Part shown: one piece after another, positions 1 through 64,000 of the stretch
How the letters are laid out: the number at the start of each line of letters is the position of its first letter
How positions within the stretch are numbered: the stretch's first letter is position 1
Source of the DNA: Dyella tabacisoli
GTDB lineage: Bacteria; Pseudomonadota; Gammaproteobacteria; Xanthomonadales; Rhodanobacteraceae
Direction of reading: 5' to 3'
DNA length: 64,000 bases
NCBI RefSeq assembly: GCF_003350925.1
Contig: NZ_KZ857173.1
Span: 558,001 to 622,000, forward strand
The notes under the pieces: generated by a model
Told to the model about the DNA's origin: nothing
Seen by the model: the letters and a program-made list of their open reading frames with translations, nothing else
Databases searched by the model: none
Program-made: the position numbers and the translations under genes

Positions 1-1003
1 TACGCAGCAAATCTTGATGCAGCGCAGCCGAGTCGGCTTTGCCGCCATTGCTACCCTTGCCGGCGGCGGTCGCGCCACCGTCTTTTGCCGGCACCAGGGC
101 CAGGCGATCGGAGGTATTGGCGCTCTTGGTCGGCGCCGAGGAAGCGGATGGACGGGTACCGGCGTCGGCCACCGTGGTCGGCACCTTGGCCGCACCGGCA
201 CGCCAGTCGCTGTTTTGACGGCTTACTTCGGCCATGGCTGCGGCAGTGGCCAGCGCCTGGGCATCCTCTTTACTGGGCACGCGTAGTACGGCGCCGGTTT
301 TCAGCGCATTGATATTGTCGCGATAGAAGGCATCCGGGTTGGCTTGCTTCAGCGCGACCAGCATCTGATTGACATCGACCCCGGCCGGCGCGACGCGGCG
401 GGCGATGCCGGACAAGGTCTGGCCACGCTCGACCGGACCCAGCTTGCCATCGCCAGCGCTCTCGGCGGGTGCGGTGGCGGATTTCGCTGCCGCAGGTGCT
501 TTGCGACTGCGGGTAACGGTCGTGTCGGCATCCGCTGCCGGCGCAGCCTGGCGCGGTGTACGCGTATGCGTCGGGGCGGCTGTGGGCGCACGGGCGATCG
601 GGGCCTGTGCTGGCGTAGACGGCGGATCGAGCAAGACGGTGAATTCACGCACGCTCTTGTTGGCGCCGCTATTCACTTCAACCAATAAATCCAGATAAGG
701 GTCGTTGATCGGTGCGCTACTGGTAACCCGGATCACTTTCTTGCCGTTGGCGCCATCGACCACACTGAATTGCAACAGGACCGTGGGCGCGGCGATGTTG
801 GCCTGGGCAAAGGCGTCACTGGAAGCCAGCTTGGCCGTGAGATTCTGCAGCTCAGCCGGATTCTCGGGATTGAGCGGAATCTCGGCCAGCAAAGGCTGAC
901 CCAGTGCGGATTTGATCTGGATCTGGCCCAATTCCAGCGCTACTGCCTGACTGCTACCCAATGCAAGCGCCAGCAGCACCGACAGCTTCAACGAACGATT
1001 CAT
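1..1003 (-). CDS. fimV: FimV-type pilus assembly / peptidoglycan-binding protein, N-terminal part (cut by window edge)
   Basis: About 334 residues are visible and the frame stays open to the left edge. The ATG at 1003 opens a signal peptide (MNRSLKLSVLLALALGSSQ) followed by LELGQIQIKSALGQPLLAEI, the typical FimV N-terminal domain. An Ala/Pro-rich linker follows, then a LysM-like stretch beginning GPVERGQTLSGIARRV at about residue 189. FimV proteins are inner-membrane proteins that bind peptidoglycan and help assemble the type IV pilus machinery and polar complexes. The gene lies downstream of asd on the same strand, an order I know from xanthomonads. The C-terminal cytoplasmic part lies outside the window. 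Confidence 0.9.
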   Translation of the reverse strand, partial: MNRSLKLSVLLALALGSSQAVALELGQIQIKSALGQPLLAEIPLNPENPAELQNLTAKLASSDAFAQANIAAPTVLLQFSVVDGANGKKVIRVTSSAPINDPYLDLLVEVNSGANKSVREFTVLLDPPSTPAQAPIARAPTAAPTHTRTPRQAAPAADADTTVTRSRKAPAAAKSATAPAESAGDGKLGPVERGQTLSGIARRVAPAGVDVNQMLVALKQANPDAFYRDNINALKTGAVLRVPSKEDAQALATAAAMAEVSRQNSDWRAGAAKVPTTVADAGTRPSASSAPTKSANTSDRLALVPAKDGGATAAGKGSNGGKADSAALHQDLLR

Positions 1004-1043
1004 CGCTTGCTCCCCCGAACGACCCCATGACGTTTCTTGTAGA

Positions 1044-1065
1044 TCGCCGCCAATAGCGGCGGCGA
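1044..1065. other. GC-rich hairpin between the small periplasmic gene and fimV
   Basis: TCGCCGCC and GGCGGCGA form a perfect 8-bp stem around a 6-base loop in the 154-bp gap. There is no T-run, so it is at most a weak attenuator ahead of fimV or a transcript-stabilising stem. Confidence 0.35.
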
Positions 1066-1157
1066 CCCGGAACGAGGCGTCACTTTAGTTAGATAAAAGC
1101 CAATCAACAATAGCCGTGGCCGATGTTTACACTACATTGCTGCAGCGCATTCTCCCT

Positions 1158-1454
1158 TCAGTGGCGTCCTTGGCCTGCATCGGGGGCGGCGTTCAACGCA
1201 CTTAGCTGTTTTCGTAAATCGGCCATAGTGCGGTCCTGCTGCTGCAACCGCTGGTCGGTCTCCCGACTCTTCGCTTCTTGTACTTTCACGTCCTGGCGCA
1301 GTTGCTCGATCTCGGCGTTGCGCTGGGCCAACTGCTGTTCGATCTTCGCCTGCTTGGCGCTGGATACGGGCTTGGATGCCCCATCCGCCCAGGCGGCACC
1401 CACCACGCACAAGCCAAACACCAAGCCGGCAAGCTTCATTACGGTGAATCTCAT
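1158..1454 (-). CDS. Small exported coiled-coil protein of unknown function
   Basis: About 98 residues. The N-terminus MRFTVMKLAGLVFGLCVVG resembles a signal peptide ending near AWA. The mature part is a charged heptad-like helix (KIEQQLAQRNAEIEQL and RETDQRLQQQDRTMADLRK), so a periplasmic coiled coil is likely. I chose the ATG at 1454 because GAGG lies 11 bases upstream; an in-frame ATG at 1439 is the alternative. An upstream start at 1487 would overlap the end of asd. The gene follows asd closely and precedes fimV on the same strand. No function can be read from the sequence. Confidence 0.6.
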   Translation of the reverse strand: MRFTVMKLAGLVFGLCVVGAAWADGASKPVSSAKQAKIEQQLAQRNAEIEQLRQDVKVQEAKSRETDQRLQQQDRTMADLRKQLSALNAAPDAGQGRH

Positions 1455-1470
1455 GTAAAGATCATCCTCA

Positions 1471-2499
1471 TTAAAGGTAGGCTTCAATCAAGTGCTCTGC
1501 GATCTGCACGGCGTTCAACGCGGCGCCTTTGCGGATATTGTCGGCAACCACCCATAGGTTCAGGCCGTGTTCGTGCGAAATATCCTCGCGGATACGGCCG
1601 ACGAATACCGGATCGTGGCCGGCCGCGTCGCCCACCGGGGTCGGGTAGCCGCCGGCCTTGCGCTCGTCCTGTACCACGACACCCTCGGCGCGCTCCAACA
1701 GCTCGCGCGCCTGTTCGGCGGTGATCTTGTCGCGGGTTTCGATGTGTACGGCCTCGGCATGGCCGTAGAACACCGGCACGCGCACCGCCGTCGGGTTCAC
1801 CTGGATGGAGTCGTCCTCCAAGATCTTGCGCGTCTCCCACACCATCTTCATTTCTTCCTTGGTGTAGCCGTTGGGCTGGAAGTCGTCGATGTGCGGGATC
1901 ACGTTGAAAGCGATCTGTTTGGGGAATTTCTTGGTTTCCACTTCCTGGAAACCGAGCAGCGCGGCGGTCTGTTTGCCTAGCTCTTCCATGCCTGAACGGC
2001 CAGCGCCCGACACCGATTGATAAGTGGCGACATTGATTCGCTCGATGCCCACGGCGCGATGAATCGGCGCCAGCGCCACCAGCATCTGCATGGTCGAGCA
2101 ATTGGGGTTGGCAATGATGCCGCGTGCCGTGTACTGCGCGATGGCATGCGGGTTCACCTCGCTGATGACCAGCGGGATGTCGTCCTGGTAGCGAAACTCC
2201 GAGGTGTTATCGATCACCACCGCACCGGCTGCGGCGGCGCGCGGCGCGTGCTCGCGGCTGACCGAACCACCGGCCGAGAAGAATGCGATGTCCACGCCTT
2301 TGAAATCGCAATCGGCCAAGTTCTGCACGGTGATCGATTTATCGCCGAAATCGATCTTTTCGCCGGCCGAACGCTCGCTGGCCAGCAGCACCAGCTCGCT
2401 GATCGGAAACTCGCGCTCGGCGAGAATCGCCAGCAGGGTTTCGCCCACGGCGCCTGTCGCGCCAACAATCGCCACCTTGTAACTGCTCTTCTTGCTCAT
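1471..2499 (-). CDS. asd: Aspartate-semialdehyde dehydrogenase
   Basis: This 342-residue cytoplasmic enzyme reduces aspartyl phosphate to aspartate semialdehyde with NADPH, the branch point to lysine/diaminopimelate, threonine and methionine. The N-terminal Rossmann motif VAIVGATGAVGETLL (about residues 9-23) binds NADPH. The catalytic cysteine is Cys134 in NPNCST. YQSVSGAGRSGMEEL and the HIDDF region match the short Asd branch of many proteobacteria. The length is normal for the family. It is transcribed toward the small coiled-coil gene and fimV. No strong Shine-Dalgarno sequence is visible ahead of the ATG. Confidence 0.97.
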   Translation of the reverse strand: MSKKSSYKVAIVGATGAVGETLLAILAEREFPISELVLLASERSAGEKIDFGDKSITVQNLADCDFKGVDIAFFSAGGSVSREHAPRAAAAGAVVIDNTSEFRYQDDIPLVISEVNPHAIAQYTARGIIANPNCSTMQMLVALAPIHRAVGIERINVATYQSVSGAGRSGMEELGKQTAALLGFQEVETKKFPKQIAFNVIPHIDDFQPNGYTKEEMKMVWETRKILEDDSIQVNPTAVRVPVFYGHAEAVHIETRDKITAEQARELLERAEGVVVQDERKAGGYPTPVGDAAGHDPVFVGRIREDISHEHGLNLWVVADNIRKGAALNAVQIAEHLIEAYL

Positions 2500-2703
2500 G
2501 ATCCGGCTTCGGTAAGTAGATATTCAGTAGAGGAAACCGCTATCACCGCACCGATATCCGCAACAGCGGAAATCTAGCCGGGAAAGCAGGCAAAACAATA
2601 CGTAATCCGTGCTGCTGTGAGTCACATCACGCTTTGTGGCACACGGCCAGGCAGTATGCCGCATGAACTCAGGTGCCGGTATGTCCGGGGATGCCTGATC
2701 TAT
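2500..2703. other. Intergenic region upstream of asd
   Basis: These 204 bases lie between the asd start and the dehydrogenase remnant. A small stem (TCCGC/GCGGA) is present near 2555-2570. No convincing gene or promoter consensus is visible, although the asd promoter must lie here or further upstream. Confidence 0.4.
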
Positions 2704-2916
2704 TCAACGGCGTTGGCGGCTGTCCGGCCTGGGACCATGCCCCAGCGTGGCGATGAGATTATCGGCGGCCAGATGGGCCATCGCGTGGCGAGTGTCTTCG
2801 CTGGCGCTGGCAAGATGCGGGCTAAGCAAGGCATTGCTCAAGCCCAGCAGATCGGGATGCACCGCCGGCTCGCCCTCGAAGACATCCAAGGCCGCCGCGC
2901 ACAGGCGTCCTTCGCG
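2704..2916 (-). pseudogene. C-terminal remnant of a D-2-hydroxyacid dehydrogenase
   Basis: About 70 codons encode REGRLCAAALDVFEGEP followed by LLSPHLASASEDTRHAM. This is the typical C-terminal NAD-domain end of glyoxylate/hydroxypyruvate reductases, with the catalytic His in SPH. Everything before REGRL, roughly 240 residues including the GxGxxG motif, is missing. The homology stops exactly where the inverted-repeat element at 2917-2973 begins, and the only in-frame start (TTG at 2931) lies inside that repeat. A functional enzyme is not possible. A repeat-associated deletion is the likely cause. Confidence 0.8.
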
Positions 2917-2973
2917 TAAGAGCCTGTTCAAAGGCTCCCCGTGGGCTACTCGGAGACCGTAAACAGGCTCTTA
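2917..2973. repeat. 57-bp inverted-repeat element, GAACAGGCTCT family
   Basis: TAAGAGCCTGTT (2917-2928) and AACAGGCTCTTA (2962-2973) are perfect 12-bp inverted arms around a 33-base centre that is itself partly self-complementary (GGCTCC and GGAGACC). The same arm recurs singly at 8791, 11583, 12366, 16528 and 53181. It lies at the broken edge of the dehydrogenase remnant, 31 bases past the aroC stop. It resembles a REP/MITE-like interspersed repeat. No transposase is nearby. Confidence 0.7.
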
Positions 2974-3004
2974 GAGCGCAACACCCAGACTTTCTGCCTC
3001 ACAC

Positions 3005-4105
3005 TCATTGCCGTTCTGCGGGGATTCTTGGGGTGATCTGGCCGACATCGCCACATTGCGCGCGATGGCGCAGCGCATGATCCATCAGCACCAGCGCCAT
3101 CATCGCCTCGGCAATCGGCGTGGCACGAATGCCGACGCAAGGATCATGGCGCCCCTTGGTCACCACCTCGGCCGGCTCGCCGGCCAGGTTCACGCTATGG
3201 CCCGGAATCAAAATGCTCGATGTCGGCTTGAGTACGATCGAGGCGGTAACCGCCTGTCCCGTGCTGATTCCACCAAGGATGCCGCCGGCGTGATTGGAAG
3301 CAAAGCCGTCCATCGACATTTCATCGCGATGCTCGCTGCCATGCTGGGTGACCGCGGCAAAACCATCGCCAATCTCCACGCCCTTGACCGCGTTGATCGA
3401 CATCAGCGCACTGGCCAGATCGCCATCGAGCTTGCCGTAAATAGGCTCGCCCCAACCCGGCGGCACGCCATCGGCGACAACGTTGACACGCGCCCCTACA
3501 GAGTCGCCGGACTTGCGCAGCGCGTCCATCGTTTTTTCAAGCACCGGCACTTGCGCCGCGTCGGGCCAAAAGAATGGGTTCTGCTCCACCGCCGCCCAGT
3601 CGAAGGTGCTTGCCGCGATATCGCCGAGCTGCGCCAGGTAGCCACGCACACGCACGCCATAACGCGCGGCCAGCCACTTCTTGGCAATCACCGCGGCGGC
3701 CACCCGCATCGTCGTTTCGCGCGCGGACGAACGCCCGCCACCGCGCGGATCGCGGATACCGTACTTTTGCCAATAGCTGTAATCGGCGTGACCGGGACGG
3801 AAAGTGTTGACGATGTCGCCGTAGTCCTTGCTGCGCTGATCGGTATTGCGAATCAACAGCGCGATCGGCGTGCCGGTGGTCTTGCCTTCGTAAACACCGG
3901 AGAGAATTTCCACCTCGTCGGCCTCGCGCCGTTGCGAGGTGTGGCGGCTTTTACCGGTGGCGCGGCGATCGAGATCGGAGCGGAATTCCTCCTCACTGAT
4001 CGGTAACCCTGGCGGGCAACCGTCGACGACGCAGCCGATGGCCGGACCATGGCTTTCGCCGAATGTGGTGACAGTGAACAGTTTGCCGAAGGAGTTGCTG
4101 GACAC
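3005..4105 (-). CDS. aroC: Chorismate synthase
   Basis: This 366-residue enzyme makes chorismate from 5-enolpyruvylshikimate-3-phosphate and needs reduced FMN, the last common step of aromatic amino acid synthesis. Signature 1 ([18 protein letters not shown], about residues 16-33) and signature 2 ([12 protein letters not shown], about residues 123-134) are both intact, as is the C-terminal [19 protein letters not shown]. The length is normal. It is the last gene of a minus-strand run prmB, acetyltransferase, aroC, with gaps of 34 and 63 bases that suggest cotranscription. Confidence 0.97.
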
Positions 4106-4168
4106 GGGGAGTCATCGCCTGGAGGAGATCGGGCACAGATTAACGCGATGATGCCCTGCCGGTCTGCG

Positions 4169-4714
4169 TCAATCGCGCTTCAAATGCCATTCGTCCGCCA
4201 GCATGACAAAGATGACGTCATCGACCCATTCACCGTGCAACTGAAAAGCTTTCACATAGTGGGCCTCCTGCCGCATACCTATGGCCCGCAACAAGGTGAT
4301 GCTCGCGTGATTGCGCGGATCGACCGAGGCATGCACGCGCCGCCGGCCTAACTCGCCAAAACTCCACGCGAGCACCGCGCGCAACGCTTCGCTCGCATAC
4401 CCTTTGCCTTGGTGGAGCGGCGCGAGGCTGATCCCGAATTCAATCGAATCGTCGGCATCCGCCGGAAAGTGCAGGCCGAGATCGCCGACCAATACATTCC
4501 CTTCACGCAAACGAATCGCCCGCTGCAACCAGCTATCGGGCGTGTTCGGCACGATGCTGGCTTGAGTCTCGATGAAGTCGCGCGCGTCGTTGATCGACGC
4601 CGGTCGCCAACCCTGAAAGCGAGCTACCGCCGGATCGGCGCGATAACTAAATAGCGCGTCGGCATCGCTTTCTTTTAGTGCATCGAGCAGCAGGCGCGAG
4701 GTGGTGAATTCCAT
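4169..4714 (-). CDS. GNAT-family N-acetyltransferase (RimJ/RimL-like)
   Basis: This protein has 181 residues with the one-domain Acetyltransf_3 layout. It starts with FTTSRLLLDAL and has an acetyl-CoA loop of the Q-x-x-G-x-G/A type in LHQGKGYASEALRAV (about residues 95-109). DPRNHASITLLRAIGM is typical of ribosomal-protein and spermidine-type acetyltransferases. The substrate cannot be told from the sequence. It sits between prmB, a ribosomal protein methyltransferase, and aroC on the same strand. A role on a translation factor is possible but is only inference. Confidence 0.85.
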   Translation of the reverse strand: MEFTTSRLLLDALKESDADALFSYRADPAVARFQGWRPASINDARDFIETQASIVPNTPDSWLQRAIRLREGNVLVGDLGLHFPADADDSIEFGISLAPLHQGKGYASEALRAVLAWSFGELGRRRVHASVDPRNHASITLLRAIGMRQEAHYVKAFQLHGEWVDDVIFVMLADEWHLKRD

Positions 4715-4748
4715 GTGAACTCAATCAGCCTCGCTGGAGATATTCAGA

Positions 4749-5672
4749 TCAAGCGCTGCGCGCCTGGGCCGCTGCCCGAATGACCTCGGCATGCTCCAAC
4801 AGATCGCGCCGCTCCAGCGCGAACACACCCATCGCGCCGACCTTGAATTCGATCCACACGAACGGCACCCGCGGCAGCAAGGCCGCCAGCGCGTGCTCGC
4901 TCTCGCCCACCTCGACGATAAGCAGGCCGTCATCGGTGAGGTATTCAGCCGCCTCGTCGAGCATGCGCAGGCAGATATCCAGGCCATCCGTGCCCGAGGT
5001 AAGGCCGAGCTTGGGCTCATGGCTGTACTCGCCCGGCAGTGCGGCGTATTCGTCTTCGGTGACATAAGGCGGATTGGAGACGATCAAATCGTAGCGACGC
5101 CCCTTAAGCCCGTCGAACAGGTCGGACTTGATCGCCTCGACCCGTCCCTCGACGTGCTGGAATACGATGTTTTCGCGCGCCAGCGACAAGGCCTCGTCGC
5201 TGATGTCGACGATATCGACCTGCCATTCCGGGTTGTATTCGGCGATCGCGATACCGATGCAGCCCGAACCGGTGCATAGATCCAAAGCGCGCTCTACATG
5301 GCGATGGTCCATCCACGGCGCAAAGCCCGACTCGATCAGCTCGGCAATCGGCGAGCGCGGTACCAGGGCGCGGCGGTCGCTCTTGAATTTCAAACCGGCG
5401 AACCAGGTCTCGCCCACCAGATAAGCCACCGGCAGGCGTTCGTTGACGCGGCGCTCGATCAGCGCCAACACGCGCTCGCGCTCTGCCGTGGTCAGCTTGC
5501 CGGCACCGTAGGCCGGCGGGATGTCCGGCGGCAGATGCAGGCTGGCCAGCACCAGATGCGTCGCCTCGTCGATCGGGTTGTCGTGGCTATGCCCAAAAGT
5601 GAGCCCGGCAGCCGAGAAGCGGCTGGCGCCATAGCGGATGAAGTCGATGATGGAGGCGAGTTCGGCAGTCAC
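4749..5672 (-). CDS. prmB: 50S ribosomal protein L3 glutamine methyltransferase
   Basis: 307 residues of the HemK/PrmB class of SAM-dependent N5-glutamine methyltransferases. An N-terminal helical domain (about residues 1-110) precedes the SAM fold with ALDLCTGSGCIGIAIA. The catalytic NPPY motif that binds the target glutamine is seen in LIVSNPPYVTEDEYAALP. The FGHSHDNPIDEATHLV segment and the length fit PrmB, which modifies L3, better than PrmC. It is the first gene of the minus-strand run toward aroC and is divergent from psd, with 92 bases between the starts. Confidence 0.92.
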   Translation of the reverse strand: MTAELASIIDFIRYGASRFSAAGLTFGHSHDNPIDEATHLVLASLHLPPDIPPAYGAGKLTTAERERVLALIERRVNERLPVAYLVGETWFAGLKFKSDRRALVPRSPIAELIESGFAPWMDHRHVERALDLCTGSGCIGIAIAEYNPEWQVDIVDISDEALSLARENIVFQHVEGRVEAIKSDLFDGLKGRRYDLIVSNPPYVTEDEYAALPGEYSHEPKLGLTSGTDGLDICLRMLDEAAEYLTDDGLLIVEVGESEHALAALLPRVPFVWIEFKVGAMGVFALERRDLLEHAEVIRAAAQARSA

Positions 5673-5764
5673 GGCGGCACAGTTCGGCTAGGGGGTTGCG
5701 AAGTATAGCGGCCGATGCCGCATGGCGAATCGGATTAATCGCGGCCGCGCTCTATACTGGGGAG

Positions 5765-6613
5765 ATGACTTTTAACGTATTCCTCCAATACATCCTGCCG
5801 CACCGCGCCTTGTCCCGTGTCGTTTACTGGGCTACCCGCTGGACCTTCGTGCCGTGGAAAAACTTTCTGATCGGCAAGATCGTGCATAGCTATCAGGTCA
5901 ATATGGCCGAGGCCGCACAACCTGATCCGCTGACCTATCAACACTTCAATGCGTTCTTTACCCGCAAGCTGCGGGCCGATGCGCGCCGGGTCGATGCCGA
6001 TCCGAACACCCTGCTCTGCCCGGCCGATGGCCGGATCAGCCAGTCGGGCGCGATTGTCGAGGGACGCATTTTTCAGGCCAAGGGCCAGGACTACACCGCC
6101 GCCGAATTGCTTGGCGATGAAGCTTCGGCCGCGCCTTATCGCAACGGCCGCTTCGCCACCGTGTACCTGTCGCCGCGTGATTACCACCGGGTCCACATGC
6201 CGCTGGCCGGTCGCTTGAAAGAAACCGTGCATGTGCCGGGGCGCATTTTCAGCGTGGCACCGTTCGCGGTGGCGGCGATTCCACGACTGTTTGCCCGCAA
6301 CGAACGCCTGGTCTGCCATTTCGAGGGCGAACATGGCCCCTTCGTCGTGGTGATGGTCGGCGCGATCCTGGTTTCCAGCGTCGCCACCGTATGGGACGGC
6401 CTGGTGATCCCACCCTACGCCAGCGGCATTCGGCGCAAATCGTTCGAAGGCCAGAACATCAACCTGGAGCGGTTCGCCGAGATGGCCCGATTCAATATGG
6501 GCTCCACCGTGATCTTGCTGTTGCCCGAAAGCCTGGGCGAACTCGATGCCCTGCAACCGCAGCAACCGGTGCAGGTCGGGCAGCGACTAGGGAGTCTGCG
6601 CACAATCGCCTAG
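5765..6613 (+). CDS. psd: Phosphatidylserine decarboxylase proenzyme
   Basis: 282 residues from the ATG at 5765, where the conserved FLQYILPHR start begins. The enzyme converts phosphatidylserine to phosphatidylethanolamine at the inner membrane. It cleaves itself at a Gly-Ser bond to make the pyruvoyl group; here the site reads FNMGSTVILLL near the C-terminus, with Met in place of the usual Leu or Tyr before GST. FATVYLSPRDYHRVHMP with the conserved His residues and CPADGRI are present. GGGGAG directly abuts the ATG, which is closer than usual. The longer frame from 5696 lacks family support. Confidence 0.95.
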   Translation: MTFNVFLQYILPHRALSRVVYWATRWTFVPWKNFLIGKIVHSYQVNMAEAAQPDPLTYQHFNAFFTRKLRADARRVDADPNTLLCPADGRISQSGAIVEGRIFQAKGQDYTAAELLGDEASAAPYRNGRFATVYLSPRDYHRVHMPLAGRLKETVHVPGRIFSVAPFAVAAIPRLFARNERLVCHFEGEHGPFVVVMVGAILVSSVATVWDGLVIPPYASGIRRKSFEGQNINLERFAEMARFNMGSTVILLLPESLGELDALQPQQPVQVGQRLGSLRTIA

Positions 6614-6729
6614 TCAATGTGACGCATTTTGTCGTTTTGTGACCTTCTTGGCGCTCTCTTGCGCAAAGCATGGCTAAGCTGTTCGCTAGCAATGCGCTCG
6701 ACTCCCCTTAAGTCACGCCGAGAAAATAC

Positions 6730-7173
6730 ATGGGCCTCCTCAGCCAACTCATTGCGATGAATCGCGCACGTCAACTCAGCAAACAGTTTCGCGACATCGA
6801 GCGCACTATCAACGCATTACCCAAGCGCGGCCGGTCACGGCTGGGTGCACTGGCGCTGCGCGAAATCGGTCAAGCCTCGCGCAGTGATTTCCCGCATATG
6901 TACGGCACGCCCCCGGATGAACGCTACGGCGCCTGGGGTCAAGGCACCACGATCGGCTTCGCTCGCGCCCGCTCGGAAAACCCCGAAGTTGCCTTGCGCG
7001 GCATCGCCTTATGGCTGGCCGTGGCCTATCACGAGACCAAAGACTCGCCTTACACCAGCCTGCAGCCGCACTATCGCCAATTGACGCGAGTGCTGCGAGA
7101 GCTGAAAGAAGCACACAGCAACGACAGCAGTGACAGCACCGACGCCTGGATGAACTCGCCCGCTGCGGCTTGA
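6730..7173 (+). CDS. Conserved hypothetical cytoplasmic protein
   Basis: 147 residues, starting MGLLSQLIAMNRARQLSKQFRDI, with no signal peptide or membrane segment. It is rich in short helices, with RGRSRLGALALREIG and a central ERYGAWGQGTTIGF segment. The C-terminal tail is Ser/Asp-rich. I do not recognise a characterised family, although I believe similar proteins occur in related bacteria. It is transcribed alone and converges on the transglycosylase gene, with a hairpin between the two ends. The 116-base gap before it holds no recognisable element. Confidence 0.65.
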   Translation: MGLLSQLIAMNRARQLSKQFRDIERTINALPKRGRSRLGALALREIGQASRSDFPHMYGTPPDERYGAWGQGTTIGFARARSENPEVALRGIALWLAVAYHETKDSPYTSLQPHYRQLTRVLRELKEAHSNDSSDSTDAWMNSPAAA

Positions 7174-7187
7174 ATCCCAGCCTTGAA

Positions 7188-7213
7188 CGCGATGGGGGAT
7201 CACCCCCACCGCG
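7188..7213. terminator. Hairpin between convergent genes (possible bidirectional terminator)
   Basis: CGCG-A-TGGGGG and CCCCCA-C-CGCG pair around an ATCA loop with one mismatch. It lies between two convergent stop codons, 14 bases past one and 8 bases before the other. There is no clear T-run on either side. Confidence 0.45.
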
Positions 7214-7221
7214 TCAGCGTC

Positions 7222-8712
7222 TCAACGGCAAGCCGGTACGCGCAGACTCTGCCCGATGCTGATGTTGTGGTGCCTCAAGCTATTCATCTTGGCCACCTCC
7301 TCCACATCCGAGCAGCCCAGCTTATTGACGATGCTGGTCAAGGTGTCGCCGCGCCTGACGGTATAGCTGCGGGGCTTGGCCGGCGCTGACGTTTTAACCA
7401 CGGTTGCCGGCATGACGGGTGCCGAGGCTACCGTCGGAAGCACTGCCGTATGCAAGTCGTTGGCAAGAATCGGCCAGGGGCCGTCGGTGCAACGCACGGC
7501 ATAAACCTTCTCCAGCATTTTGGGCACTTCCAACCGTGTACCGGCCGGCTGCGCCATCTGTGGATCGAGCCGTGGATTGAGATTGCGCAAAATGCGAAAC
7601 CAGCCGTTGCTCATGCCGCCAGCCGAACCCAGGCATACGGTGAGTTCGGACACCGAAGCCGGCCGCTTCAAAGTGATATTGCCCGGCGAAACATCGAGCT
7701 TGGGGAAACGCAGGTTATAGCTGTCGGGATGCAAGAACAGCCACGCCGCCGCCAACACTGCCGGTACATAGGCCCGCGTTTCCGGCGAAAGCTGGCTATA
7801 GATCTTCGGGTCATAGAAGCTCACCGCCGTGTTGTCGCCGACCATCCGGCGCATGCGGCCCTCGCCGCCGTTATAGGCCGCCAGGGTGAGTTCGAGATTG
7901 TTGTTGAAGATCTTGAGCTGCTCGTCCAGGTACTCCGCGTTCGCGCGCGCGGCGGCGGCCGGGTCGTAGCGCAAATCAAAGCCATCGTCATTGACCAGGC
8001 CAAAGCGCATGCCGGTGGCATACATGAACTGCAACGGCCCGGCCGCGCCGGAACGCGACACTGCATGCACCTTGCCACCGGACTCCTTAGCCATGATGCC
8101 GAACAGCACCGCCTCGGGAAGATCCTGCTTTTGGTATTCCGGCCACATCTGGTAACGCATGTATTGATAGTTGACGTAGGCCTCCATCAAATTCGGACGC
8201 CACTGGGTCAGCCACATTTCCAGCGCCGCCTTGACTGGGCCGTTCATTGCGATCAGCTCCGACAACTGCTGCCCACGCAGCAAGGTCACACTGCGCTGCG
8301 CCTCGGACAAACTGGCCGCCCCGGTCTTTCCGCCAGCGCTGCCTTCGGCTGTCCGCTCGATCGGCACGGCGCTATCGTCATCGGCAAAGAAACCACCATT
8401 CTTCAAGCGCAATAAGCGATCGAACACGGAGAAAAATCGCTGCGGGTCGCAGCCAGGCGTATTGCCGCAATGCGCGGCGGCTCCTTTCAATTGATCCAGC
8501 GCTGCCGTCAAGGTTTGCTGCGAGGCTTGGTTATCGCCCTCGCGGGCTTGCTGCAAGGCTGTCTCATAACCTTTGCTCGCCTGATCGAGCTGACCATAGA
8601 GCGCATCCACCGGAGGGGATACTTTGCCCGCGCCGGTGCCCGTGCTGGCGCAAGCACCGAGCAAGACCAACGCTGCGGCGAGTGGAAGCAGGCGAAGACG
8701 TATAGCTGGCAT
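7222..8712 (-). CDS. MltD-like lytic murein transglycosylase lipoprotein with LysM
   Basis: 496 residues. The signal peptide ends in the lipobox LLGAC with lipidation at Cys21. A helical region follows, then a family 1 SLT domain with the catalytic Glu210 in MAKESGGKVHAVS, followed by GPLQFM and LAAYNGGEGRMRR. The C-terminal 45 residues form one LysM (YTVRRGDTLTSIV to SLRVPA) that would bind peptidoglycan. Such enzymes cleave glycan strands to 1,6-anhydromuropeptides at the outer membrane. E. coli MltD carries two LysM repeats and this protein one, so I leave the symbol blank. The gene stands alone between a convergent and a divergent neighbour. Confidence 0.9.
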   Translation of the reverse strand: MPAIRLRLLPLAAALVLLGACASTGTGAGKVSPPVDALYGQLDQASKGYETALQQAREGDNQASQQTLTAALDQLKGAAAHCGNTPGCDPQRFFSVFDRLLRLKNGGFFADDDSAVPIERTAEGSAGGKTGAASLSEAQRSVTLLRGQQLSELIAMNGPVKAALEMWLTQWRPNLMEAYVNYQYMRYQMWPEYQKQDLPEAVLFGIMAKESGGKVHAVSRSGAAGPLQFMYATGMRFGLVNDDGFDLRYDPAAAARANAEYLDEQLKIFNNNLELTLAAYNGGEGRMRRMVGDNTAVSFYDPKIYSQLSPETRAYVPAVLAAAWLFLHPDSYNLRFPKLDVSPGNITLKRPASVSELTVCLGSAGGMSNGWFRILRNLNPRLDPQMAQPAGTRLEVPKMLEKVYAVRCTDGPWPILANDLHTAVLPTVASAPVMPATVVKTSAPAKPRSYTVRRGDTLTSIVNKLGCSDVEEVAKMNSLRHHNISIGQSLRVPACR

Positions 8713-8790
8713 GGAAGCATCCCTGTCTAGAAAACGACCACCATACCCGGCGTTCCCTGCCGACTCAACGAGAATACCGAACAGAGTCTA

Positions 8791-8803
8791 AGAACAGGCT
8801 CTT
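8791..8803 (+). repeat. GAACAGGCTCT motif upstream of the HerA-like gene
   Basis: AGAACAGGCTCTT lies 36 bases before the ATG at 8839, in the same orientation as the gene. It is followed by CGCTACAAT, whose TACAAT is a reasonable -10 box. It shares its core with copies at 2962, 12366, 16528 and 53181. Confidence 0.55.
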
Positions 8804-8838
8804 CGCTACAATCGCTCAATCACCCTCGGATAAACGCG

Positions 8839-10332
8839 ATGACGGACATCCTGATCGGCCGCAATCAAAGCACGAGTGTCAGCCTTGATCCTCGCTACGG
8901 CAACCGCCACGGCATGATCGCCGGCGCCACCGGCACCGGTAAGTCGGTATCGCTGATGGTGCTGGCCGAGGGCTTCTCGAAACTTGGCGTGCCTTGCTTT
9001 CTTGCCGACGCCAAGGGTGATCTGGCGGGTTTGGCCATGGCCGCAGGCGAGCCGGGCGACAAGCTGAAAGCGCGCCTGACCAGCCTCGGCCTGAGCGATT
9101 GGAAGCCGCAAGCGAATCCGGTGATCTTCTGGGACATCTACGGCAAGCTCGGCCACCCGGTGCGCGCCACCATCAGCGAGATGGGTCCCACCCTGCTTGG
9201 TCGCATTCTCGAACTCAACGACACTCAGGAAGGCGTGCTGGAGGTGATCTTCAAGGTCGCCGACGACCAGGGCTGGCTACTGCTGGATCTACCCGACCTG
9301 CGCGCGATGCTCAGCTTCGCCGCTGAAAACGCCAAGGACATCTCGACCCAGTACGGCCTTATCAGCACGCAAAGCATCGCGGCGATTCAGCGCAATCTGC
9401 TCAAGCTCGAACAGGACGGCGCCGACCAGTTCTTTGGCGAACCGGCGCTGGAATTAAGCGACTTGATGCGGCAGGACATGAGCGGCCGTGGTGTCATCAA
9501 TATTCTGGCAGCCGATCAATTGATCTTGAAGCCACGTCTGTATTCCACCTTTCTGCTGTGGCTGCTATCGGAGTTGTTCGAGCAACTGCCGGAAGTCGGC
9601 GATCTGGAACAACCCAAGCTGGTGTTTTTCTTCGACGAGGCACACTTGCTATTCAACGACGCACCCGCGGCCCTGCAGCAACGGGTGGAGCAGGTGGTTC
9701 GGCTGATCCGCTCCAAAGGTGTCGGCGTGTACTTCTGCTCGCAAAACCCGGACGACGTACCCGACAATATCCTCGGCCAGCTCGGCAACCGCATCCAACA
9801 CGCCTTGCGCGCCTTTACACCACGCGATCAAAAAGCCGTAAAGGCAGCGGCAGAAACCTTTGTCGCCAATCCCAAAATCAAAGTGGGCGAGGTCATCGGC
9901 CAACTGGCTGTCGGCGAGGCGCTGGCCTCTACGCTGCGCGATGGCGGCGTACCGACGCCGGTGGAGCAAGTGCTGGTGAGTTCGCCCACCGGACGTATCG
10001 GCGCCATCTCGGAAACCGAACGCGCCACGGCGCGGCAACGCTCTCCGGTCGGCGGTAAATACGATACGGCGATCAATCGCGAGTCGGCGGCTGAAATTCT
10101 CGCTAAACGCGCGGAAAACAAAGCTGCCGATCTATCTGCCGACAAAGAAGCCACCGCCGCTAGCGCAACATCAGGCTGGGGTGGTGCGATCAAAGACGCT
10201 CTGCTCGGTACCAGCCGCCGCCAAGGCATGATCGAGGCCATGGCCAAATCCGCCAGCCGCACTGTCGGCACGCGCCTAGGTCAACAGATCGTGCGCGGCG
10301 TGCTCGGCGGCATCTTCGGCGGAAAACGGTGA
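8839..10332 (+). CDS. HerA-like DUF853/YjgR-family ATPase
   Basis: 497 residues. Walker A is GATGTGKS at residues 29-36 and Walker B is FFFDEAHLLF near residue 265, as in the HerA/FtsK-like C-terminal helicase domain. VRLIRSKGVGVYFCSQNP and ALRAFTPRDQKAVKAAA are typical of the DUF853 (YjgR) group, whose cellular role is not settled. The C-terminal 100 residues are Ala/Lys-rich and end in a Gly-rich hydrophobic tail (VRGVLGGIFGGKR). The stop overlaps the ATG of the next gene by one base (TGATG), so the two are translationally coupled. Confidence 0.85.
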   Translation: MTDILIGRNQSTSVSLDPRYGNRHGMIAGATGTGKSVSLMVLAEGFSKLGVPCFLADAKGDLAGLAMAAGEPGDKLKARLTSLGLSDWKPQANPVIFWDIYGKLGHPVRATISEMGPTLLGRILELNDTQEGVLEVIFKVADDQGWLLLDLPDLRAMLSFAAENAKDISTQYGLISTQSIAAIQRNLLKLEQDGADQFFGEPALELSDLMRQDMSGRGVINILAADQLILKPRLYSTFLLWLLSELFEQLPEVGDLEQPKLVFFFDEAHLLFNDAPAALQQRVEQVVRLIRSKGVGVYFCSQNPDDVPDNILGQLGNRIQHALRAFTPRDQKAVKAAAETFVANPKIKVGEVIGQLAVGEALASTLRDGGVPTPVEQVLVSSPTGRIGAISETERATARQRSPVGGKYDTAINRESAAEILAKRAENKAADLSADKEATAASATSGWGGAIKDALLGTSRRQGMIEAMAKSASRTVGTRLGQQIVRGVLGGIFGGKR

Positions 10333-11585
10333 TGCGAAGGGTCGAAACCGTTGCGGCAGACACCCCGTTCTCCGAGCGCCTGGGCAACGGCTTCAGTTAC
10401 CCGTTGCGCGGCGCCGCACTAGCCACCTGCGTTGCGCTGGCGATATCGCATTACGTCGTGCTGTTGCCGGGCTTCATCGGCTCACTCGCCAGCATCCTGG
10501 TATGGGCCGCCACCTGGCGCTACGCCGCCGACTGCATGCTGCATACCGCGCACGGCTATGCCGACCCGCCGGACGTCAGCATCCACGGCAACGACTCCAG
10601 CGGCCGCGGACTCACCTTCATCCATATTCTGGCCGTCCTGCTGTGTGCGTTCACCGCGCTGTTTCATCTACACCTGCTATGGGTGCTGCTGGTTCTGTTG
10701 GCCTTGACCTTTCCTGCTATCGACATGTCGATGGCATTCGACGGCAATGTGCTGCTGGCGCTCAACCCGCTGAACTGGTGGCGGATCATCAGCAGCTTCG
10801 GCATGGCTTACCTGATTCCGGTCGCCATCAATCTACTGCTGGTCGTCTTGATCGTGATCGCGTCCGTTCTCACGGCGATGCTGCCCAAGCTGCTGGCCAT
10901 ACCGTTGTTTGCCTTCGCCTATACCTATCTCATCGTGCTCGGCTTTCATTTGATGGGCGCGATGATTCATCAACGTCACGAGCAATTCGGCCTTATCCCA
11001 GAGGCCCAGATCCTGGTCGAAGAGAATAAACAAGATGCCGACCAGCAATTGCTCGCCGAAGTGGACGAACTAGCTCCGCAGCATCCGCAACAGGCGATCG
11101 GTCTGCTGGTGACAAGGCTGCAAAACCGCAGTGCCCCCGCATCGATACACCTGGCTTACCGCAAGCTGCTGCAACGCCAAGGCCTGCGCGACGGGCTGCT
11201 GGTGCATGGCCAGATCTGGATTGCCGCCTTGATGGTGAGCGGCGAATCGCGCCGCGCACTGGGCTTGGTACAAGAGTGCGGCGAGATCGACCCGGCCTTT
11301 CTGCCCGACGATCCCCGCAACGCAGGTGAGCTGGCCGACCTCGCCGCACGCCTGGGCATGAGCCGGCTGGCGCTGAAACTTTGCCGGGGCTATCTCGCCA
11401 CCTGGCCCCGCGACGGCAAGGCACCGCACTATGGCTTGCTCGCCGCACAACAGCTCGGCGAACGCCTCGATCAACCTACCGAAGCTATCGTGCTGCTCGG
11501 CAAGTTGCGCACGGCATGGCCCGATCATCCGCTACGTGGCGAGATCGATGCGCTGGCGCGGCAACTGCAAGCGCAGCATTCATAA
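10332..11585 (+). CDS. Integral membrane protein with a TPR-like C-terminal domain
   Basis: About 417 residues from the ATG at 10332. The first 220 residues hold several hydrophobic segments (about 35-60, 95-130 and 160-210). The rest is soluble and helical, with repeated pairs such as HPQQAIGLLVTRLQNR, SRRALGLVQECGE and LALKLCRGYLATWP, reminiscent of TPR or Sel1 packing. I know membrane proteins of this layout as DUF4013-like but am not certain of the family. Coupling to the HerA-like ATPase suggests that the two act together at the membrane. The function is unknown. Confidence 0.65.
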   Translation: MRRVETVAADTPFSERLGNGFSYPLRGAALATCVALAISHYVVLLPGFIGSLASILVWAATWRYAADCMLHTAHGYADPPDVSIHGNDSSGRGLTFIHILAVLLCAFTALFHLHLLWVLLVLLALTFPAIDMSMAFDGNVLLALNPLNWWRIISSFGMAYLIPVAINLLLVVLIVIASVLTAMLPKLLAIPLFAFAYTYLIVLGFHLMGAMIHQRHEQFGLIPEAQILVEENKQDADQQLLAEVDELAPQHPQQAIGLLVTRLQNRSAPASIHLAYRKLLQRQGLRDGLLVHGQIWIAALMVSGESRRALGLVQECGEIDPAFLPDDPRNAGELADLAARLGMSRLALKLCRGYLATWPRDGKAPHYGLLAAQQLGERLDQPTEAIVLLGKLRTAWPDHPLRGEIDALARQLQAQHS

Positions 11586-11596
11586 GAGCCGGTTCA
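11583..11596 (-). repeat. GAACAGGCTCT-family motif, diverged copy
   Basis: The plus strand reads TAAGAGCCGGTTCA, so the minus strand reads TGAACCGGCTCTTA, with one change in the core. The TAA doubles as the stop codon of the preceding membrane protein gene. Together with the copy at 12366 it flanks the LuxR-type regulator gene. Confidence 0.5.
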
Positions 11597-11626
11597 AAAT
11601 CTCTGAGCGGCCCGCGACGACACATC

Positions 11627-12343
11627 TCAAACACATCGAACCCGCCTCAACATACTCACAGGCGCCGGCTGCACGGTGGCGTGATCGGGAATCTCCAGCG
11701 AAGTCAGGCCCTCGCGCAAGGCGTAGCGAGTCAACTCGGCGATACCGCGCAGGTTGAGCTTCTGCATGATGTGTTCGCGGTGGGTGCCGACGGTTTTTTC
11801 GCTGACGTGCAAACGTATCGCGACATCCTTGGTCGAATGGCCTTCGGAAAGCATCTGGGTAATTTCACGCTCGCGCGGCGTCAGCAGGACAAAGGCCGTC
11901 GCCTGACCCACGCCACCGGTTTGAACCGCGCGATAGTCATTGACCAGCACATGCGCAATGCCTGGACTGAGATAGACCTGCTGCAGGCATACCGCATGAA
12001 TGGCATCGAGCAACTCTCTGAAACTGCAACTATCGGACAAATAGCCCGATACCCCGGCATTGAAAGCGGCACGAATGCGTGCAATCGAACGATCCGCCGC
12101 GATGCAGATAGTTCGAGTGCGCGTACTGCGCGCCAAAATGCGCCGGGTCGCCTCGATGCCATTGAGCAAGGGCAAGGCAATGTCCATCAGCACCACATCG
12201 GGCTCATGCTCAACCGCCAAGCGGACACTATCTAGGCCATTGTCGGCCTGCCCGATCACCAGCATCTCTGCATGGCCCGCAAACAGCGATGTCAGACCCT
12301 CGCGGGCAAGGCCGCGACTATCGGCTACGACAATGCGTATCAC
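11627..12343 (-). CDS. NarL/LuxR-type response regulator with a degenerate receiver domain
   Basis: 238 residues. The receiver domain (about 1-120) keeps the acidic pocket (Asp8) and the phospho-acceptor Asp54 in VVLMDIALPLLNG. The usual Thr/Ser of strand 4 is Ala (ICIAADRS), and the conserved Lys of strand 5 is absent (GVSGYLSDS instead of GYLLK). The LuxR helix-turn-helix is intact (LTPREREITQMLSEGHSTKDVA and VSEKTVGTHREHIMQKL). No histidine kinase gene is adjacent. It lies downstream of the muramidase/DUF2589-like cluster on the same strand, about 300 bases away, and could control it; that is inference only. Confidence 0.85.
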   Translation of the reverse strand: MIRIVVADSRGLAREGLTSLFAGHAEMLVIGQADNGLDSVRLAVEHEPDVVLMDIALPLLNGIEATRRILARSTRTRTICIAADRSIARIRAAFNAGVSGYLSDSCSFRELLDAIHAVCLQQVYLSPGIAHVLVNDYRAVQTGGVGQATAFVLLTPREREITQMLSEGHSTKDVAIRLHVSEKTVGTHREHIMQKLNLRGIAELTRYALREGLTSLEIPDHATVQPAPVSMLRRVRCV

Positions 12344-12365
12344 GGATTCCCCCCGAAATCTTCCC

Positions 12366-12407
12366 TAAGAGCCTGTTCACGACCGCCGCCCGGCGCTTAT
12401 CGTGAAC
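12366..12407 (-). repeat. GAACAGGCTCT motif with inverted repeat upstream of the LuxR-type regulator
   Basis: TAAGAGCCTGTTCACGA on the plus strand reads TCGTGAACAGGCTCTTA toward the regulator, whose ATG lies 23 bases on. GTTCACGA (12375-12382) and TCGTGAAC (12400-12407) form a perfect 8-bp inverted repeat. It could be an operator, a 5' UTR hairpin or an interspersed repeat. Confidence 0.55.
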
Positions 12408-12640
12408 GGCCAAGAATCGACCGATGCATCCTCATGAGTCCTTGCATCGAACTCGCGGCCCTGACAAAACCCGCCTCAATGCCATAGCACTGCTGCGTTT
12501 GTTGATCGCCGTGACGGCCTCTGTGGCCAGATTGCTGATTACCGCCATAGGCACGGTTCGATTCAAGGAATCCGCTTCGACGCCTATATGGAGAAAAGGC
12601 CGGCGACAACATGCATTCACCGACCTGAGGCCACGCGTGC
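12408..12640. other. Intergenic region between the cluster and the LuxR-type regulator
   Basis: About 230 bases with no gene I can support. Short frames on both strands here lack a Shine-Dalgarno sequence and protein-like composition. It may hold the end of the cluster transcript and the promoter of the regulator. Confidence 0.4.
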
Positions 12641-12949
12641 CTAGGGCACGCCGCGCTCACGCCTCAAAACCCCGGCCTCGCGACCGCCGGAATGTCGCTT
12701 GTTCAGCAGAAAACAGAAGATCAGCAGCGCCGGTCCGGCATGCAGAAAAAGCCGGCTTGGCCACACGACCTCTTCACCGATGGCAACCCATAGATAGTGG
12801 TCATTGAGCATGGCGAATGTATCAAGCAGCGCACCGGCGGCAATCACACTGCAACTCAAGCGAATCGCACGTGAAAGCGATGGGTCAGCAATGCCCCACA
12901 TGGAAAAGATACTTGCCAGGCCGGCAAGAATGAAATCAAGCACGATCAT
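12641..12949 (-). CDS. Small membrane protein (candidate second holin-like or accessory protein)
   Basis: About 102 residues from the ATG at 12949, which has GAGG five bases upstream (GGGAGAGGGCGTG). Three hydrophobic segments are visible: MIVLDFILAGLASIFSMWGI, SCSVIAAGALLDTFAML and LFLHAGPALLIFCFLL. The tail is basic (NKRHSGG then RRERG). Small proteins with two or three spans and a charged tail are typical of holins and antiholins, but no family match is claimed. Its start overlaps the end of the upstream holin-like gene by 14 bases, so the two are coupled. It is the last gene of the cluster. Confidence 0.6.
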   Translation of the reverse strand: MIVLDFILAGLASIFSMWGIADPSLSRAIRLSCSVIAAGALLDTFAMLNDHYLWVAIGEEVVWPSRLFLHAGPALLIFCFLLNKRHSGGREAGVLRRERGVP

Positions 12950-13277
12950 CACGCCCTCTCCCAGGATCAAAGAAACGACCGAACAGACGAGCTATCAACG
13001 CCTCTCCATTGCTATCCATCCAACGCTGCGTAAGCACTGCAAAATTAGGGCCGAAGCACCCGATAAGAAAAGTAAGCGCCGACTGCACCGACGGTGTCGC
13101 CTGCGGAAAGAAGTAGGTAATGACGGCTGGCGCCAAAAACGCAGCGGTCAAAACGCCGCAAAGAATCTGTACCAGCGCATCACTGAAATGCGTTTGCCGG
13201 CGTAACGCTACCGGCAACACCGCCCCACCCACACCCGCAAGAAGCACCCACACATCGATTAATTTGAAGTCGTCCAT
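12936..13277 (-). CDS. Holin-like small membrane protein
   Basis: 113 residues with three candidate spans: VWVLLAGVGGAVLPVAL, VQILCGVLTAAFLAPAVI and SALTFLIGCFGPNFAVL. A hydrophilic basic C-terminus (RLFGRFFDPGRGRDD) follows. This topology and size resemble phage class I holins, and a muramidase gene lies in the same cluster. The similarity is structural and judged by eye. The start at 13277 lies 34 bases after the secreted protein gene. The 3' end overlaps the next membrane protein gene. Confidence 0.6.
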   Translation of the reverse strand: MDDFKLIDVWVLLAGVGGAVLPVALRRQTHFSDALVQILCGVLTAAFLAPAVITYFFPQATPSVQSALTFLIGCFGPNFAVLTQRWMDSNGEALIARLFGRFFDPGRGRDDRA

Positions 13278-13311
13278 ATAGCCACCTCGTCGCCATCAAT
13301 GCGCCGTCGCT

Positions 13312-14070
13312 TCAATACCCGGCGCGACGCAACACCCCGCTCTCCAGAAGACCGTTGCCGTCTGAAAACAGGCTGTAGCCAAGCGTTCCATCGTCGCCCA
13401 CCGTCAGCCGGGCGTAGCCATCCAGAAATTGATTGCATAGCCCGCCATTGGACCGGCGAAAGGCGAGGTACTCGCTATCGCCGTATGACCCGGCATACTC
13501 CAAGGCCAGGTTGCACCTACGTACACCGGCATAGCTCCATGTGCCGGCATCGCCACCTGGGCGCGAGGCATCCAGAGACACCGTCAATGCGATGGCGGGG
13601 CCATCCGTGGATGTTCGCTCCCAGGTCGCGTCGATAGGGAGCTTGGCGTATTGCTCCGCTCGCATCAGTGAGACATCCCCTTGATCGCCAAGACTTAGCG
13701 TGGCAGTGGCCTCACTCGCCGCCCCCTGCATAGCGATTTGCCTGGTCAATAAAGCGTTGCAAAAGCTGCCGCCGTTGCTGTCATCGGCGCTGAACAGAGC
13801 GAGATCCTCGGTTCTTGATATCTGCTTGATGCGCAGCTCGCAATTGCGCGGCGAACCAAAATGCAATTTGCCGGCCAACTTATTCGACGTTTCCGTCAAG
13901 AGCAGCGTCACAGCGACAGGCCGCTGCCCCGTATAGGCCTGGCCGGCCCAAGCACCCGACCGGCTATGCAGCACCGCGTCGGCAGCTATCGATGTCATCG
14001 GTATAGCTAACCATGCCAACGCCATGCTCAGTGCCGCATAGAGGTTCGTACAGGTCCGAATCATTTTCAT
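13312..14070 (-). CDS. Secreted protein made of two tandem cysteine-paired units
   Basis: 252 residues with a signal peptide (LYAALSMALAWLAIPMTSIAA). The mature protein is a tandem duplication of about 80-90 residues. Unit 1 has RNCELRI, then SNGGSFCNALLTRQ, then LGDQGDVSL. Unit 2 has RRCNLAL, then SNGGLCNQFLDGYARL, then VGDDGTLGYSL. Each unit holds two cysteines in matching positions, suggesting one disulfide per unit in a beta-rich fold. No known family is recognised. Its ATG overlaps the stop of the 56-residue protein gene (ATGA). An envelope or extracellular location is likely. Confidence 0.7.
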   Translation of the reverse strand: MKMIRTCTNLYAALSMALAWLAIPMTSIAADAVLHSRSGAWAGQAYTGQRPVAVTLLLTETSNKLAGKLHFGSPRNCELRIKQISRTEDLALFSADDSNGGSFCNALLTRQIAMQGAASEATATLSLGDQGDVSLMRAEQYAKLPIDATWERTSTDGPAIALTVSLDASRPGGDAGTWSYAGVRRCNLALEYAGSYGDSEYLAFRRSNGGLCNQFLDGYARLTVGDDGTLGYSLFSDGNGLLESGVLRRAGY

Positions 14071-14237
14071 GCTCCACTCCTAAGAACGATCAGTAAGCCA
14101 AGCAGCAGCGCGATCGCCAGCACGACGGCCACGCATGTTCGATACCGCCACGAGGGCTTTCTCAGCGAGTCGCCCATCAATTGCACCAGGCGCTGCGAAT
14201 CCTGCGGCGACATCACGAATTCGATCTTTCTAGCCAT
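14067..14237 (-). CDS. 56-residue single-span membrane protein
   Basis: This short frame begins MARKIEFVMSPQDSQRLVQL and ends in a single hydrophobic span (VAVVLAIALLLGLLIVL) plus RSGA. Its ATG shares a base with the stop of the upstream gene (TAATG) and has GAGGAGG eight bases upstream. Its own TGA overlaps the ATG of the secreted protein gene (ATGA). The double overlap with a strong ribosome site makes it very likely real. The N-terminus should be cytoplasmic, with the span near the C-terminus. This resembles tail-anchored or pinholin-like proteins, but no family is recognised. Confidence 0.75.
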   Translation of the reverse strand: MARKIEFVMSPQDSQRLVQLMGDSLRKPSWRYRTCVAVVLAIALLLGLLIVLRSGA

Positions 14238-14746
14238 TACGCCTCCTCGCTCACCGGCAAGGTTCGTAACAGCAGGCCATTCACGCGCACCTCTCCATCA
14301 ACAGCGTCCACTCCAGAAAAGCGAATACACAACTGATGTGGTGCACGGCGGCGGCGACCTCGCCAGACGCGTACAACGACACGCTCATCACCGGCTCGGG
14401 TGCGCCGGCGATACATCTGGCAATCCATACTTATTTCCAGACTTGCGATCTGCGCTATACGGTGCGGCCGAAACTGAGCAAGAGGAATGACCAGCGGTGA
14501 CATCGCATCGTTGGTGTCGAGCGGCTCGACCCGAAATGGCGGAGCGTTGTCGAACATCGCACTCATCGCCCGCGCATGACCGCGTCTTATGGCTTCTTGC
14601 GCATCGCATACGGCGCGTTGAACCGTCTGCAGCCATTCATCGAAACCATATTCGGCCACCCAAGTTCTCCCATTCAAGGCGACGGGGTGCATCAGCGTGA
14701 GCGCCAGTGAGCCTGGTATCCGCGATGCTTTTGCGTACATGAGCAT
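14237..14746 (-). CDS. Divergent DUF2589-like protein
   Basis: Up to 169 residues; ATG codons at 14746 and 14740 are both possible, and neither has a strong ribosome site. It shares spaced motifs with the two neighbouring DUF2589-like proteins. These are a helix with AVCDAQEAI (others: AVIEAQDRV, AACEAQIKL), a strand pair VIPLAQF with SLEISMDCQ (others: VPLLSLV with DVEISFDAD), and a C-terminal CIRFSGVDAVDGEVR (others: VVMRVEGAEPTDGAAR). A basic stretch, WRGRRRRAPH, is unique to this copy. It begins 16 bases after the 86-residue gene and couples to the 56-residue gene. Function unknown. Confidence 0.65.
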   Translation of the reverse strand: MLMYAKASRIPGSLALTLMHPVALNGRTWVAEYGFDEWLQTVQRAVCDAQEAIRRGHARAMSAMFDNAPPFRVEPLDTNDAMSPLVIPLAQFRPHRIAQIASLEISMDCQMYRRRTRAGDERVVVRVWRGRRRRAPHQLCIRFSGVDAVDGEVRVNGLLLRTLPVSEEA

Positions 14747-14762
14747 CTTGCAGACATTGACC

Positions 14763-15023
14763 CTAGGTTCCGGTCAACCACGCTGGCTTGCGCGGAAAGC
14801 CAACGTGATAGCAAAGCCACTGCAATACGACCTGGTGCTCGCCGAGTTGCAGGATCGTGAAACCTTTCTCGATGCCGACAATCGAGCCTTTCGGACTTTC
14901 CGACAGACAGCGATTGAGCAATTCACGGGCTTCTTCGATCTGAGCCTCCGAACGCAACTGATTGGGATTGTCATTACCTACCACGATGCGCTTGATGAAC
15001 TTGACTTCGGTCAGGTCGAACAT
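14763..15023 (-). CDS. Small conserved-looking protein of unknown function
   Basis: 86 residues from the ATG at 15023, which has GGAG ten bases upstream; a GTG at 15038 is possible. It starts MFDLTEVKFIKRIVVGNDNP and continues with an acidic helix (RSEAQIEEARELLNRCL) and a beta-like end (GFTILQLGEHQVVLQWLCYHVG). There is no signal or membrane segment. It is placed between two DUF2589-like genes on the same strand, 102 bases after one and 16 bases before the other. A cytoplasmic accessory or chaperone role is possible, but nothing in the sequence proves it. Confidence 0.6.
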   Translation of the reverse strand: MFDLTEVKFIKRIVVGNDNPNQLRSEAQIEEARELLNRCLSESPKGSIVGIEKGFTILQLGEHQVVLQWLCYHVGFPRKPAWLTGT

Positions 15024-15125
15024 CGCGACGATCTCCACGGCGGCGTATGGGATGGCCCTACATTTGAATCTTTACAACAAGCGGATAACGAACCCATCAA
15101 ACCCTGCTGATCGACGTCGTCACGC

Positions 15126-15803
15126 TCAGGTGCCTGAGGGCGCGGGCGCCGGCGCCGGTGCAGGCGTTGCAGCTACCGCTACGGGCGCACTGATCTTGCG
15201 CGGTGCGCAAGCGGTCTGCAGGATGTCGAGCACACGTGCCAGACCCTCGGGCATGCCACCGTCTTCGGCATGCACGGCCACGGTGTACTTGGCGGAATTA
15301 TCCGAGGTACGCGCATTTTCTTTATGCGTAGCCACGGAGCCCTGCACATGCACCTTGGCCGAAAAAATACCCCAATTGATGGACGCGTCCAGCGAGGCCG
15401 AGGCCGACATATCCGACGACGACTTTTCGGTGTAAGACGACTTCACTTCCATCTCGAAATTCACATCGACCTTGGTAATGCTCAAGTTCGGCACCTTTAC
15501 GATCGCCAGCAACGGAACCTCCAACTCGACCTCTTCCTCAGCGATGGGCGAGCCGTTGGGACCGGGTTGCGGGTTGTCTACCGGGCGCTTGAAACGAAAC
15601 AATGCAGTGCGGGTGGCGCCGACCGCGTTCGGGTCCTTACCGCCGGCCGCCGGCGGCAAAAAGCCGATGAGCTTGATGAAGTCGGCGGTAGCATTGGCCA
15701 GCTTGATCTGCGCTTCGCAAGCCGCGCTCAACGGACCACCGATCAAGTCTTGCATCGGCAGCCCTTTGAACTGGCTCGACATGTTGACGAGTTCGTCAGC
15801 CAT
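15126..15803 (-). CDS. DUF2589-family protein, long form
   Basis: 225 residues. It begins MADELVNMSSQFKGLPMQDL, continues LIGGPLSAACEAQIKLANA, and later has LEVPLLAIVKVPNLSITKVD with NFEMEVKSSY, the pattern I know as DUF2589. A Ser-rich middle (YTEKSSSDMSASASLDAS) and repeated beta strands follow. The C-terminus is an Ala/Pro tail (PAPAPAPAPSGT). There is no signal peptide. AAGGAG lies eight bases before the ATG, an excellent ribosome site that predicts high expression. The molecular function of the family is unknown to me. It is the largest of three related proteins in this cluster. Confidence 0.75.
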   Translation of the reverse strand: MADELVNMSSQFKGLPMQDLIGGPLSAACEAQIKLANATADFIKLIGFLPPAAGGKDPNAVGATRTALFRFKRPVDNPQPGPNGSPIAEEEVELEVPLLAIVKVPNLSITKVDVNFEMEVKSSYTEKSSSDMSASASLDASINWGIFSAKVHVQGSVATHKENARTSDNSAKYTVAVHAEDGGMPEGLARVLDILQTACAPRKISAPVAVAATPAPAPAPAPSGT

Positions 15804-15997
15804 GATGTTTCTCCTTCGGTGAATGTCGAACTACAAACAGTGCTCGTGGCTCTAACCACCGCACTGGCGCGAGCCACCATGGCCCACTACGACCTACGGC
15901 TTGCCAAACACCGAGGCCGCGCTTGCCGAATGCGCAGACCGCATTCGACTCACCGGAAAGATGCCAAAAGCATCTCGCCCATGTCCTTTGACGATAC

Positions 15998-16516
15998 TCA
16001 ACTGACCTTGATCGTCTTGAATACGCCCTGGCTCTGCGCGAGGTGATTGATAAGCCGTGCCGCCCCATCCGTCGGCTCGGCTCCCTCCACGCGCATCACC
16101 ACGTGGACCGAGCCCTGCCTGCGTCCGGCGGTTGCCGCCTGGGTGTCGATGCCGACGATCGTGCGCGGCGACGAAGGATGCGCGGTCCAATTCGCCGCAG
16201 GCGCCGCACCGTTATCGCCTGGTGGCGGCGCCTGCTCCGTCATCTCGCCAAGATCGGCATCGAAACTGATTTCGACATCCTTGATGTGCAACACATTGGT
16301 CGAGACCAGGGAAAGCAACGGCACGCGATACAGATCCTCATCGTTCTCGTCCGCCTGCGGATGCGCCGAGGGCAAGCGAATCGTGACGCTGTGCGGCCGA
16401 TTATCGGCATCGAAATAATCACGCAGCAGCGCCGTCTGATGCTGGGTAACGCGGTCTTGCGCTTCGATCACCGCACCGGCCAGGGCTTTGATGAGATCGT
16501 TGAGCGAGGTAGCCAT
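15998..16516 (-). CDS. DUF2589-family protein, short form
   Basis: 172 residues. An N-terminal helix (LNDLIKALAGAVIEAQDRV) precedes a beta-rich part with YRVPLLSLV, HIKDVEISFDADLGEM and a C-terminal VHVVMRVEGAEPTDGAAR. It shares the domain order of the 225-residue neighbour but lacks the Ser-rich middle and the Ala/Pro tail. There is no signal peptide or membrane span. AAGGA lies six to seven bases before the ATG, directly after a copy of the GAACAGGCTCT motif. A 194-base gap separates it from the next DUF2589-like gene; I see no gene or clear signal in that gap. Confidence 0.72.
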   Translation of the reverse strand: MATSLNDLIKALAGAVIEAQDRVTQHQTALLRDYFDADNRPHSVTIRLPSAHPQADENDEDLYRVPLLSLVSTNVLHIKDVEISFDADLGEMTEQAPPPGDNGAAPAANWTAHPSSPRTIVGIDTQAATAGRRQGSVHVVMRVEGAEPTDGAARLINHLAQSQGVFKTIKVS

Positions 16517-16527
16517 AGAAAATCCTT

Positions 16528-16540
16528 GAGAGCCTGTTCA
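16528..16540 (-). repeat. GAACAGGCTCT motif in the leader of the short DUF2589-like gene
   Basis: The minus strand reads TGAACAGGCTCTC ending 12 bases before the ATG at 16516, with the ribosome site AAGGA in between. Core and orientation match the copies ahead of the regulator (12366), the HerA-like gene (8791) and the DMT transporter (53181). Confidence 0.55.
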
Positions 16541-16598
16541 GCCGCACAAACCCATCGCAAACCGTTACCGCACGGCGACGATTTGCATAGCGCTACGG

Positions 16599-17135
16599 TC
16601 AGAGGGTGGGAAAGGCATTGACGCGGGCCAGCCAGCCCTTGAGAAATTTGCCCATCACAGGCCGACGCTCGACCAACTGGTTGTAGTAGTCCACGCGGCC
16701 TTGCTTGTAACGCCGATACACTTCGGTTTGATCCAGCTCGGCCAAGCGCGCCAGCGTGGCCGGCCCGATCCCGCCATCGACGGCGAGCGGCGGTTTATCG
16801 CTGAGTTGATTGAGTACGCGCTGCAGCAGGCTGCCCGCATTGGCGCCGGCATTCACATTGAAATCGAAAACGATCTCGGCGAGCGGCTGCAAGGCGATCG
16901 TATCGCCACCGATGCGATCCCAGTACATCGCCTTATAGATGACCCCCGCCTGCGCAGGGGTCAGTGCACGCAGGTTGTCCAGGGTCGGGGCAATCTTGAG
17001 CAATGAGTTCGCACAACGGTTGAAGGTTTCCATCGTGATGCCAAGATTGGTCGCACCACCCGGATCATCGGGATCATTGACAAAGCCACCCTCGAACTTG
17101 AGCAGGGTCGGAAAAAACATATCGAAATTAGCCAT
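16599..17135 (-). CDS. GH108-type N-acetylmuramidase (endolysin-like)
   Basis: 178 residues from the ATG at 17135, which is preceded by AAGGGGAGAG. The catalytic motif of glycoside hydrolase family 108 is clear: LKFEGGFVNDPDDPGGATN near residues 12-30, with the acid Glu in EGG. The C-terminal half, with AVDGGIGPATLARLAEL, matches the peptidoglycan-binding domain usual for these enzymes. There is no signal peptide, so release to the wall would need a holin-like pore or another route. It is the first gene of the cluster and is divergent from greB. Related enzymes are known as phage lysins and bacterial muramidases. Confidence 0.88.
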   Translation of the reverse strand: MANFDMFFPTLLKFEGGFVNDPDDPGGATNLGITMETFNRCANSLLKIAPTLDNLRALTPAQAGVIYKAMYWDRIGGDTIALQPLAEIVFDFNVNAGANAGSLLQRVLNQLSDKPPLAVDGGIGPATLARLAELDQTEVYRRYKQGRVDYYNQLVERRPVMGKFLKGWLARVNAFPTL

Positions 17136-17402
17136 GCGTCTCTCCCCTTGGCGATTGACGGCACACCCATGCCATCGGTCGTAGGCCAGCATGACCATCT
17201 CGCCATGCCGGGGGGATCGGTAAATGACTGATATAAGACTTCCGAAAATCCTGGCACGCCGAGGCATCGAAGATGGGCCTGGGCAATTTCCGCTGGGTTG
17301 GTCCAGCAGAAGCGCACAGAGTGCATGGCTGGATTAAGATCATCCCCTCACTCGCCGGACACGGACTTTCGTGCCATACCTGCAACTGCAATCGATAACC
17401 GT

Positions 17403-17900
17403 ATGAGCCGCTGGCGCCCGCCCTCTCCCACCTCCACCGCGATCATCACGCGCGAAGGCTTTGAGAAGCTCAAAGCCGAAGTGGATTACCTATGGCATAC
17501 CTTGCGCCCGGAAGTGGTAAAGGCGCTGGCCGCCGCCGCGGCTGAAGGTGATCGCTCGGAGAATGCCGAGTACATCTATCGCAAAAAGCAGCTCGGCGAA
17601 ATCGATCGCCGCGCGCGCTTTCTGAGCAAGCGCATCCCCGCGCTGAAGGTGGCCGAGGGCGCACCGACCAACCGCGACGCGGTCTTTTTCGGCGCACGCA
17701 TAACGCTGGAAAACATCGACAGCGGCGAGACCCTGCACTATCGCATCGTCGGCCCGGACGAGACCGACGCCAAGCTCGGCTGGATCAGTATCGACTCGCC
17801 GATGGCGCGAGCCATGCTGAAAAAACGCATCGACGACGAGTTCGAGGCCGAGTTGCCCGGCGGCCGCAGCCGTTTCGCCATCGTCGAAGTGAATTACTAA
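17403..17900 (+). CDS. greB: Transcription elongation factor GreB
   Basis: 165 residues starting [20 protein letters not shown]. The N-terminal coiled coil has [12 protein letters not shown] and [16 protein letters not shown] with the conserved acidic tip (Asp-x-x-Glu region) that enters the RNA polymerase secondary channel to promote transcript cleavage. The C-terminal FKBP-like domain has [12 protein letters not shown] and [14 protein letters not shown]. The start at 17403 matches family length better than the upstream ATG at 17298. The 267-base gap to the divergent muramidase gene must hold promoters for both, but none is clear by eye. Confidence 0.95.
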
Positions 17901-17904
17901 ACCA

Positions 17905-17937
17905 GACGGGCGTAAACCAGTGCGGTTTACTCCCGTC
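17905..17937 (+). terminator. Strong hairpin after greB
   Basis: GACGGG-C-GTAAACC pairs with GGTTTAC-T-CCCGTC around an AGTGC loop, starting five bases past the greB stop. No T-run follows. It may terminate with Rho or protect the 3' end, and it also faces the convergent gene ending at 17967. Confidence 0.55.
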
Positions 17938-17966
17938 GGTGCGCCTGCCTGGACTACTTGCTCGAA

Positions 17967-18569
17967 CTACTTACCTTGCGGCGACGGCGGCGCTTGCTGC
18001 ATCAACGCATTGAGCTGCGCCTGATGCGACTCAAAGAAAGCGACGTTGGCCTGATTGACCTTGCTCTGATCGAGCTGACTCGCCGCTTGCGGATCGCTTT
18101 TCGCCTGCGAAGCAATCGCCGCATTCATCAAGGCCAAATTGGCCAGCATAAATTCGCGCGGGGTAAAGCCATGGGTCTTAATCAGCGGCTTGATGCGCGG
18201 ATCGCCCGAAACCGCCCGTTCGGCTAAGTCGTCCAGGTTCTTCACCTGCCCCGGCCCTGGACCTGCCTGCGGCTTGATGCCAAGAGTACGGGCTTCTTTG
18301 GTGGTGGCGATCAGCCGATTGAAAATATCGTCGTTGAGGTTGTAGCTCTTGATCGCCTGCATATCGGCGTCCGGCAGACCTGGGCCAGAACCCGGTCGCG
18401 GCGCCGGTTGAGGCGCCTCTGCGGGCGGGATTCCACTACGAACCTGAGATGGCGCCGCTGACTGCGCCTGAGCATATGCGGCCAGCGGCGATGCCAAAGC
18501 CAGCGCCAGCAACAACACCGACCGCTGTACCGTGGTCAATCGCGAAGAAGGTAAAGGATTGGATTGCAT
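17967..18569 (-). CDS. Exported Gln/Pro-rich protein of unknown function
   Basis: About 200 residues from the ATG at 18569; the adjacent ATG at 18572 is also possible, and GGAG is just upstream. A signal peptide (VLLLALALASPLAAYAQAQ) precedes a Pro/Gly-rich linker (APQPAPRPGSGPGLPDAD). A helical part follows (SYNLNDDIFNRLIATTKEA and REFMLANLALMNAAIA), ending in a Gln-rich tail. It is probably periplasmic. No family is recognised. It stands alone between greB and a DUF3025 gene. Confidence 0.65.
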   Translation of the reverse strand: MQSNPLPSSRLTTVQRSVLLLALALASPLAAYAQAQSAAPSQVRSGIPPAEAPQPAPRPGSGPGLPDADMQAIKSYNLNDDIFNRLIATTKEARTLGIKPQAGPGPGQVKNLDDLAERAVSGDPRIKPLIKTHGFTPREFMLANLALMNAAIASQAKSDPQAASQLDQSKVNQANVAFFESHQAQLNALMQQAPPSPQGK

Positions 18570-18722
18570 CATGGGCTCCGAAGTTTGCGAATCGAGACGT
18601 GCCAGCAAAGTAGCGACATATCACCACATTCGGTTCATCCATGACAAAGTTTTGTGAAGGCGCTTAATCGCATTTTCATAAACCCGGTATGCCCCAGGGC
18701 GCCATGCCCGCATGAATCACCG

Positions 18723-19538
18723 TCAAGCGTCGATCAAGCCAGGCGGCGGATAACGCCGCCCCTCGCGCAAAGGTTGATAACAAGCCGTCTCACGATGAAA
18801 CGCTTCGTCATCGTTATTGGCATGCCAACCGGGAATGCCGGCCAAGGGCAGTGGCCGTAGGTCCAGCGGATCGCGCAGCATGCGCCAATCGGTAATCGCC
18901 TCGGCGCATAGATCAAGCACCCGCTGCGGGTCTTCGCCGGCGATTGCCACGAATACCAGCGCCTTGCCTACCAGCAGCTTGCTCGGGGTCAACGCATGCT
19001 CCAACAGCGCATGGCCGAACAAAGCCAGTTCGATCGAACCGTTGCGCCATGCTTCGCGCCGACGCCAAAACAGGCCGTACCAATCATGCGCATCCCATAA
19101 GGGCAACAAGGTTGGATCGCGCAAGGTAACGACCACGCCGGCCTCGTCGAAATGAGTCTGGGCATATTGCGGACGCGAACGAAGCTTTGGCCCCATACGC
19201 GCAACTTCGGCGATTTGCCGTGCGTTCAACGCACGCTTGAGCGCCGGGTAGCGCAGCCAGATCAGCGCATTGAACAAGTCATGCCAGTTCGCTTCACGCG
19301 TGGCGATCTCGCCGCGCATGGCAATGCGCTGCTCGTAATGCAAACCGTCGGCAAGCAAGGCCGGGCTCTGCACGACAAAACGCTCAGGTGCGTCATCGGG
19401 CAACAAGGCATTGAGCGCCTCGATAGATGGCCAATCGGAGCCGCTCAACAAACCAGCGTATTCACTCCATGCCGCCAGCGGCTGTTGCTCGAACACCGCC
19501 GGCGCAACGTCTTCACGCGATGGTGCGACATAACGCAT
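18723..19538 (-). CDS. DUF3025 domain protein
   Basis: 271 residues with no signal or span. Features of the DUF3025 family as I remember it are the NWHDLFNALIWLRYP segment, the DEAGVVV strand and ELALFGHALLEHAL. The C-terminus has PLPLAGIPGWHANND. The function is not known. It starts 15 bases after the rimO stop on the same strand and is likely cotranscribed with it. The composition is the same as its neighbours. Confidence 0.75.
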   Translation of the reverse strand: MRYVAPSREDVAPAVFEQQPLAAWSEYAGLLSGSDWPSIEALNALLPDDAPERFVVQSPALLADGLHYEQRIAMRGEIATREANWHDLFNALIWLRYPALKRALNARQIAEVARMGPKLRSRPQYAQTHFDEAGVVVTLRDPTLLPLWDAHDWYGLFWRRREAWRNGSIELALFGHALLEHALTPSKLLVGKALVFVAIAGEDPQRVLDLCAEAITDWRMLRDPLDLRPLPLAGIPGWHANNDDEAFHRETACYQPLREGRRYPPPGLIDA

Positions 19539-19553
19539 CGCGCCACCGTGCCT

Positions 19554-20873
19554 TTAGCTCACCAGGCGCGCATGCAGATCGTGCTCGTCGGCATCATCGA
19601 CCACGACATCAACGAACTGACCTGGTTTCAGTGACTGGCCGTTGGCAATGTGCACCACGCCGTCGATTTCCGGCGCATCGGCAGCCGAACGCGCCACCGC
19701 ACCATCGGCGCTGGCGTGATCGACCAGCACTTTGATAGTGCGACCGATCTTGCGCTGCAATTTGGCCGCGGAGATTTCCGCCTGCACCGCCATGAACTGC
19801 TCGAGACGGTCTTCTTTCAGTTCTTCGGAAACCGGGTTCGGCAGCTCGTTGGCCTTGGCGCCATCCACCGGCGAATAGGTGAATGCACCGACGCGATCCA
19901 GTTCAGCCTCGCGCAGGAAATCGAGCAGTTCTTCGAACTCCGCATCGGTCTCGCCGGGAAAGCCGACGATAAAGGTGCTGCGGATGGTCAGGTCCGGTAC
20001 GGCCTTGCGCCAGTTGCGAATGCGCTCCAGCGTCTTGTCGATATTGCCTGGGCGCTTCATCAACTTGAGGATGCGCGGGCTGGCATGCTGAAACGGAATG
20101 TCGAGGTAGGGAAGAATTTTCCCCTCCGCCATCAACGGCATCACTTCGTCCACATGCGGATACGGGTAGACGTAATGCAAGCGTGTCCATGCGCCGAGTT
20201 CAGACAGGCCCTGGCATAGCTCGGTCATGCGCGTGCGATAGCTCTTCTCGCGCCAGGTGCGCTCGGCATACTTCATGTCTACGCCATAGGCGCTGGTGTC
20301 TTGCGAGATCACCAGCAACTCCTTGACCCCACCCTTCACCAGCTTTTCCGCCTCGATCAGCACCTCGTCCACCGGGCGCGATACCAGGTCGCCACGCATC
20401 GACGGAATGATGCAGAAGCTGCAGCGATGATTGCAGCCTTCAGAAATTTTCAAGTAAGCGTAGTGCTTGGGGGTGAGCTTGACCCCGGTATCAGGCACCA
20501 GATCCAGCAATCGATTGCGCTGCGGCGGTATCGCGGTATGCACAGCGCTCATCACGCTGGCGTAATCCTGCGGGCCGCTGATCGCCAGCACATCCGGGTA
20601 GGCCTCGCGAATCAGCTCCGCGCGCTTGCCCAGACAACCGGTGACGATCACCTTGCCGTTCTCGTGCAATGCCTCGCCAATAGCATCCAACGACTCCTGC
20701 ACGGCCGCATCGATAAAACCGCAGGTGTTCACCACCACCGCATCGGCAGCGTCATAACGGGGCACGATCTCGTAACCCTCGACTTTCAACTGGGTCAGGA
20801 TGCGCTCGGAATCGACCAACGCCTTGGGGCAGCCGAGGCTGACGAAACCGATCTTGGGTGAAGCCTGCGACAT
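19554..20873 (-). CDS. rimO: Ribosomal protein uS12 methylthiotransferase
   Basis: 439 residues from the ATG at 20873. This radical SAM enzyme adds a methylthio group to an aspartate of ribosomal protein S12. The N-terminal MTTase domain has [13 protein letters not shown] with further cysteines in VVNTCGFID and VTGCLGK that hold the second cluster. The radical SAM cluster motif is [19 protein letters not shown]-terminal TRAM domain ends the protein. The frame extends upstream through the GGGGAAC repeats, but that extension is Pro/Phe-rich repeat translation and not part of the protein. Confidence 0.95.
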
Positions 20874-20940
20874 GGCGCGATACCGTGGGGGTGTTAGGGC
20901 AAACCCGGGATTATACGTTAGTGGGGGGATTGGGGCCGGA

Positions 20941-21010
20941 ACGGGGAACGGGGAACGGGGAACGGGGAACGGGGAACGGGGAACGGGGAACGGGGAACGG
21001 GGAACGGGGA
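20941..21010 (+). repeat. Tandem heptamer array, ten copies of ACGGGGA
   Basis: Seventy bases are ten perfect copies of a 7-bp unit (GGGGAAC in another phase), 67 bases upstream of the rimO start on the divergent side. A perfect array of this length suggests slippage and copy-number variation between strains. An inverted set of four units lies 90 bases away. Confidence 0.95.
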
Positions 21011-21100
21011 AAAGCCTAAAAAGCAGAGGCTGAAAAGCAAGAGCAAAAACAAAAAAGATCAAAAAAGAACACGGAGCTGCAATGCCCCCTCAAATTTCAC

Positions 21101-21128
21101 GTTCCCCGTTCCCCATTCCCCGTTCCCC
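21101..21128 (+). repeat. Inverted heptamer set, four copies of GTTCCCC
   Basis: GTTCCCC, GTTCCCC, ATTCCCC and GTTCCCC are the reverse complement of the unit at 20941-21010. The two sets could pair into a long stem in the rimO to hydrolase intergenic region. Confidence 0.9.
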
Positions 21129-21168
21129 ACTCCTAAAATCCCCTATCACCGCCAGGAGCAACCCCACG

Positions 21169-21843
21169 ATGAGCCAGACGATCCACCTCAATACCACCCG
21201 CATGCAGTGCATCGGGGCCTATCTCGCCCAGCCGGCAGGCAAGCCCAAGGGCGGCATCGTGGTGATTCAGGAGATCTTTGGCGTCAATGCGCATATCCGC
21301 GAGGTTGTCGATGGTTTTGCCGCCGCCGGCTATACCGCGATCGCGCCGGCCTTCTTCGATCACCTGGAAACCGGCGTGGAGCTGGATTACAGCGATGCCG
21401 GCTACGCCAGCGGCAAGCTGTTGGCCACCGAACTGGGCCTGGAGCTTGCAGTGGAAGATGTCGCCAGCGCAGCCGAAGCCATCGCCTCGGCCGGCAAGAT
21501 CGGCACCGTCGGTTATTGCTGGGGCGGCACGGTGGCCCTGCTTAGCGCGCTGCGACTCGGCCTGCCTTCGGTGAGCTATTACGGCTCACGCAACCTGCCC
21601 TTTCTGGGCGAAACGCCAAAAGCGCCGGTGATGTTCCATTTCGGCGAACGCGATAAGAGCATTTCAGCCGAGATGGTCGCCAGGCATCGCGAACAACTGC
21701 CGCAGATGCCGCTTTACACCTACCCGGCCGATCACGCGTTCAATCGCAATATCGATCACCACTACGACGAAGCCAGCGCCAAACTCGCGCTACAACGTAC
21801 GTTGGCGTTCTTCGAGACAAACTTGTGCGCACCGCACCTTTGA
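21169..21843 (+). CDS. Dienelactone hydrolase family protein
   Basis: 224 residues from the ATG at 21169, preceded by AGGAG. It has the alpha/beta hydrolase fold with the cysteine nucleophile in VGYCWGGTVAL, an Asp in GERDKSIS and a His in YPADHAFNRN. This Cys-Asp-His triad is that of dienelactone hydrolases (carboxymethylenebutenolidase), which open lactone rings in aromatic degradation; many family members have other, unknown substrates. The early VVIQEIFGVNAHIREV is a hallmark. It is followed after 49 bases by a HIT gene. Confidence 0.9.
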   Translation: MSQTIHLNTTRMQCIGAYLAQPAGKPKGGIVVIQEIFGVNAHIREVVDGFAAAGYTAIAPAFFDHLETGVELDYSDAGYASGKLLATELGLELAVEDVASAAEAIASAGKIGTVGYCWGGTVALLSALRLGLPSVSYYGSRNLPFLGETPKAPVMFHFGERDKSISAEMVARHREQLPQMPLYTYPADHAFNRNIDHHYDEASAKLALQRTLAFFETNLCAPHL

Positions 21844-21892
21844 ACGATTCGCCGTCATCGCAGCATGTCTCGACCCGCAGGGCTGTTCACCC

Positions 21893-22309
21893 ATGAAACG
21901 AGCTGACTTTATCCTCGACCCGCGATTGCAGGCGGATACCCGGCTGATTACCTCGCTGGCGCTGTGCGACATCTTGCTGATGAACGACACGCGCTTTCCC
22001 TGGCTGATCCTGGTGCCGCGCCGCGGCGGACTGGTCGAGGTCGATGACCTGGGCACGGATGGACAAGCCTTGCTATGGCACGAAGTTCATCGCGCCGCCG
22101 CCGCGCTGCGCAATATCGCGCCTTGCGACAAGCTTAATATCGGTGCGCTGGGCAATATCGTGCGCCAGTTGCACGTGCATGTCGTTGCTCGCCGCGACGG
22201 CGATGCCGCCTGGCCGGCCCCGGTATGGGGCAGCGGTGCGGCTACGCCTTATCCAGATGACGTCTTGGCCGAGCGCGTCGAACAACTACGCACCCGCATT
22301 CTCAATTGA
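21893..22309 (+). CDS. HIT domain protein
   Basis: 138 residues. The histidine triad reads QLHVHVVARRDGD, the variant with Val in place of the last His found in a subgroup of HIT proteins. MNDTRFPWLILVPRR and LNIGALGNIVRQLH are typical of the bacterial branch. HIT proteins hydrolyse nucleotide-linked substrates such as AMP-lysine or dinucleoside polyphosphates; the substrate here is unknown. It may be cotranscribed with the dienelactone hydrolase gene. Confidence 0.88.
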   Translation: MKRADFILDPRLQADTRLITSLALCDILLMNDTRFPWLILVPRRGGLVEVDDLGTDGQALLWHEVHRAAAALRNIAPCDKLNIGALGNIVRQLHVHVVARRDGDAAWPAPVWGSGAATPYPDDVLAERVEQLRTRILN

Positions 22310-22316
22310 CATGCAC

Positions 22317-22345
22317 AAAAAAGCCCGCGGAATCATCCGCGGGCT
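22317..22345 (-). terminator. Rho-independent terminator of the lipoprotein gene
   Basis: AGCCCGCGGA and TCCGCGGGCT form a perfect 10-bp stem with an ATCA loop. On the minus strand it is followed by six T (A-run at 22317-22322 on the plus strand), so it ends the minus transcript. It also lies eight bases past the HIT gene stop. Confidence 0.9.
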
Positions 22346-22364
22346 CGTATAGGCGAAATCGCTC

Positions 22365-22859
22365 TTAACGCTGCGAAGGGCTGTAACCGCCACTGCTGGC
22401 GTCTTTACCCTTCATTTCGTCGTTGGTCTTGACCGGTGCGTGGTAATCCTCAAGATCGCGTGCCTTGGTATCTACCGCGTTGATCTTCTTCAGCGTGCCG
22501 CCGTCGTCGTAGTACACGGTAAAGCCGTAGTCGAGCTGCATGCGTGCCATGAACTCAAGATGCTGCTTGCGGATCTTCGACTCGTCGCTGCGTACCAGCA
22601 GCACGGTCTTGGGCAGCTTGTGCTGGTCTTTGAGGTAGGCGAAATGGCTACCGGTATCGAGCGCTGAAAGCACGGCGCCATCGACCATGAACTGGCCGCT
22701 CTTATAGGCCTGAATGGTGGTGTCGAACTGCCCCTTCACCTGATCGGTGTTGACGGTATCCTTTTTGGAACCGATGACATGGCAACCACTAAGCACCAGC
22801 ATGCTGCCCAGCAGCAGCGCAGCAGCGGCGCGGGTCAGTAGCGTGGAAAAACGGATCAT
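22365..22859 (-). CDS. Putative lipoprotein
   Basis: 164 residues from the ATG at 22859, with AGGAG seven bases upstream. A lipobox, LVLSGC, lies near residue 25. The mature part has GQFDTTIQAYKSGQFMVDGA, LPKTVLLVRSDESKIRKQHL and MARMQLDYGFTVYYDDGGTL. It is likely anchored in the outer membrane. I do not recognise a characterised family. It is the last gene before a clear terminator and follows dcd after 121 bases. Confidence 0.75.
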   Translation of the reverse strand: MIRFSTLLTRAAAALLLGSMLVLSGCHVIGSKKDTVNTDQVKGQFDTTIQAYKSGQFMVDGAVLSALDTGSHFAYLKDQHKLPKTVLLVRSDESKIRKQHLEFMARMQLDYGFTVYYDDGGTLKKINAVDTKARDLEDYHAPVKTNDEMKGKDASSGGYSPSQR

Positions 22860-22979
22860 GCGGATCTCCTGCAATCAATCAGTACGAATAAATTCGAGGC
22901 AACGGAATAAACCATGGAAGTGTAGCGCCGTGCCGGGGGATCGCACGCGGTCCGCACAACCACCGTTCAGCTCAAGGGT

Positions 22980-23546
22980 TCAGGTACGCGGCAAGGTCAC
23001 GCCCTGCTGCCCCTGATACTTGCCGCCACGGTCCTTGTAACTGGTTTCGCACTCTTCGTCCGACTCCAGAAACAGCATCTGCGCCACACCCTCGTTGGCG
23101 TAAATTTTTGCGGGCAGCGGCGTGGTATTGGAGAACTCCAGCGTCACGTGGCCCTCCCACTCCGGCTCCAGCGGCGTCACGTTGACGATGATGCCGCAGC
23201 GCGCGTAGGTACTCTTGCCCAGACAAATCGTCAGCACTTTGCGCGGAATACGAAAGTACTCGACCGTGCGGGCCAGGGCGAAGGAATTGGGCGGAATGAT
23301 GCATACGTCCGCCTCGACATCGACGAAGCTGTTCGGGTCGAAGGCCTTGGGGTCGACGATGGTCGAGTTGATATTGGTAAAGATCTTGAACTCGCGTGCG
23401 CAACGCACGTCGTAGCCGTAGCTGGATGTGCCATAGGACACCAGTTTCTGGCCATCGCGCAGCTTCACCTGGCCGGCCTCATACGGCTCGATCATGCCGT
23501 GCTGCTCGGCCATACGGCGGATCCACTTATCGGATTTGATGCTCAC
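22980..23546 (-). CDS. dcd: dCTP deaminase
   Basis: 188 residues, the normal length. The enzyme deaminates dCTP to dUTP, the first step of thymidylate supply in most proteobacteria. Conserved features are [14 protein letters not shown] at the start, [13 protein letters not shown], the active-site region [31 protein letters not shown] with the catalytic Glu, and [12 protein letters not shown]. It lies in a minus-strand run with apbC and the DUF1287 gene, with a 44-base gap upstream. Confidence 0.96.
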
Positions 23547-23590
23547 ACGATCTCCAGAATGGGGCGTTTACAAGGATAGTCAGGCCTGCC

Positions 23591-24211
23591 TCAGCGCAAG
23601 CGCGTGGCAGAAGATGCGGAAAAATAGCGGAAATGGCCGATAACCTGCCAGCTAAACAGCACATCTTCTTCGCGAGCACCCCAGCCTTTGTTGTGAATCA
23701 CTAGCGGGCGCAGGCCATCGCGGCTGCGTCGCTCGGTCACGATACCAATATGCGGCGCCCCCTGCTCCAGCCGCCAGGAGACGATGTCGCCAGGCTGGTA
23801 ATCGTCCGCTTGCTTGCTCGCTTTAAGTGCCATGCCGTGCCGGCGGAAGTAGGTTTCGAGGTTGGGCACGCGCCGATGGTCGATATTGGAATCGGGGCCG
23901 CGCATGCCCCACATATTCGGATAAGCGGCGAAATGGGCGCCCATATCGCGGTTCAACTGCAATTGCAGGTCAATGCCAGCCCCGCGCAAGGCACGCACGA
24001 CCACATCGGCGCAAACGCCACGCCATAACGGCAAATCGCCGCCTGGAAACGCCAGTGGTTGATAGCGGGAGTCGTAAATCAGCGTACGGCCGACCTGATG
24101 ATGCGTCGCCTTCAGTATGCGTGCCGTATCCGCAGCGGGGGTGCTTGCCGCCAGCGGCGCGGCCCAACCCACAGCCCAGACCACTCCCATCAGCCATCCA
24201 TAGATTTTCAT
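23591..24211 (-). CDS. DUF1287 exported protein (NlpC/P60-like fold)
   Basis: 206 residues from the ATG at 24211. A signal peptide (WLMGVVWAVGWAAPLAAS) precedes the DUF1287 domain with DSRYQPLAFPGGDLP, RGVCADVVVRALRGAG (Cys in the expected nucleophile position), QPGDIVSW and PHIGIVTERRS. DUF1287 proteins resemble NlpC/P60 cysteine peptidases and may act on the wall; this activity is not proven for the family as far as I know. It sits between the FMN reductase gene and dcd with short gaps. Confidence 0.85.
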   Translation of the reverse strand: MKIYGWLMGVVWAVGWAAPLAASTPAADTARILKATHHQVGRTLIYDSRYQPLAFPGGDLPLWRGVCADVVVRALRGAGIDLQLQLNRDMGAHFAAYPNMWGMRGPDSNIDHRRVPNLETYFRRHGMALKASKQADDYQPGDIVSWRLEQGAPHIGIVTERRSRDGLRPLVIHNKGWGAREEDVLFSWQVIGHFRYFSASSATRLR

Positions 24212-24252
24212 CGCGCTCCAGCGTGGGTCCACTCAATCCGTCCGGGTCATGG

Positions 24253-24804
24253 TCATCGAGATAGCACCTGCAGCTCGGTGGCCAGGGTATTCAGGATATT
24301 TCGCAAAGGCGCAGTCAACGTGGCCTCCGCCGAGATCCGTGCCATATCGCAAGGCCCACCGGGCAACGGGATGCCCACATCCAGCCATATCTGTGCCGAC
24401 ATGGTCGTCAGAATTTCACGCAATGCGGCATGCGCCATGGTGGCCCGCCCGGAGGCATTGATGAGGACCACCGGCTTGCCGGGAAACTCGGTGCTACCGA
24501 CCAGCCAATCCAGCAAATTCTTGAACGCACCCGGCACACCGTGAGCATATTCCGGGCAGGCGATCAGCAGCGCATCGCTGCCGTCCACGGCCTGGCGCAA
24601 CGCAAGCACCGGCGCAGGCAGCGGCTCGATCTCGTCATCGGGATTGAATAACGGCAAGCTGGCGAGATCGGCATAAACCGTCAGCTCCAGCGTTGCCGGC
24701 GCTAACGACCGAGCGACCTGCAGCAAGGCCGTATTGGAAGACGCGCGGCGCAGGCTGCCGGACAAACACAACACGCGCCGAGGCACTGCGCTCAGTTCGC
24801 TCAA
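24253..24804 (-). CDS. NADPH-dependent FMN reductase
   Basis: 183 residues of flavodoxin-like fold. The phosphate-binding start is LCLSGSLRRASSNTALL. The second motif is IACPEYAHGVPGAFKNLLDWL, typical of the ArsH/chromate-reductase-like family. These enzymes reduce flavins, quinones or chromate with NAD(P)H. The start appears to be a TTG overlapping the apbC stop (TTGA), so the genes are coupled; GTG codons 18 or 30 bases downstream are alternatives. Coupling to an Fe-S carrier suggests supply of electrons, but that is inference. Confidence 0.85.
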   Translation of the reverse strand: MSELSAVPRRVLCLSGSLRRASSNTALLQVARSLAPATLELTVYADLASLPLFNPDDEIEPLPAPVLALRQAVDGSDALLIACPEYAHGVPGAFKNLLDWLVGSTEFPGKPVVLINASGRATMAHAALREILTTMSAQIWLDVGIPLPGGPCDMARISAEATLTAPLRNILNTLATELQVLSR

Positions 24805-25889
24805 GGCGCGCCCTGCACCACGATCTTGCCCAGCCCCAGCGATTTGTTGCGCGGCTGCCGCGACAACCGGCCGGCGGCGTTGCGGGCGATCTCGCGGTAG
24901 CGCGCGGCAAGATCGGAATCAGGCATCGCCACCACGGTCGGCGTGCCGCCATCGGCTTGCTCGCGAATGCGGATATCCAGCGGCAACGAACCCAGATAGG
25001 CCACGTCGTACTGCGCCGCCATCCGTTCTCCGCCACCTTCGCCGAAGATATGTTCTTCATGGCCGCAGTTGGAGCACACATGCGTGGCCATGTTCTCCAC
25101 TACGCCAAGCACCGGCACCTCGACCTTCTCAAACATCTTCAAGGCCTTGCGTGCATCGAGCAAGGCGATGTCCTGCGGCGTGGTGACGATCACCGCGCCG
25201 GCTACCGGCACTTTCTGCGACAAGGTCAGTTGAATATCGCCGGTGCCCGGCGGCAGATCCACAATCAGATAATCGAGCTGCTCCCAGCGCGAATCGGTGA
25301 GCATTTGCATCATGGCCTGGGTCACCATGGGCCCGCGCCAGATCATCGGCGTTTCCTCGTCCACCAGAAAACCGATCGACATGGCCTGCAGGCCGTGCGC
25401 CTGCATCGGCACAATGGTCTTGCCGTCCGGCGAATGCGGTTTGCCGCTGATGCCGAGCATGCGTGGCTGGCTGGGGCCGTAGATGTCCGCATCGAGCACG
25501 CCCACCTTGGCGCCCTCAGCGACCAGTGCCAGAGCCAAGTTCACCGATACCGTGGATTTGCCCACGCCACCCTTGCCCGACGCGACCACGATGATGTTTT
25601 TCACGTTGGGCAACGGCGCCAAGCTACCCTGCACCTTGTGCGCATAAATGCGACTGCCGATCGACACCGCGGCCGAGTCGATCGCCGGATCGGCCTCCAG
25701 CACCTGCCGGGCACGCGCCATCAAGGCATCGATGGCGCCGCTAGCTGGATAGCCTAGCTGGATATCTACCGAAACCCTGGCGCCATCCACGCCGATCGCC
25801 CGCACGGCCTCAGCCAGTGGCGCGCCAGTGTGGGGGTCGGTCAAATCGCCCAGATGGCGCCGGACCAGGGCTTCACTCGCCTGTGTCAT
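24801..25889 (-). CDS. apbC: Iron-sulfur cluster carrier protein Mrp/ApbC
   Basis: 362 residues from the ATG at 25889. An N-terminal MIP18-like domain (about 1-90) precedes a P-loop ATPase with the deviant Walker A ASGKGGVGKSTVSVNLAL. The Fe-S bridging cysteines are in HVCSNCGHEEHIF. The C-terminal part has LGSLPLDIRIREQADGG. The protein binds and transfers [4Fe-4S] clusters to apoproteins. In many proteobacteria mrp neighbours metG; here metG lies 4 kb away. It leads the minus-strand run through dcd. Confidence 0.94.
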   Translation of the reverse strand: MTQASEALVRRHLGDLTDPHTGAPLAEAVRAIGVDGARVSVDIQLGYPASGAIDALMARARQVLEADPAIDSAAVSIGSRIYAHKVQGSLAPLPNVKNIIVVASGKGGVGKSTVSVNLALALVAEGAKVGVLDADIYGPSQPRMLGISGKPHSPDGKTIVPMQAHGLQAMSIGFLVDEETPMIWRGPMVTQAMMQMLTDSRWEQLDYLIVDLPPGTGDIQLTLSQKVPVAGAVIVTTPQDIALLDARKALKMFEKVEVPVLGVVENMATHVCSNCGHEEHIFGEGGGERMAAQYDVAYLGSLPLDIRIREQADGGTPTVVAMPDSDLAARYREIARNAAGRLSRQPRNKSLGLGKIVVQGAP

Positions 25890-26026
25890 GTTGTGTCGGT
25901 ATGAAAGGGGGGAGCGCACATTATGCCAGCGCCATGGCATAACCACCGGTTGCGCGTTGCAGCTTGACGCCCTCGCCAGGCCTCGTCAGGCTCGAACCAT
26001 ACTGTTCCGTACAGAGGGAGGGCACC

Positions 26027-26473
26027 ATGAAGTCATTGTTTCGCTTTGCTATCGCTACCGGCCTGCTACTGGGCGCAAGCGCGGTGTATGCCGCCAACAA
26101 CACGCCCGTCGGCACCTGGAAAACCATCGACGACACCACGCACAAGCCCAAGTCGATCGTGCAGATCACCGAAAGCCATGGCGAACTGCAAGCCAAGGTG
26201 CTGCAAGTGCTGCAATCGGACGAAGGCCCGCACCCGATCTGCAAAGAATGCGACGGCGAACGCAAGAACCAGCCCATCGAGGGCATGACCATCATGTGGG
26301 GCGTGACCCAAGACGACGACGTCTGGGACGGCGGCAAAATCCTCGACCCGAAGAACGGCAAGGTCTACAAGGTAAAACTGAGCACCGTCGACGGCGGCGC
26401 CAAGCTCAACGTGCGCGGCTATATCGGCTTCTCGCTGCTCGGCCGCAGCCAGGTCTGGGAACGGCAGGATTAA
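26027..26473 (+). CDS. DUF2147 exported protein
   Basis: 148 residues from the ATG at 26027, with GAGGGAGGG just upstream. A signal peptide (FAIATGLLLGASAVYA) precedes a small lipocalin-like beta barrel typical of DUF2147, beginning PVGTWKTIDDTTHKPKSIVQ. It continues with MTIMWGVTQDDDVWDGGKIL and ends in GYIGFSLLGRSQVWER. Two cysteines (ICKEC) may form a disulfide. The protein is likely periplasmic with unknown ligand. It is divergent from apbC. Confidence 0.88.
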   Translation: MKSLFRFAIATGLLLGASAVYAANNTPVGTWKTIDDTTHKPKSIVQITESHGELQAKVLQVLQSDEGPHPICKECDGERKNQPIEGMTIMWGVTQDDDVWDGGKILDPKNGKVYKVKLSTVDGGAKLNVRGYIGFSLLGRSQVWERQD

Positions 26474-26535
26474 TCACGGCATTTTTCCTATTCGCTTGCA
26501 GGCGCGCGCCACACGCGCGCCTGCGCAAGCATGAT

Positions 26536-27342
26536 TCACGCCGGTGCATCGGCCCGATGCACCGTCACACTCCGCGCAGTAAATGCAGCCCGAGCAGCGC
26601 GATCGACATCATGCTCGACGACCAGATGCTGCACATCGGCGATACCGGCCACCCGATGCGTCGCCGTTGCGCCAAGCTTGTCATGGGTGACCGCGATAAT
26701 CGTCTCGCCGCTGGCCTCGATCATCGCGCGCTTGAGCAGCACCTCTTCACTATCGAAACCCCATAGCCCACTGCCGGCATCGATCGCACAGGCGCCGGGA
26801 AAACACAGATCGGCACGCACGCGCTGAATTTCCTGCAACGCCTGGGCGCCGACCGCGGCGCCGATACGCGGATTGATCCGGCCACCGATCAGCAGAATCT
26901 CGAAGCCTTCGCGCTCCAATAGAATCTGCGCGATCTCCGGTGCGTTGGTGACCACGGTAAGACCGAAATGCTCGGGTAATGCCGAGGCAATCGCGGCATT
27001 GGTCGAGCCCGCATCGATGAGCAGCACCTGACCTTGCCGCACCAGCGTCACCGCCTTACGCGCCAAGGCCAACTTGCGGCCGGCATGCTCATGGCGGCGT
27101 TGTTTAAGCGGCGTCGCTATCGCAGGCGGCGGCAAGGCGCCGCCGTAAACGCGTTTGCATAACCCCTGTGCGGCCAGCTCACGCAGATCGCGGCGAATCG
27201 AGTCCTCCGATACCTCGAACTCGACCGAGAGCTCGGCCGCCACCACGCGACCATGGCTGCGCAGGCGATCGAGAATCCACTGCTGACGCTCCTGCGGCAA
27301 CGCTTCAGCGGCATTCACCTTGGCAGGACTCGGTTTAGCCAT
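26536..27342 (-). CDS. DeoR/GlpR-family transcriptional repressor
   Basis: 268 residues from the ATG at 27342. The N-terminal winged helix has RQQWILDRLRSHGRVVAAEL and SEDSIRRDLRELAAQG, the DeoR signature. The C-terminal effector domain has LLIDAGSTNAAIASALP (phosphosugar-binding loop) and LIGGRINPRIGAAVG. Such regulators sense phosphorylated sugars. The start overlaps the HAD gene stop by one base (TGATG). The three-gene unit MFS, HAD, DeoR suggests local control of sugar uptake and dephosphorylation; the sugar is not evident. Confidence 0.9.
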   Translation of the reverse strand: MAKPSPAKVNAAEALPQERQQWILDRLRSHGRVVAAELSVEFEVSEDSIRRDLRELAAQGLCKRVYGGALPPPAIATPLKQRRHEHAGRKLALARKAVTLVRQGQVLLIDAGSTNAAIASALPEHFGLTVVTNAPEIAQILLEREGFEILLIGGRINPRIGAAVGAQALQEIQRVRADLCFPGACAIDAGSGLWGFDSEEVLLKRAMIEASGETIIAVTHDKLGATATHRVAGIADVQHLVVEHDVDRAARAAFTARSVTVHRADAPA

Positions 27343-28007
27343 CACAGCACTCCCTCGGGCACATCCTCATTGAGACCCAACAAACCCAGCCCGACCAGCT
27401 CTCGCCGCAGGCTCGTGGCATCGCGAAACCATAACGCGTGCATACCTAGCCGCGCAGCGGCCTCGACATTACGCGGCGCATCGTCGATATAAACCGTACG
27501 CGTAGCGTCGACCCGATAGCGCGTCAACAAACGCTGAAAAATCGCCGGGTCCGGCTTCGCCATGCCCTCTTGCCCGGAGACCACAATGCCCTCAAAGGCA
27601 TGCAGAAACGGGTAAAGCTCCCATGCCACCGGAAAGGTTTCCTGCGACCAGTTGGTCAATGCATACAAGCGCACGCCTCGCGCGCGCAACTCATCGAAGA
27701 TCGCCACGCTGTCGTGCATCGGGCCACCCAGCATCTCGACCCAACGCGCCCGGTACGCCTCGATCAACGCGGCATGCTGCGGAAACTGCGCACTGAGCTG
27801 CGCAATCGCCTCACGCCACGGACGCCCGGCATCTTGCTGCTCGTTCCAGTGCTGATTGCACACCTCGTGCAGAAAACGCTCCATCGCGTTTTCATCGTCG
27901 AACAACTGGCGATACAGATGTCGCGGATTCCAGTCAATCAACACGCCACCGAGATCGAAGATGACCGTGTCCGGCGTGGTGATCGTTGCTCCATTGGTAG
28001 CTTGCAT
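27342..28007 (-). CDS. HAD-superfamily phosphatase (YihX-like)
   Basis: 221 residues from the ATG at 28007. HAD motif I is VIFDLGGVLIDWN, motif II lies in LYALTNWSQET, Lys is in GMAKPDPAIFQRLL, and motif IV is VYIDDAPRNVEAA. Variant motif I with GGV places it with YihX-type sugar phosphatases (alpha-glucose-1-phosphatase-like). The substrate is inferred only. The start shares a base with the stop of the MFS gene (TAATG) and the stop overlaps the DeoR start, so all three genes are coupled. Confidence 0.88.
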   Translation of the reverse strand: MQATNGATITTPDTVIFDLGGVLIDWNPRHLYRQLFDDENAMERFLHEVCNQHWNEQQDAGRPWREAIAQLSAQFPQHAALIEAYRARWVEMLGGPMHDSVAIFDELRARGVRLYALTNWSQETFPVAWELYPFLHAFEGIVVSGQEGMAKPDPAIFQRLLTRYRVDATRTVYIDDAPRNVEAAARLGMHALWFRDATSLRRELVGLGLLGLNEDVPEGVL

Positions 28008-29170
28008 TAGCGCCTCACTATGTTTGCTGCCATGGCCACCAGCAAAAGCAAGCCGGCGACCACGACCAAGGCCGTCGGCAAACTGCTGGCATGAGCCAGC
28101 AGGCCGATAAATGCCGGGCCACTGAGCAAACCGGCGTAGCCCAGCGTGGTCACGGTGGCAATGGCGATCGCCGGCGACGTGCCAGGCAAACGACCCGCCG
28201 CACTGAACATCACCGGCACGATATTGGATGCGCCCAAACCGACCAGCACGAAACCGAGCAGCGATAACACCGGCCACGGTGCCATCGTCGCCAACACAAA
28301 GCCTACGGCCGCGGTACTCGCCCCTGCGCGCACCGCCCATACCGAACCCAACCGCTGGATCACCCGATCACCGACGAACCGCCCCGCCGCCATCGCCACC
28401 GAAAAACAGGCGTACCCCATGCCCGCCGAGGCCGCGGCAAAGCCATGCACCTCGCGCAACAGCACGGCGCCCCAATCCAGCATCGAGCCTTCGGCCAGAA
28501 AACTGATAAAGCACAGCAGCCCCAGCAACAGCACCAGCCCTTGCGGCATACGCAAGACAGCCGCGTGTTCGCCAGCATCGACGACCTCACTGAGGAAACG
28601 CTCGCGCTGTGAGATCACTACCAACACCTGCACTACCGAAATCGCCATGGCGCAGGCCAGCAGCGGCAGCCCCAGCGCCAGCAGCACACTCATGCTCGCC
28701 GCCCCGACCAAACCACCGATGCTGAACAATGCATGGAAGCCCGACATCAATGCCCGGCCATCGCGTCGCTCCACTTCCACCGCGTGAGCATTCATCGAGA
28801 CATTCAGCGCGCCCAGCGCCACGCCGAAGTACAGCAGCGCCGCGACCAGCATCGGGGTGTTCGGCACAATCGCCAACATCGGCAAGGCCAGACTGAGCAA
28901 CAAGCCGGCCACAACGATCACCCGGCGATTGCCATAGCGATGGCTCAGCCAACCCATCAATGGCATCGACACCATCGAGCCGCCGCCTAAAGCCAATAGC
29001 ACCAAGCCCAGCCCGGCATCATCCAGCCCGAGCCGAGCCTTGGCATACGGCACCATCGGCGCCCAGCCAGCCATGCCGATGCCGGAGATAAAGAAGATCA
29101 GACGAGTGGCGCGGGTGGCCGCCGCCAGCGGCGGGCTCCCGGGAAAACAGGCTTCGTTGACGGCATTCAC
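28007..29170 (-). CDS. MFS transporter (fucose-permease-like)
   Basis: 387 residues with about twelve hydrophobic segments. The N-terminal half has FISGIGMAGWAPMVPYAKAR and MSMPLMGWLSHRYGNRR-like loop features of the major facilitator superfamily. ALNVSMNAHAVEVERR and GFHALFSIGGLVGA recall the FucP/YbjJ group of sugar or inner-membrane permeases. The start seems to be GTG at 29170. It leads the coupled MFS-HAD-DeoR unit and is divergent from the metal-dependent hydrolase gene. The substrate is unknown. Confidence 0.88.
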   Translation of the reverse strand: MNAVNEACFPGSPPLAAATRATRLIFFISGIGMAGWAPMVPYAKARLGLDDAGLGLVLLALGGGSMVSMPLMGWLSHRYGNRRVIVVAGLLLSLALPMLAIVPNTPMLVAALLYFGVALGALNVSMNAHAVEVERRDGRALMSGFHALFSIGGLVGAASMSVLLALGLPLLACAMAISVVQVLVVISQRERFLSEVVDAGEHAAVLRMPQGLVLLLGLLCFISFLAEGSMLDWGAVLLREVHGFAAASAGMGYACFSVAMAAGRFVGDRVIQRLGSVWAVRAGASTAAVGFVLATMAPWPVLSLLGFVLVGLGASNIVPVMFSAAGRLPGTSPAIAIATVTTLGYAGLLSGPAFIGLLAHASSLPTALVVVAGLLLLVAMAANIVRR

Positions 29171-29312
29171 GAGTACGTCTCACGGATAGAACGTGCACAA
29201 ATGTAAACAATTACGTACAAACATGCAACACAATGCATTATCCAGCGCATCACCTAACCGCAGCGCCATACCTCCGACATGAATTCGGCCGTCCGATCAC
29301 GCATGCTGCGTC

Positions 29313-29867
29313 ATGCCCACGATCATCACCCACGCCGCCGTCCCTCTTTTGCTCGGCGCCGCCGCAGGCAGCCGCCGAATCAGTCACCGCTTGCTGGCAG
29401 CCGGCGCCATCGCGGCGATGTTGCCCGATGCGGATGTACTGGGCTTTAAATTCGGCATCGGCTACGCCACCGCGTTCGGCCATCGCGGCGCCAGCCACTC
29501 CATCGCCTTCGCGCTGTTGCTGGGATTACTTGCGGCAGCCTTGCATCGGCCCCTGCGCAGCAGTGCATGGTGCGCGTTCGGCTTCGTCGGCCTGGCTGCG
29601 CTATCGCACCCGTTACTGGATGCCTTGACCAATGGCGGTCTCGGGGTGGCGCTGGCGTGGCCATGGGATCTGCACCGCTACTTTTTCCCGTTCCGACCGA
29701 TTGAGGTCTCGCCGATCGGTGCCCGCTTCTTCAGCGCACGCGGTTGGGTGGTTATCCAATCCGAGCTGCTATGGGTCTGGCTACCGGCCGCCTTGCTCGC
29801 TCTAACACTATGGCGATGGAGGCTTCGTCACGATAGGCACGGCTCGACAGTACCGCGCATGCAATAA
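29313..29867 (+). CDS. Membrane-bound metal-dependent hydrolase (DUF457/YdjM-like)
   Basis: 184 residues. It starts MPTIITHAAVPLLLGAAAG and has the conserved LLPDAD-like motif (AAMLPDADVLGF), GHRGASHSIAFALLL and LSHPLLDALTNGG. These His and Asp residues are the metal ligands of this family. Three to four membrane spans are likely. E. coli YdjM belongs to the same family. The substrate is not known. It lies 29 bases upstream of metG on the same strand and could share a transcript. Confidence 0.85.
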   Translation: MPTIITHAAVPLLLGAAAGSRRISHRLLAAGAIAAMLPDADVLGFKFGIGYATAFGHRGASHSIAFALLLGLLAAALHRPLRSSAWCAFGFVGLAALSHPLLDALTNGGLGVALAWPWDLHRYFFPFRPIEVSPIGARFFSARGWVVIQSELLWVWLPAALLALTLWRWRLRHDRHGSTVPRMQ

Positions 29868-29896
29868 TCCCCGCCCCCGCAACCATCGTCGAAACC

Positions 29897-31984
29897 ATGT
29901 CCCGCCGACTCCTCGTTACCAATGCCCTGCCCTACGCCAATGGCCCCCTGCACATGGGGCATATGCTGGGTTACATCCAGGCTGATATCTGGGTGCGCGC
30001 GCAACGGATGCAGGGTAACGAGGTGGTCTACGTCTGCGCCGACGATGCGCACGGCACGCCGATCATGCTCGCCGCGGAAAAAGCCGGCCTCTCGCCGGAG
30101 GCGTTTATCGAGGGCATTCGCATCGGCCACGAAGCCGACTTCGCCGCCTTCGGCGTGGCCTTCGATCACTATCACACGACCCACTCGAACGAGAACCGCG
30201 AGTTGGCGTCGACGATTTACACCCGTCTGCGCGATGGCGGCTACATCGCTCAGCGCCATATCCAGCAGTTGTTCGATCCCGAAAAACTGATGTTTCTGCC
30301 GGACCGCTACATCAAGGGCACCTGCCCCAAGTGCGGCACCCCGGATCAATACGGCGACAACTGCGAAAACTGCGGCGCCACCTATGCGCCTACCGACCTC
30401 ATCAACCCGTACTCGGTGATGTCCGGTGCTACCCCGGTGCTGCGCGACTCGGAGCACTACTTCTTTGAGCTGAGCAAGTTCGAGTCGCTGTTGCGCGACT
30501 GGTTCGCCGGCAAGCTCACCGATGGCGCGCCGGTGGCGAACAGCGGCGTCGTGGCGAAACTGAAGGAATGGCTCGACGGTGGCCTGAAAGACTGGGACAT
30601 CTCGCGCGACGCGCCTTACTTCGGCTTTCCGATCCCCGATGCGCCGGGCAAGTTTTTCTATGTGTGGCTGGATGCGCCGATCGGCTACCTCGCCAGCTTC
30701 AAGGCACTGTGCGATCGCACCGGGCTGAAGTTCGACGACTTCCTCGCCGCTGACAGCAGCGCCGAACTGCATCACTTTATCGGCAAGGACATCATCAATT
30801 TCCACGGCCTGTTCTGGCCGGCGATGCTGCATGGCGCGGGCTTGCGCACGCCGACCGCACTGCACGTCAACGGCTATCTGATGGTGAACGGCGCGAAGAT
30901 GTCCAAATCGCGCGGCACCTTCATCATGGCGCGTACTTATCTGGATGTAGGGCTGCATCCCGAATTTCTGCGCTACTACTTCGCCAGCATGCTGGGCGAT
31001 GCGCCGACCGACGTCGATCTCGACCTCAAGGCCTTCGAGGATCGTGTCAACTCGCACCTGATCGGCAAGTGGGTGAATATCGCCAGCCGCACCGCCGGCT
31101 TCGTGCACAAGTTTTTCGATGGCCGGCTCGCGCCGAACTTCGAGCGCGAAGAAGCCGCGTTATGGCAAACCCTGCAGACCCACTACGACGACGTCGATGT
31201 GCTGTATCGCGATGGCGACTTCGCCGAAGTCACGCGGCGTTTCGTACTGATCGCCGACCTGGTGAATGGTCACATTGCCGCCAAGGCGCCATGGGTGCTG
31301 GCCAAAGACGAAACTCGTCTCGCCGAACTGCATCAGGTCTGTTCGTTCGCGCTGGCCGCCTTCCGCCTGCTCGCCGGTTTGCTTAAGCCGATTCTGCCGG
31401 CCACGGTCGCTGCCGCCGAACACTTTCTCGCCGCCCCTATCGTCAACTTCGACGATGCCCGCGCCGAGCTGCATAGCCACACCATCAATGCATTCGAGCC
31501 CTTGCTCGGCCGCATCGATCCGAAATTGATCGAGGCGATGGTCGAGGCCTCCAAAGAATCACTGGGCACCCCACCCACCCCCGTCAAGAAAGCCAAGGAA
31601 TCCAGCAAGACCATGAGTGAAGTCAGCACCCCGAGCGCCCCCAATGAAACCGCCGTCATCGGCATCGACGATTTTGCCAAGCTCGATCTGCGCATCGGCA
31701 AAGTATTGGCCTGCGAATTCGTCGACGGCTCGGACAAGCTGCTGCGCTTTGAACTGGACGCCGGCGCGCTGGGCAAGCGGCAGATTTTCTCCGGCATCCG
31801 CGCTGCCTACGGCGAGCCTGAAAAACTGATCGGTCGCAACGTAGTGTTTATCGCCAACCTGGCGCCGCGCAAAATGCGCTTCGGCTTGTCCGAGGGCATG
31901 ATTCTTTCCGCGGGTAACGGTGGTAGCGATTTGTTCTTGCTCGATGCCGATCAGGGCGCCACACCGGGCGCCACCGTTCGCTGA
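29897..31984 (+). CDS. metG: Methionyl-tRNA synthetase
   Basis: 695 residues, the long dimeric form. It charges tRNA-Met. The class I HIGH-like motif is in NGPLHMGHMLGY. The zinc knuckle CPKCGTPDQYGDNCENCG marks the MetG1 type. The KMSKS motif is GAKMSKSRGTF near residue 335. An anticodon-binding helical domain follows, then a Lys/Ser linker, and a C-terminal tRNA-binding domain (FAKLDLRIGKVLACEFV to LSAGNGGSDLFLLD). All parts are intact. Confidence 0.97.
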   Translation: MSRRLLVTNALPYANGPLHMGHMLGYIQADIWVRAQRMQGNEVVYVCADDAHGTPIMLAAEKAGLSPEAFIEGIRIGHEADFAAFGVAFDHYHTTHSNENRELASTIYTRLRDGGYIAQRHIQQLFDPEKLMFLPDRYIKGTCPKCGTPDQYGDNCENCGATYAPTDLINPYSVMSGATPVLRDSEHYFFELSKFESLLRDWFAGKLTDGAPVANSGVVAKLKEWLDGGLKDWDISRDAPYFGFPIPDAPGKFFYVWLDAPIGYLASFKALCDRTGLKFDDFLAADSSAELHHFIGKDIINFHGLFWPAMLHGAGLRTPTALHVNGYLMVNGAKMSKSRGTFIMARTYLDVGLHPEFLRYYFASMLGDAPTDVDLDLKAFEDRVNSHLIGKWVNIASRTAGFVHKFFDGRLAPNFEREEAALWQTLQTHYDDVDVLYRDGDFAEVTRRFVLIADLVNGHIAAKAPWVLAKDETRLAELHQVCSFALAAFRLLAGLLKPILPATVAAAEHFLAAPIVNFDDARAELHSHTINAFEPLLGRIDPKLIEAMVEASKESLGTPPTPVKKAKESSKTMSEVSTPSAPNETAVIGIDDFAKLDLRIGKVLACEFVDGSDKLLRFELDAGALGKRQIFSGIRAAYGEPEKLIGRNVVFIANLAPRKMRFGLSEGMILSAGNGGSDLFLLDADQGATPGATVR

Positions 31985-31988
31985 TCGC

Positions 31989-32738
31989 GTGAATACCGTC
32001 GAGCCCAGCTTCGTCCTGATGCCAGGGCTCGACGGTAGCGGGCGATTGTTCGAAGCATTTGAAGCACGGCTTCCAAAGGACATCGCTCGACAGCGCATTA
32101 CGTATGCAGCATCACTGCCTGCGACGATCGATGCCTATGTGGGGCATGTACAAGCCCAGCTCCCCGCGCACGGTCGGCATATCGTTCTCGCAGAGTCGTT
32201 CTCCGGCCCTATCGCGATACATCTGGCCCATCGACTGGGCGACCGGCTAAGCGGCTTGATCCTATGCGCGTCCTTTGCGACACCGCCGCACCCTCTGGCC
32301 GGCGTAGCTAGCCGACTACCCAGCTCGGTACTGGCACCGCTAAAGAAAAATCGCCGGCTGTTGCGGCACTCCTGCATTGGCACCAAGACTGCCGATGCCG
32401 CCGTTGAGAGTCTGTCGAAAACGCTGCGGCAGCTTGAAAGCCACACCATCCGGCAACGATTGGGACTGCTGACATCCATCGACCTGACGGCATCATTGCG
32501 CGCGCTGCACGCGCCGATCCTGCTGTTGCAGGCAACCGGCGATTGGCTGGTCACCCGACACGCTCAGCGCCAGCTTGAAGCGGCCGCGCCGCAAGCGCAG
32601 ATTAGGCGAGTCGTCGGACCGCATTTTTTGCTCCAGGCGCTGCCAGACAATTGCTGGCGGCACATACAGGAATGGATGACACTGCACGCCCTTCTACCAG
32701 CCCCCACTCGCAAGGCACACGTCACGCCTCATGCCTGA
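31989..32738 (+). CDS. Alpha/beta-hydrolase fold protein
   Basis: 249 residues from the GTG at 31989, five bases after the metG stop. [19 protein letters not shown] is the oxyanion-side loop. The nucleophile elbow reads [17 protein letters not shown], so the GxSxG motif appears as A-E-S-F-S. A C-terminal Asp (QATGDWLV) and His ([12 protein letters not shown]) complete the triad. The natural substrate is unknown. It lies in a tight run metG, hydrolase, rnfB, nth, overlapping rnfB by eight bases. Confidence 0.8.
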
Positions 32739-33342
32739 ATCAGGTCTTTCGCTTATCGATCGCATCGACGCGTTGCTGCCGCAAACGCAATGCGAGCAAT
32801 GCGGTTACCACGGCTGCCGCCCTTATGCGGAGGCGATAGCGCGTGGCGAGGCCGAGATCAATCAATGCCCACCTGGCGGGCTTGCCGGCATCGCCAAACT
32901 CGCTGAGCTACTGCAGCGCACGCCACTGCCATTGAATCCCGAGCATGGGGTCGAGAAGCCGCGCACCCTGGCACGCATCGTGGAGGCCGATTGCATTGGC
33001 TGCACCAAGTGCATCCAGGTTTGCCCGGTCGATGCCATCGTCGGTGCCGCCAAGCTTATGCATACGGTGATCGTTGACGACTGCACCGGCTGCGAATTGT
33101 GCGTACCAGCCTGCCCTGTGGATTGCATCGTGCTGCAACCGATGCCGATAGCGCAGATAGATCAAAGCCATGCCGACGCAGCGCGCCAGCACTTTCAGCG
33201 CCGCGAGGCGCGCCTGGCGCAGGAGCGCGCGCTGCGCGATGCCGAGTTAGCTGCGCGCAAAGCCGAGGTGGGCGTACAGGTCAACCCCGTGCTTGCCGCA
33301 CTGGCTCGCGCCAAAGCCAAACAACAGGAGCCCAAACCGTGA
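32731..33342 (+). CDS. rnfB: RnfB-like ferredoxin-type protein, without membrane anchor
   Basis: 203 residues. The N-terminal Fe-S domain has [17 protein letters not shown] with a fourth cysteine in NQCPPGG. Two [4Fe-4S] ferredoxin motifs follow: [16 protein letters not shown] and [16 protein letters not shown]. Classical RnfB begins with a membrane helix; this protein starts directly at the Fe-S domain ([14 protein letters not shown]), and no rnfACDGE genes are in the window. The tail is helical and Ala/Arg-rich. Its stop overlaps the nth start (GTGA). I believe this orphan arrangement is common in xanthomonads. Confidence 0.85.
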
Positions 33343-33977
33343 AGAAAGCCGACGTCGTCGAGCTGTTCACCCGTCTGCGCGAAATCGACCCGCACCCGAC
33401 CACCGAGCTGGACTACCGCACGCCGTTCGAATTGCTGGTCGCGGTGGTGTTGTCGGCCCAGGCCACCGACGTCGGGGTCAACAAAGCGACGCGCAAGCTC
33501 TACCCGGTTGCCAACACGCCGCAAGCGATCCTCGATCTGGGCGAAGACGAGTTGAAGCGCTATATCAGCACCATCGGCTTGTTCAACGGCAAGGCCAAGA
33601 ACGTGATCGCGCTATGCCGCATCCTGGTCGATGAATACGACAGTGAAGTGCCGCGCACGCGCGAAGCGCTGGAGGCGCTGCCCGGCGTGGGCCGCAAGAC
33701 CGCGAACGTCGTACTCAACACGGCCTTCGGCGTGCCGACTATCGCGGTCGACACGCATATTTTTCGCGTATCCAATCGCACCGGCCTGGCACCCGGTAAA
33801 GATGTGCGCGCCGTGGAAGACAAGCTGGAGAAAATCGTGCCGGCCGAGTTCAAGCAGGACGCCCATCACTGGCTGATCCTGCATGGCCGCTACGTATGCA
33901 AGGCGCGCAAGCCCGATTGCCCGCAATGTGTCATTCGCGATCTGTGCCGTTACAAAGACAAGACCGCTGCCGCCTGA
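33339..33977 (+). CDS. nth: Endonuclease III
   Basis: 212 residues from the GTG at 33339, with AGGAG upstream. This base-excision glycosylase/AP lyase removes oxidised pyrimidines. The helix-hairpin-helix reads [13 protein letters not shown] with the catalytic Lys, and the catalytic Asp is in VDTHIFRV. The C-terminal Fe-S loop is [17 protein letters not shown], spacing C-x6-C-x2-C-x5-C. Length and motifs match E. coli Nth closely. It is coupled to rnfB. Confidence 0.97.
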
Positions 33978-33997
33978 TCTGCGCTGCCGAGAAAAGC

Positions 33998-34023
33998 AAA
34001 CGGCGGGCAATGCCCGCCGTTTT
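33998..34023. terminator. Bidirectional terminator between nth and the porin gene
   Basis: AAACGGCGGGC and GCCCGCCGTTT form an 11-bp stem around AAT, with an A-run on one side and TTTT on the other. It lies 20 bases past nth and 39 bases before the porin stop, so it can serve both convergent genes. Confidence 0.85.
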
Positions 34024-34061
34024 CCGTCCCTGGGTCGAACTCCTTTCCGATAACCGTTGCC

Positions 34062-35459
34062 TCAGTAGCTCAACACGCCCCAGAAGCCGACTTCGTTGGT
34101 CTTGTACTGGAATGCCTTGTTCGGGCCTTCCAATTTGTCGTACTTCCAAGCCAAGGCGAGACGCAGGTTCTTGAGAATGTCGTAAGACACACCGGCGTTG
34201 TAGTAGGTGTCTTTCAGCTTGCTCTGCGCGCCGGCAAAGCTCCAATACTTGTAGTCCACCCGGTCGTAGCGAGCGAACAAAGCCCACTGCGGCATGAAGG
34301 TCCAGTCGCCGAACACCGAGTAGCCGTCGGCCTTGTCTTTGACGACAGCCGGAACCGGCAAACCGCCCGTGTACTTGATTACGTCGTCCCAGTTGTTCGC
34401 GGTGAAGTACTCGACACCGACGCCAAAGGTCTTGTCGCGGTAGGCCACCAAGGCATCGCCACGCGTCGCATCGCGGGTCGGTGCGCCCAACTGCACGTCT
34501 TTGGCGCGCTTACCCTGATAGCCGCCAATCGCCAGGACCATTTCTTCGATCGGCTGATAGCCGAAGCGGCCTTCTACGTCGACGCCCTTCGAGCGCGTCG
34601 GATTCTTGTAACCGCCACCCGTGACAACCGACAACTGGTAGTTGATCGAATTGTCGCCGGTGGTGGCGCCCAAGGCGTGAATACCCCAGTCGGACGAGTT
34701 GCCGAACGAGCCCATGCCCGTAGGCGCAGTGCCGGCCGTACCGCGGCCACCGTCGATCGAGCGATCGGTGATGGTGTTTTCGAGGAAGCGGTAGCCGTAC
34801 CACTTCTCGGCATACGGAATCCACGGTGTATCGGCGGCACCGAAGCGCACGGCAAAGAGCGGATCGAACTTGCCCTGCACGTAGGCTTTCTTCACGAACA
34901 GGCTGGTTTGGCTCAGCGTGGACTGGTAGTTGAAATCGGTGGTGAGGTTGGCCGACCAGACATCGTCGAACTGGTGATCGATCGTGAGGTAGAAACGCTT
35001 CACGTCGAAACCGGTACCGTTGGTCGAGCCGTGGCCGTCTTTCTTGATGGAACCGGCAGTGCCGACCTGTTCCTTGTGATTTACGTCGGTCATGTCGAAG
35101 AACATGGTGCCGCCGATCTTGGTGTTGTTCACGAACTTGTCGATCGTGCCCATCTTCTTGTCGCTGACAACCTGTGCCTTCTGCACGGTCTCCACGGCCT
35201 GGCCGGTGGACACATTGATATCGGACTGCGCGTCAGTGCGCTGTTCCAACTCGGCCACCTTGGACTGCAAGGCCGAAAGCTGGGCTTTCAACTCTTCCAA
35301 TTCCGCATCCCGCGACGTTGCCTGGGTGCTGACCTTCTGGGTGCTGGCCTTTTTCTGGTGCGACTTGCTATGGACCGGGGCCGCATCCTGGGCCTGAACC
35401 GCAAAGCTGGTTACGCCCAATCCGGCAGCAATGGCTACCGCGAGCATCGTGGAACGCAT
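34062..35459 (-). CDS. OprO/OprP-family phosphate-selective porin
   Basis: 465 residues from the ATG at 35459, with GGAG seven bases upstream. A signal peptide (MLAVAIAAGLGVTSFAVQAQ) precedes a periplasmic coiled coil (ELEELKAQLSALQSKVAELE) that may form a trimer stalk. A beta-barrel follows with alternating strands such as VKRFYLTIDHQFDDVWSANL and a C-terminal aromatic-type end (NEVGFWGVLSY). Members form anion channels in the outer membrane that favour phosphate or polyphosphate. The position next to rnt and pst supports a role in phosphate uptake. Confidence 0.88.
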   Translation of the reverse strand: MRSTMLAVAIAAGLGVTSFAVQAQDAAPVHSKSHQKKASTQKVSTQATSRDAELEELKAQLSALQSKVAELEQRTDAQSDINVSTGQAVETVQKAQVVSDKKMGTIDKFVNNTKIGGTMFFDMTDVNHKEQVGTAGSIKKDGHGSTNGTGFDVKRFYLTIDHQFDDVWSANLTTDFNYQSTLSQTSLFVKKAYVQGKFDPLFAVRFGAADTPWIPYAEKWYGYRFLENTITDRSIDGGRGTAGTAPTGMGSFGNSSDWGIHALGATTGDNSINYQLSVVTGGGYKNPTRSKGVDVEGRFGYQPIEEMVLAIGGYQGKRAKDVQLGAPTRDATRGDALVAYRDKTFGVGVEYFTANNWDDVIKYTGGLPVPAVVKDKADGYSVFGDWTFMPQWALFARYDRVDYKYWSFAGAQSKLKDTYYNAGVSYDILKNLRLALAWKYDKLEGPNKAFQYKTNEVGFWGVLSY

Positions 35460-35606
35460 GGAGTTTCTCCGCATGATGGTAAGAATCATCTCGACCGCCC
35501 CCTAACAATCGATATGGCGGGTCAAGCAGGAACGGCGGCAGGATGCGTCCGCGCCTTTACGATTCGATGCCATTTTTGTTACAAAAAAAAGACACCGCGC
35601 CGTGTT

Positions 35607-35624
35607 CTCACAAAATTTGTACAA
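35607..35624 (-). promoter_or_regulatory. Weak Pho-box-like site upstream of the porin gene
   Basis: On the minus strand TTGTACA-AATT-TTGTGAG has two TGT half-sites with the 11-base period of a Pho box. It matches the consensus at only three to four of seven positions per half. It lies in an AT-rich stretch about 150 bases before the start. The neighbourhood suggests PhoB control, but the site itself is a weak case. Confidence 0.25.
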
Positions 35625-35774
35625 ATTAAGATCCAAAAATCAGCCACCCTCCCCCTTTCAGACCTGCCACTGGTAAAGAACACGATCGATAAGCGGCTAC
35701 CTCAGCGCCAAGTCATGCTTCACGCCCTGCAAACATCGTTCATGATTGGCTGGTCCGGCTGATATGCTTTGCCG

Positions 35775-36410
35775 ATGGAGAACTCGAGTAATAGCACCGC
35801 AACCCGCATGGCTGAACGCTTTCGCGGTTTTTTGCCCGTTGTCGTAGATGTCGAAACAGGTGGCTTCGATGCCGAGCGCGACGCTCTGCTGGAGATCGCC
35901 GTCGTCACCATAAAAATGGATGCCGAGGGCTATCTATCGCCCGAGCCGGCCGTGTCGGCCCATGTCGAACCTTTTCCCGGCGCCAACCTCGATCCGCGCG
36001 CGCTGGAAATTACCGGCATCGACCCGGACAACCCTTTGCGCGGTGCCTTGAACGAGCGCATGGCGCTTGAGCATATATTTAAGGCCGTGCGTCAATCGAT
36101 GCGCGACAACGACTGTCAACGGGCCATCCTGGTCGGCCATAACGCCGCCTTCGACCTGGGCTTCGTCAATGAAGCAGTGCGCCGCTGCGGGCACAAACGC
36201 AATCCATTCCATCCCTTCAGTTGCTTCGATACCGCAACCCTGGGCGGGCTGGCCTATGGCCAAACCGTATTAAGCAAGACGGTGCTTGCCGCCGGTCACT
36301 GCTTTGACACCCGCGAGGCTCACTCGGCCATCTACGATGCCGAGCGCACCGCCGAGCTGTTCTGCACCATCGTCAATCGCTGGCGCAAGCTGGAAATGCT
36401 GGAGCGCTAG
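35775..36410 (+). CDS. rnt: Ribonuclease T
   Basis: 211 residues from the ATG at 35775. This DEDD-type 3'-5' exonuclease trims tRNA, rRNA and other stable RNAs. Exo I is [23 protein letters not shown] (two Asp/Glu metal ligands), Exo II is [15 protein letters not shown], and Exo III is [34 protein letters not shown] matches RNase T closely. The start gives the same lead as the E. coli protein before RFRGF. It is divergent from the porin and runs toward pstS. Confidence 0.96.
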
Positions 36411-36532
36411 GGCACGACTAGGCCTGAAACCGGCTTCGCAACGTGGAACCGAAATAAAACACGCGTTTAGCGCTCTCATCGGTTTTTACTAAACGCTTGT
36501 TTGCACAAGAAAAGATCACCTTCACGCAAGCA

Positions 36533-36550
36533 CTGTCATACAGATGAAAC
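36533..36550 (+). promoter_or_regulatory. Pho box upstream of pstS
   Basis: CTGTCAT-ACAG-ATGAAAC has a perfect first half-site and a four of seven second half-site with the correct 4-base spacer, 84 bases before the pstS start. PhoB sites before pstS are well established in proteobacteria. An inverted repeat (GCGTTTAG and CTAAACGC, 36463-36496) just upstream has no known role. Confidence 0.75.
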
Positions 36551-36633
36551 ATTCAACTCATTTCATTGCAACACGACGCGCATGAAATAGAGGGCTGGGA
36601 ATCCCCCGTAACCCTCCCACTTAAGGAGCGACC

Positions 36634-37668
36634 GTGTTGATCACTACTTCATCTCTGTCCCGCATCGGCGTAACCGCCGCGATCACCGCGGCCTCGCTGT
36701 TCGGCATGACGGCTCACGCCACTGACATCACGGGTGCTGGTTCCAGCTTTGTCTACCCTGTGCTCTCGAAGTGGTCCGCAGCATATGCCGAGAAGACCGG
36801 CAACAAGCTCAACTATCAGTCGGTCGGCTCGGGCGCTGGCGTAGCGCAGATCAAGGAAGGCACGATCGACTTCGGCGCTACCGACGCGCCGCTCAAGGCC
36901 GAAGACCTGCAGAAGTTCGGCCTGGGCCAGTTCCCGGTCGTCGTCGGCGGTATCGTGCCGGTCGTCAATATCGCTGGCGTTGAAGCGGGCAAGATCAAGC
37001 TCGACGGCGCCACCCTCGCCGACATCTTCCTGGGCAAGATCAACACCTGGAACGATCCGAAGATCGCCGCGCTGAACGCCGGCCTGGCCCTGCCTGCCGG
37101 CAAGATCACCGTGGTGCATCGCTCGGATGGTTCGGGCACCTCGTTCAACTTCACCAACTACCTGTCCAAAGTCAGCCCCGAGTGGGCCGATAAGGTGAAG
37201 TTCGGTACCGCCGTGGAATGGCCGACCGGCGTGGGCGGCAAAGGCAACGAAGGCGTGTCGCAGTACGTCAAGCAGATCAAGGGCTCGATCGGCTATGTCG
37301 AGTACGCCTATGCGGTGAAAAACAAAATCACCTGGGTTGACCTGAAGAACGCCGCCGGTCAGTTCGTGTCCCCCACGGCCGATGCTTTTGCCGCCGCCGC
37401 TGCGACCGCAGACTGGGCCAGCGCCAAGGACTTCAACCTCATCATGACCAACGCCCCCGGCGCGAAGGCGTGGCCGATTACCGCCACCACCTGGGTCGTG
37501 ATGTACAAGAAACCGAAGAACGCCGAGCACACCAAGGTGTCGTTCGAGTTCTTCAAGTGGGCGCTTGAGAACGGTCAGAAAGAGGCCGTGGCGCTTGACT
37601 ACGTCGCCCTGCCTGATCCGCTGGTGCAGAAAATCCAGGCTTACTGGACTGCGGAATACAAGCACTAA
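36634..37668 (+). CDS. pstS: Phosphate-binding periplasmic protein PstS
   Basis: 344 residues from the GTG at 36634, with AAGGAG seven bases upstream. A signal peptide ends near MTAHATD. The phosphate-binding loops are visible as TGAGSSFVYPVLSKW near the start, SVGSGAGVAQIKEGTIDFGATDAP split across the first lobe, and RSDGSGTSFNFTNYLS in the second lobe. The length is normal. It captures phosphate for the PstCAB transporter. A Pho box upstream and a hairpin downstream suggest phosphate control and higher PstS expression than the transporter genes. Confidence 0.96.
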   Translation: MLITTSSLSRIGVTAAITAASLFGMTAHATDITGAGSSFVYPVLSKWSAAYAEKTGNKLNYQSVGSGAGVAQIKEGTIDFGATDAPLKAEDLQKFGLGQFPVVVGGIVPVVNIAGVEAGKIKLDGATLADIFLGKINTWNDPKIAALNAGLALPAGKITVVHRSDGSGTSFNFTNYLSKVSPEWADKVKFGTAVEWPTGVGGKGNEGVSQYVKQIKGSIGYVEYAYAVKNKITWVDLKNAAGQFVSPTADAFAAAAATADWASAKDFNLIMTNAPGAKAWPITATTWVVMYKKPKNAEHTKVSFEFFKWALENGQKEAVALDYVALPDPLVQKIQAYWTAEYKH

Positions 37669-37707
37669 TCACCGCTTCAAGTATGGAAGCCTGATAGCAG
37701 CGAACTT

Positions 37708-37735
37708 GGCCGCCCCTTCTTCGGATCGGGCGGCC
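37708..37735 (+). terminator. Hairpin in the pstS-pstC gap (partial terminator)
   Basis: GGCCGCCC and GGGCGGCC form a perfect 8-bp stem with a 12-base loop, followed by TGTTGTT. It sits 40 bases past pstS and 126 bases before pstC. It probably ends part of the transcripts or protects the pstS mRNA. Confidence 0.55.
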
Positions 37736-37860
37736 TGTTGTTGAATAGGACTGTTGTCGATAGGCCTGCCATGGAAAGACGCCACCGGCACGTGGCACGA
37801 CCGATTAAGCTGGCTTGCACGCCAGTCGGATTTATCCAGGTTTTGAGGGATCGTCATCTC

Positions 37861-38892
37861 ATGCAAGCGGACCAGGGCGTGATCGCCTCAACCATCGCCC
37901 AAGAGCAGCGCTCCACGCGCGACGCCCGCCATGACCGGTTATTCGGCTGGCTGCTCAAAGGTTGCGCCTTACTGGTACTGGCCTGCTTGCTGGGCGCGGC
38001 CGGCTCCACCCTGTGGGGCGGGCGCGAAGCCTTCGGCACCTTCGGCTGGGGCTTTCTCACCAGCGCCGAATGGAACCCCACCGACGACGTCTACGGCGCC
38101 CTGGTTCCCGTCGCAGGCACTATTTCCACCTCGCTGATCGCCCTGCTGATCGCCGTACCGGTGAGCTTTGGCATCGCGCTTTATCTATCCGAAGTAGCCC
38201 CGCCCTGGCTGCGCACGCCGGTGTCTTCGGCGATTGAGCTGCTGGCCGGCATCCCGTCGATCATCTACGGCATGTGGGGCCTGTTTATTTTCGTGCCGTT
38301 TTTTTCCGACCATATCAAGCCCTGGTTAATCAGCGCGCTTGGCCGGGAGTCGTGCGATGTGCACGAGGCCGGCAACGTGTCCTGGGTCGCCCAGCACGTA
38401 CCGTTCATGGGCAAGATGTTCTGCAACGAAAACTCGTTCGGCGGCAGCGTGCTCACTGCCGGCATCGTGCTGGCCATCATGATTATTCCGTTCATCTCCT
38501 CGGTGATGCGCGAAGTGTTTCAAACCGTGCCGACCCGCCTGAAAGAGTCGGCCTACGCGCTGGGTTCGAGCACCTGGGAAGTGTCCTGGGACATCGTGCT
38601 GCCCTATACGCGCTCAGCGGTTATCGGCGGCATTTTCCTGGGTCTGGGCCGTGCGCTGGGCGAGACCATGGCGGTGACTTTCATCATCGGCAACAAGATG
38701 AAGCTGTCGCCGTCCCTGCTCGATCCGGGCGCCTCGATCGCCTCGACCATCGCCAATCAGTTCGGCGAGGCCGCCGGCCTGCAGAAATCCGCGCTGATGG
38801 CGTTGGCCTTCTTACTGTTCGTGGTGACCTTCATCGTGCTGCTGATCGCGCGCCTGATGCTGCGCCGACTGGCCCATAAGGAGGGTCGCTGA
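37861..38892 (+). CDS. pstC: Phosphate ABC transporter permease PstC
   Basis: 343 residues from the ATG at 37861. Six membrane spans are expected; KGCALLVLACLLGAAGSTLW and STSLIALLIAVPVSFGIALYL are two clear ones. The permease EAA loop is seen in TRLKESAYALGSSTWEVSWDIVLP. One periplasmic loop (about residues 155-185) carries an insertion with two cysteines (RESCDVHEAG and KMFCNENSF) absent from E. coli PstC, possibly a disulfide. It is coupled to pstA by TGATG. Confidence 0.94.
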   Translation: MQADQGVIASTIAQEQRSTRDARHDRLFGWLLKGCALLVLACLLGAAGSTLWGGREAFGTFGWGFLTSAEWNPTDDVYGALVPVAGTISTSLIALLIAVPVSFGIALYLSEVAPPWLRTPVSSAIELLAGIPSIIYGMWGLFIFVPFFSDHIKPWLISALGRESCDVHEAGNVSWVAQHVPFMGKMFCNENSFGGSVLTAGIVLAIMIIPFISSVMREVFQTVPTRLKESAYALGSSTWEVSWDIVLPYTRSAVIGGIFLGLGRALGETMAVTFIIGNKMKLSPSLLDPGASIASTIANQFGEAAGLQKSALMALAFLLFVVTFIVLLIARLMLRRLAHKEGR

Positions 38893-39761
38893 TGAGCAAC
38901 ACGCTCTATCTACGCCGCCGCGTCGCCAACGTGGCCGCGCTTGGCATGAGTATGTTCGCCACGCTCATCGGCCTGGCCTTTCTAGCCTGGATTCTGTGGG
39001 AGACCCTGCGCCAGGGCATCAGCGCAATCAATTGGAATCTATTCACCAAGATCTCGGTGTATCGCGAAGAAGGTGGCCTGGCCAACGCCATGGTCGGCAG
39101 CTTGATTATCAATTTCATCGGCATCGCCATCGCCACGCCGATCGGTGTGCTGGCCGGTGCCTGGCTGGCCGAGTACGCCAATCGCACCAAGCTCGGCGAA
39201 TCGATCCGCTTTCTCAACGATATCCTGCTATCGGCGCCGTCGATCGTGCTGGGCTTGTTCGTGTACACCATCGTGGTGCTGCCAACGACGGTGTTGAGCG
39301 ATCATACGACCTCGTTTACCGGCCTTGCCGGCGGCATTGCATTGGCGCTTATCGCCTTGCCGGTGATCGTGCGCACTACCGACGAAATGCTTCGCCTGGT
39401 GCCATCCACGCTGCGCGAAGCGGCGTTGTCGCTGGGCGTACCGCAGTGGAAACTCACCACGCAGATCCTGATGCGCGCCGCGCGTTCGGGCATTGTTACC
39501 GGCGTACTGTTGGCGCTGGCACGAATCAGCGGCGAAACGGCGCCCTTGCTGTTCACCGCCTTCGGCAACAATTTCATGACGCTGAACCCGCTGGAAAAAA
39601 TGCCCAGCCTGCCGCAAGCCATTTACGAATACACCAAGGATCCAGACCCGGCCATCAATGCCATCGCCTGGGCCGGTGCGTTCGTGATTACCATGTTTGT
39701 ACTCATTCTGAGCCTGCTTTCCCGCCTTATTCTTTCTCGTAACAAGGTGTCCCATGATTGA
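38892..39761 (+). CDS. pstA: Phosphate ABC transporter permease PstA
   Basis: 289 residues with six predicted spans, for example [20 protein letters not shown] and [20 protein letters not shown]. The EAA loop is in [39 protein letters not shown] and [13 protein letters not shown] are conserved PstA features. With PstC it forms the membrane channel of the high-affinity phosphate importer. The start overlaps the pstC stop by one base, and the end overlaps pstB by eight bases. Confidence 0.95.
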
Positions 39762-40563
39762 GCCAGCCGCCGGCATTCACCCGCAATCCACGGCCACGGC
39801 AGCCATGGCGCCGACCAAACTGCAAGTGCGCGACCTGCAGTTCTACTACGGCGGATTCCAGGCGCTGAAAGGCATCAGCATGGATATTCCCGAGAAAAAG
39901 GTCACCGCGATCATCGGCCCTTCGGGCTGCGGCAAGTCCACCCTGCTGCGCATTTTCAATCGCATTTATGCGATCTATCCCAAGCTCGAAGCCAGGGGCG
40001 AAATCGTGCTGGACGGCGAGAATATTCTCGATCCCGGCTATTCGATGAACCGCCTGCGCAGCAAGGTCGGCATGGTGTTCCAGAAGCCCGTACCGTTCCC
40101 GATGACGATTTTCGAGAACGTCGCCTACGGCATCCGTCATCACGAAAAATTGTCTCGCGCCGACATGGAAATCCGTGTCGAGCAAGCGCTGCGCAGCGCC
40201 GCGTTATGGGACGAGGTGAAAGACAAACTCAAGCAAAACGCACTCGGGCTCTCCGGCGGTCAGCAGCAACGTTTGTGCATCGCGCGCGCCATTGCGCTGC
40301 GACCGGAGGTTCTGCTGCTCGACGAACCGACCTCCGCTCTCGATCCGATTGCCACCGGCCGTATCGAACAACTGGTGGAAGAGCTGAAGAACGAGTACAC
40401 CATCGTCATCGTCACCCACAATATGCAGCAGGCCGCGCGCTGTTCCGACCTCACGGCCTTCATGTACCTGGGCGAGTTGATCGAGTTCGATCAGACGGAA
40501 AAGATTTTCACCAAGCCGAGTAAGAAACAGACCGAGGACTACATCACCGGTCGCTTCGGCTAA
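39754..40563 (+). CDS. pstB: Phosphate ABC transporter ATP-binding protein PstB
   Basis: 269 residues. Walker A is [14 protein letters not shown], the signature is [15 protein letters not shown], and Walker B is [34 protein letters not shown] and [20 protein letters not shown] are typical of PstB. The C-terminal [12 protein letters not shown] is the family hallmark. It energises phosphate import through PstCA and takes part in signalling to PhoR through PhoU. Confidence 0.97.
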
Positions 40564-40664
40564 ACAGCACGTTCCATCTCCTACGATTATTTATTCATCG
40601 AGGAGAGCGCAGGGCGAGGCAGTACAGATGCCCTGCCCTATCTGAACTCAAGCGAGACCACACC

Positions 40665-41399
40665 ATGAGCGGCAGCGGCAAGGAACACATCATCAAGAGT
40701 TACGACGACGAGCTGGCTCGCCTCACCGGCGAGATCGTGCGTATGGGCGAGTTGTCGATAACCCAGTTGGAGGCGGCCATCGACGTCGTCGAACGTCGCG
40801 ACGAACGCGCCGCCCAGCATGTGGTGATAAACGACGACGCCATCGACCAGTTGGAGCAGGAAATCAGCCACGACGTCGTGCGTCTGCTCGCCTTGCGCGC
40901 ACCGATCGCCGGTGATCTGCGCAACGTATTCGCCGCCCTGCGCATCGCCGCCGATATCGAGCGTATCGGCGACTACGCCGCCAACGTAGCCAAGCGTTCG
41001 ATTCCGTTGTCGATGGTTGCGCCGATCGCCCCGACCAACGGCCTGGGTCACCTCGCCGAACTGGCCGCCGCCGAAGTCCGCGACGTATTGATCGCCTACC
41101 GCGACCGCGACGCCGAGCGCGCCTACCAGGTATGGAAGGACGACGCCGACCTGGACGAAGCCTATACCGGCTACTTCCGCCAGCTACTCACCTACATGAT
41201 GGAAGACCCGCGCAACATTACGCCGTGCACGCACTTGTTGTTCATGGCGAAGAACATCGAGCGCATCGGCGACCACGCAACCAACATCGCCGAGAATGTC
41301 TGGTTTCAGGTCAACGGCGAGCCGCTTACCGCACAACGCAGCAAGCGCGACTACACCTCCAGCCCCGAAATGCCCACGCTGGGCGACAAGTCCGAGTAA
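40665..41399 (+). CDS. phoU: Phosphate transport regulator PhoU
   Basis: 244 residues, all helical with two PhoU repeats. Metal-binding motifs ERIGDYAANVAKR in the first repeat and ERIGDHATNIAENV in the second show the E/D-x-x-x-D pattern. KEHIIKSYDDELARLTGEIV is the typical start. PhoU silences the PhoR/PhoB system when phosphate is plentiful. It follows pstB after 101 bases; no separate promoter is obvious. PhoB and PhoR genes are not in the window. Confidence 0.96.
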   Translation: MSGSGKEHIIKSYDDELARLTGEIVRMGELSITQLEAAIDVVERRDERAAQHVVINDDAIDQLEQEISHDVVRLLALRAPIAGDLRNVFAALRIAADIERIGDYAANVAKRSIPLSMVAPIAPTNGLGHLAELAAAEVRDVLIAYRDRDAERAYQVWKDDADLDEAYTGYFRQLLTYMMEDPRNITPCTHLLFMAKNIERIGDHATNIAENVWFQVNGEPLTAQRSKRDYTSSPEMPTLGDKSE

Positions 41400-41406
41400 G
41401 CGCTTG

Positions 41407-41445
41407 CTCCTCCCCCTACGTTTAGGGGGAGGCCGGAAGGGGGTA
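41407..41445. repeat. CCTCCCC palindromic repeat, copy 1
   Basis: CCTCCCCCTA (41409-41418) and TAGGGGGAGG (41423-41432) form a stem followed by CCGGAAGGGGG. It belongs to the same palindromic family as copies at 46851 and 55912-56055. It lies between phoU and a convergent gene and could act as a transcription end. Confidence 0.65.
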
Positions 41446-41462
41446 GCGCACTAGCCGCGCAC

Positions 41463-41750
41463 CTACAAAAGATCCACCTTATGTCCCGCCTCACGCGCTT
41501 CGCGCCGCACCTTCACGCCGCGAACGATGCCGTAGATGCCGATCAACAGCCACGCCACCTGCATCACGAAGGCTGGCGTATTGAAGGTGCCGGCCAACAA
41601 CGAAATCATGACGCCAAGAGCGCCGAGCACGTTCATCAACTGATAGATCAAACCGTTGCCGTGCAGCTTGCGTGCCTGCAACAACAGAAAGGCAAGCAGC
41701 ACCAGGACAACACCGATATAGCCGGCCCAGTCATGCCATTCAAAGGTCAT
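41463..41750 (-). CDS. Small membrane protein (CBU_0592-like)
   Basis: 95 residues from the ATG at 41750. Three hydrophobic segments are visible: WAGYIGVVLVLLAFLLLQ, LMNVLGALGVMISLLAG and AFVMQVAWLLIGIYGIV. A charged tail follows (KVRREAREAGHK). It resembles small conserved proteins that I know as CBU_0592-like, of unknown function. The start overlaps the rlmB stop by one base (TGATG), so it is coupled to rlmB and rnr. Confidence 0.75.
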   Translation of the reverse strand: MTFEWHDWAGYIGVVLVLLAFLLLQARKLHGNGLIYQLMNVLGALGVMISLLAGTFNTPAFVMQVAWLLIGIYGIVRGVKVRREAREAGHKVDLL

Positions 41751-42508
41751 CACTTACCTCCTCGTTGACCACCGCTTCGCTGACGTATGGCTTCGAACAA
41801 CGCAATACCCGTGGCCACGGAAACATTGAGGCTTTCCATGGTGCCGGGCATGGGAATTTTGGCGACAAAGTCGCACGTATCCCGCGTCAATCGACGCATG
41901 CCCTCGCCTTCGCTGCCGAGTACCAGCGCCACCGGCCCCTTGAAGTCGATGGCGTAAATCGAGGTGTCCGTATCGCCGGCCAGGCCAGTGATCCACACGC
42001 CGGCATCTTTTAACTGCCGCAACGCACGAGCCAGATTGGTCGCCGCGATCAGCGGCACGCGATCGGCGCCACCGGCCGAGGCGCGCCGCGCCACCGGCGT
42101 AAGCCCTACCGCCCTGTCCTTGGGCACGATCACCGCCGTGACCCCGGCCGCTGCGGCACTGCGCAGACAGGCGCCAAGGTTGTGCGGATCGGTGACACCA
42201 TCCAAGACCAGCACCAGCGCATCGCTACCTGCCTGCTCCAACAGCTCAGCCAGGTCGTTTTCGGTAGCCAGCGGCGGCGCTTCGTAACGCGCGACGATGC
42301 CCTGATGCCTGGCCGCGCCGGCGAGTTTGTCCAATTGCTCGCGCGGCCGATGCTGCACGGGAATCTTCAATTCACGCGCACGCTCGATCAGCTCCTGCAG
42401 ACGCGGGTTGCGCTGGCCGTTTTCGATCAACAGTTCACGTACACGTTCGGCGTCGTTGCTCAATGCGCCTTCGACGGGATTGATTCCGGCGATCCAACTC
42501 TCACTCAT
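41750..42508 (-). CDS. rlmB: 23S rRNA (guanosine-2251-2'-O)-methyltransferase
   Basis: 252 residues of the SpoU/TrmH family with a trefoil-knot SAM site. The N-terminal substrate-binding domain starts WIAGINPVEGAL. Motif 1 is DPHNLGACLRSAAAAGV, motif 2 is ALVLGSEGEGMRRLT, and motif 3 is IPMPGTMESLNVSVATGIAL. It methylates G2251 in the peptidyl-transferase centre. Its ATG overlaps the rnr stop (ATGA), the rnr-rlmB order known from E. coli. Confidence 0.95.
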   Translation of the reverse strand: MSESWIAGINPVEGALSNDAERVRELLIENGQRNPRLQELIERARELKIPVQHRPREQLDKLAGAARHQGIVARYEAPPLATENDLAELLEQAGSDALVLVLDGVTDPHNLGACLRSAAAAGVTAVIVPKDRAVGLTPVARRASAGGADRVPLIAATNLARALRQLKDAGVWITGLAGDTDTSIYAIDFKGPVALVLGSEGEGMRRLTRDTCDFVAKIPMPGTMESLNVSVATGIALFEAIRQRSGGQRGGK

Positions 42509-45231
42509 GACTTGCCTTTAGGTTTCTTTGGAGTGCCGCCGCCCTTCCCAGGCTTATGTGAATCGGGCCTATGTGAATCGGGCTTAGGTAAGCCTGATTT
42601 ACGTGAATCGGCTTTACGCGAAGCTGCCGCCGGCGTTTTCTTGCCGACGCGACCGCCTGCGGGCGTACGGCTCGATGGGCCACTGTCATCACGTTTACGC
42701 GAGGAAGGACGCGAACGGGGCGGCGGATTATCGCTTGTTCTGTCGTTCGCCGGGGGCACTACCGGTGCGGCAACTTCGTCGCGGCGCCCAAACACCCGGC
42801 CAATCGCCTTGGCGGCGCGACCGATGGCGGCCACCGCACCGGTCTTGGCCGCTGGCTTGCGTGCGCCGGGCAACGAATAACGCTCACCCGCGGCAGCGTA
42901 GTCATACGCACGCCCAGCACTGGCCGGCGGCGGCGCGGCGATGCGCGACGGCACCAGACGGAAGTCGATCTTGCGATCTTCCAGACTTGCCCGCAGCACC
43001 TGCACCCGCACGTGATCGCCAAGCCGGAACTGCGCACCCGTGCGCTCACCCTTCAACAAGTGGCGGGCCGGGTCGAAATGGTAGTAATCATTGGATAGCT
43101 GGCTGATATGCACCAGACCCGACACCTTCGATTCGTCCAGCTCCACAAACAGGCCGAACGAAGTAACCCCGGTCACTACGCCATCGAATTCGCTGCCGAT
43201 GTGCTTGGACATCCAGGCGCACTTGAATCGTTCATCCACATCACGCTCGGCCTCTTCCGCACGACGCTCGCGCTGCGAGCAATGCAGCGCCATCGCAGCC
43301 ATCTCGCCAGGGGTATAGCTGTAATCGCTTGGCTTGCCGCCCGTCAGCGCATAGCGAATCGCGCGATGCACCAGCAGGTCGGGATATCGGCGAATCGGCG
43401 AGGTGAAGTGCGCGTACGCCTGCAAGGCCAGGCCGAAATGACCGCGATTATCGGGCTGATAGGCGGCCATGCTTTGCGCACGCAGCAACACCGACTGGAT
43501 CAACTGGCGCTCGGGGCGATCCTTCACCATGCGCAGCACATCGGAGAAATCGCACGGCGTCACCTCTTCCACCGAAGGCATGCGCAATTTGAATTCGCGC
43601 AGAAACTGTTGCAGGTCTTCGTACTTCTCCGCCGGCGGTGGCTCGTGTGCGCGGAACAACGCCGGAATCTTCTTCTTTTCCAGAAACAAAGCCGCCTGCA
43701 CATTCGCGGCGATCATGCACTCTTCGATCAGTTTGTGCGCATCGTTACGCTCGGTCGCGCCCATGGCGACGACGCTGCCGGTTTGATCGAGACGGAATTT
43801 CACCTCCGGCGTTTCGAAATCGATCGCGCCACGGCGACGGCGCTGCTCCGCCATGCTCTGGTACAGCGCATGCAGGTTTTCTATCTGCGGCAACACATCG
43901 GCAATTTCATGGCGTGCGTCTGCCTGCTTCAGGCCCACCGCCTCCCACACTTTGTCGTAAGTAAGCCGCGCATGCGAAAGCATTACCGCATCGTAGAACT
44001 TCGACTTCACCACTTCGCCGTCGGCACTGACCTGCATATCGCAAACCATGCACAAACGCTCGACTTTGGGATTCAGCGAGCAAATGCCGTTGGACAAGGC
44101 CTCTGGCAACATCGGCACGACGAAGCCGGGGAAATACGTCGAGGTACTGCGCTCATAGGCTTCGCGATCCAGCGCATTGCCGAGGCGCACATAATGCGAA
44201 ACATCGGCAATCGCCACGATCAGGCGATAACCGCCGCCACGCTTGGGCTCGGCATACACGGCATCATCGAAATCGCGCGCATCGGAGCCGTCAATGGTCA
44301 CCAGCGGCAGGTGCCGGATATCCACGCGCCCTTCGCGCTCGGCAGCGGTGACTTGCGGCTCGACCTCGGAGGCATCGCGGAGAACTTCCGCCGGCCACTC
44401 GTGCGGCAGGTCATGGCTGGCGATAGCCATCTCCACCAGCAAGGAAGGCTGCAGGCGATCGCCAAGCACCGCGCGGATCGCGCCCAACGGGCCGCGATGC
44501 GGGGTGGGCGGGTCGGTAATTTCGACCACCACGATCTGCCCCGAGCGAGCACCCTGCTCCTGCCCCGGCGGAATCATCACGTCTTGATGCAGGCGACGGT
44601 CATCCGGCGCCACCACAGTCACGCCGTTTTCGATGACTACACGGCCGACCAGGCGCGGCGAACGGCGTTGCAATACCTCGACGATCGCGCCCTGCCTGCG
44701 GCCGCGTCGATCGATACCGACCACGCTGGCCAAGACCCGATCGCCATGCAGCACGGTGCGCATCTGCTGCGGCGACAGGTACAAATCGTCGCCGCCCTCG
44801 TCCGGCCGCAGAAAGCCATAGCCTTCCGCATTGGCCAGCACCACACCGGGAATCAGATCAAGCTTGCGCGCCGGCGCATAGCCGTCACGCCGGCCCAGCA
44901 GCAATTGGCCATCGCGCACCATCGCCGCAAGGCGTTTGCGCAAGGCGTTGAGATCTTGCTCGTCTTCCAATTGCAGCGCTTCGGCGATACGCGCCTCGGT
45001 CAGCAGCTCGCCCCGCTCATCGAGCAGGGCAAGAATGGCTTCACGACTGGGAATGGGGCGCTCGTACCGCTGAGCCTCCCGCTCGGAATGGGGGTCATGG
45101 CCGCCACGCGAGTCTTTACGGGGGGGCTTGGCGGCGCCGGCATTGCGTGCGCGGCCTTCCGCGGCCGGCGGCCGGGCGGCCGGTTGACGCGGCGGCGTGC
45201 CTGAACGCTTGTCTTTGTTTTTTTGAGTCAC
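42505..45231 (-). CDS. rnr: Ribonuclease R
   Basis: 908 residues from a GTG start at 45231 (AAGG seven bases upstream). An N-terminal helix-turn-helix and cold-shock domains precede the RNB catalytic domain, with metal ligands in TIDGSDARDFDDAVYAE and ADVSHYV. A C-terminal S1 domain is FDGVVTGVTSFGLFVELDESK. The last 130 residues are basic and low-complexity, with degenerate repeats of the type DSRKSG, DSHRPDSHKPGKGGG, longer than the E. coli tail. RNase R degrades structured RNA, rRNA and tmRNA-tagged messages. Confidence 0.96.
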   Translation of the reverse strand: MTQKNKDKRSGTPPRQPAARPPAAEGRARNAGAAKPPRKDSRGGHDPHSEREAQRYERPIPSREAILALLDERGELLTEARIAEALQLEDEQDLNALRKRLAAMVRDGQLLLGRRDGYAPARKLDLIPGVVLANAEGYGFLRPDEGGDDLYLSPQQMRTVLHGDRVLASVVGIDRRGRRQGAIVEVLQRRSPRLVGRVVIENGVTVVAPDDRRLHQDVMIPPGQEQGARSGQIVVVEITDPPTPHRGPLGAIRAVLGDRLQPSLLVEMAIASHDLPHEWPAEVLRDASEVEPQVTAAEREGRVDIRHLPLVTIDGSDARDFDDAVYAEPKRGGGYRLIVAIADVSHYVRLGNALDREAYERSTSTYFPGFVVPMLPEALSNGICSLNPKVERLCMVCDMQVSADGEVVKSKFYDAVMLSHARLTYDKVWEAVGLKQADARHEIADVLPQIENLHALYQSMAEQRRRRGAIDFETPEVKFRLDQTGSVVAMGATERNDAHKLIEECMIAANVQAALFLEKKKIPALFRAHEPPPAEKYEDLQQFLREFKLRMPSVEEVTPCDFSDVLRMVKDRPERQLIQSVLLRAQSMAAYQPDNRGHFGLALQAYAHFTSPIRRYPDLLVHRAIRYALTGGKPSDYSYTPGEMAAMALHCSQRERRAEEAERDVDERFKCAWMSKHIGSEFDGVVTGVTSFGLFVELDESKVSGLVHISQLSNDYYHFDPARHLLKGERTGAQFRLGDHVRVQVLRASLEDRKIDFRLVPSRIAAPPPASAGRAYDYAAAGERYSLPGARKPAAKTGAVAAIGRAAKAIGRVFGRRDEVAAPVVPPANDRTSDNPPPRSRPSSRKRDDSGPSSRTPAGGRVGKKTPAAASRKADSRKSGLPKPDSHRPDSHKPGKGGGTPKKPKGKS

Positions 45232-45329
45232 TTAGTTGCCTTGGCATGTGCAACGCGGTCAATACGACGCGTATGCGATATATGGGACGGCATGAAATCC
45301 AGCTTGGATGCCATCTCGTGAAAGAATAG

Positions 45330-45358
45330 TTGACAACCACCCATCAGATACCTAGTCT
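45330..45358 (+). promoter_or_regulatory. Promoter of tRNA-Leu
   Basis: A perfect -35 TTGACA (45330-45335) is followed after 17 bases by TAGTCT (45353-45358), four of six matches to TATAAT. The tRNA begins 40 bases later. The upstream side is divergent toward rnr. Confidence 0.6.
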
Positions 45359-45398
45359 ACGCGGCTCACGCAGCCCAAACAGGTTGTGTGAGACACCT

Positions 45399-45485
45399 GC
45401 CCAGATGGCGGAATTGGTAGACGCACTAGCTTCAGGTGCTAGCGGGGGCAACTCCGTGGAGGTTCGAGTCCTCTTCTGGGCACCA
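45399..45485 (+). tRNA. tRNA-Leu (anticodon CAG)
   Basis: 87 bases. The acceptor arms GCCCAGA and TCTGGGC pair perfectly and the CCA end is encoded. The D-arm region is TGGCGGAATTGGTAGACGCA. The anticodon stem CTAGC/GCTAG holds the loop TTCAGGT with anticodon CAG. A long variable arm (GGGGGCAACTCC region) and the T-loop GTTCGAGTC confirm a class II tRNA-Leu. Confidence 0.97.
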
Positions 45486-45492
45486 ATTGTAG

Positions 45493-45526
45493 ACGAAGCC
45501 CGCAGCGATGCGGGCTTCGTTTTTTT
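45493..45526 (+). terminator. Rho-independent terminator of tRNA-Leu
   Basis: ACGAAGCCCGCA and TGCGGGCTTCGT form a perfect 12-bp stem with a GCGA tetraloop followed by seven T, starting eight bases past the tRNA. Confidence 0.95.
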
Positions 45527-45569
45527 GTGCCTGTCGCAAACGCCTTTCATGCCGACGGCAACCCGGCCA

Positions 45570-46262
45570 TCAGATGGCGGCCCGCTTCGTCGGTGCGGCC
45601 TTTTTCGCTGTCTTCTTGGCAGCGGGTTTGGCACCTTTGCCAACCAGGCGTCGCCGATCCAGGCGATGCTCTTCGCGAAAAGCATCCGCGTACTCCTTCA
45701 ACTCGGCCTTGAGCTTGCTCGCCCCGCCCGGCCCGCGCGTCACATCCTTATCGATGCTCTCGATCATCCGCTGCATCAGTTCATAGTCGTGATAGTCGCG
45801 ATACGGTTTGAGGTCGAGATCCGCCGGCACCTTGCTCAAGCGCTCATCCCCAATCGACTTCACATACTTCTGCATAAAGCGGTCATAGGCGGCCCACGTA
45901 ACCCGCTCGGCATTGACCGCCGCCTCTTCGGCGCGGGTCGCGATCTGGTGGGCGTGCAGATAGTGCAGACCTAGCTGATCGATCAGGGTCTTCTCCACCT
46001 CTTCGTGCAAGATCAAAAAACGATCCACCTCGACCGTGCGACCACGAAACGTAAAGCTTTTCGGCAAATGCCGGTCGATGTAGATGGTTTTGCCGTCTTT
46101 GCTGTAGCCGGCGAGATAGGGGATATCGTGATCGCGATCGAAATTCTTTACCCGGCGCAGAATCGCGTCGAGGGCGCGATCCAGCATCAATGCGGAAACG
46201 TACCAATCGGGAACCTTCAGCTTCTTATGCGGTGCGTTTGGATGACAGGTATTCAACGGCAT
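45570..46262 (-). CDS. Conserved hypothetical protein with a Lys-rich C-terminal tail
   Basis: 230 residues from the ATG at 46262, with AGGAGAGG upstream. The body has VPDWYVSALMLDRALDAIL, then YLAGYSKDGKTIYIDRHLP, then FLILHEEVEKTLIDQLGL and YLHAHQIATRAEEAAV. The His/Glu-rich centre could bind a metal, but no catalytic motif is proven. The C-terminus is a basic tail with AKKTAKKAAPTKR, like nucleic-acid-binding tails. I have seen similar proteins without function in other proteobacteria. It follows the VOC gene on the same strand after 53 bases. Confidence 0.7.
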   Translation of the reverse strand: MPLNTCHPNAPHKKLKVPDWYVSALMLDRALDAILRRVKNFDRDHDIPYLAGYSKDGKTIYIDRHLPKSFTFRGRTVEVDRFLILHEEVEKTLIDQLGLHYLHAHQIATRAEEAAVNAERVTWAAYDRFMQKYVKSIGDERLSKVPADLDLKPYRDYHDYELMQRMIESIDKDVTRGPGGASKLKAELKEYADAFREEHRLDRRRLVGKGAKPAAKKTAKKAAPTKRAAI

Positions 46263-46315
46263 GAGCGTCCTCTCCTGACAGTAGAAACACCATAAGGCGC
46301 CCCGAGCAGAAAAAC

Positions 46316-46735
46316 TCAAATCGCCGGCGGCCCCTTCAACTCGATCATGTTGCCCTGCGGATCGTACAGGTAGATCGACGGCCCTTCGCCTTGCGCGCCG
46401 TAGCGCGAGCCCAATTCGCCCAGGCGCACGCCGTGCGCCTTGAGATGGCCCAGGATGGCCGCCTCGTCATACCCCGCCACACTCAGGCACAGATGATCCA
46501 TGTTATGCCCCTCCGCACCCGGCGCCGCGCCGCCCATGCGCCCCAGCTTGCCGTCGACAGGGACCAGATCGATCAACGATGTGCCGGCGCGCAATTGCAC
46601 CAAGCCAATCGCATCCTGACGACGCTCCTCACTGCAACCGAGCACCTCGCAATAAAAACGCTGCATGGCATCCATATCGAGGACGCGCAGCACAATGTGA
46701 TCGAGTTGCTGCAGTTGAAACGGCGGTTTGCTCAT
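46316..46735 (-). CDS. VOC-family (glyoxalase/bleomycin-resistance fold) protein
   Basis: 139 residues from the ATG at 46735. It has LDHIVLRVLDMDAMQRFYCEV at the start and DHLCLSVAGYDEAAIL in the middle, with Glu in NMIELKGP at the end. The His and Glu at these places are the metal ligands of the vicinal-oxygen-chelate fold. The members are dioxygenases, glyoxalases or resistance proteins; the substrate here is unknown. The ribosome site is weak (AGAAG). Confidence 0.85.
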   Translation of the reverse strand: MSKPPFQLQQLDHIVLRVLDMDAMQRFYCEVLGCSEERRQDAIGLVQLRAGTSLIDLVPVDGKLGRMGGAAPGAEGHNMDHLCLSVAGYDEAAILGHLKAHGVRLGELGSRYGAQGEGPSIYLYDPQGNMIELKGPPAI

Positions 46736-47116
46736 AGATCGCTTCTGATAAAAAATAGGCCCCAAATAATAAACCCAAGCCCGCACCCAAGCCTCTGCTT
46801 TTGCCTCCACGGCAAGCAGGGATGGGCAAAAAAGCTCGCCTCAGTTAGCTCCCTCCCCTGCTTGTAGGGGAGGGCCGGGGTGCGGTCCAACCTGGCCATG
46901 AACTTCACCCTCGCCCGGCATAACTTGCCGCACATCGGCGACCGGGCATGAAAACCCGAACCCCAACGCCGCAAGACCCACCTCCCTCATCGGCGGACTA
47001 CCGAATGTTGGGGTTCGCTTTGCTCACCCCAACCTACGCGTGGTAACCCGCAGCCCCATCGCAACGGACCTGAACAAGGGCACAGAAAAAGCGGGAAAAC
47101 ACCCAGCCGACCTCTG
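46736..47116. other. Intergenic region with two palindromic repeats
   Basis: No gene is supported in these 381 bases. CCCTCCCCT and AGGGGAGGG (46851-46874) form copy 2 of the CCTCCCC palindrome family. GTTGGGGT and ACCCCAAC (47007-47033) form a second stem whose sequence, GGGGTTCGC...GCTCACCCC, I recall as an interspersed repeat in several bacteria. The promoter of the gcvP leader begins at the right end. Confidence 0.6.
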
Positions 47117-47122
47117 TATAAT
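47117..47122 (+). promoter_or_regulatory. -10 box of the gcvP leader
   Basis: A perfect TATAAT lies 16 bases before the first riboswitch helix. No good -35 is visible 17 bases upstream, which suggests an activator or a weak -35. Confidence 0.55.
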
Positions 47123-47137
47123 CCCCGCCGATTAGCT

Positions 47138-47307
47138 CGCGGTGGGAGAAGCGGGGGTAACCCGCTGCCGAAGACGCAACGCCCGTAATCGCTCAGGCTC
47201 CCATACCACCGCGCGCCAACACACTCTGGAGAGACCGGTTGAATCCGGCGCCGAAGGGGCACGAAGCGCATAGCGCTTCCAAACTCTCAGGCAAAAGGAC
47301 AGAGGGG
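47138..47307 (+). ncRNA. Tandem glycine riboswitch
   Basis: Two aptamers lie in series. Aptamer 1 (about 47138-47213) is closed by CGCGGTGG/CCACCGCG and has GGGAGAAGC, GCTGCCGAAG and GCTCAGGCTCCC. Aptamer 2 (about 47221-47307) has CTGGAGAGACCGG, GCGCCGAAGGGGCA and ACTCTCAGGCAAAAGGACAG, the classic gcvT-element core. It lies 45 bases before gcvP. Glycine binding should switch on the glycine cleavage gene, as established for this riboswitch class. Confidence 0.95.
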
Positions 47308-47351
47308 CGCCCCGCGTGCGGCACGGCACGTTATTTTCGGACGCCCCAGTC

Positions 47352-50222
47352 ATGAGCCACAACTCCACACCTTCCCTGCGTGAGCTGGAACATCACAACG
47401 CTTTTATCGAGCGTCATATCGGCCCCAACGATGCCGAGATCGCGCAGATGCTGCGCGTGGTCGGCCACGATTCGCTGGAAGCGATGACCGGCGCCATCGT
47501 GCCAAGCTCGATCAAATCCGCCGCACCGCTGGCCATGCCCGAGGCCATCACCGAAGTCGCCGCGCTGGCCAAGATCCGTGCCATCGCCGACAAAAACCAA
47601 GTCTTCAAGAATTTCATCGGCCAGGGCTATTACGGCACCCTCACGCCAAACGTCATCCTGCGCAACATCCTGGAAAACCCAGCCTGGTACACCGCCTATA
47701 CGCCTTACCAGGCCGAGATTTCGCAAGGCCGCATGGAAGCGCTGATCAATTTCCAGACCATGGTCGCCGACCTCACTGGCATGGATATCTGCAACGCCTC
47801 GCTGCTCGACGAAGCCACCGCCGCCGGTGAAGCGATGACGCTGGCCAAGCGCTCGGCCAAATCCAAGTCCAACGTGTTTTTCGTCTCCAACGGCGTGCAC
47901 CCGCAAACGCTGGAAGTGCTGCACACCCGCGCCGACGGCGTAGGCATCGAGCTGCATATCGGCGAAGACAGCGAAGCGGCCAAGGTCGACAGCTTTGGCG
48001 TGCTGCTGCAATACCCCAACACTTTCGGCCAGATCAACGATTACAAGGCATTGGCCGAGGCCGTGCATGCACGCGGCGGCCTGGTTGCCGTAGCAACCGA
48101 TCTGCTCGCGCTCACCTTGATCGCCGCCCCCGGCGAATGGGGTGCGGATATGGTTATCGGCAACAGCCAGCGCTTTGGTGTGCCGTTTGGCTTCGGTGGC
48201 CCCCACGCGGCTTACCTCGCCTGCCGCGATGCCTATAAGCGCTCCATGCCGGGCCGCCTGATCGGCGTATCCGTGGACGAGGAAGGCAAACCCGCCTACC
48301 GCCTCACCCTGCAAACCCGCGAGCAACACATCCGCCGCGAAAAGGCCACCTCCAACATCTGTACCGCGCAGGTGCTGCTGGCGGTCATGGCCAGCATGTA
48401 CGTGGTCTACCACGGCCCCGAAGGCCTTACCCGCATTGCGCACCGCGTGCATCGTCTTGCGGCGATTCTTGCCGGCGCGCTGCGCCAGGCTGGCGCTGCC
48501 GTAGGTAGCGACTTCTTCGATACCTTGCATGTCACCAACGTGGATGCTGCCGCCCTGCACGCCAAGGCGCGTGCGGCCCGCATCAACCTGCGCGAGATCG
48601 ACGCTCGCACGCTTGGCATCAGCCTGGACGAAACCAGCACGCGCGATGAAGTGATCCAGATCGCCGCCTTGTTCGGCGCCAAGATCGCCGACATCGACGC
48701 GCTCGACGCCACTACCGCCAACGCCCTGCCCGCCGGCCTGCTTCGCCACAGCGAGTTCCTGCAGCATCCGGTGTTCAACACGCATCACAGCGAACACGAG
48801 CTGCTGCGCTATATGCGCTCGCTGGCCGACAAAGATCTAGCCATGGATCGCACCATGATCCCGCTCGGCTCCTGCACCATGAAGCTCAACGCCACCGCCG
48901 AGATGATCCCGGTGACCTGGCCGGAGTTCGCCAACATCCATCCGCTGGCCCCGGCCGATCAGGCCCAGGGTTACAAACAGCTAATCGACGAATTGGAAGC
49001 GATGCTGGTGGAATGCACCGGCTACGACGCCGTAAGCCTGCAGCCCAACTCCGGCGCGCAAGGCGAATACGCCGGCCTGCTGGCGATCCGCGCGTATCAC
49101 CGCTCGCGCAATGAAGGCCATCGCGACATCTGCCTGATCCCCGAATCCGCCCACGGCACCAACCCGGCATCCGCGCAAATGTGCGGCATGACCGTGGTGG
49201 TGACCAAGTGCGACAGCAACGGCAACGTCGATGTGGAAGACATCCGCGTTCGCGCCGAGCAGTACAAAGATCGCCTTGCCGCGCTGATGATTACCTACCC
49301 GTCCACGCACGGCGTGTTCGAGGAAGACATCGTCGCCATCTGCGACATCGTCCACGCCAATGGCGGCCAGGTGTACACCGACGGCGCCAACATGAACGCG
49401 CTGGTCGGCGTAGCCAAGCCCGGCAAGTGGGGCTCGGACGTCTCGCACCTCAATTTGCATAAAACCTTCTGCATTCCGCACGGCGGCGGCGGCCCAGGTG
49501 TCGGCCCGTGCGCGGTGAAATCGCATCTCGCGCCGTTCCTGCCACGCCAGTTGGGCGGTGACGGCAAGGTCGGCATGGTCAGTGCCGCCAGCTTCGGCTC
49601 GGCGTCGATCCTGCCGATCTCGTGGATGTACATCACCCTGATGGGCACCAACGGCCTGCGCAAAGCCACCCAGGTCGCCTTGCTCAACGCCAACTACATC
49701 GCCAAGCGCCTCGCCCCGCATTACGAGACGTTGTACACCGGCCGTAACGGCCTGGTCGCGCACGAGTGCATCCTCGACCTGCGTCCGCTCAAAGACAGCA
49801 CCGGCATCAGTGCCGAAGACGTGGCCAAGCGCCTGATCGACTTCGGCTTCCATGCGCCGACGCTGAGCTTCCCTGTCCCCGGTACGCTGATGGTGGAACC
49901 GACAGAGAGCGAATCGCAGCACGAACTGGATCGCTTTATCGACGCGATGATCCAGATCCGCGACGAAATCCGCGCCATCGAAGACGGCCGCCTCGACCGC
50001 GAAGACAACCCGCTCAAGCACGCACCGCACACCGCCACCATGGTCACCGCCAGCGAGTGGACCCACGCCTACCCACGCGAACTCGCCGCCTTCCCGCTGC
50101 CCAGCCTGAGGCTGCAGAAGTACTGGTCCCCGGTAGCGCGCGTGGACAACGTCTACGGCGACAAGAACATCATGTGCGCGTGCATTCCGATCGATGCTTA
50201 TAAGGAAGAAGCCGAGGCGTAA
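47352..50222 (+). CDS. gcvP: Glycine dehydrogenase (decarboxylating), P-protein
   Basis: 956 residues from the ATG at 47352, the single-chain form. The P-protein decarboxylates glycine with PLP and passes the aminomethyl group to the H-protein lipoyl arm. The N-terminal half has [15 protein letters not shown] and [19 protein letters not shown]. The C-terminal half has [17 protein letters not shown] with the PLP lysine, and [13 protein letters not shown]. All motifs are intact. The tandem glycine riboswitch upstream gives glycine-dependent control. Confidence 0.97.
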
Positions 50223-50256
50223 GTCGGCTTCGTTTGTCTCACTAACATGGAAACCC

Positions 50257-50281
50257 GAAGGCCCTGCATTGCAGGGCCTTC
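50257..50281 (+). terminator. Terminator of gcvP
   Basis: GAAGGCCCTGC and GCAGGGCCTTC form an 11-bp stem with an ATT loop, followed by TCATTTG, 34 bases past the gcvP stop. The stem is almost identical to that at 61394-61424. Confidence 0.8.
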
Positions 50282-50317
50282 TCATTTGTATAACCGCGCA
50301 GCACTCGCATCGATTCG

Positions 50318-52144
50318 CTACTGCTTGTGCAGCCGCGTAAACCCATCCGTACTCCACGCCTCACTGCCCACGCCATGGTGCACGAAGAACAGACCCGATG
50401 GATCATACTTCCGCTTCACTGCCGCCAGCCGCGGATAATTCGATCCCCAGAACGACGTCTGCCAGGCCGGCTCGAAATAATCGCTCTCCGAAACATACGA
50501 GCCCGCGCCGGGAGCTGCTTTCAACAGTGCATCCATCGCCCTGCCGATGCCGGCAGCTTCTTCACGCGCATGGGGCAGGTCAGGATCGGGCATGCCGGGA
50601 AAAGCCGGCGGCCCTTCGCCGGCGCAAATCGCCAGTGCGAATGCATCGAGTACCGCCGGATTAGTCGCAGTGTTGCGCGCGGCGGCTATTTCAGCGGCGG
50701 GCGCACCGGCCAGGCCTTTATTGAAATGCAGCGACATTTCCCAATGGCGCGTGCTGGCAAACAAGGCGTCGACGAGGCGTGACTGTGCATCTTTGTGCAG
50801 CAGCGAGGCCGGTAGCCAGGCCGAGCGGTAGCCGTGCAGAAACCAGCCTACTTGCCCCTGATCCCCAGCCCATAGCACGTGATGCGCTGGAGCATCGGGC
50901 CGATCGTCCGCGACGACCACGCCCGGCGCGTGCTGCTGGAGAAATTCGGCGTCCCAGAAATGCCGGGCTGGCAGGCTTAGTATTTTTACTTCGCTCGCAA
51001 AGCTGTACTCCTTGCGCGAACGCACCCAGTCTAGAAACGGTGCCCAGATTTTCTCCACCTGCGACTGGTCCAGCCCTTGGAACACCAGCGAAAGGCGCAA
51101 GACGTTGCCGGTCTTAAACACCATCTGTTCGCCCCAGTGACGATTGAACAAGTCACTCTGGTAGAAACTGATCGCCTTTGCGATCAACTCGCGGTAAGTG
51201 GCGTCCGAGGATGCCTTGATCGCACCGAACACCGCGCCGAACGTGTCGGGCAGTTCACGCGTGCGCAAGGTCAGCCGAGTAATCACGCCCAAACTGCCAC
51301 CGCCGCCACCCTTGATCGCCCAGAACAGCTCCGGGTTGGTGCAGGCGTTGGCGATGCGTATGACACCGTCGGCGGTAACGATCTCCGCCTCCAGCAAACC
51401 GGCCGCCGCCGTACCGTAATTTTTCGAGAAGCTGCCGAAACCGCCGCTCTGCACTAAGCCGGCGACGCCCACCGTGGTGCAGCCGCCGCCTTGCACATAG
51501 CGTCCGCCCTGCGTCGTCACCGCATGGTAGGCATCGATCCACATCGCCCCTGCCCCCACCGTCACTGCGGGTTGCGGTGCCTGCGTGGCTGCACAACCGT
51601 GACCGACAAAAGCATCGTGCACGGTCACCGCGTTCATCTTGCGTGTCCACACCAGCAAGGAATCGGGTGCGTCGGAGGTACCTTGGTAGCTGTGGCCGCC
51701 GCCCTTTACTACCAGACGCAGATGATGCTCGCGCGCAAAATTGACCGCGGCAGCAACATCCGCCGCATCACTGGCCGCGACGGCATAGACGCTAGGTTGC
51801 GAGGTCCAGGCATCGACCCAGCCGCTGGTCTGAGTCAGCGCCGGCTGGTCACCGATGTAATAAGGATTCTGCAAATGCTTGAGCGCTTCGCTGCACGCCG
51901 CATCGACTGGCGTCGCACCGCAATGGGTAAACGGCGACTCCAGCTTAATCAGGCGGCCGCCTACACGTTGGCTCAACTCCTCCCAGCGGGCCGCCGATGG
52001 CCAGGCCGGATCGCCGGGCCGCACGCGAGAATGCCAAAGCATGGTCGGTATCTGCGCGGCCCAGGCCGGCGCCAGCATCCGTGGGAGCACAGCGGGCAAA
52101 AACGGAATCGCCAGCGCGGCCTTCAGCAAATCTCTTCGGTTCAT
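50318..52144 (-). CDS. Tat-type exported FAD oxidoreductase (berberine-bridge-enzyme-like)
   Basis: 608 residues. MNRRDLLKAALAIPFLPAVL is a signal with a twin arginine. The PCMH FAD domain has VVKGGGHSYQGTSD with His151 and YVQGGGCTTVGVAG with Cys222, the two residues that bind FAD covalently in the bicovalent berberine-bridge subgroup. The C-terminal BBE domain has RLAAVKRKYDPSGLFF. Known relatives oxidise alcohols, sugars or alkaloids with oxygen; the substrate is unknown. The Tat signal fits folding with FAD before export. It converges on gcvP. Confidence 0.88.
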   Translation of the reverse strand: MNRRDLLKAALAIPFLPAVLPRMLAPAWAAQIPTMLWHSRVRPGDPAWPSAARWEELSQRVGGRLIKLESPFTHCGATPVDAACSEALKHLQNPYYIGDQPALTQTSGWVDAWTSQPSVYAVAASDAADVAAAVNFAREHHLRLVVKGGGHSYQGTSDAPDSLLVWTRKMNAVTVHDAFVGHGCAATQAPQPAVTVGAGAMWIDAYHAVTTQGGRYVQGGGCTTVGVAGLVQSGGFGSFSKNYGTAAAGLLEAEIVTADGVIRIANACTNPELFWAIKGGGGGSLGVITRLTLRTRELPDTFGAVFGAIKASSDATYRELIAKAISFYQSDLFNRHWGEQMVFKTGNVLRLSLVFQGLDQSQVEKIWAPFLDWVRSRKEYSFASEVKILSLPARHFWDAEFLQQHAPGVVVADDRPDAPAHHVLWAGDQGQVGWFLHGYRSAWLPASLLHKDAQSRLVDALFASTRHWEMSLHFNKGLAGAPAAEIAAARNTATNPAVLDAFALAICAGEGPPAFPGMPDPDLPHAREEAAGIGRAMDALLKAAPGAGSYVSESDYFEPAWQTSFWGSNYPRLAAVKRKYDPSGLFFVHHGVGSEAWSTDGFTRLHKQ

Positions 52145-52274
52145 GGAACCCTCTCCTCAGTCACCTATCGCCACTGTCCGCCGTGCGGACTCACGACACC
52201 AGCGCCCAGGGACGAGCCGCCGTCGATTTGTGACTAATGGAGGCGATTAAGGGACCAACAGGTAACGCTCTTGC

Positions 52275-53177
52275 TCACCCTACGGCCGGTTGCCGCCATT
52301 GCGCCGTGGCAACGATGCCGACAGCCACGATGACCAGCGCCAATCCCACCATCTGCGGTGGATTGATCGACTCGCCCAGCACCACGGCGGACAGGATCAC
52401 CGCCGCGATGGGAGCTATCGCTGTGAACGCGGACGCCTCCATCGCACCAGCCCGCGCCGTGCCTGCATACCAGAGCCAGAAGCCGCCTACGGTCGGAATC
52501 AGCGCGTAATAAATCACCGCCTCATAGGCTGAGGCCGGAACCGTCGTCAGCGTCGGATGTTGCTCCAGCAGCGCAGGAACTATCGATACCGCAAGACCCA
52601 GCCCGGTCATCGTGGTCGCCAAGGCAAGCGGAGGCAGGGGTTGGCGCAAGCGCTTGTTGAGCAGAATAAACACGCTCTCGCAGACCACCGCCAGGAGGAT
52701 AAGCAGGTTGCCTAGTAGCGATCGCTGCACGCCACCGCCGGCCTGCGGCGACGCCATCGTCACCACCAGCACTCCGATGGTCGCCAGCGCAATCGCCAGC
52801 AGCAACCTTGGGGTGGGCCGCTCGCGCAACAGTATGACAATCAGCAAGGCAGCCACGGCCGGAAGCGTGCCGAGGAGAATGCCCGCATCGGCACCGGTGG
52901 TTAGTTGTGTGCCTGTCACCAGCAAGACGGTATAACCCACACTGCCGGCGCCGGCCTGAGCGAGCAACAGCAGGCCGTCGCCAAGGCTGGGACGCGGCCA
53001 GGGCGTGCGGGTCAACATCATCAGCGGCACAAAGGCACACAGTGCGATCGCGAAGCGCAGCGCGGTTGCAGTGAATGGGGCAAGTTCCGCCCCGATCGCC
53101 TTGCTCGCGACCACCGTGCTTCCCACGGTAACCATGGCCGCGGCCATGCATAGGTATCCGAAAAGTCTGGGGTGCAT
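52275..53177 (-). CDS. DMT-superfamily (EamA) transporter
   Basis: 300 residues with ten hydrophobic segments in two EamA repeats. The first repeat starts LFGYLCMAAAMVTVGSTVVA and has FTATALRFAIALCAFVPLMM. The second has LLILLAVVCESVFILLNKRL and ends APIAAVILSAVVLGESINPP. Members export metabolites such as amino acids or are of unknown substrate. It lies 75 bases downstream of an AraC-type regulator gene on the same strand. A GAACAGGCTCT-type motif lies five bases before its ATG. Confidence 0.88.
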   Translation of the reverse strand: MHPRLFGYLCMAAAMVTVGSTVVASKAIGAELAPFTATALRFAIALCAFVPLMMLTRTPWPRPSLGDGLLLLAQAGAGSVGYTVLLVTGTQLTTGADAGILLGTLPAVAALLIVILLRERPTPRLLLAIALATIGVLVVTMASPQAGGGVQRSLLGNLLILLAVVCESVFILLNKRLRQPLPPLALATTMTGLGLAVSIVPALLEQHPTLTTVPASAYEAVIYYALIPTVGGFWLWYAGTARAGAMEASAFTAIAPIAAVILSAVVLGESINPPQMVGLALVIVAVGIVATAQWRQPAVG

Positions 53178-53180
53178 CGT

Positions 53181-53191
53181 CAGAGCCTGTT
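53181..53191 (-). repeat. GAACAGGCTCT-family motif at the DMT transporter start
   Basis: The minus strand reads AACAGGCTCTG, ending three bases before the ATG at 53177, so it occupies the ribosome-binding position. The orientation is the same as in the other sense copies. The base before AACAGG is T rather than G. Confidence 0.45.
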
Positions 53192-53252
53192 ATGGACAGG
53201 CGCACACAGTGCTCCGCCCGGCACGGCTGGTCTTGGACGAAATTGCAGGCGT

Positions 53253-54056
53253 TCAACCGGTAGCGTAACGCCCCGGCGACACACCCATCTGACGACTGAA
53301 ATGCCGCGTCAAATGGCTTTGATCGACAAAGCCGACAGCGGCGGCCACCTCGGCCAGCGGCAGGCCACGCAGAATCATCCGTCTTGCCATGGCAATACGC
53401 TGCTGTAGTAAATAGGCGTGCGGAGGCAGGCCAAGCTCACGCGAGAAATGGCGCAGCAATTGAAACCGGCTCAAGCCCGCATCGCTGGCTAGCTGAGCTA
53501 GCGAGAGCGAGGCGGCGAGATCGGCGTGAATGCGCTCCTTTGCGCGACGGACTACGCCACTCTCCCGTATTGGCACACGGGCGGAAGCATGCGGCGCCTT
53601 TATCCCAGGCAGATAAGCCGCAAGCTGAAACAGCGCTGCCTCCGATGCCAGCGTGGAGCCTCCCGTGATGGCATCGGCAAATGCAGCGTCGAAAAGTGAA
53701 CGCAAGCGATGATCCGTCGCCACCGCCGCGGCGAAACTGAAAGGCAGTGATTGACCCTCGCCTATATCAGCCAACACATCCAACAGCAGCGCGGGATCGA
53801 AATAAAGCATGCGCCATGTGCGCGGCGCGCCACCCACCGCCCAGCCGTCATGGACCTCACCCGGATTGACGAAGATAAGACTGCCCGGCCCCGCCTCCAC
53901 CGGCCCCGCATCGCCCGCAGACGCATGGCCGCCGGCATCGACGACGCCGATGCCGTATTGATCGTGCGTGTGGCGCGGAAATGCGCGCGCGCTGCTCGCC
54001 AGCATGGCCATTTGGCCATCCAACTGTGTCTGGCGATAGCGCACCTGGTGATGCAT
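53253..54056 (-). CDS. AraC-family transcriptional regulator with cupin sensor
   Basis: 267 residues from the ATG at 54056, chosen because GGAAG lies six bases upstream; ATG codons at 54086 and 54089 lack one. The N-terminal cupin has FPRHTHDQYGIGVVDAGGH and SLIFVNPGEVHDG. The C-terminal double helix-turn-helix has LAQLASDAGLSRFQLLRHFS and EVAAAVGFVDQSHLTRHFS. This layout is common for regulators of the adjacent transporter, here EamA. It is divergent from the multicopper oxidase gene. Confidence 0.88.
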   Translation of the reverse strand: MHHQVRYRQTQLDGQMAMLASSARAFPRHTHDQYGIGVVDAGGHASAGDAGPVEAGPGSLIFVNPGEVHDGWAVGGAPRTWRMLYFDPALLLDVLADIGEGQSLPFSFAAAVATDHRLRSLFDAAFADAITGGSTLASEAALFQLAAYLPGIKAPHASARVPIRESGVVRRAKERIHADLAASLSLAQLASDAGLSRFQLLRHFSRELGLPPHAYLLQQRIAMARRMILRGLPLAEVAAAVGFVDQSHLTRHFSRQMGVSPGRYATG

Positions 54057-54142
54057 GTAAGGCTTCCAAGCTCCGATGGCGGCCATCATCACAAATCTGC
54101 TGGCCGATTGAACGTATCCCAACGTGAAATCCCGACGGTAGT

Positions 54143-54160
54143 CTGCCACATGACTGTCAT
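54143..54160 (+). promoter_or_regulatory. Pho box upstream of the multicopper oxidase gene
   Basis: CTGCCAC-ATGA-CTGTCAT matches the PhoB half-site consensus at six of seven and seven of seven positions with the correct 4-base spacer. It is 28 bases before the ATG at 54188. A possible -10 (TAGGGT) follows 10 bases later. It also lies 87 bases before the divergent AraC start. Confidence 0.65.
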
Positions 54161-54187
54161 ATGGGTTGCCTAGGGTGACCCGATGAC

Positions 54188-55864
54188 ATGCGTATATCGT
54201 TGCCACCGTTTATGACGCTCTCGCGTCGTCGCTTCCTGCGTGGCGCCGGCAGCCTTGTTGCGGCATATACCCTTGCCGATGCGCTGCGTCTGGCGCGCGC
54301 TGACACCATGTCGATGACCATGCCCGCCCGCATGACCGCACCGACGCTGGCGGCACCCAAAGAGCCGCTGCTCAATCCGACGTCGCTGACCCGCTTTGTC
54401 GATCGGTTGCCGATACCGCCGACCGCCCACGCCGCCGGCAAACGTGCGCATCCTGCTTATCCCGATCGAATGCTGCCTTACTACCGCATGGAGATGCGCG
54501 CCTTCAAAGCACGCCTGCACCGTGATCTGCCGGCCACACCCCTATGGGGCTATAGCGGCCTGTCGCCGGGACCGACGATCGACACCATGCGCGGCGAGCC
54601 GCTGTTGATCGATTGGGTCAATGCACTGCCGACACAGCACTTTTTGCCGATCGATCACAATCTCCATGGCGCCGAACGCTCGCAGCCGGAAGTGCGTGTA
54701 GTGACCCATGTGCATGGCGCACGAGTGCCGGCAGCCAGCGATGGTTACCCCGAAGACGGGTACGCACCCGGTCACTCGGCGCTGTATCACTATCCCAGCG
54801 CGCAGGATGCGGCCACGCTCTGGTATCACGACCACGCCATGGGCATAACCCGGCTCAATATCTACGCTGGGTTGTTCGGTACATTTATCGTTCGCGATGC
54901 CGAGGAGCAGGCGCTCGGCCTGCCATCGGGCGACTTCGACCTGCCGCTGATCTTGTGCGATCGGCTGATTGCGAAAGACGGCCAGCTTTACTACCCGGTA
55001 TCGGACGATCCATCGGCACCGTGGGTCACCGAGTGCCACGGGAATGCCGTGCTATGCAACGGCAAGCTATATCCCTATCTCGACGTCGAGCCACGGCGTT
55101 ATCGGCTACGCCTAATCAATGTGGCAAATACGAGCTTCTTCGACCTGTCGTTATCGCATGAGGTGCCGTTCAAGCAGATCGGTAGCGATCAAGGGCTGTT
55201 GCCAGTGCCGTTGACGCGATCACGTATCGAGCTCTATCCGGCCGAACGCGCTGACGTGGTGGTGGATTTCAGCGATATGGCAGGGCAGTCGGTGCAATTG
55301 CATCATCGATCCGAAGCCATCATGGAATTTCGCGTGCACGACCATGAGAGACGCGATACCTCCGCGCTACCGGCAACGCTGCGCAGCATAAAGCGTATCG
55401 ATCCGGCCAGCGCCGTGCGCGATCGCGTACTGACGCTTGGCGAGCTCGATGATGCCAACGGCAATGCGATGGCGATGCTGCTCGGCGGCAAACGCTGGTC
55501 GGACCCGGTTACTGAAGACCCGCGGCAAAACAGCATCGAGACATGGAGTTTCGTCAACCTCACCGGCGATGCGCATCCGATCCATTTGCACCTGGTGCGT
55601 TTTCAGGTGATCGATCGACGCCCCTTCGATCTGTTCGCCTGGAACGCCGACCGCACCCTCAAATTCACCGGCCCCGCTCAGCTACCACCGCCCCATGAAG
55701 CAGGCTGGAAAGACACCGTGCGCGCCGACCCTGGCATGGTCACGCGTATCGCGATGCACTTCGAGGGCGAGCCCGGCCGCTACGTGTGGCACTGCCATTT
55801 TCTCGAACACGAAGACAACGACATGATGCGGCCCTATCAATTGCTGCCGGAGCAGACCGGGTAA
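54188..55864 (+). CDS. Tat-exported multicopper oxidase
   Basis: 558 residues (or 550 from the ATG at 54212). The Tat motif is SRRRFLRGAG. Copper motifs are complete: THVHGARVP, LWYHDHAMGITRL, HPIHLHLVRF and WHCHFLEHEDNDMM, giving T1 and T2/T3 sites. The arrangement resembles CotA/bilirubin-oxidase-like laccases more than CueO, since no Met-rich copper loop is seen, apart from a Met-rich start (SMTMPARM). No good ribosome site is visible at either ATG, and the closeness of the Pho box suggests a very short leader. The substrate is unknown. Confidence 0.9.
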   Translation: MRISLPPFMTLSRRRFLRGAGSLVAAYTLADALRLARADTMSMTMPARMTAPTLAAPKEPLLNPTSLTRFVDRLPIPPTAHAAGKRAHPAYPDRMLPYYRMEMRAFKARLHRDLPATPLWGYSGLSPGPTIDTMRGEPLLIDWVNALPTQHFLPIDHNLHGAERSQPEVRVVTHVHGARVPAASDGYPEDGYAPGHSALYHYPSAQDAATLWYHDHAMGITRLNIYAGLFGTFIVRDAEEQALGLPSGDFDLPLILCDRLIAKDGQLYYPVSDDPSAPWVTECHGNAVLCNGKLYPYLDVEPRRYRLRLINVANTSFFDLSLSHEVPFKQIGSDQGLLPVPLTRSRIELYPAERADVVVDFSDMAGQSVQLHHRSEAIMEFRVHDHERRDTSALPATLRSIKRIDPASAVRDRVLTLGELDDANGNAMAMLLGGKRWSDPVTEDPRQNSIETWSFVNLTGDAHPIHLHLVRFQVIDRRPFDLFAWNADRTLKFTGPAQLPPPHEAGWKDTVRADPGMVTRIAMHFEGEPGRYVWHCHFLEHEDNDMMRPYQLLPEQTG

Positions 55865-55911
55865 CGCGACCGCACCAGTCGGCCCCCTCACCCCCTCCCA
55901 ACCTCCCCCTG

Positions 55912-56055
55912 CAAGCAGGGGGAGGGGCAAAAGCCAAAGCCCATCACGTCAACCTCAGCCAGCCCCCTCCCCTGCGTGCAGGGGAGGGTTGGGGAGGGGT
56001 ACGGGCTTGCGGCAAAACTCACCCCCTCCCAGCCTCCCCCTGCGAGCAGGGGAGG
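55912..56055. repeat. CCTCCCC palindromic repeats, copies 3-5
   Basis: Three stems lie in a row: CCTCCCCCTGC/GCAGGGGGAGG (55912-55935), CCCTCCCCTGC/GCAGGGGAGGG (55965-55988) and CCTCCCCCTGC/GCAGGGGAGG (56033-56055). Between them runs CACCCCCTCCCA. They match copies at 41409 and 46851. They follow the multicopper oxidase gene and may end its transcript. The whole 55865-56092 stretch holds no gene. Confidence 0.8.
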
Positions 56056-56092
56056 AGCAACAGCAACTGCGCTCTGTGCACAGGTTCTTACG

Positions 56093-56110
56093 CTGTCGCG
56101 ACACTGTCAT
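56093..56110 (+). promoter_or_regulatory. Pho box upstream of the phosphoesterase gene
   Basis: CTGTCGC-GACA-CTGTCAT has five of seven and seven of seven half-site matches with the 11-base period, and a further CTGTCGC at 56125-56131. It is 154 bases before the ATG at 56264. Phosphate-starvation control of a secreted phosphoesterase is well known in other bacteria. Confidence 0.7.
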
Positions 56111-56263
56111 CACACCTACCCGCACTGTCGCGTCCTTGCCAACGCACCGTCATCTACGCGGGCCAGACTGCCGATGGTTTGCAAGCCCACACCGCTTGTA
56201 AACCAAGAATCAGGGGGAACACTCGATTGCAGTCTTCACAGGATTCCTGCAGGAGATCCAGTC

Positions 56264-58303
56264 ATGCCCATGTTTTCAGTTGGTACTCGGTTTAAACCTT
56301 TCGCCATTGGCGTACTCGCAGCCAGCCTTGCTGGTGTGGTGAGCGCGCAAAGCACGTCACCCGATAAAGACGCCAGCTTCCGCCAGAACGTACCGGCGGC
56401 CACCCAAAACCATCGCATCGCTTTACCCGGTGGCGTTGTCACATTGCATCGCCCCGATGACGGCGACGATCGCAGCAATCGCACACGTACTCCGATCAAA
56501 CACGTGATTCTGCTGATCGGTGAGAACCGCACCTTCGACCATGTTTTTGCCACCTACACACCACCATCGGGGCAACACGTGCATAACCTGTTGTCGCAGG
56601 GCATCGTCAACGCCGATGGCACACCGGGCCCGAATGTTGCCGCCGCACGTCAGTGGCAGGCATCCAACACCGGTGCATATGCAAGCGCGCCCACACATAC
56701 TTCGCCGTACACGCTACTGCCAAAGATGAATACCGGCGGTGCGCCGACTCAGCCTTATTTCGCCTCGGCCGCACAGGCTGCGGCTATCGAACCAGGCTTG
56801 CCCGCGGCTGCCTATAGCGAACTGGCCGAGGGTGGCACCGGCCTGCCTAACCACGTTATCGATACGCGTTTCCCGGCGAATTTGCCGAATGCGCCAGTCG
56901 ATATGCATGCCTCGATCAGCTACAACGACTACGCCAACAGTCCGGTGCACCGCTTCTTTCAGATGTGGCAACAACTGGATTGCAGCATCGAGGCGGCGAC
57001 GCCGAAAAATCCCAGCGGTTGCCGCAACGATCTTTTCCCGTGGGTCGAAACCAGCATCGGCGCCGGCAACAACGGTGCAAAGCAACCAGCCAACTTCACC
57101 GAGCAAAGCACCGGCGAAGGCTCTACCGCGATGCAGTTTCTCAATATGGCCAAAGGCGATGCACCCTACTTCGCCGAGCTGGCCCGTACCTACGCATTGA
57201 GCGACAACTTTCACCAATCGGTGATGGGCGGCACCGGCGCCAATCACATCATGCTCGGCTTCGGTAATTTGATTTATTACGCCGATGCGCAGGGCAACCC
57301 GATTACGCCACCGAGCAATCAGATCGAAAATCCAGACATCCAGCCAGGCACCAATAATTGGTATGTGCAGGATGGTTACGGCGGCGGCTCCTACGTCAAC
57401 TGCGCCGATGACAAGCAGCCGGGCGTAGCCTCGGTAAAGGGCTATCTGCGCTCGCTGCCGTACCGCACCTTCCGCGGCACCGATTGCAAACCCAGCGCCT
57501 ATTATCTGGTCAATAACTACAACCCTGGCTATCTCGGCGATGGCACGCCGGCCCCGCTGGGTGCGGACCAGTTCACCATCCCGCCCTCCAGGCAAGACAA
57601 CCTTGCGCTGCTGCTGCATCGCCATCACGTGAGCTGGAAGTACTACGGCGAAGGCTGGGGCAACGGCAAGGAAGATGGCGAGGCCGGCACCTTCTGCAAT
57701 ATCTGCAATCCGTTTCTTTATTCGACGCAGGTGATGACCAACCCAGAGCTGCGCAAGAACAACCAGGACATCAACGACCTCTACAACGACATCCAGAACG
57801 ATACGCTGCCGGCGGTATCCATCGCCAAGCCCGATGGCATTCTGGACGGCCATCCGGCATCGTCCAAGCTCGGATTGTTCGAAGGCTATGTGCAGAAGAT
57901 CGTCGAAATGGCTAAAGCCAACCCGAAGGTATGGAACGACACCGTCATTATGGTGACCTTCGACGAGGGCGGCGGTTACTGGGACTCGGGCTATGTGCAA
58001 CCGATCGACTTCTTCGGCGACGGCTCACGCATCCCGTTGCTGGTGGTCTCGCGTTACTCCGAAGGCGGCCGTGTCGTGCACACTTACTACGACCATGTCT
58101 CCTTCGACAAATTCGTCGAGGCCAACTGGGGCCTGCACGAAACGATCTCGGCACGCAGCCGCGACAACCTGCCCAACCCGATCGCGCGTCGCGAAAATCC
58201 CTACGTGCCAGTCAATGCGCCGGCCATCGGCAATTTGATGAACATGTTCGATTTCGGCGACTTCCACGCTTCGAATGAAGCGAACGACGAAACGCAAGAC
58301 TGA
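56264..58303 (+). CDS. Secreted phosphoesterase (acid phosphatase / phospholipase C superfamily)
   Basis: 679 residues from the ATG at 56264, with AGGAG nine bases upstream. A Sec-type signal peptide (FAIGVLAASLAGVVSAQ) precedes the PF04185-type domain. Metal and catalytic motifs are ILLIGENRTFDHVFATY, FHQSVMGGTGANHIMLGFG, DTVIMVTFDEGGGYWDS and YDHVSFDKFVEANWGL. It resembles AcpA acid phosphatases and nonhemolytic phospholipase C; the exact substrate is not settled. Four cysteines in the central part may form disulfides. A Pho box lies upstream and a terminator downstream. Confidence 0.9.
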   Translation: MPMFSVGTRFKPFAIGVLAASLAGVVSAQSTSPDKDASFRQNVPAATQNHRIALPGGVVTLHRPDDGDDRSNRTRTPIKHVILLIGENRTFDHVFATYTPPSGQHVHNLLSQGIVNADGTPGPNVAAARQWQASNTGAYASAPTHTSPYTLLPKMNTGGAPTQPYFASAAQAAAIEPGLPAAAYSELAEGGTGLPNHVIDTRFPANLPNAPVDMHASISYNDYANSPVHRFFQMWQQLDCSIEAATPKNPSGCRNDLFPWVETSIGAGNNGAKQPANFTEQSTGEGSTAMQFLNMAKGDAPYFAELARTYALSDNFHQSVMGGTGANHIMLGFGNLIYYADAQGNPITPPSNQIENPDIQPGTNNWYVQDGYGGGSYVNCADDKQPGVASVKGYLRSLPYRTFRGTDCKPSAYYLVNNYNPGYLGDGTPAPLGADQFTIPPSRQDNLALLLHRHHVSWKYYGEGWGNGKEDGEAGTFCNICNPFLYSTQVMTNPELRKNNQDINDLYNDIQNDTLPAVSIAKPDGILDGHPASSKLGLFEGYVQKIVEMAKANPKVWNDTVIMVTFDEGGGYWDSGYVQPIDFFGDGSRIPLLVVSRYSEGGRVVHTYYDHVSFDKFVEANWGLHETISARSRDNLPNPIARRENPYVPVNAPAIGNLMNMFDFGDFHASNEANDETQD

Positions 58304-58320
58304 GCATCAACAAGACCGCG

Positions 58321-58349
58321 CCCTGCCCGCTTCCTGCGGGCAGGGTTTT
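58321..58349 (+). terminator. Terminator of the phosphoesterase gene
   Basis: CCCTGCCCGC and GCGGGCAGGG form a perfect 10-bp stem with a TTCCT loop followed by TTTT, 17 bases past the stop. Confidence 0.9.
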
Positions 58350-58424
58350 CGTGTCAACGCTACGCACCTACAACGGCTCGCGGATAACGCTCCAATCATG
58401 CATCGCCTTACCCAGGATCACCGT

Positions 58425-58856
58425 GTGAATATCAGCAGCGCTGCGCTTGCCCTGCTTATCGCCTTCGGCCTGAGCTGCTCGCCGGGTCATGCCGACCCCG
58501 GCGATTTCAAGGCCATGCCCGGCTTATGGAAAACCGTCACCCACATCGTCAAGCAAGGTCAACCCGGGCAGCCAACGATACGTTGGCACTGTGAGGCCGA
58601 AGACATGGATCCCTGGATTGCCTTCGCAGATATCTCCGTTCCGAATATGTCATGTCAACGCAGCGACCAGCATCGCAGCAGCACCGCTCTCGCATGGATA
58701 GTGACTTGCCCCGGAGCCACGCCGATCAACGGCAAGGGCCGCGTCGATTTCGACTCCCCCGAGCATTACACCGCCAGCGTCACACTGCAGGATCGTGGTG
58801 AAGTGCTGCACATCGAAGGCAGCCGGCACGCGGCCTGCACCAGTCCAAGCGATTGA
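58425..58856 (+). CDS. DUF3617-like exported protein
   Basis: 143 residues from the GTG at 58425, with AGGA seven bases upstream; an ATG at 58398 is the alternative. A signal peptide (ALALLIAFGLSCSPGHA) precedes MPGLWKTVTHIVKQGQPG, the typical start of DUF3617 domains. Four cysteines are spread through the mature part (WHCEAED, MSCQRSD, VTCPGAT, AACTSPS), probably two disulfides. The function is unknown. It lies behind the phosphoesterase terminator and converges on the next small gene. Confidence 0.7.
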   Translation: MNISSAALALLIAFGLSCSPGHADPGDFKAMPGLWKTVTHIVKQGQPGQPTIRWHCEAEDMDPWIAFADISVPNMSCQRSDQHRSSTALAWIVTCPGATPINGKGRVDFDSPEHYTASVTLQDRGEVLHIEGSRHAACTSPSD

Positions 58857-58874
58857 TGGCAGACACCGCCATCG

Positions 58875-59213
58875 CTAAGGCGCATTGGCGGCCATGGTGT
58901 CTTTCGCATCCTGGCACTGCTTGAGCGTAGCGGCGATCAAATACGACTTGTCGCCGCTGGCATCGCATTGAAATTTTATCGTGCCGGTTTGGCTGTCGCC
59001 TTGCTCCCTACGGATGCAAGACTTGAAGCTCGCCACGAGCGCAGGAGTCATCTTGATGCACTTCACCGTATCGGGATCGGCATGCCAGTTGAAACCATAA
59101 CCGGTCACCTCGGCCCGATCCTTGATCTCCATATCCGCAGCCTGGGCGGCAACACCCCATAAGCACAGGCTTATACCCCACAGCACTCGATTGAATTTGC
59201 GCGAGATAACCAT
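58875..59213 (-). CDS. Small exported cysteine-containing protein
   Basis: 112 residues from the ATG at 59213, with AAGGGG upstream. A signal peptide (VLWGISLCLWGVAAQAAD) precedes a short mature part with four cysteines (VKCIKMT, KSCIRRE, FQCDASG, KQCQDAK). It is similar in style to DUF3617-type proteins but has no recognised family. It is likely periplasmic. It converges on the DUF3617-like gene, 18 bases apart. Confidence 0.65.
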   Translation of the reverse strand: MVISRKFNRVLWGISLCLWGVAAQAADMEIKDRAEVTGYGFNWHADPDTVKCIKMTPALVASFKSCIRREQGDSQTGTIKFQCDASGDKSYLIAATLKQCQDAKDTMAANAP

Positions 59214-59376
59214 GACCCACCCCTTCGCACCATTGGCGCGCCATCATATCGCTTGTGAATCGCCAACCATCGACGAGATCCAGATGTGATCCTTCGGCAA
59301 CAGCAAGAACGATCAAGCGCCACGGTGCCGGCGCGATTAAGCTGATTCGGCCTAATCCAATCGCTCACTTTCACTT

Positions 59377-60207
59377 ATGGCTGCTGCCGAAAAAGCGCTC
59401 TGGTACATCGAGAGTCACTTCCGCGAAGATTTGTCGCTCGCCGATATCGCGCGCATTGCCTGCGTGTCGCCCTACCACCTCGCTCGCCTGTTCCAGGCCA
59501 CGACCGGGTGGTCAGTCGTGCGGTACATGCGTGCCAGGCGTCTTACCGAAGCCGCTTACCTGCTGGCCGCGGGCGCCTCGGACATTCTCGATGTGGCACT
59601 GACATCGGGCTACGGCTCGCACGAAGCCTTTACCCGAGCGTTTCGCGACCAGTTCGGCATCACGCCCGACGAACTCCGGCAGCGGGGCCATGTGTCAGGC
59701 CTCGTACTGGTAGATCCCCTGCGGGCCGCCGACATGCCTACCATCGCTCTAGAAACGCCACGGATCGAACTCGGCCCTACGCAGCTCGTTGCCGGCCTGG
59801 GTTGCCGCTACAGCGACGCCACCACGCAAGGCATTCCCGCGCAATGGCAACGGCTCATGCTGTCACTACAGGGCTTCTCGATCGCGGGAAAAACCGCCTT
59901 CGGGGTGTTCTGCAACAGCGACGACGAAGGCAGTTACGAATACATCGCCGGTTACGACGTATCGAGCTTCTCTGGCTTGAATCCCGCCTGGAGCACGATC
60001 CGGCTGCCTGCGCGCCACTACGTCGTGGCGACACATCGCGGCCATATCTCGGCGATCCGCCGCACCTGGCAGACATTCACCGGTAGCTGGCTACCCGAAT
60101 CCGGGCTGGACGTTGCCGACGCACCTGACTTTGAGCGCTATGCCGCGGACTTCAATGCCGACACCGGCACTGGCACGGTCGAGATCTGGGTACCGCTGAA
60201 ATCTTGA
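59377..60207 (+). CDS. AraC-family regulator with a GyrI-like effector-binding domain
   Basis: 276 residues. The AraC DNA-binding part is N-terminal: LADIARIACVSPYHLARLFQ and VALTSGYGSHEAFTRAFR, then DQFGITPDELRQR. The C-terminal 150 residues form a GyrI-like (SOUL/effector-binding) domain with FGVFCNSDDEGSYEYIAGYDV and GTGTVEIWVPLKS. This domain order is that of Rob/SoxS-type or MarA-like multi-effector regulators. It lies 34 bases before the hydrolase gene and probably controls it. Confidence 0.9.
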   Translation: MAAAEKALWYIESHFREDLSLADIARIACVSPYHLARLFQATTGWSVVRYMRARRLTEAAYLLAAGASDILDVALTSGYGSHEAFTRAFRDQFGITPDELRQRGHVSGLVLVDPLRAADMPTIALETPRIELGPTQLVAGLGCRYSDATTQGIPAQWQRLMLSLQGFSIAGKTAFGVFCNSDDEGSYEYIAGYDVSSFSGLNPAWSTIRLPARHYVVATHRGHISAIRRTWQTFTGSWLPESGLDVADAPDFERYAADFNADTGTGTVEIWVPLKS

Positions 60208-60241
60208 TGAGAACCTTGATGAAAAGGATGGGGGAGTGAAT

Positions 60242-61309
60242 ATGTTTAAGCGCAATGGTTTTTCATGCGTCGCGTTACTCGCACTGGCATGCAGCTCGTT
60301 GCACGCTACATCGGTGGGCGAACTGCACCGTACGACAACCACGCCAACAGCAGCGATTCGCGATGCAGAACACCGCGACCAGCTTCGCGTCACGGTCTGG
60401 TATCCCGCTGTCGATGGTGCGGTCGAAAGTCCGCTGGATATCGGCGCACCAGGGCACCCGTCATTTCGCTCCGGCAGTGCCGCGGTCGATGCCGCCATCG
60501 CCGATGGAAAACACCCGGTCGTGTTGCTGTCGCATGGCTTCGGCGGTAGCGCACGCATGATGGGCTGGTTCGGCACTGCAATGGCCCGCGCAGGTTACGT
60601 CGTCGTCGCCGTCGATCATCCCGGCAACAACGGTCGCGACCCGATGACGATGGCCGGTGGCACCTTGATCTGGGAGCGCCCGGAAGATTTGCGCGCCGCC
60701 ATCAACGCTGTGCAGAAGGATCCGCTCATCGCGCCGCATCTTGATATGCATCGCTTGGGCGTCGCCGGCTTTTCGGCGGGCGGATTCACCGCACTGGTAT
60801 CAGCTGGCGCACGATTCAATCTCGACCGATTCAAAACGTTTTGCCATACGCATGCCAGCGACCCGACCTGCCTGCCGCAAAAAGAAGCGCCCGATGTAAC
60901 TTTTGCCGCACGAGAGCAGGCCCTGAATTCAGCGCCCCTGGCTGCACTTACTGCGCACGCGGGTGACGATCACTCCATCACCGGGGTCAAAGCCGTATTC
61001 GTCATGGCGCCGGGACCGATCCAGGGGCTGGAACCGGACACGCTGAAGGCATTGAAAACGCCGGTGGCCATTATTCTCGGCAATGCCGACAAAGTGGCAC
61101 TACCGGGTACGAACGGCGATACCGCGGCCAGGTTATTACCGCATGCGACGCTGAAGACGCTGCCTGATGTAGGTCACTATGACTTTCTTGGCAACTGCAC
61201 CGAGACCGGTTTGAAAGAAGAGCCTTTATGCGCACTTAAGCTGCCGCAAGACGGCACACACGATGCAGCGATAGCAATGGCCAAAGCGCTATTCGCCAAG
61301 AACCTCTAG
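60242..61309 (+). CDS. Exported alpha/beta hydrolase (dienelactone-hydrolase-like)
   Basis: 355 residues from the ATG at 60242, with GGGGGAG five bases upstream. A signal peptide (SCVALLALACSSLHATS) precedes VTVWYPAVDG and VVLLSHGFGGSARMMGWFG, the oxyanion-side loop of the platelet-activating-factor-acetylhydrolase-like group. The nucleophile is GVAGFSAGGFTALV. A C-terminal Asp (LGNADKVAL) and His (PDVGHYDFLG) complete the triad. Paired cysteines (FCHTHASDPTC) may form a disulfide. The substrate is unknown; an ester or lipid is possible. Confidence 0.85.
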   Translation: MFKRNGFSCVALLALACSSLHATSVGELHRTTTTPTAAIRDAEHRDQLRVTVWYPAVDGAVESPLDIGAPGHPSFRSGSAAVDAAIADGKHPVVLLSHGFGGSARMMGWFGTAMARAGYVVVAVDHPGNNGRDPMTMAGGTLIWERPEDLRAAINAVQKDPLIAPHLDMHRLGVAGFSAGGFTALVSAGARFNLDRFKTFCHTHASDPTCLPQKEAPDVTFAAREQALNSAPLAALTAHAGDDHSITGVKAVFVMAPGPIQGLEPDTLKALKTPVAIILGNADKVALPGTNGDTAARLLPHATLKTLPDVGHYDFLGNCTETGLKEEPLCALKLPQDGTHDAAIAMAKALFAKNL

Positions 61310-61393
61310 CGGCTCGCAGTACCTCGCCCACAATCCACATAAGTCACGTCGACAGCTACAAGGTGCGCTCTTCTACTGGCGATTCGAGCAAAC

Positions 61394-61424
61394 AAAAAGG
61401 CCCTGCACATGCAGGGCCTTTTTT
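61394..61424. terminator. Bidirectional terminator between the hydrolase and aminopeptidase genes
   Basis: AAAAAGGCCCTGC and GCAGGGCCTTTTT pair perfectly around ACAT, with T-runs in both directions. It lies 85 bases past the hydrolase stop and 86 bases before the aminopeptidase stop. Confidence 0.93.
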
Positions 61425-61509
61425 GTTCATGCCGAGAGCGTCTTACCTCCTGCGCACCAGCCCCGATACATAGAACGAGGCGTGGCGGAAGTCTTCGAGA
61501 AGCGCTTTC

Positions 61510-64000
61510 TCAGTGGCCGTTTTTCTTCAACCAGGCGTCGACCACCGGCAAGCGCTCGTTGCGAACCTGCACACGATACTTAATGCTGGCCATGACCGTC
61601 TCGGCATCGCGCCGCGAACCTGCCGCGACATGGGCATCGGCGTAAGCCTTGACCTTGCCGATCATCGCCGGATCCAGCGAAGTTGCGGCCAGCATCGGGT
61701 AGTAGCGACTGCTTGCTGACGAATCGACTTTCTTGTTGACCTGATCGATGTGCGCAGTAGCAAAGTCGAAAGCCAGCTCTGGATGCGAACGTGAAACGCC
61801 GGAAATCATGCCTGAACTGTTGGTGGCGCCTGGCTCATCGGTCAGCGCCAGATCGAGTGCCCGCTGAGCCAATGCCTTGTCTTCGGCAATGGAGAGCAAT
61901 CCATACAGCTCGTCCTTGACCAGCGGAGTCTTTTCGACCTTCGCCTCAGCATGCAACTGATCCCAGGTCGCGGCATCCGCATGACGCGCGACCACCGCAA
62001 GAATGGATTTACGCAGCGCGGCAGGCAACGCTTTGGGATCGCTAGCCTGAGCCTTATAGCGGCGCAACGATTCCTGCACTACGGCCGGATCACCCAGCTT
62101 GCTGAGTGCCCCGATTAGCTCGATGCGCAGAATCTTTACCGACGTAGCTTCATCCGGGCGCTCCTGCCAGCCAATGCGAATGAACACCGGCCCCAGTCGC
62201 GCAATGGCGAACTTGCGAAATGCCGTCTGTCGCGTGGCATCGCCATCGTAGTAACTGTCAAGGCTTGCCAGTTTTCCGGCAATGTCGCCCCAGATCTGCG
62301 GGTCAGCATCGATCGAGGTCGCCTTGACCAGATCCAGGTAATCCGACACCGGCTGCAATCCGGCCATGCCCAGCGCCCAGGTATCGCCCGACAAGCCAAG
62401 CTGGTCGATCGGTGCGATCTTGGCGTAGCTGTCCTTGATCGCCGCGAACTGAGCCGGCGCATACAGCGTGCGGTAATAACCGCTTTGACCGGCATTGACG
62501 ATGACCGGACCACAGCCGGGCACATCGAGCGTGGCATGCCCGCCACTCACTAGCGTGCTTACCGGTGAGGTCGCGCCAACAGCTTGTGCAATCACCGGCA
62601 CCCGCCACGACAACGGCTTTTTGTTCGGGCGATCTTTGGTGAACTCGCCCTGCGCCAGCGTCAGCGTCGTCTTGCCGGCCGTGCAAGCCGCCGCTTCGAC
62701 ACGAATCATCGGCACGCCCGGCTGCAAAGTGAAGTCGTGGGCAATGGCGGTAACCGGCTTGCCCGCAGTAGCCTCCACTTCGCGCCACAAATCGTCGGAT
62801 ACCGTATTGCTGTAGGCGTGCGCCTTCATATAACGGCGCACGCCCTCGCGCCATGTATCGGCACCTACATAACCCTCAAGCATGCGGATGACCGCCTCAC
62901 CCTTGGAATAGGTGATGGCATCAAAAGCCTGACTGGCCTGCTCTACTGTCTCTACGTGCTGCACCACCGGATGCGTGGTGGCAATGGCATCGCGCTCCAT
63001 GGCGCCTTCACGCACATCCACCGCCGACAACGCGGTGTTCCATTCCGGGTGTAGCTTCTCGGTGGTGCGCGCAGCCATCCACGACGCAAAGCCTTCGTTG
63101 AGCCACAGATCATCCCACCAACGCATGGTCACCAAGTCGCCAAACCACTGGTGCGCCATCTCATGTGCGGCAATGGAGAACACCTCCTCTTTGTCGGCCT
63201 GGGTCGAGATCGAGGGGTCCAGCAGCAGGGCATATTCAAAAGTGTAGATGGCGCCCCAGTTCTCCATCGCGCCGAAGAACTGGCTGCGTCCGGGCGAGGC
63301 GATATTGTCGAGCTTGGGCAACGGGTATGGCGTACCAAAGTATTCGTTGTATTCGTGCAGTACCGCCTTGGCCGAATCCAGCGCAAAGGTCGCCTGCGAC
63401 ACCGCCCCCTTCTGCGTAATGACGCCGATTTCGGTGCCATCGGATTGCGTGGTGGCCCGCTCGAATTCGCCAAGCCCGAAGAACAGCAGATAAGTGGACA
63501 TCTTCGGCGACGGCGCAAAGCGCACCCGCGCCAAACCGCCGCCCAGATCCGTCTTCTGCGCCACCGGCATATTGCTTACAGCCATCTGCTCGGCCGGTAC
63601 CGTGGCCTCCAGCGTGAAGGTTGCCTTATACGCAGGCTCGTCCCATGACGGAATGAAACGGCGCGCATCGGAATTCTCAAACTGCGTATACAGCGCGCGC
63701 TTGTTGCCGGCCTTGGTGTCGTAATCGATCACAAACAAGCCATTGGCCTGGGTGCCGATCTTGCCGGTGTAAGTCATCGAAAGCTGATAGCTGCCTGGGG
63801 CAATCGGCTGCGCCCAGGTAAATGTCGCCGTCTGCGCGGCCGCATCCACCGTCACTTTCGGCGCGGAGTACATGACCTTCTTGCCGCCCACGGGCATCAG
63901 GCTCACCCCCGAAAACTTCATGTCGATGGCGTTGAGGGTGATGCTGGTCGTGGGTTGCAATACCTCGATATTGACCCCCACCTTGCCGTCAAAGCTCAGC
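61510..64000 (-). CDS. M1-family metallo-aminopeptidase (cut by window edge)
   Basis: 830 residues are visible; the frame runs on past the right edge, and the GTG at 63981 is internal (the upstream codons give LSFDGK). M1 hallmarks are the exopeptidase motif GAMENWG, the zinc motif HEMAHQWFGDLVTMRWWDD, and LWLNEGFASW with the third ligand Glu, plus the Tyr in AITYSKGEAVI. An ERAP1-like C-terminal helical domain follows. The enzyme removes N-terminal residues from peptides. The size fits the puromycin-sensitive type. The N-terminus and any signal peptide lie outside the window. Confidence 0.93.
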   Translation of the reverse strand, partial: LSFDGKVGVNIEVLQPTTSITLNAIDMKFSGVSLMPVGGKKVMYSAPKVTVDAAAQTATFTWAQPIAPGSYQLSMTYTGKIGTQANGLFVIDYDTKAGNKRALYTQFENSDARRFIPSWDEPAYKATFTLEATVPAEQMAVSNMPVAQKTDLGGGLARVRFAPSPKMSTYLLFFGLGEFERATTQSDGTEIGVITQKGAVSQATFALDSAKAVLHEYNEYFGTPYPLPKLDNIASPGRSQFFGAMENWGAIYTFEYALLLDPSISTQADKEEVFSIAAHEMAHQWFGDLVTMRWWDDLWLNEGFASWMAARTTEKLHPEWNTALSAVDVREGAMERDAIATTHPVVQHVETVEQASQAFDAITYSKGEAVIRMLEGYVGADTWREGVRRYMKAHAYSNTVSDDLWREVEATAGKPVTAIAHDFTLQPGVPMIRVEAAACTAGKTTLTLAQGEFTKDRPNKKPLSWRVPVIAQAVGATSPVSTLVSGGHATLDVPGCGPVIVNAGQSGYYRTLYAPAQFAAIKDSYAKIAPIDQLGLSGDTWALGMAGLQPVSDYLDLVKATSIDADPQIWGDIAGKLASLDSYYDGDATRQTAFRKFAIARLGPVFIRIGWQERPDEATSVKILRIELIGALSKLGDPAVVQESLRRYKAQASDPKALPAALRKSILAVVARHADAATWDQLHAEAKVEKTPLVKDELYGLLSIAEDKALAQRALDLALTDEPGATNSSGMISGVSRSHPELAFDFATAHIDQVNKKVDSSASSRYYPMLAATSLDPAMIGKVKAYADAHVAAGSRRDAETVMASIKYRVQVRNERLPVVDAWLKKNGH

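What the first reader, a model, noticed from the sequence alone, without database searches (positions are those of the whole stretch)
12641..17135. Muramidase, holin-like and DUF2589-like gene cluster without phage structural genes
Nine short minus-strand genes follow one another, several with overlapping starts and stops. They encode a GH108 muramidase without a signal peptide, three related DUF2589-like proteins, an 86-residue protein, a 56-residue single-span protein, a secreted duplicated protein and two small three-span proteins of holin type. No integrase, terminase, capsid, tail or portal gene is near. Phage-like lysis genes used for protein release are known from Serratia chitinase secretion (type 10 secretion). 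I infer a domesticated lysis or export cassette whose cargo could be the DUF2589-like or the secreted duplicated protein.
Basis: partly seen in the sequence, partly recalled or inferred. Interest (0 to 1): 0.82.

Follow-up and report, generated by a model that had tools for sequence, protein, structure and literature searches.

The report
DUF2589 operon with phage-type lysin
A ten-gene block, present in this bacterium but missing from the same place in a sister species, joins a conserved set of proteins of unknown function to a phage-type wall-cutting enzyme and small membrane proteins, and looks like a device for releasing or delivering those proteins.

Summary
Nine minus-strand genes (12641-17135) encode a GH108 muramidase, three DUF2589-like proteins (two by Pfam, one by profile comparison), an 86-aa protein, a tail-anchored protein, an exported duplicated protein and two holin-type membrane proteins. 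A tenth gene, a LuxR-type regulator (11627-12343), lies in the same block: a sister species has an empty site, so 11556-17334 was gained or lost as a unit. The core is not the lysis part. D1, D2 and P86 together occur in 77 of the 80 closest named loci, while the lysin is GH108, GH19, a PG-binding enzyme or a VgrG3-like one, and is unrecognised in 13 with adequate flanks. In a wider draw (8 distant loci) P86 is in 4 and a lysin in 2, so linkage fades with distance. Best reading: a regulated DUF2589-P86 assembly released, T10SS-like, by an exchangeable module; release itself is inferred. A few phage contigs carry DUF2589 with capsid or tail genes. One passing mention of DUF2589 was found in the library searched.

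The parts
16599..17135 (-). MUR: GH108 muramidase with PG_binding_3, no signal-like N-terminus
   Evidence: EGG motif (recalled as the GH108 active-site region) in 46 of 46 GH108 hits, some of them one genome under two ids
15998..16516 (-). D1: DUF2589 protein
   Evidence: PF11655 3.6e-28; in 78 of 80 named loci
15126..15803 (-). D2: DUF2589 protein with a long amphipathic beta region
   Evidence: PF11655 1.3e-45; fold; beta moment
14763..15023 (-). P86: 86-aa core protein, compact beta-alpha-beta-beta fold, no family
   Evidence: in 78 of 80 named loci; 69% mean column identity over 47 sequences; pLDDT 92.9
14237..14746 (-). P169: diverged third DUF2589-like protein
   Evidence: hhalign against D1 profile 96.9%, E 1.4e-10
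14067..14237 (-). P56: small tail-anchored membrane protein
   Evidence: one C-terminal span; 29 of 80 named loci list a hydrophobic ORF of 30 aa or more at the same place, counted by eye and not screened for chance
13312..14070 (-). SEC: exported protein, duplicated domain with two conserved Cys
   Evidence: no Pfam match
12936..13277 (-). HOL1: holin-type membrane protein
   Evidence: phrog_2359 holin 3.7e-11
12641..12949 (-). HOL2: small membrane protein next to HOL1
   Evidence: present with HOL1 in 16 of 16 other family cassettes; no significant family match
11627..12343 (-). RR: LuxR/NarL-type response regulator with degenerate receiver, in the same inserted block
   Evidence: Response_reg 8.2e-18 and GerE 1.8e-18; inside the block; upstream of the cassette in 16 of 16 other family cassettes
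11556..17334 (.). Block absent from the sister species (105 bp there instead)
   Evidence: GC 58.5% against a mean of 60.8% (sd 1.1, lowest 58.6%) for 117 overlapping windows of that size

Best explanation
The ten genes are one regulated unit. SHOWN: a core of D1, D2 and P86; a GH108 lysin directly before D1 on the same strand; a holin-family membrane protein; an exported protein; a linked regulator; an empty site in a sister species. INFERRED: the block was gained horizontally; the regulator switches it on; D1, D2, P169 and P86, which have no export signal, assemble in the cytosol; HOL1/HOL2 permeabilise the inner membrane and let the signal-less muramidase reach the wall; the DUF2589-P86 assembly is released, by lysis of some cells or without lysis as reported for Salmonella T10SS. 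The payload is constant and the release module (GH108 with holins or F16, GH19, PG-binding, VgrG3-like) is exchanged between lineages.
For: In the 80 named loci closest to D2: D1 and P86 in 78 each, D1, D2 and P86 together in 77; GH108 31, GH19 21, PG-binding 8 (one locus has two), none of these 21; one of the 21 has a VgrG3-like enzyme. Lysin state needs at least 11 changes on a quick D2 tree. 59 of 60 lysin hits are on D2's strand; GH108 lies a median 37 nt before D1. No signal-like N-terminus in 61 of 61 lysin hits, 79 D1, 81 D2, 79 P86 (hydropathy only). In family genomes 15 of 16 GH108 genes are in cassettes; 10 of 13 DUF2589 genomes against 1 of 134 others have GH108 (Fisher 3e-12). phrog_2359 holin: 17 of 17 cassettes, 3 matches elsewhere in 147 genomes. 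HOL and F16 membrane proteins never occur together (14 and 16 of 80). A GH108-holin pair 0.4 kb apart without DUF2589 in G013 suggests that these two pair naturally. Block with regulator.
Against: The 80 loci are the best of 280 by D2 similarity, a selected set. In 398 phylum genomes drawn evenly, 8 besides the window's have DUF2589: P86 in 4 of 8, a recognised lysin in 2 of 8 (both GH19), no recognised HOL1 in any. L061 and L062 have HOL1/HOL2 and the regulator but no recognised lysin. Thirteen named loci with 2.5 kb or more of flank have no recognised lysin, among them three-gene D1-D2-P86 loci (L140, L148); other lysin families were looked for there only by eye in a part. 20 of 21 GH19 loci and all 7 PG-binding loci without GH108 have neither HOL1 nor F16. 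No spanin was recognised. Release was not tested. D2's model is of low confidence.
Confidence: 0.43

Rival explanations
1. The DUF2589 proteins are not cargo but the envelope-breaching part: D2 forms a beta-barrel or tube that pierces a membrane (its own outer membrane, in place of spanins, or another cell's), while lysin and holin clear the way.
For: Amphipathic beta pattern in D2 (57 sequences, mean z against shuffles: 3.5 for residues 108-126, 2.3 for 126-146, 2.0 for 146-166). Predicted strands 111-128 and 163-180 flank a variable stretch. Weak fold matches over 108-182 include pore-forming toxins and phage collar proteins. No spanin recognised.
Against: pLDDT under 50 for residues 126-167. 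Ordinary strands can be amphipathic too: z is 1.8 for 86-98, 1.2 for 163-180 and 0.2 for 66-78. No PDB match with E <= 0.001; best Z 3.4, to a row over the N-terminal helix.
Confidence: 0.22
2. The lysin is the payload: the DUF2589-P86 assembly carries a wall-degrading enzyme into competing cells, and a periplasmic partner protects the producer.
For: At least four unrelated lysin kinds, three of them checked and without export signals. One is LysM plus T6SS VgrG3-like C-terminal domain (7e-50). L131 has a LprI lysozyme inhibitor (4.5e-23) before its lysin. Most GH19 and PG-binding loci show no holin.
Against: Close LprI relatives were found in 1 of 113 loci and not in the window (phmmer). GH108 cassettes mostly have holins or F16 (27 of 31), which a carried effector would not need. 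Loci without recognised lysin keep the core.
Confidence: 0.16
3. A trans-envelope structure built by DUF2589/P86/P56/SEC, with a dedicated but replaceable peptidoglycan hydrolase that opens the wall for assembly.
For: Soluble, membrane and exported components in one block; interchangeable hydrolase; core without recognised lysin in some loci.
Against: The hydrolase has no signal peptide, unlike most such assembly enzymes (recalled); holin-family partner.
Confidence: 0.13
4. A prophage remnant or stray lysis genes without a joint function.
For: GH108 and HOL1 belong to phage families; a few phage contigs carry DUF2589.
Against: Same gene set in 16 other family cassettes, core across classes; flanks are backbone genes; D2 matches no INPHARED record at 1e-5.
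Confidence: 0.04

Closest known systems
Type 10 secretion systems (Serratia chiWXYZ; Salmonella ChiH/ChiP and TtsA; Yersinia entomophaga)
   Same: Phage-type holin plus a peptidoglycan hydrolase without signal peptide, outside a phage, with a dedicated regulator (features from the Introduction of PMC13284979).
   Different: No cargo of known function; DUF2589/P86 core without counterpart in the account read; no spanin recognised; lysin exchanged or unrecognised in other loci; MUR far below the NCBIfam cut-off for the holin-associated N-acetylmuramidase (100 against 240 bits).
Phage GH108 endolysins and holins
   Same: MUR matches 630 phage records by tblastn (listed rows 36-38% identity); HOL1 is of a PHROG holin family.
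   Different: Embedded in a conserved bacterial block; HOL1 itself has no tblastn match in phages at 1e-3.
DUF2589 (PF11655), including the Archaeoglobus AF0414-AF0417 region
   Same: Neighbouring short DUF2589-related genes; the archaeal ones were up-regulated on lactate (PMC3949148, one passage read).
   Different: That passage names no lysin or holin and no function.

Membership tests
Type 10 secretion system | Holin encoded in the system | tested here: met
   HOL1 phrog_2359 3.7e-11, in 17 of 17 family cassettes; by sequence only, activity untested
Type 10 secretion system | Peptidoglycan hydrolase without export signal | tested here: met
   GH108 1.1e-24; no hydrophobic N-terminus
Type 10 secretion system | Spanins (in Serratia chiWXYZ; not named for the Salmonella systems) | tested here: inconclusive
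   None recognised in the nine genes by Pfam/PHROGs or by eye; SEC and P56 are unassigned
Type 10 secretion system | Release of a specific cargo depending on holin and hydrolase | not testable with these tools
   needs the secretome of mutants
GH108 muramidases | PF05838 over its cut-off with the EGG motif | tested here: met
   87.2 against 21.2 bits; motif in 46 of 46 hits
DUF2589 (PF11655) | Profile match over cut-off | tested here: met
   D1 99.3 and D2 155.9 bits against 23; P169 not matched, related by profile comparison only
Prophage | Capsid, tail, terminase, portal or integrase genes next to the cassette | tested here: not met
   10 flanking proteins against PHROGs: no capsid, portal or integrase; a weak terminase-like stretch (7.1e-9) in 8839-10329, which continues in the sister species; 7225-8712 matches lytic tail, virion and endolysin families over a transglycosylase-like stretch
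Beta-pore-forming proteins (for D2) | Fold shared with a known pore former | tested here: inconclusive
   best such row Z 2.7, rmsd 9.0 over 75 residues; model confidence low

The most novel reading that the evidence does not exclude
An undescribed bacterial machine: a DUF2589-P86 assembly, possibly barrel- or tube-forming and shared with some phage gene sets, which bacteria couple to whichever phage-type lysin is at hand in order to leave the cell or to breach envelopes.
Probability: 0.28. Interest if true: 0.88.

Novelty: new variant of a known kind. Interest (0 to 1): 0.7.

Why it matters
If right, holin/lysin-based release has been coupled repeatedly to one conserved protein assembly, with the lysin exchanged like a spare part. 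That would give protein families of unknown function (DUF2589, P86, SEC) a first testable role, and would make 'what does this lysis module release' an experiment on a ten-gene block with a natural empty-site relative.

Tried and rejected
Gene calling by codon use gave antisense calls and 'noD2' rows in many loci; that map was dropped for the profile-based map, on which the locus counts rest. D1, D2 and P169 profiles cross-match, so P169 counts are by best score only; the AraC-like regulator profile also counts weak matches of 25-28 bits. LprI as a general partner: one locus only. SEC as a solved fold: no PDB sequence match at E 0.1 or better. P86 as an Alba-like protein: best Z 4.7, ribosomal-protein and Alba chains tied, so no assignment. 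Promoter or terminator by consensus: 1 and 7 sites against 3.0 and 5.8 in shuffles. A repeat before D1 and RR was first taken for a cassette operator, but it has 35 matches in the genome (up to 2 mismatches), 2 for the reversed control. Literature: DUF2589 searched (1 paper; 0 among those listed); searched T10SS, holin and muramidase terms only. The direction of transfer between phages and bacteria was not tested. A histidine kinase for the regulator was not searched for.
Full report
WHAT IS THERE. The nine reported genes exist as described. Domain scans give a GH108 muramidase (1.1e-24), two DUF2589 proteins (3.6e-28, 1.3e-45) and a holin-family membrane protein (phrog_2359, 3.7e-11); the others have no significant match. 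A tenth gene, a LuxR/NarL-type response regulator at 11627-12343, follows on the same strand.

UNIT AND BOUNDARIES. In the other genome held from the same genus the neighbours on either side (a GreB-type gene and a 418-aa protein) lie about 110 bp apart. Alignment shows 105 bp there where the window has 11556-17334. That block holds the nine genes and the regulator. Two further family genomes (G010, G032) also have these two neighbours side by side, and carry their own cassettes elsewhere, so gain in this species is the simpler reading. Its GC is 58.5%, just under the lowest (58.6%) of 117 overlapping windows of that size, mean 60.8%. The flanks are backbone: similarity to the sister species continues on both sides. 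Of 10 flanking proteins none matched a capsid, portal or integrase PHROG; one has a weak terminase-like stretch (7.1e-9) and one matches lytic tail, virion and endolysin families over a transglycosylase-like stretch.

LINKAGE IN THE FAMILY. PF11655 is in 13 of 147 same-family genomes, at 18 sites with the window's. One site (G117) is divergent and shows no partner. The 16 others all have D1, D2, P86, SEC, HOL1, HOL2 in the window's order and a LuxR-type regulator; 14 have GH108 directly before D1, 14 a recognised P169. In all 16 the regulator is upstream of the cassette, in the window it is downstream. GH108 is in 11 of 147 genomes as 16 genes, 15 beside DUF2589: 10 of 13 DUF2589 genomes against 1 of 134 others (Fisher 3e-12). 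The holin family phrog_2359 has 20 matches in these genomes, 17 of them in the 17 cassettes. Of the other three, the one in G013 lies 0.4 kb from the only GH108 gene outside a cassette.

LINKAGE BEYOND THE FAMILY. A scan of genomes of 84,980 species with the D2 alignment confirmed 280 relatives; the best 80 were kept, so the following counts are for a selected set, some of it the same genomes as above. Labels: Pseudomonadota 68, Thermodesulfobacteriota 9, Myxococcota 2 (both unclassified 'Deltaproteobacteria' MAGs), none 1. D1 is in 78, P86 in 78, D1, D2 and P86 together in 77, SEC in 57. Lysin within 6 kb: GH108 31, GH19 21, PG-binding type 8 (L131 matches two of the profiles, probably one protein), none of these 21. 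Of the 21, one has LysM plus a T6SS VgrG3-like C-terminal domain, 7 are near a contig end, and 13 have 2.5 kb or more on both sides without one; other lysin families were not scanned for systematically. At least 11 changes of lysin state, 'none' counted as a state, are needed on the D2 tree (quick tree, 31 of 78 inner branches weak). HOL1/HOL2 are in 14, F16 in 16, never both; regulators are LuxR type 30, AraC-like 12, OmpR-like 11, none recognised 27. A less selected view is weaker: of 398 phylum genomes drawn evenly, 8 besides the window's have DUF2589. There D1, D2 and P86 are together in 4, GH19 is in 2, GH108 and HOL1 in none, and 2 show D2 alone.

PROTEINS. By hydropathy none of 32 GH108, 21 GH19, 8 PG-binding, 79 D1, 81 D2 or 79 P86 hits has a strongly hydrophobic N-terminus; 38 of 58 SEC hits do (no signal predictor). 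P86 folds with high confidence (pLDDT 92.9) but resembles nothing clearly. D2 folds poorly (62.4). Its residues 108-166 are amphipathic in beta periodicity across 57 sequences (mean z 2.0-3.5), but another strand, 86-98, reaches 1.8. Weak fold matches over 108-182 are pore toxins, phage collar and upper-tail proteins. This is a lead, not a finding. The best library match to D2 is one viral protein in BFVD (A0A516MP19, E 1.4e-8, no name given). The linked regulators have degenerate receivers: the position that I aligned to the conserved Lys is Lys in 0 of 44, the acceptor Asp is kept in 37 of 44 (positions recalled).

PHAGE SIDE. D2 has no match among 50,697 phage records at 1e-5; two IMG/VR homologues find only one unannotated 4-kb record. 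Eight IMG/VR contigs match, some nearly the same. L152 has a DUF2589 pair on a contig with a major head protein (phrog_371, 1.8e-21); L159 has DUF2589 on a contig with a tail sheath (9.2e-41), an M15 peptidase and a patatin. So DUF2589 also occurs in a few phages; the direction of transfer is unknown. Three plasmid records (two Vibrio, one Deltaproteobacteria) also match D2.

READING. A constant core, an exchangeable lysin, a holin-family partner, a regulator and a signal-less payload fit a T10SS-like release device whose likely payload is the DUF2589-P86 assembly. Against it stand cassettes with holins but no recognised lysin (L061, L062), loci with lysin but no recognised holin, three-gene loci (L140, L148), and the weak linkage in distant loci. 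These keep the rivals alive, above all that D2 itself breaches a membrane. T10SS features are from PMC13284979 (abstract, outline and Introduction read). DUF2589 appears in one paper of the library as a passing mention (PMC3949148, one passage read).

Noticed in passing
window 12362-12379, 16523-16540, 11579-11596: A TGAACAGGCTCT-type repeat lies just before the regulator and before D1; in the genome the pattern has 35 matches (up to 2 mismatches) against 2 for the reversed control, so it is a dispersed element of unknown nature.
   Followed up: partly
window 11627-12343 and 43 related regulator hits: Cassette-linked LuxR-type regulators have degenerate receivers (aligned Lys position never Lys in 44; acceptor Asn, Glu or Gly in 7), suggesting control without ordinary phosphorylation.
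   Followed up: partly
L131 3439-3840: A LprI lysozyme-inhibitor gene lies before the lysin of a Desulforhopalus DUF2589 locus.
   Followed up: partly
L159 7914-10588: Phage-like contig with tail sheath, M15 peptidase, patatin phospholipase and DUF2589.
   Followed up: no
G013 C10:73663-74546: GH108 and phrog_2359 holin genes 0.4 kb apart without DUF2589 in a family genome; surroundings not examined.
   Followed up: no
L050/L051, L052/L053, L054/L055, L056/L057, L059/L060: Five family genomes carry two copies of the cassette.
   Followed up: no
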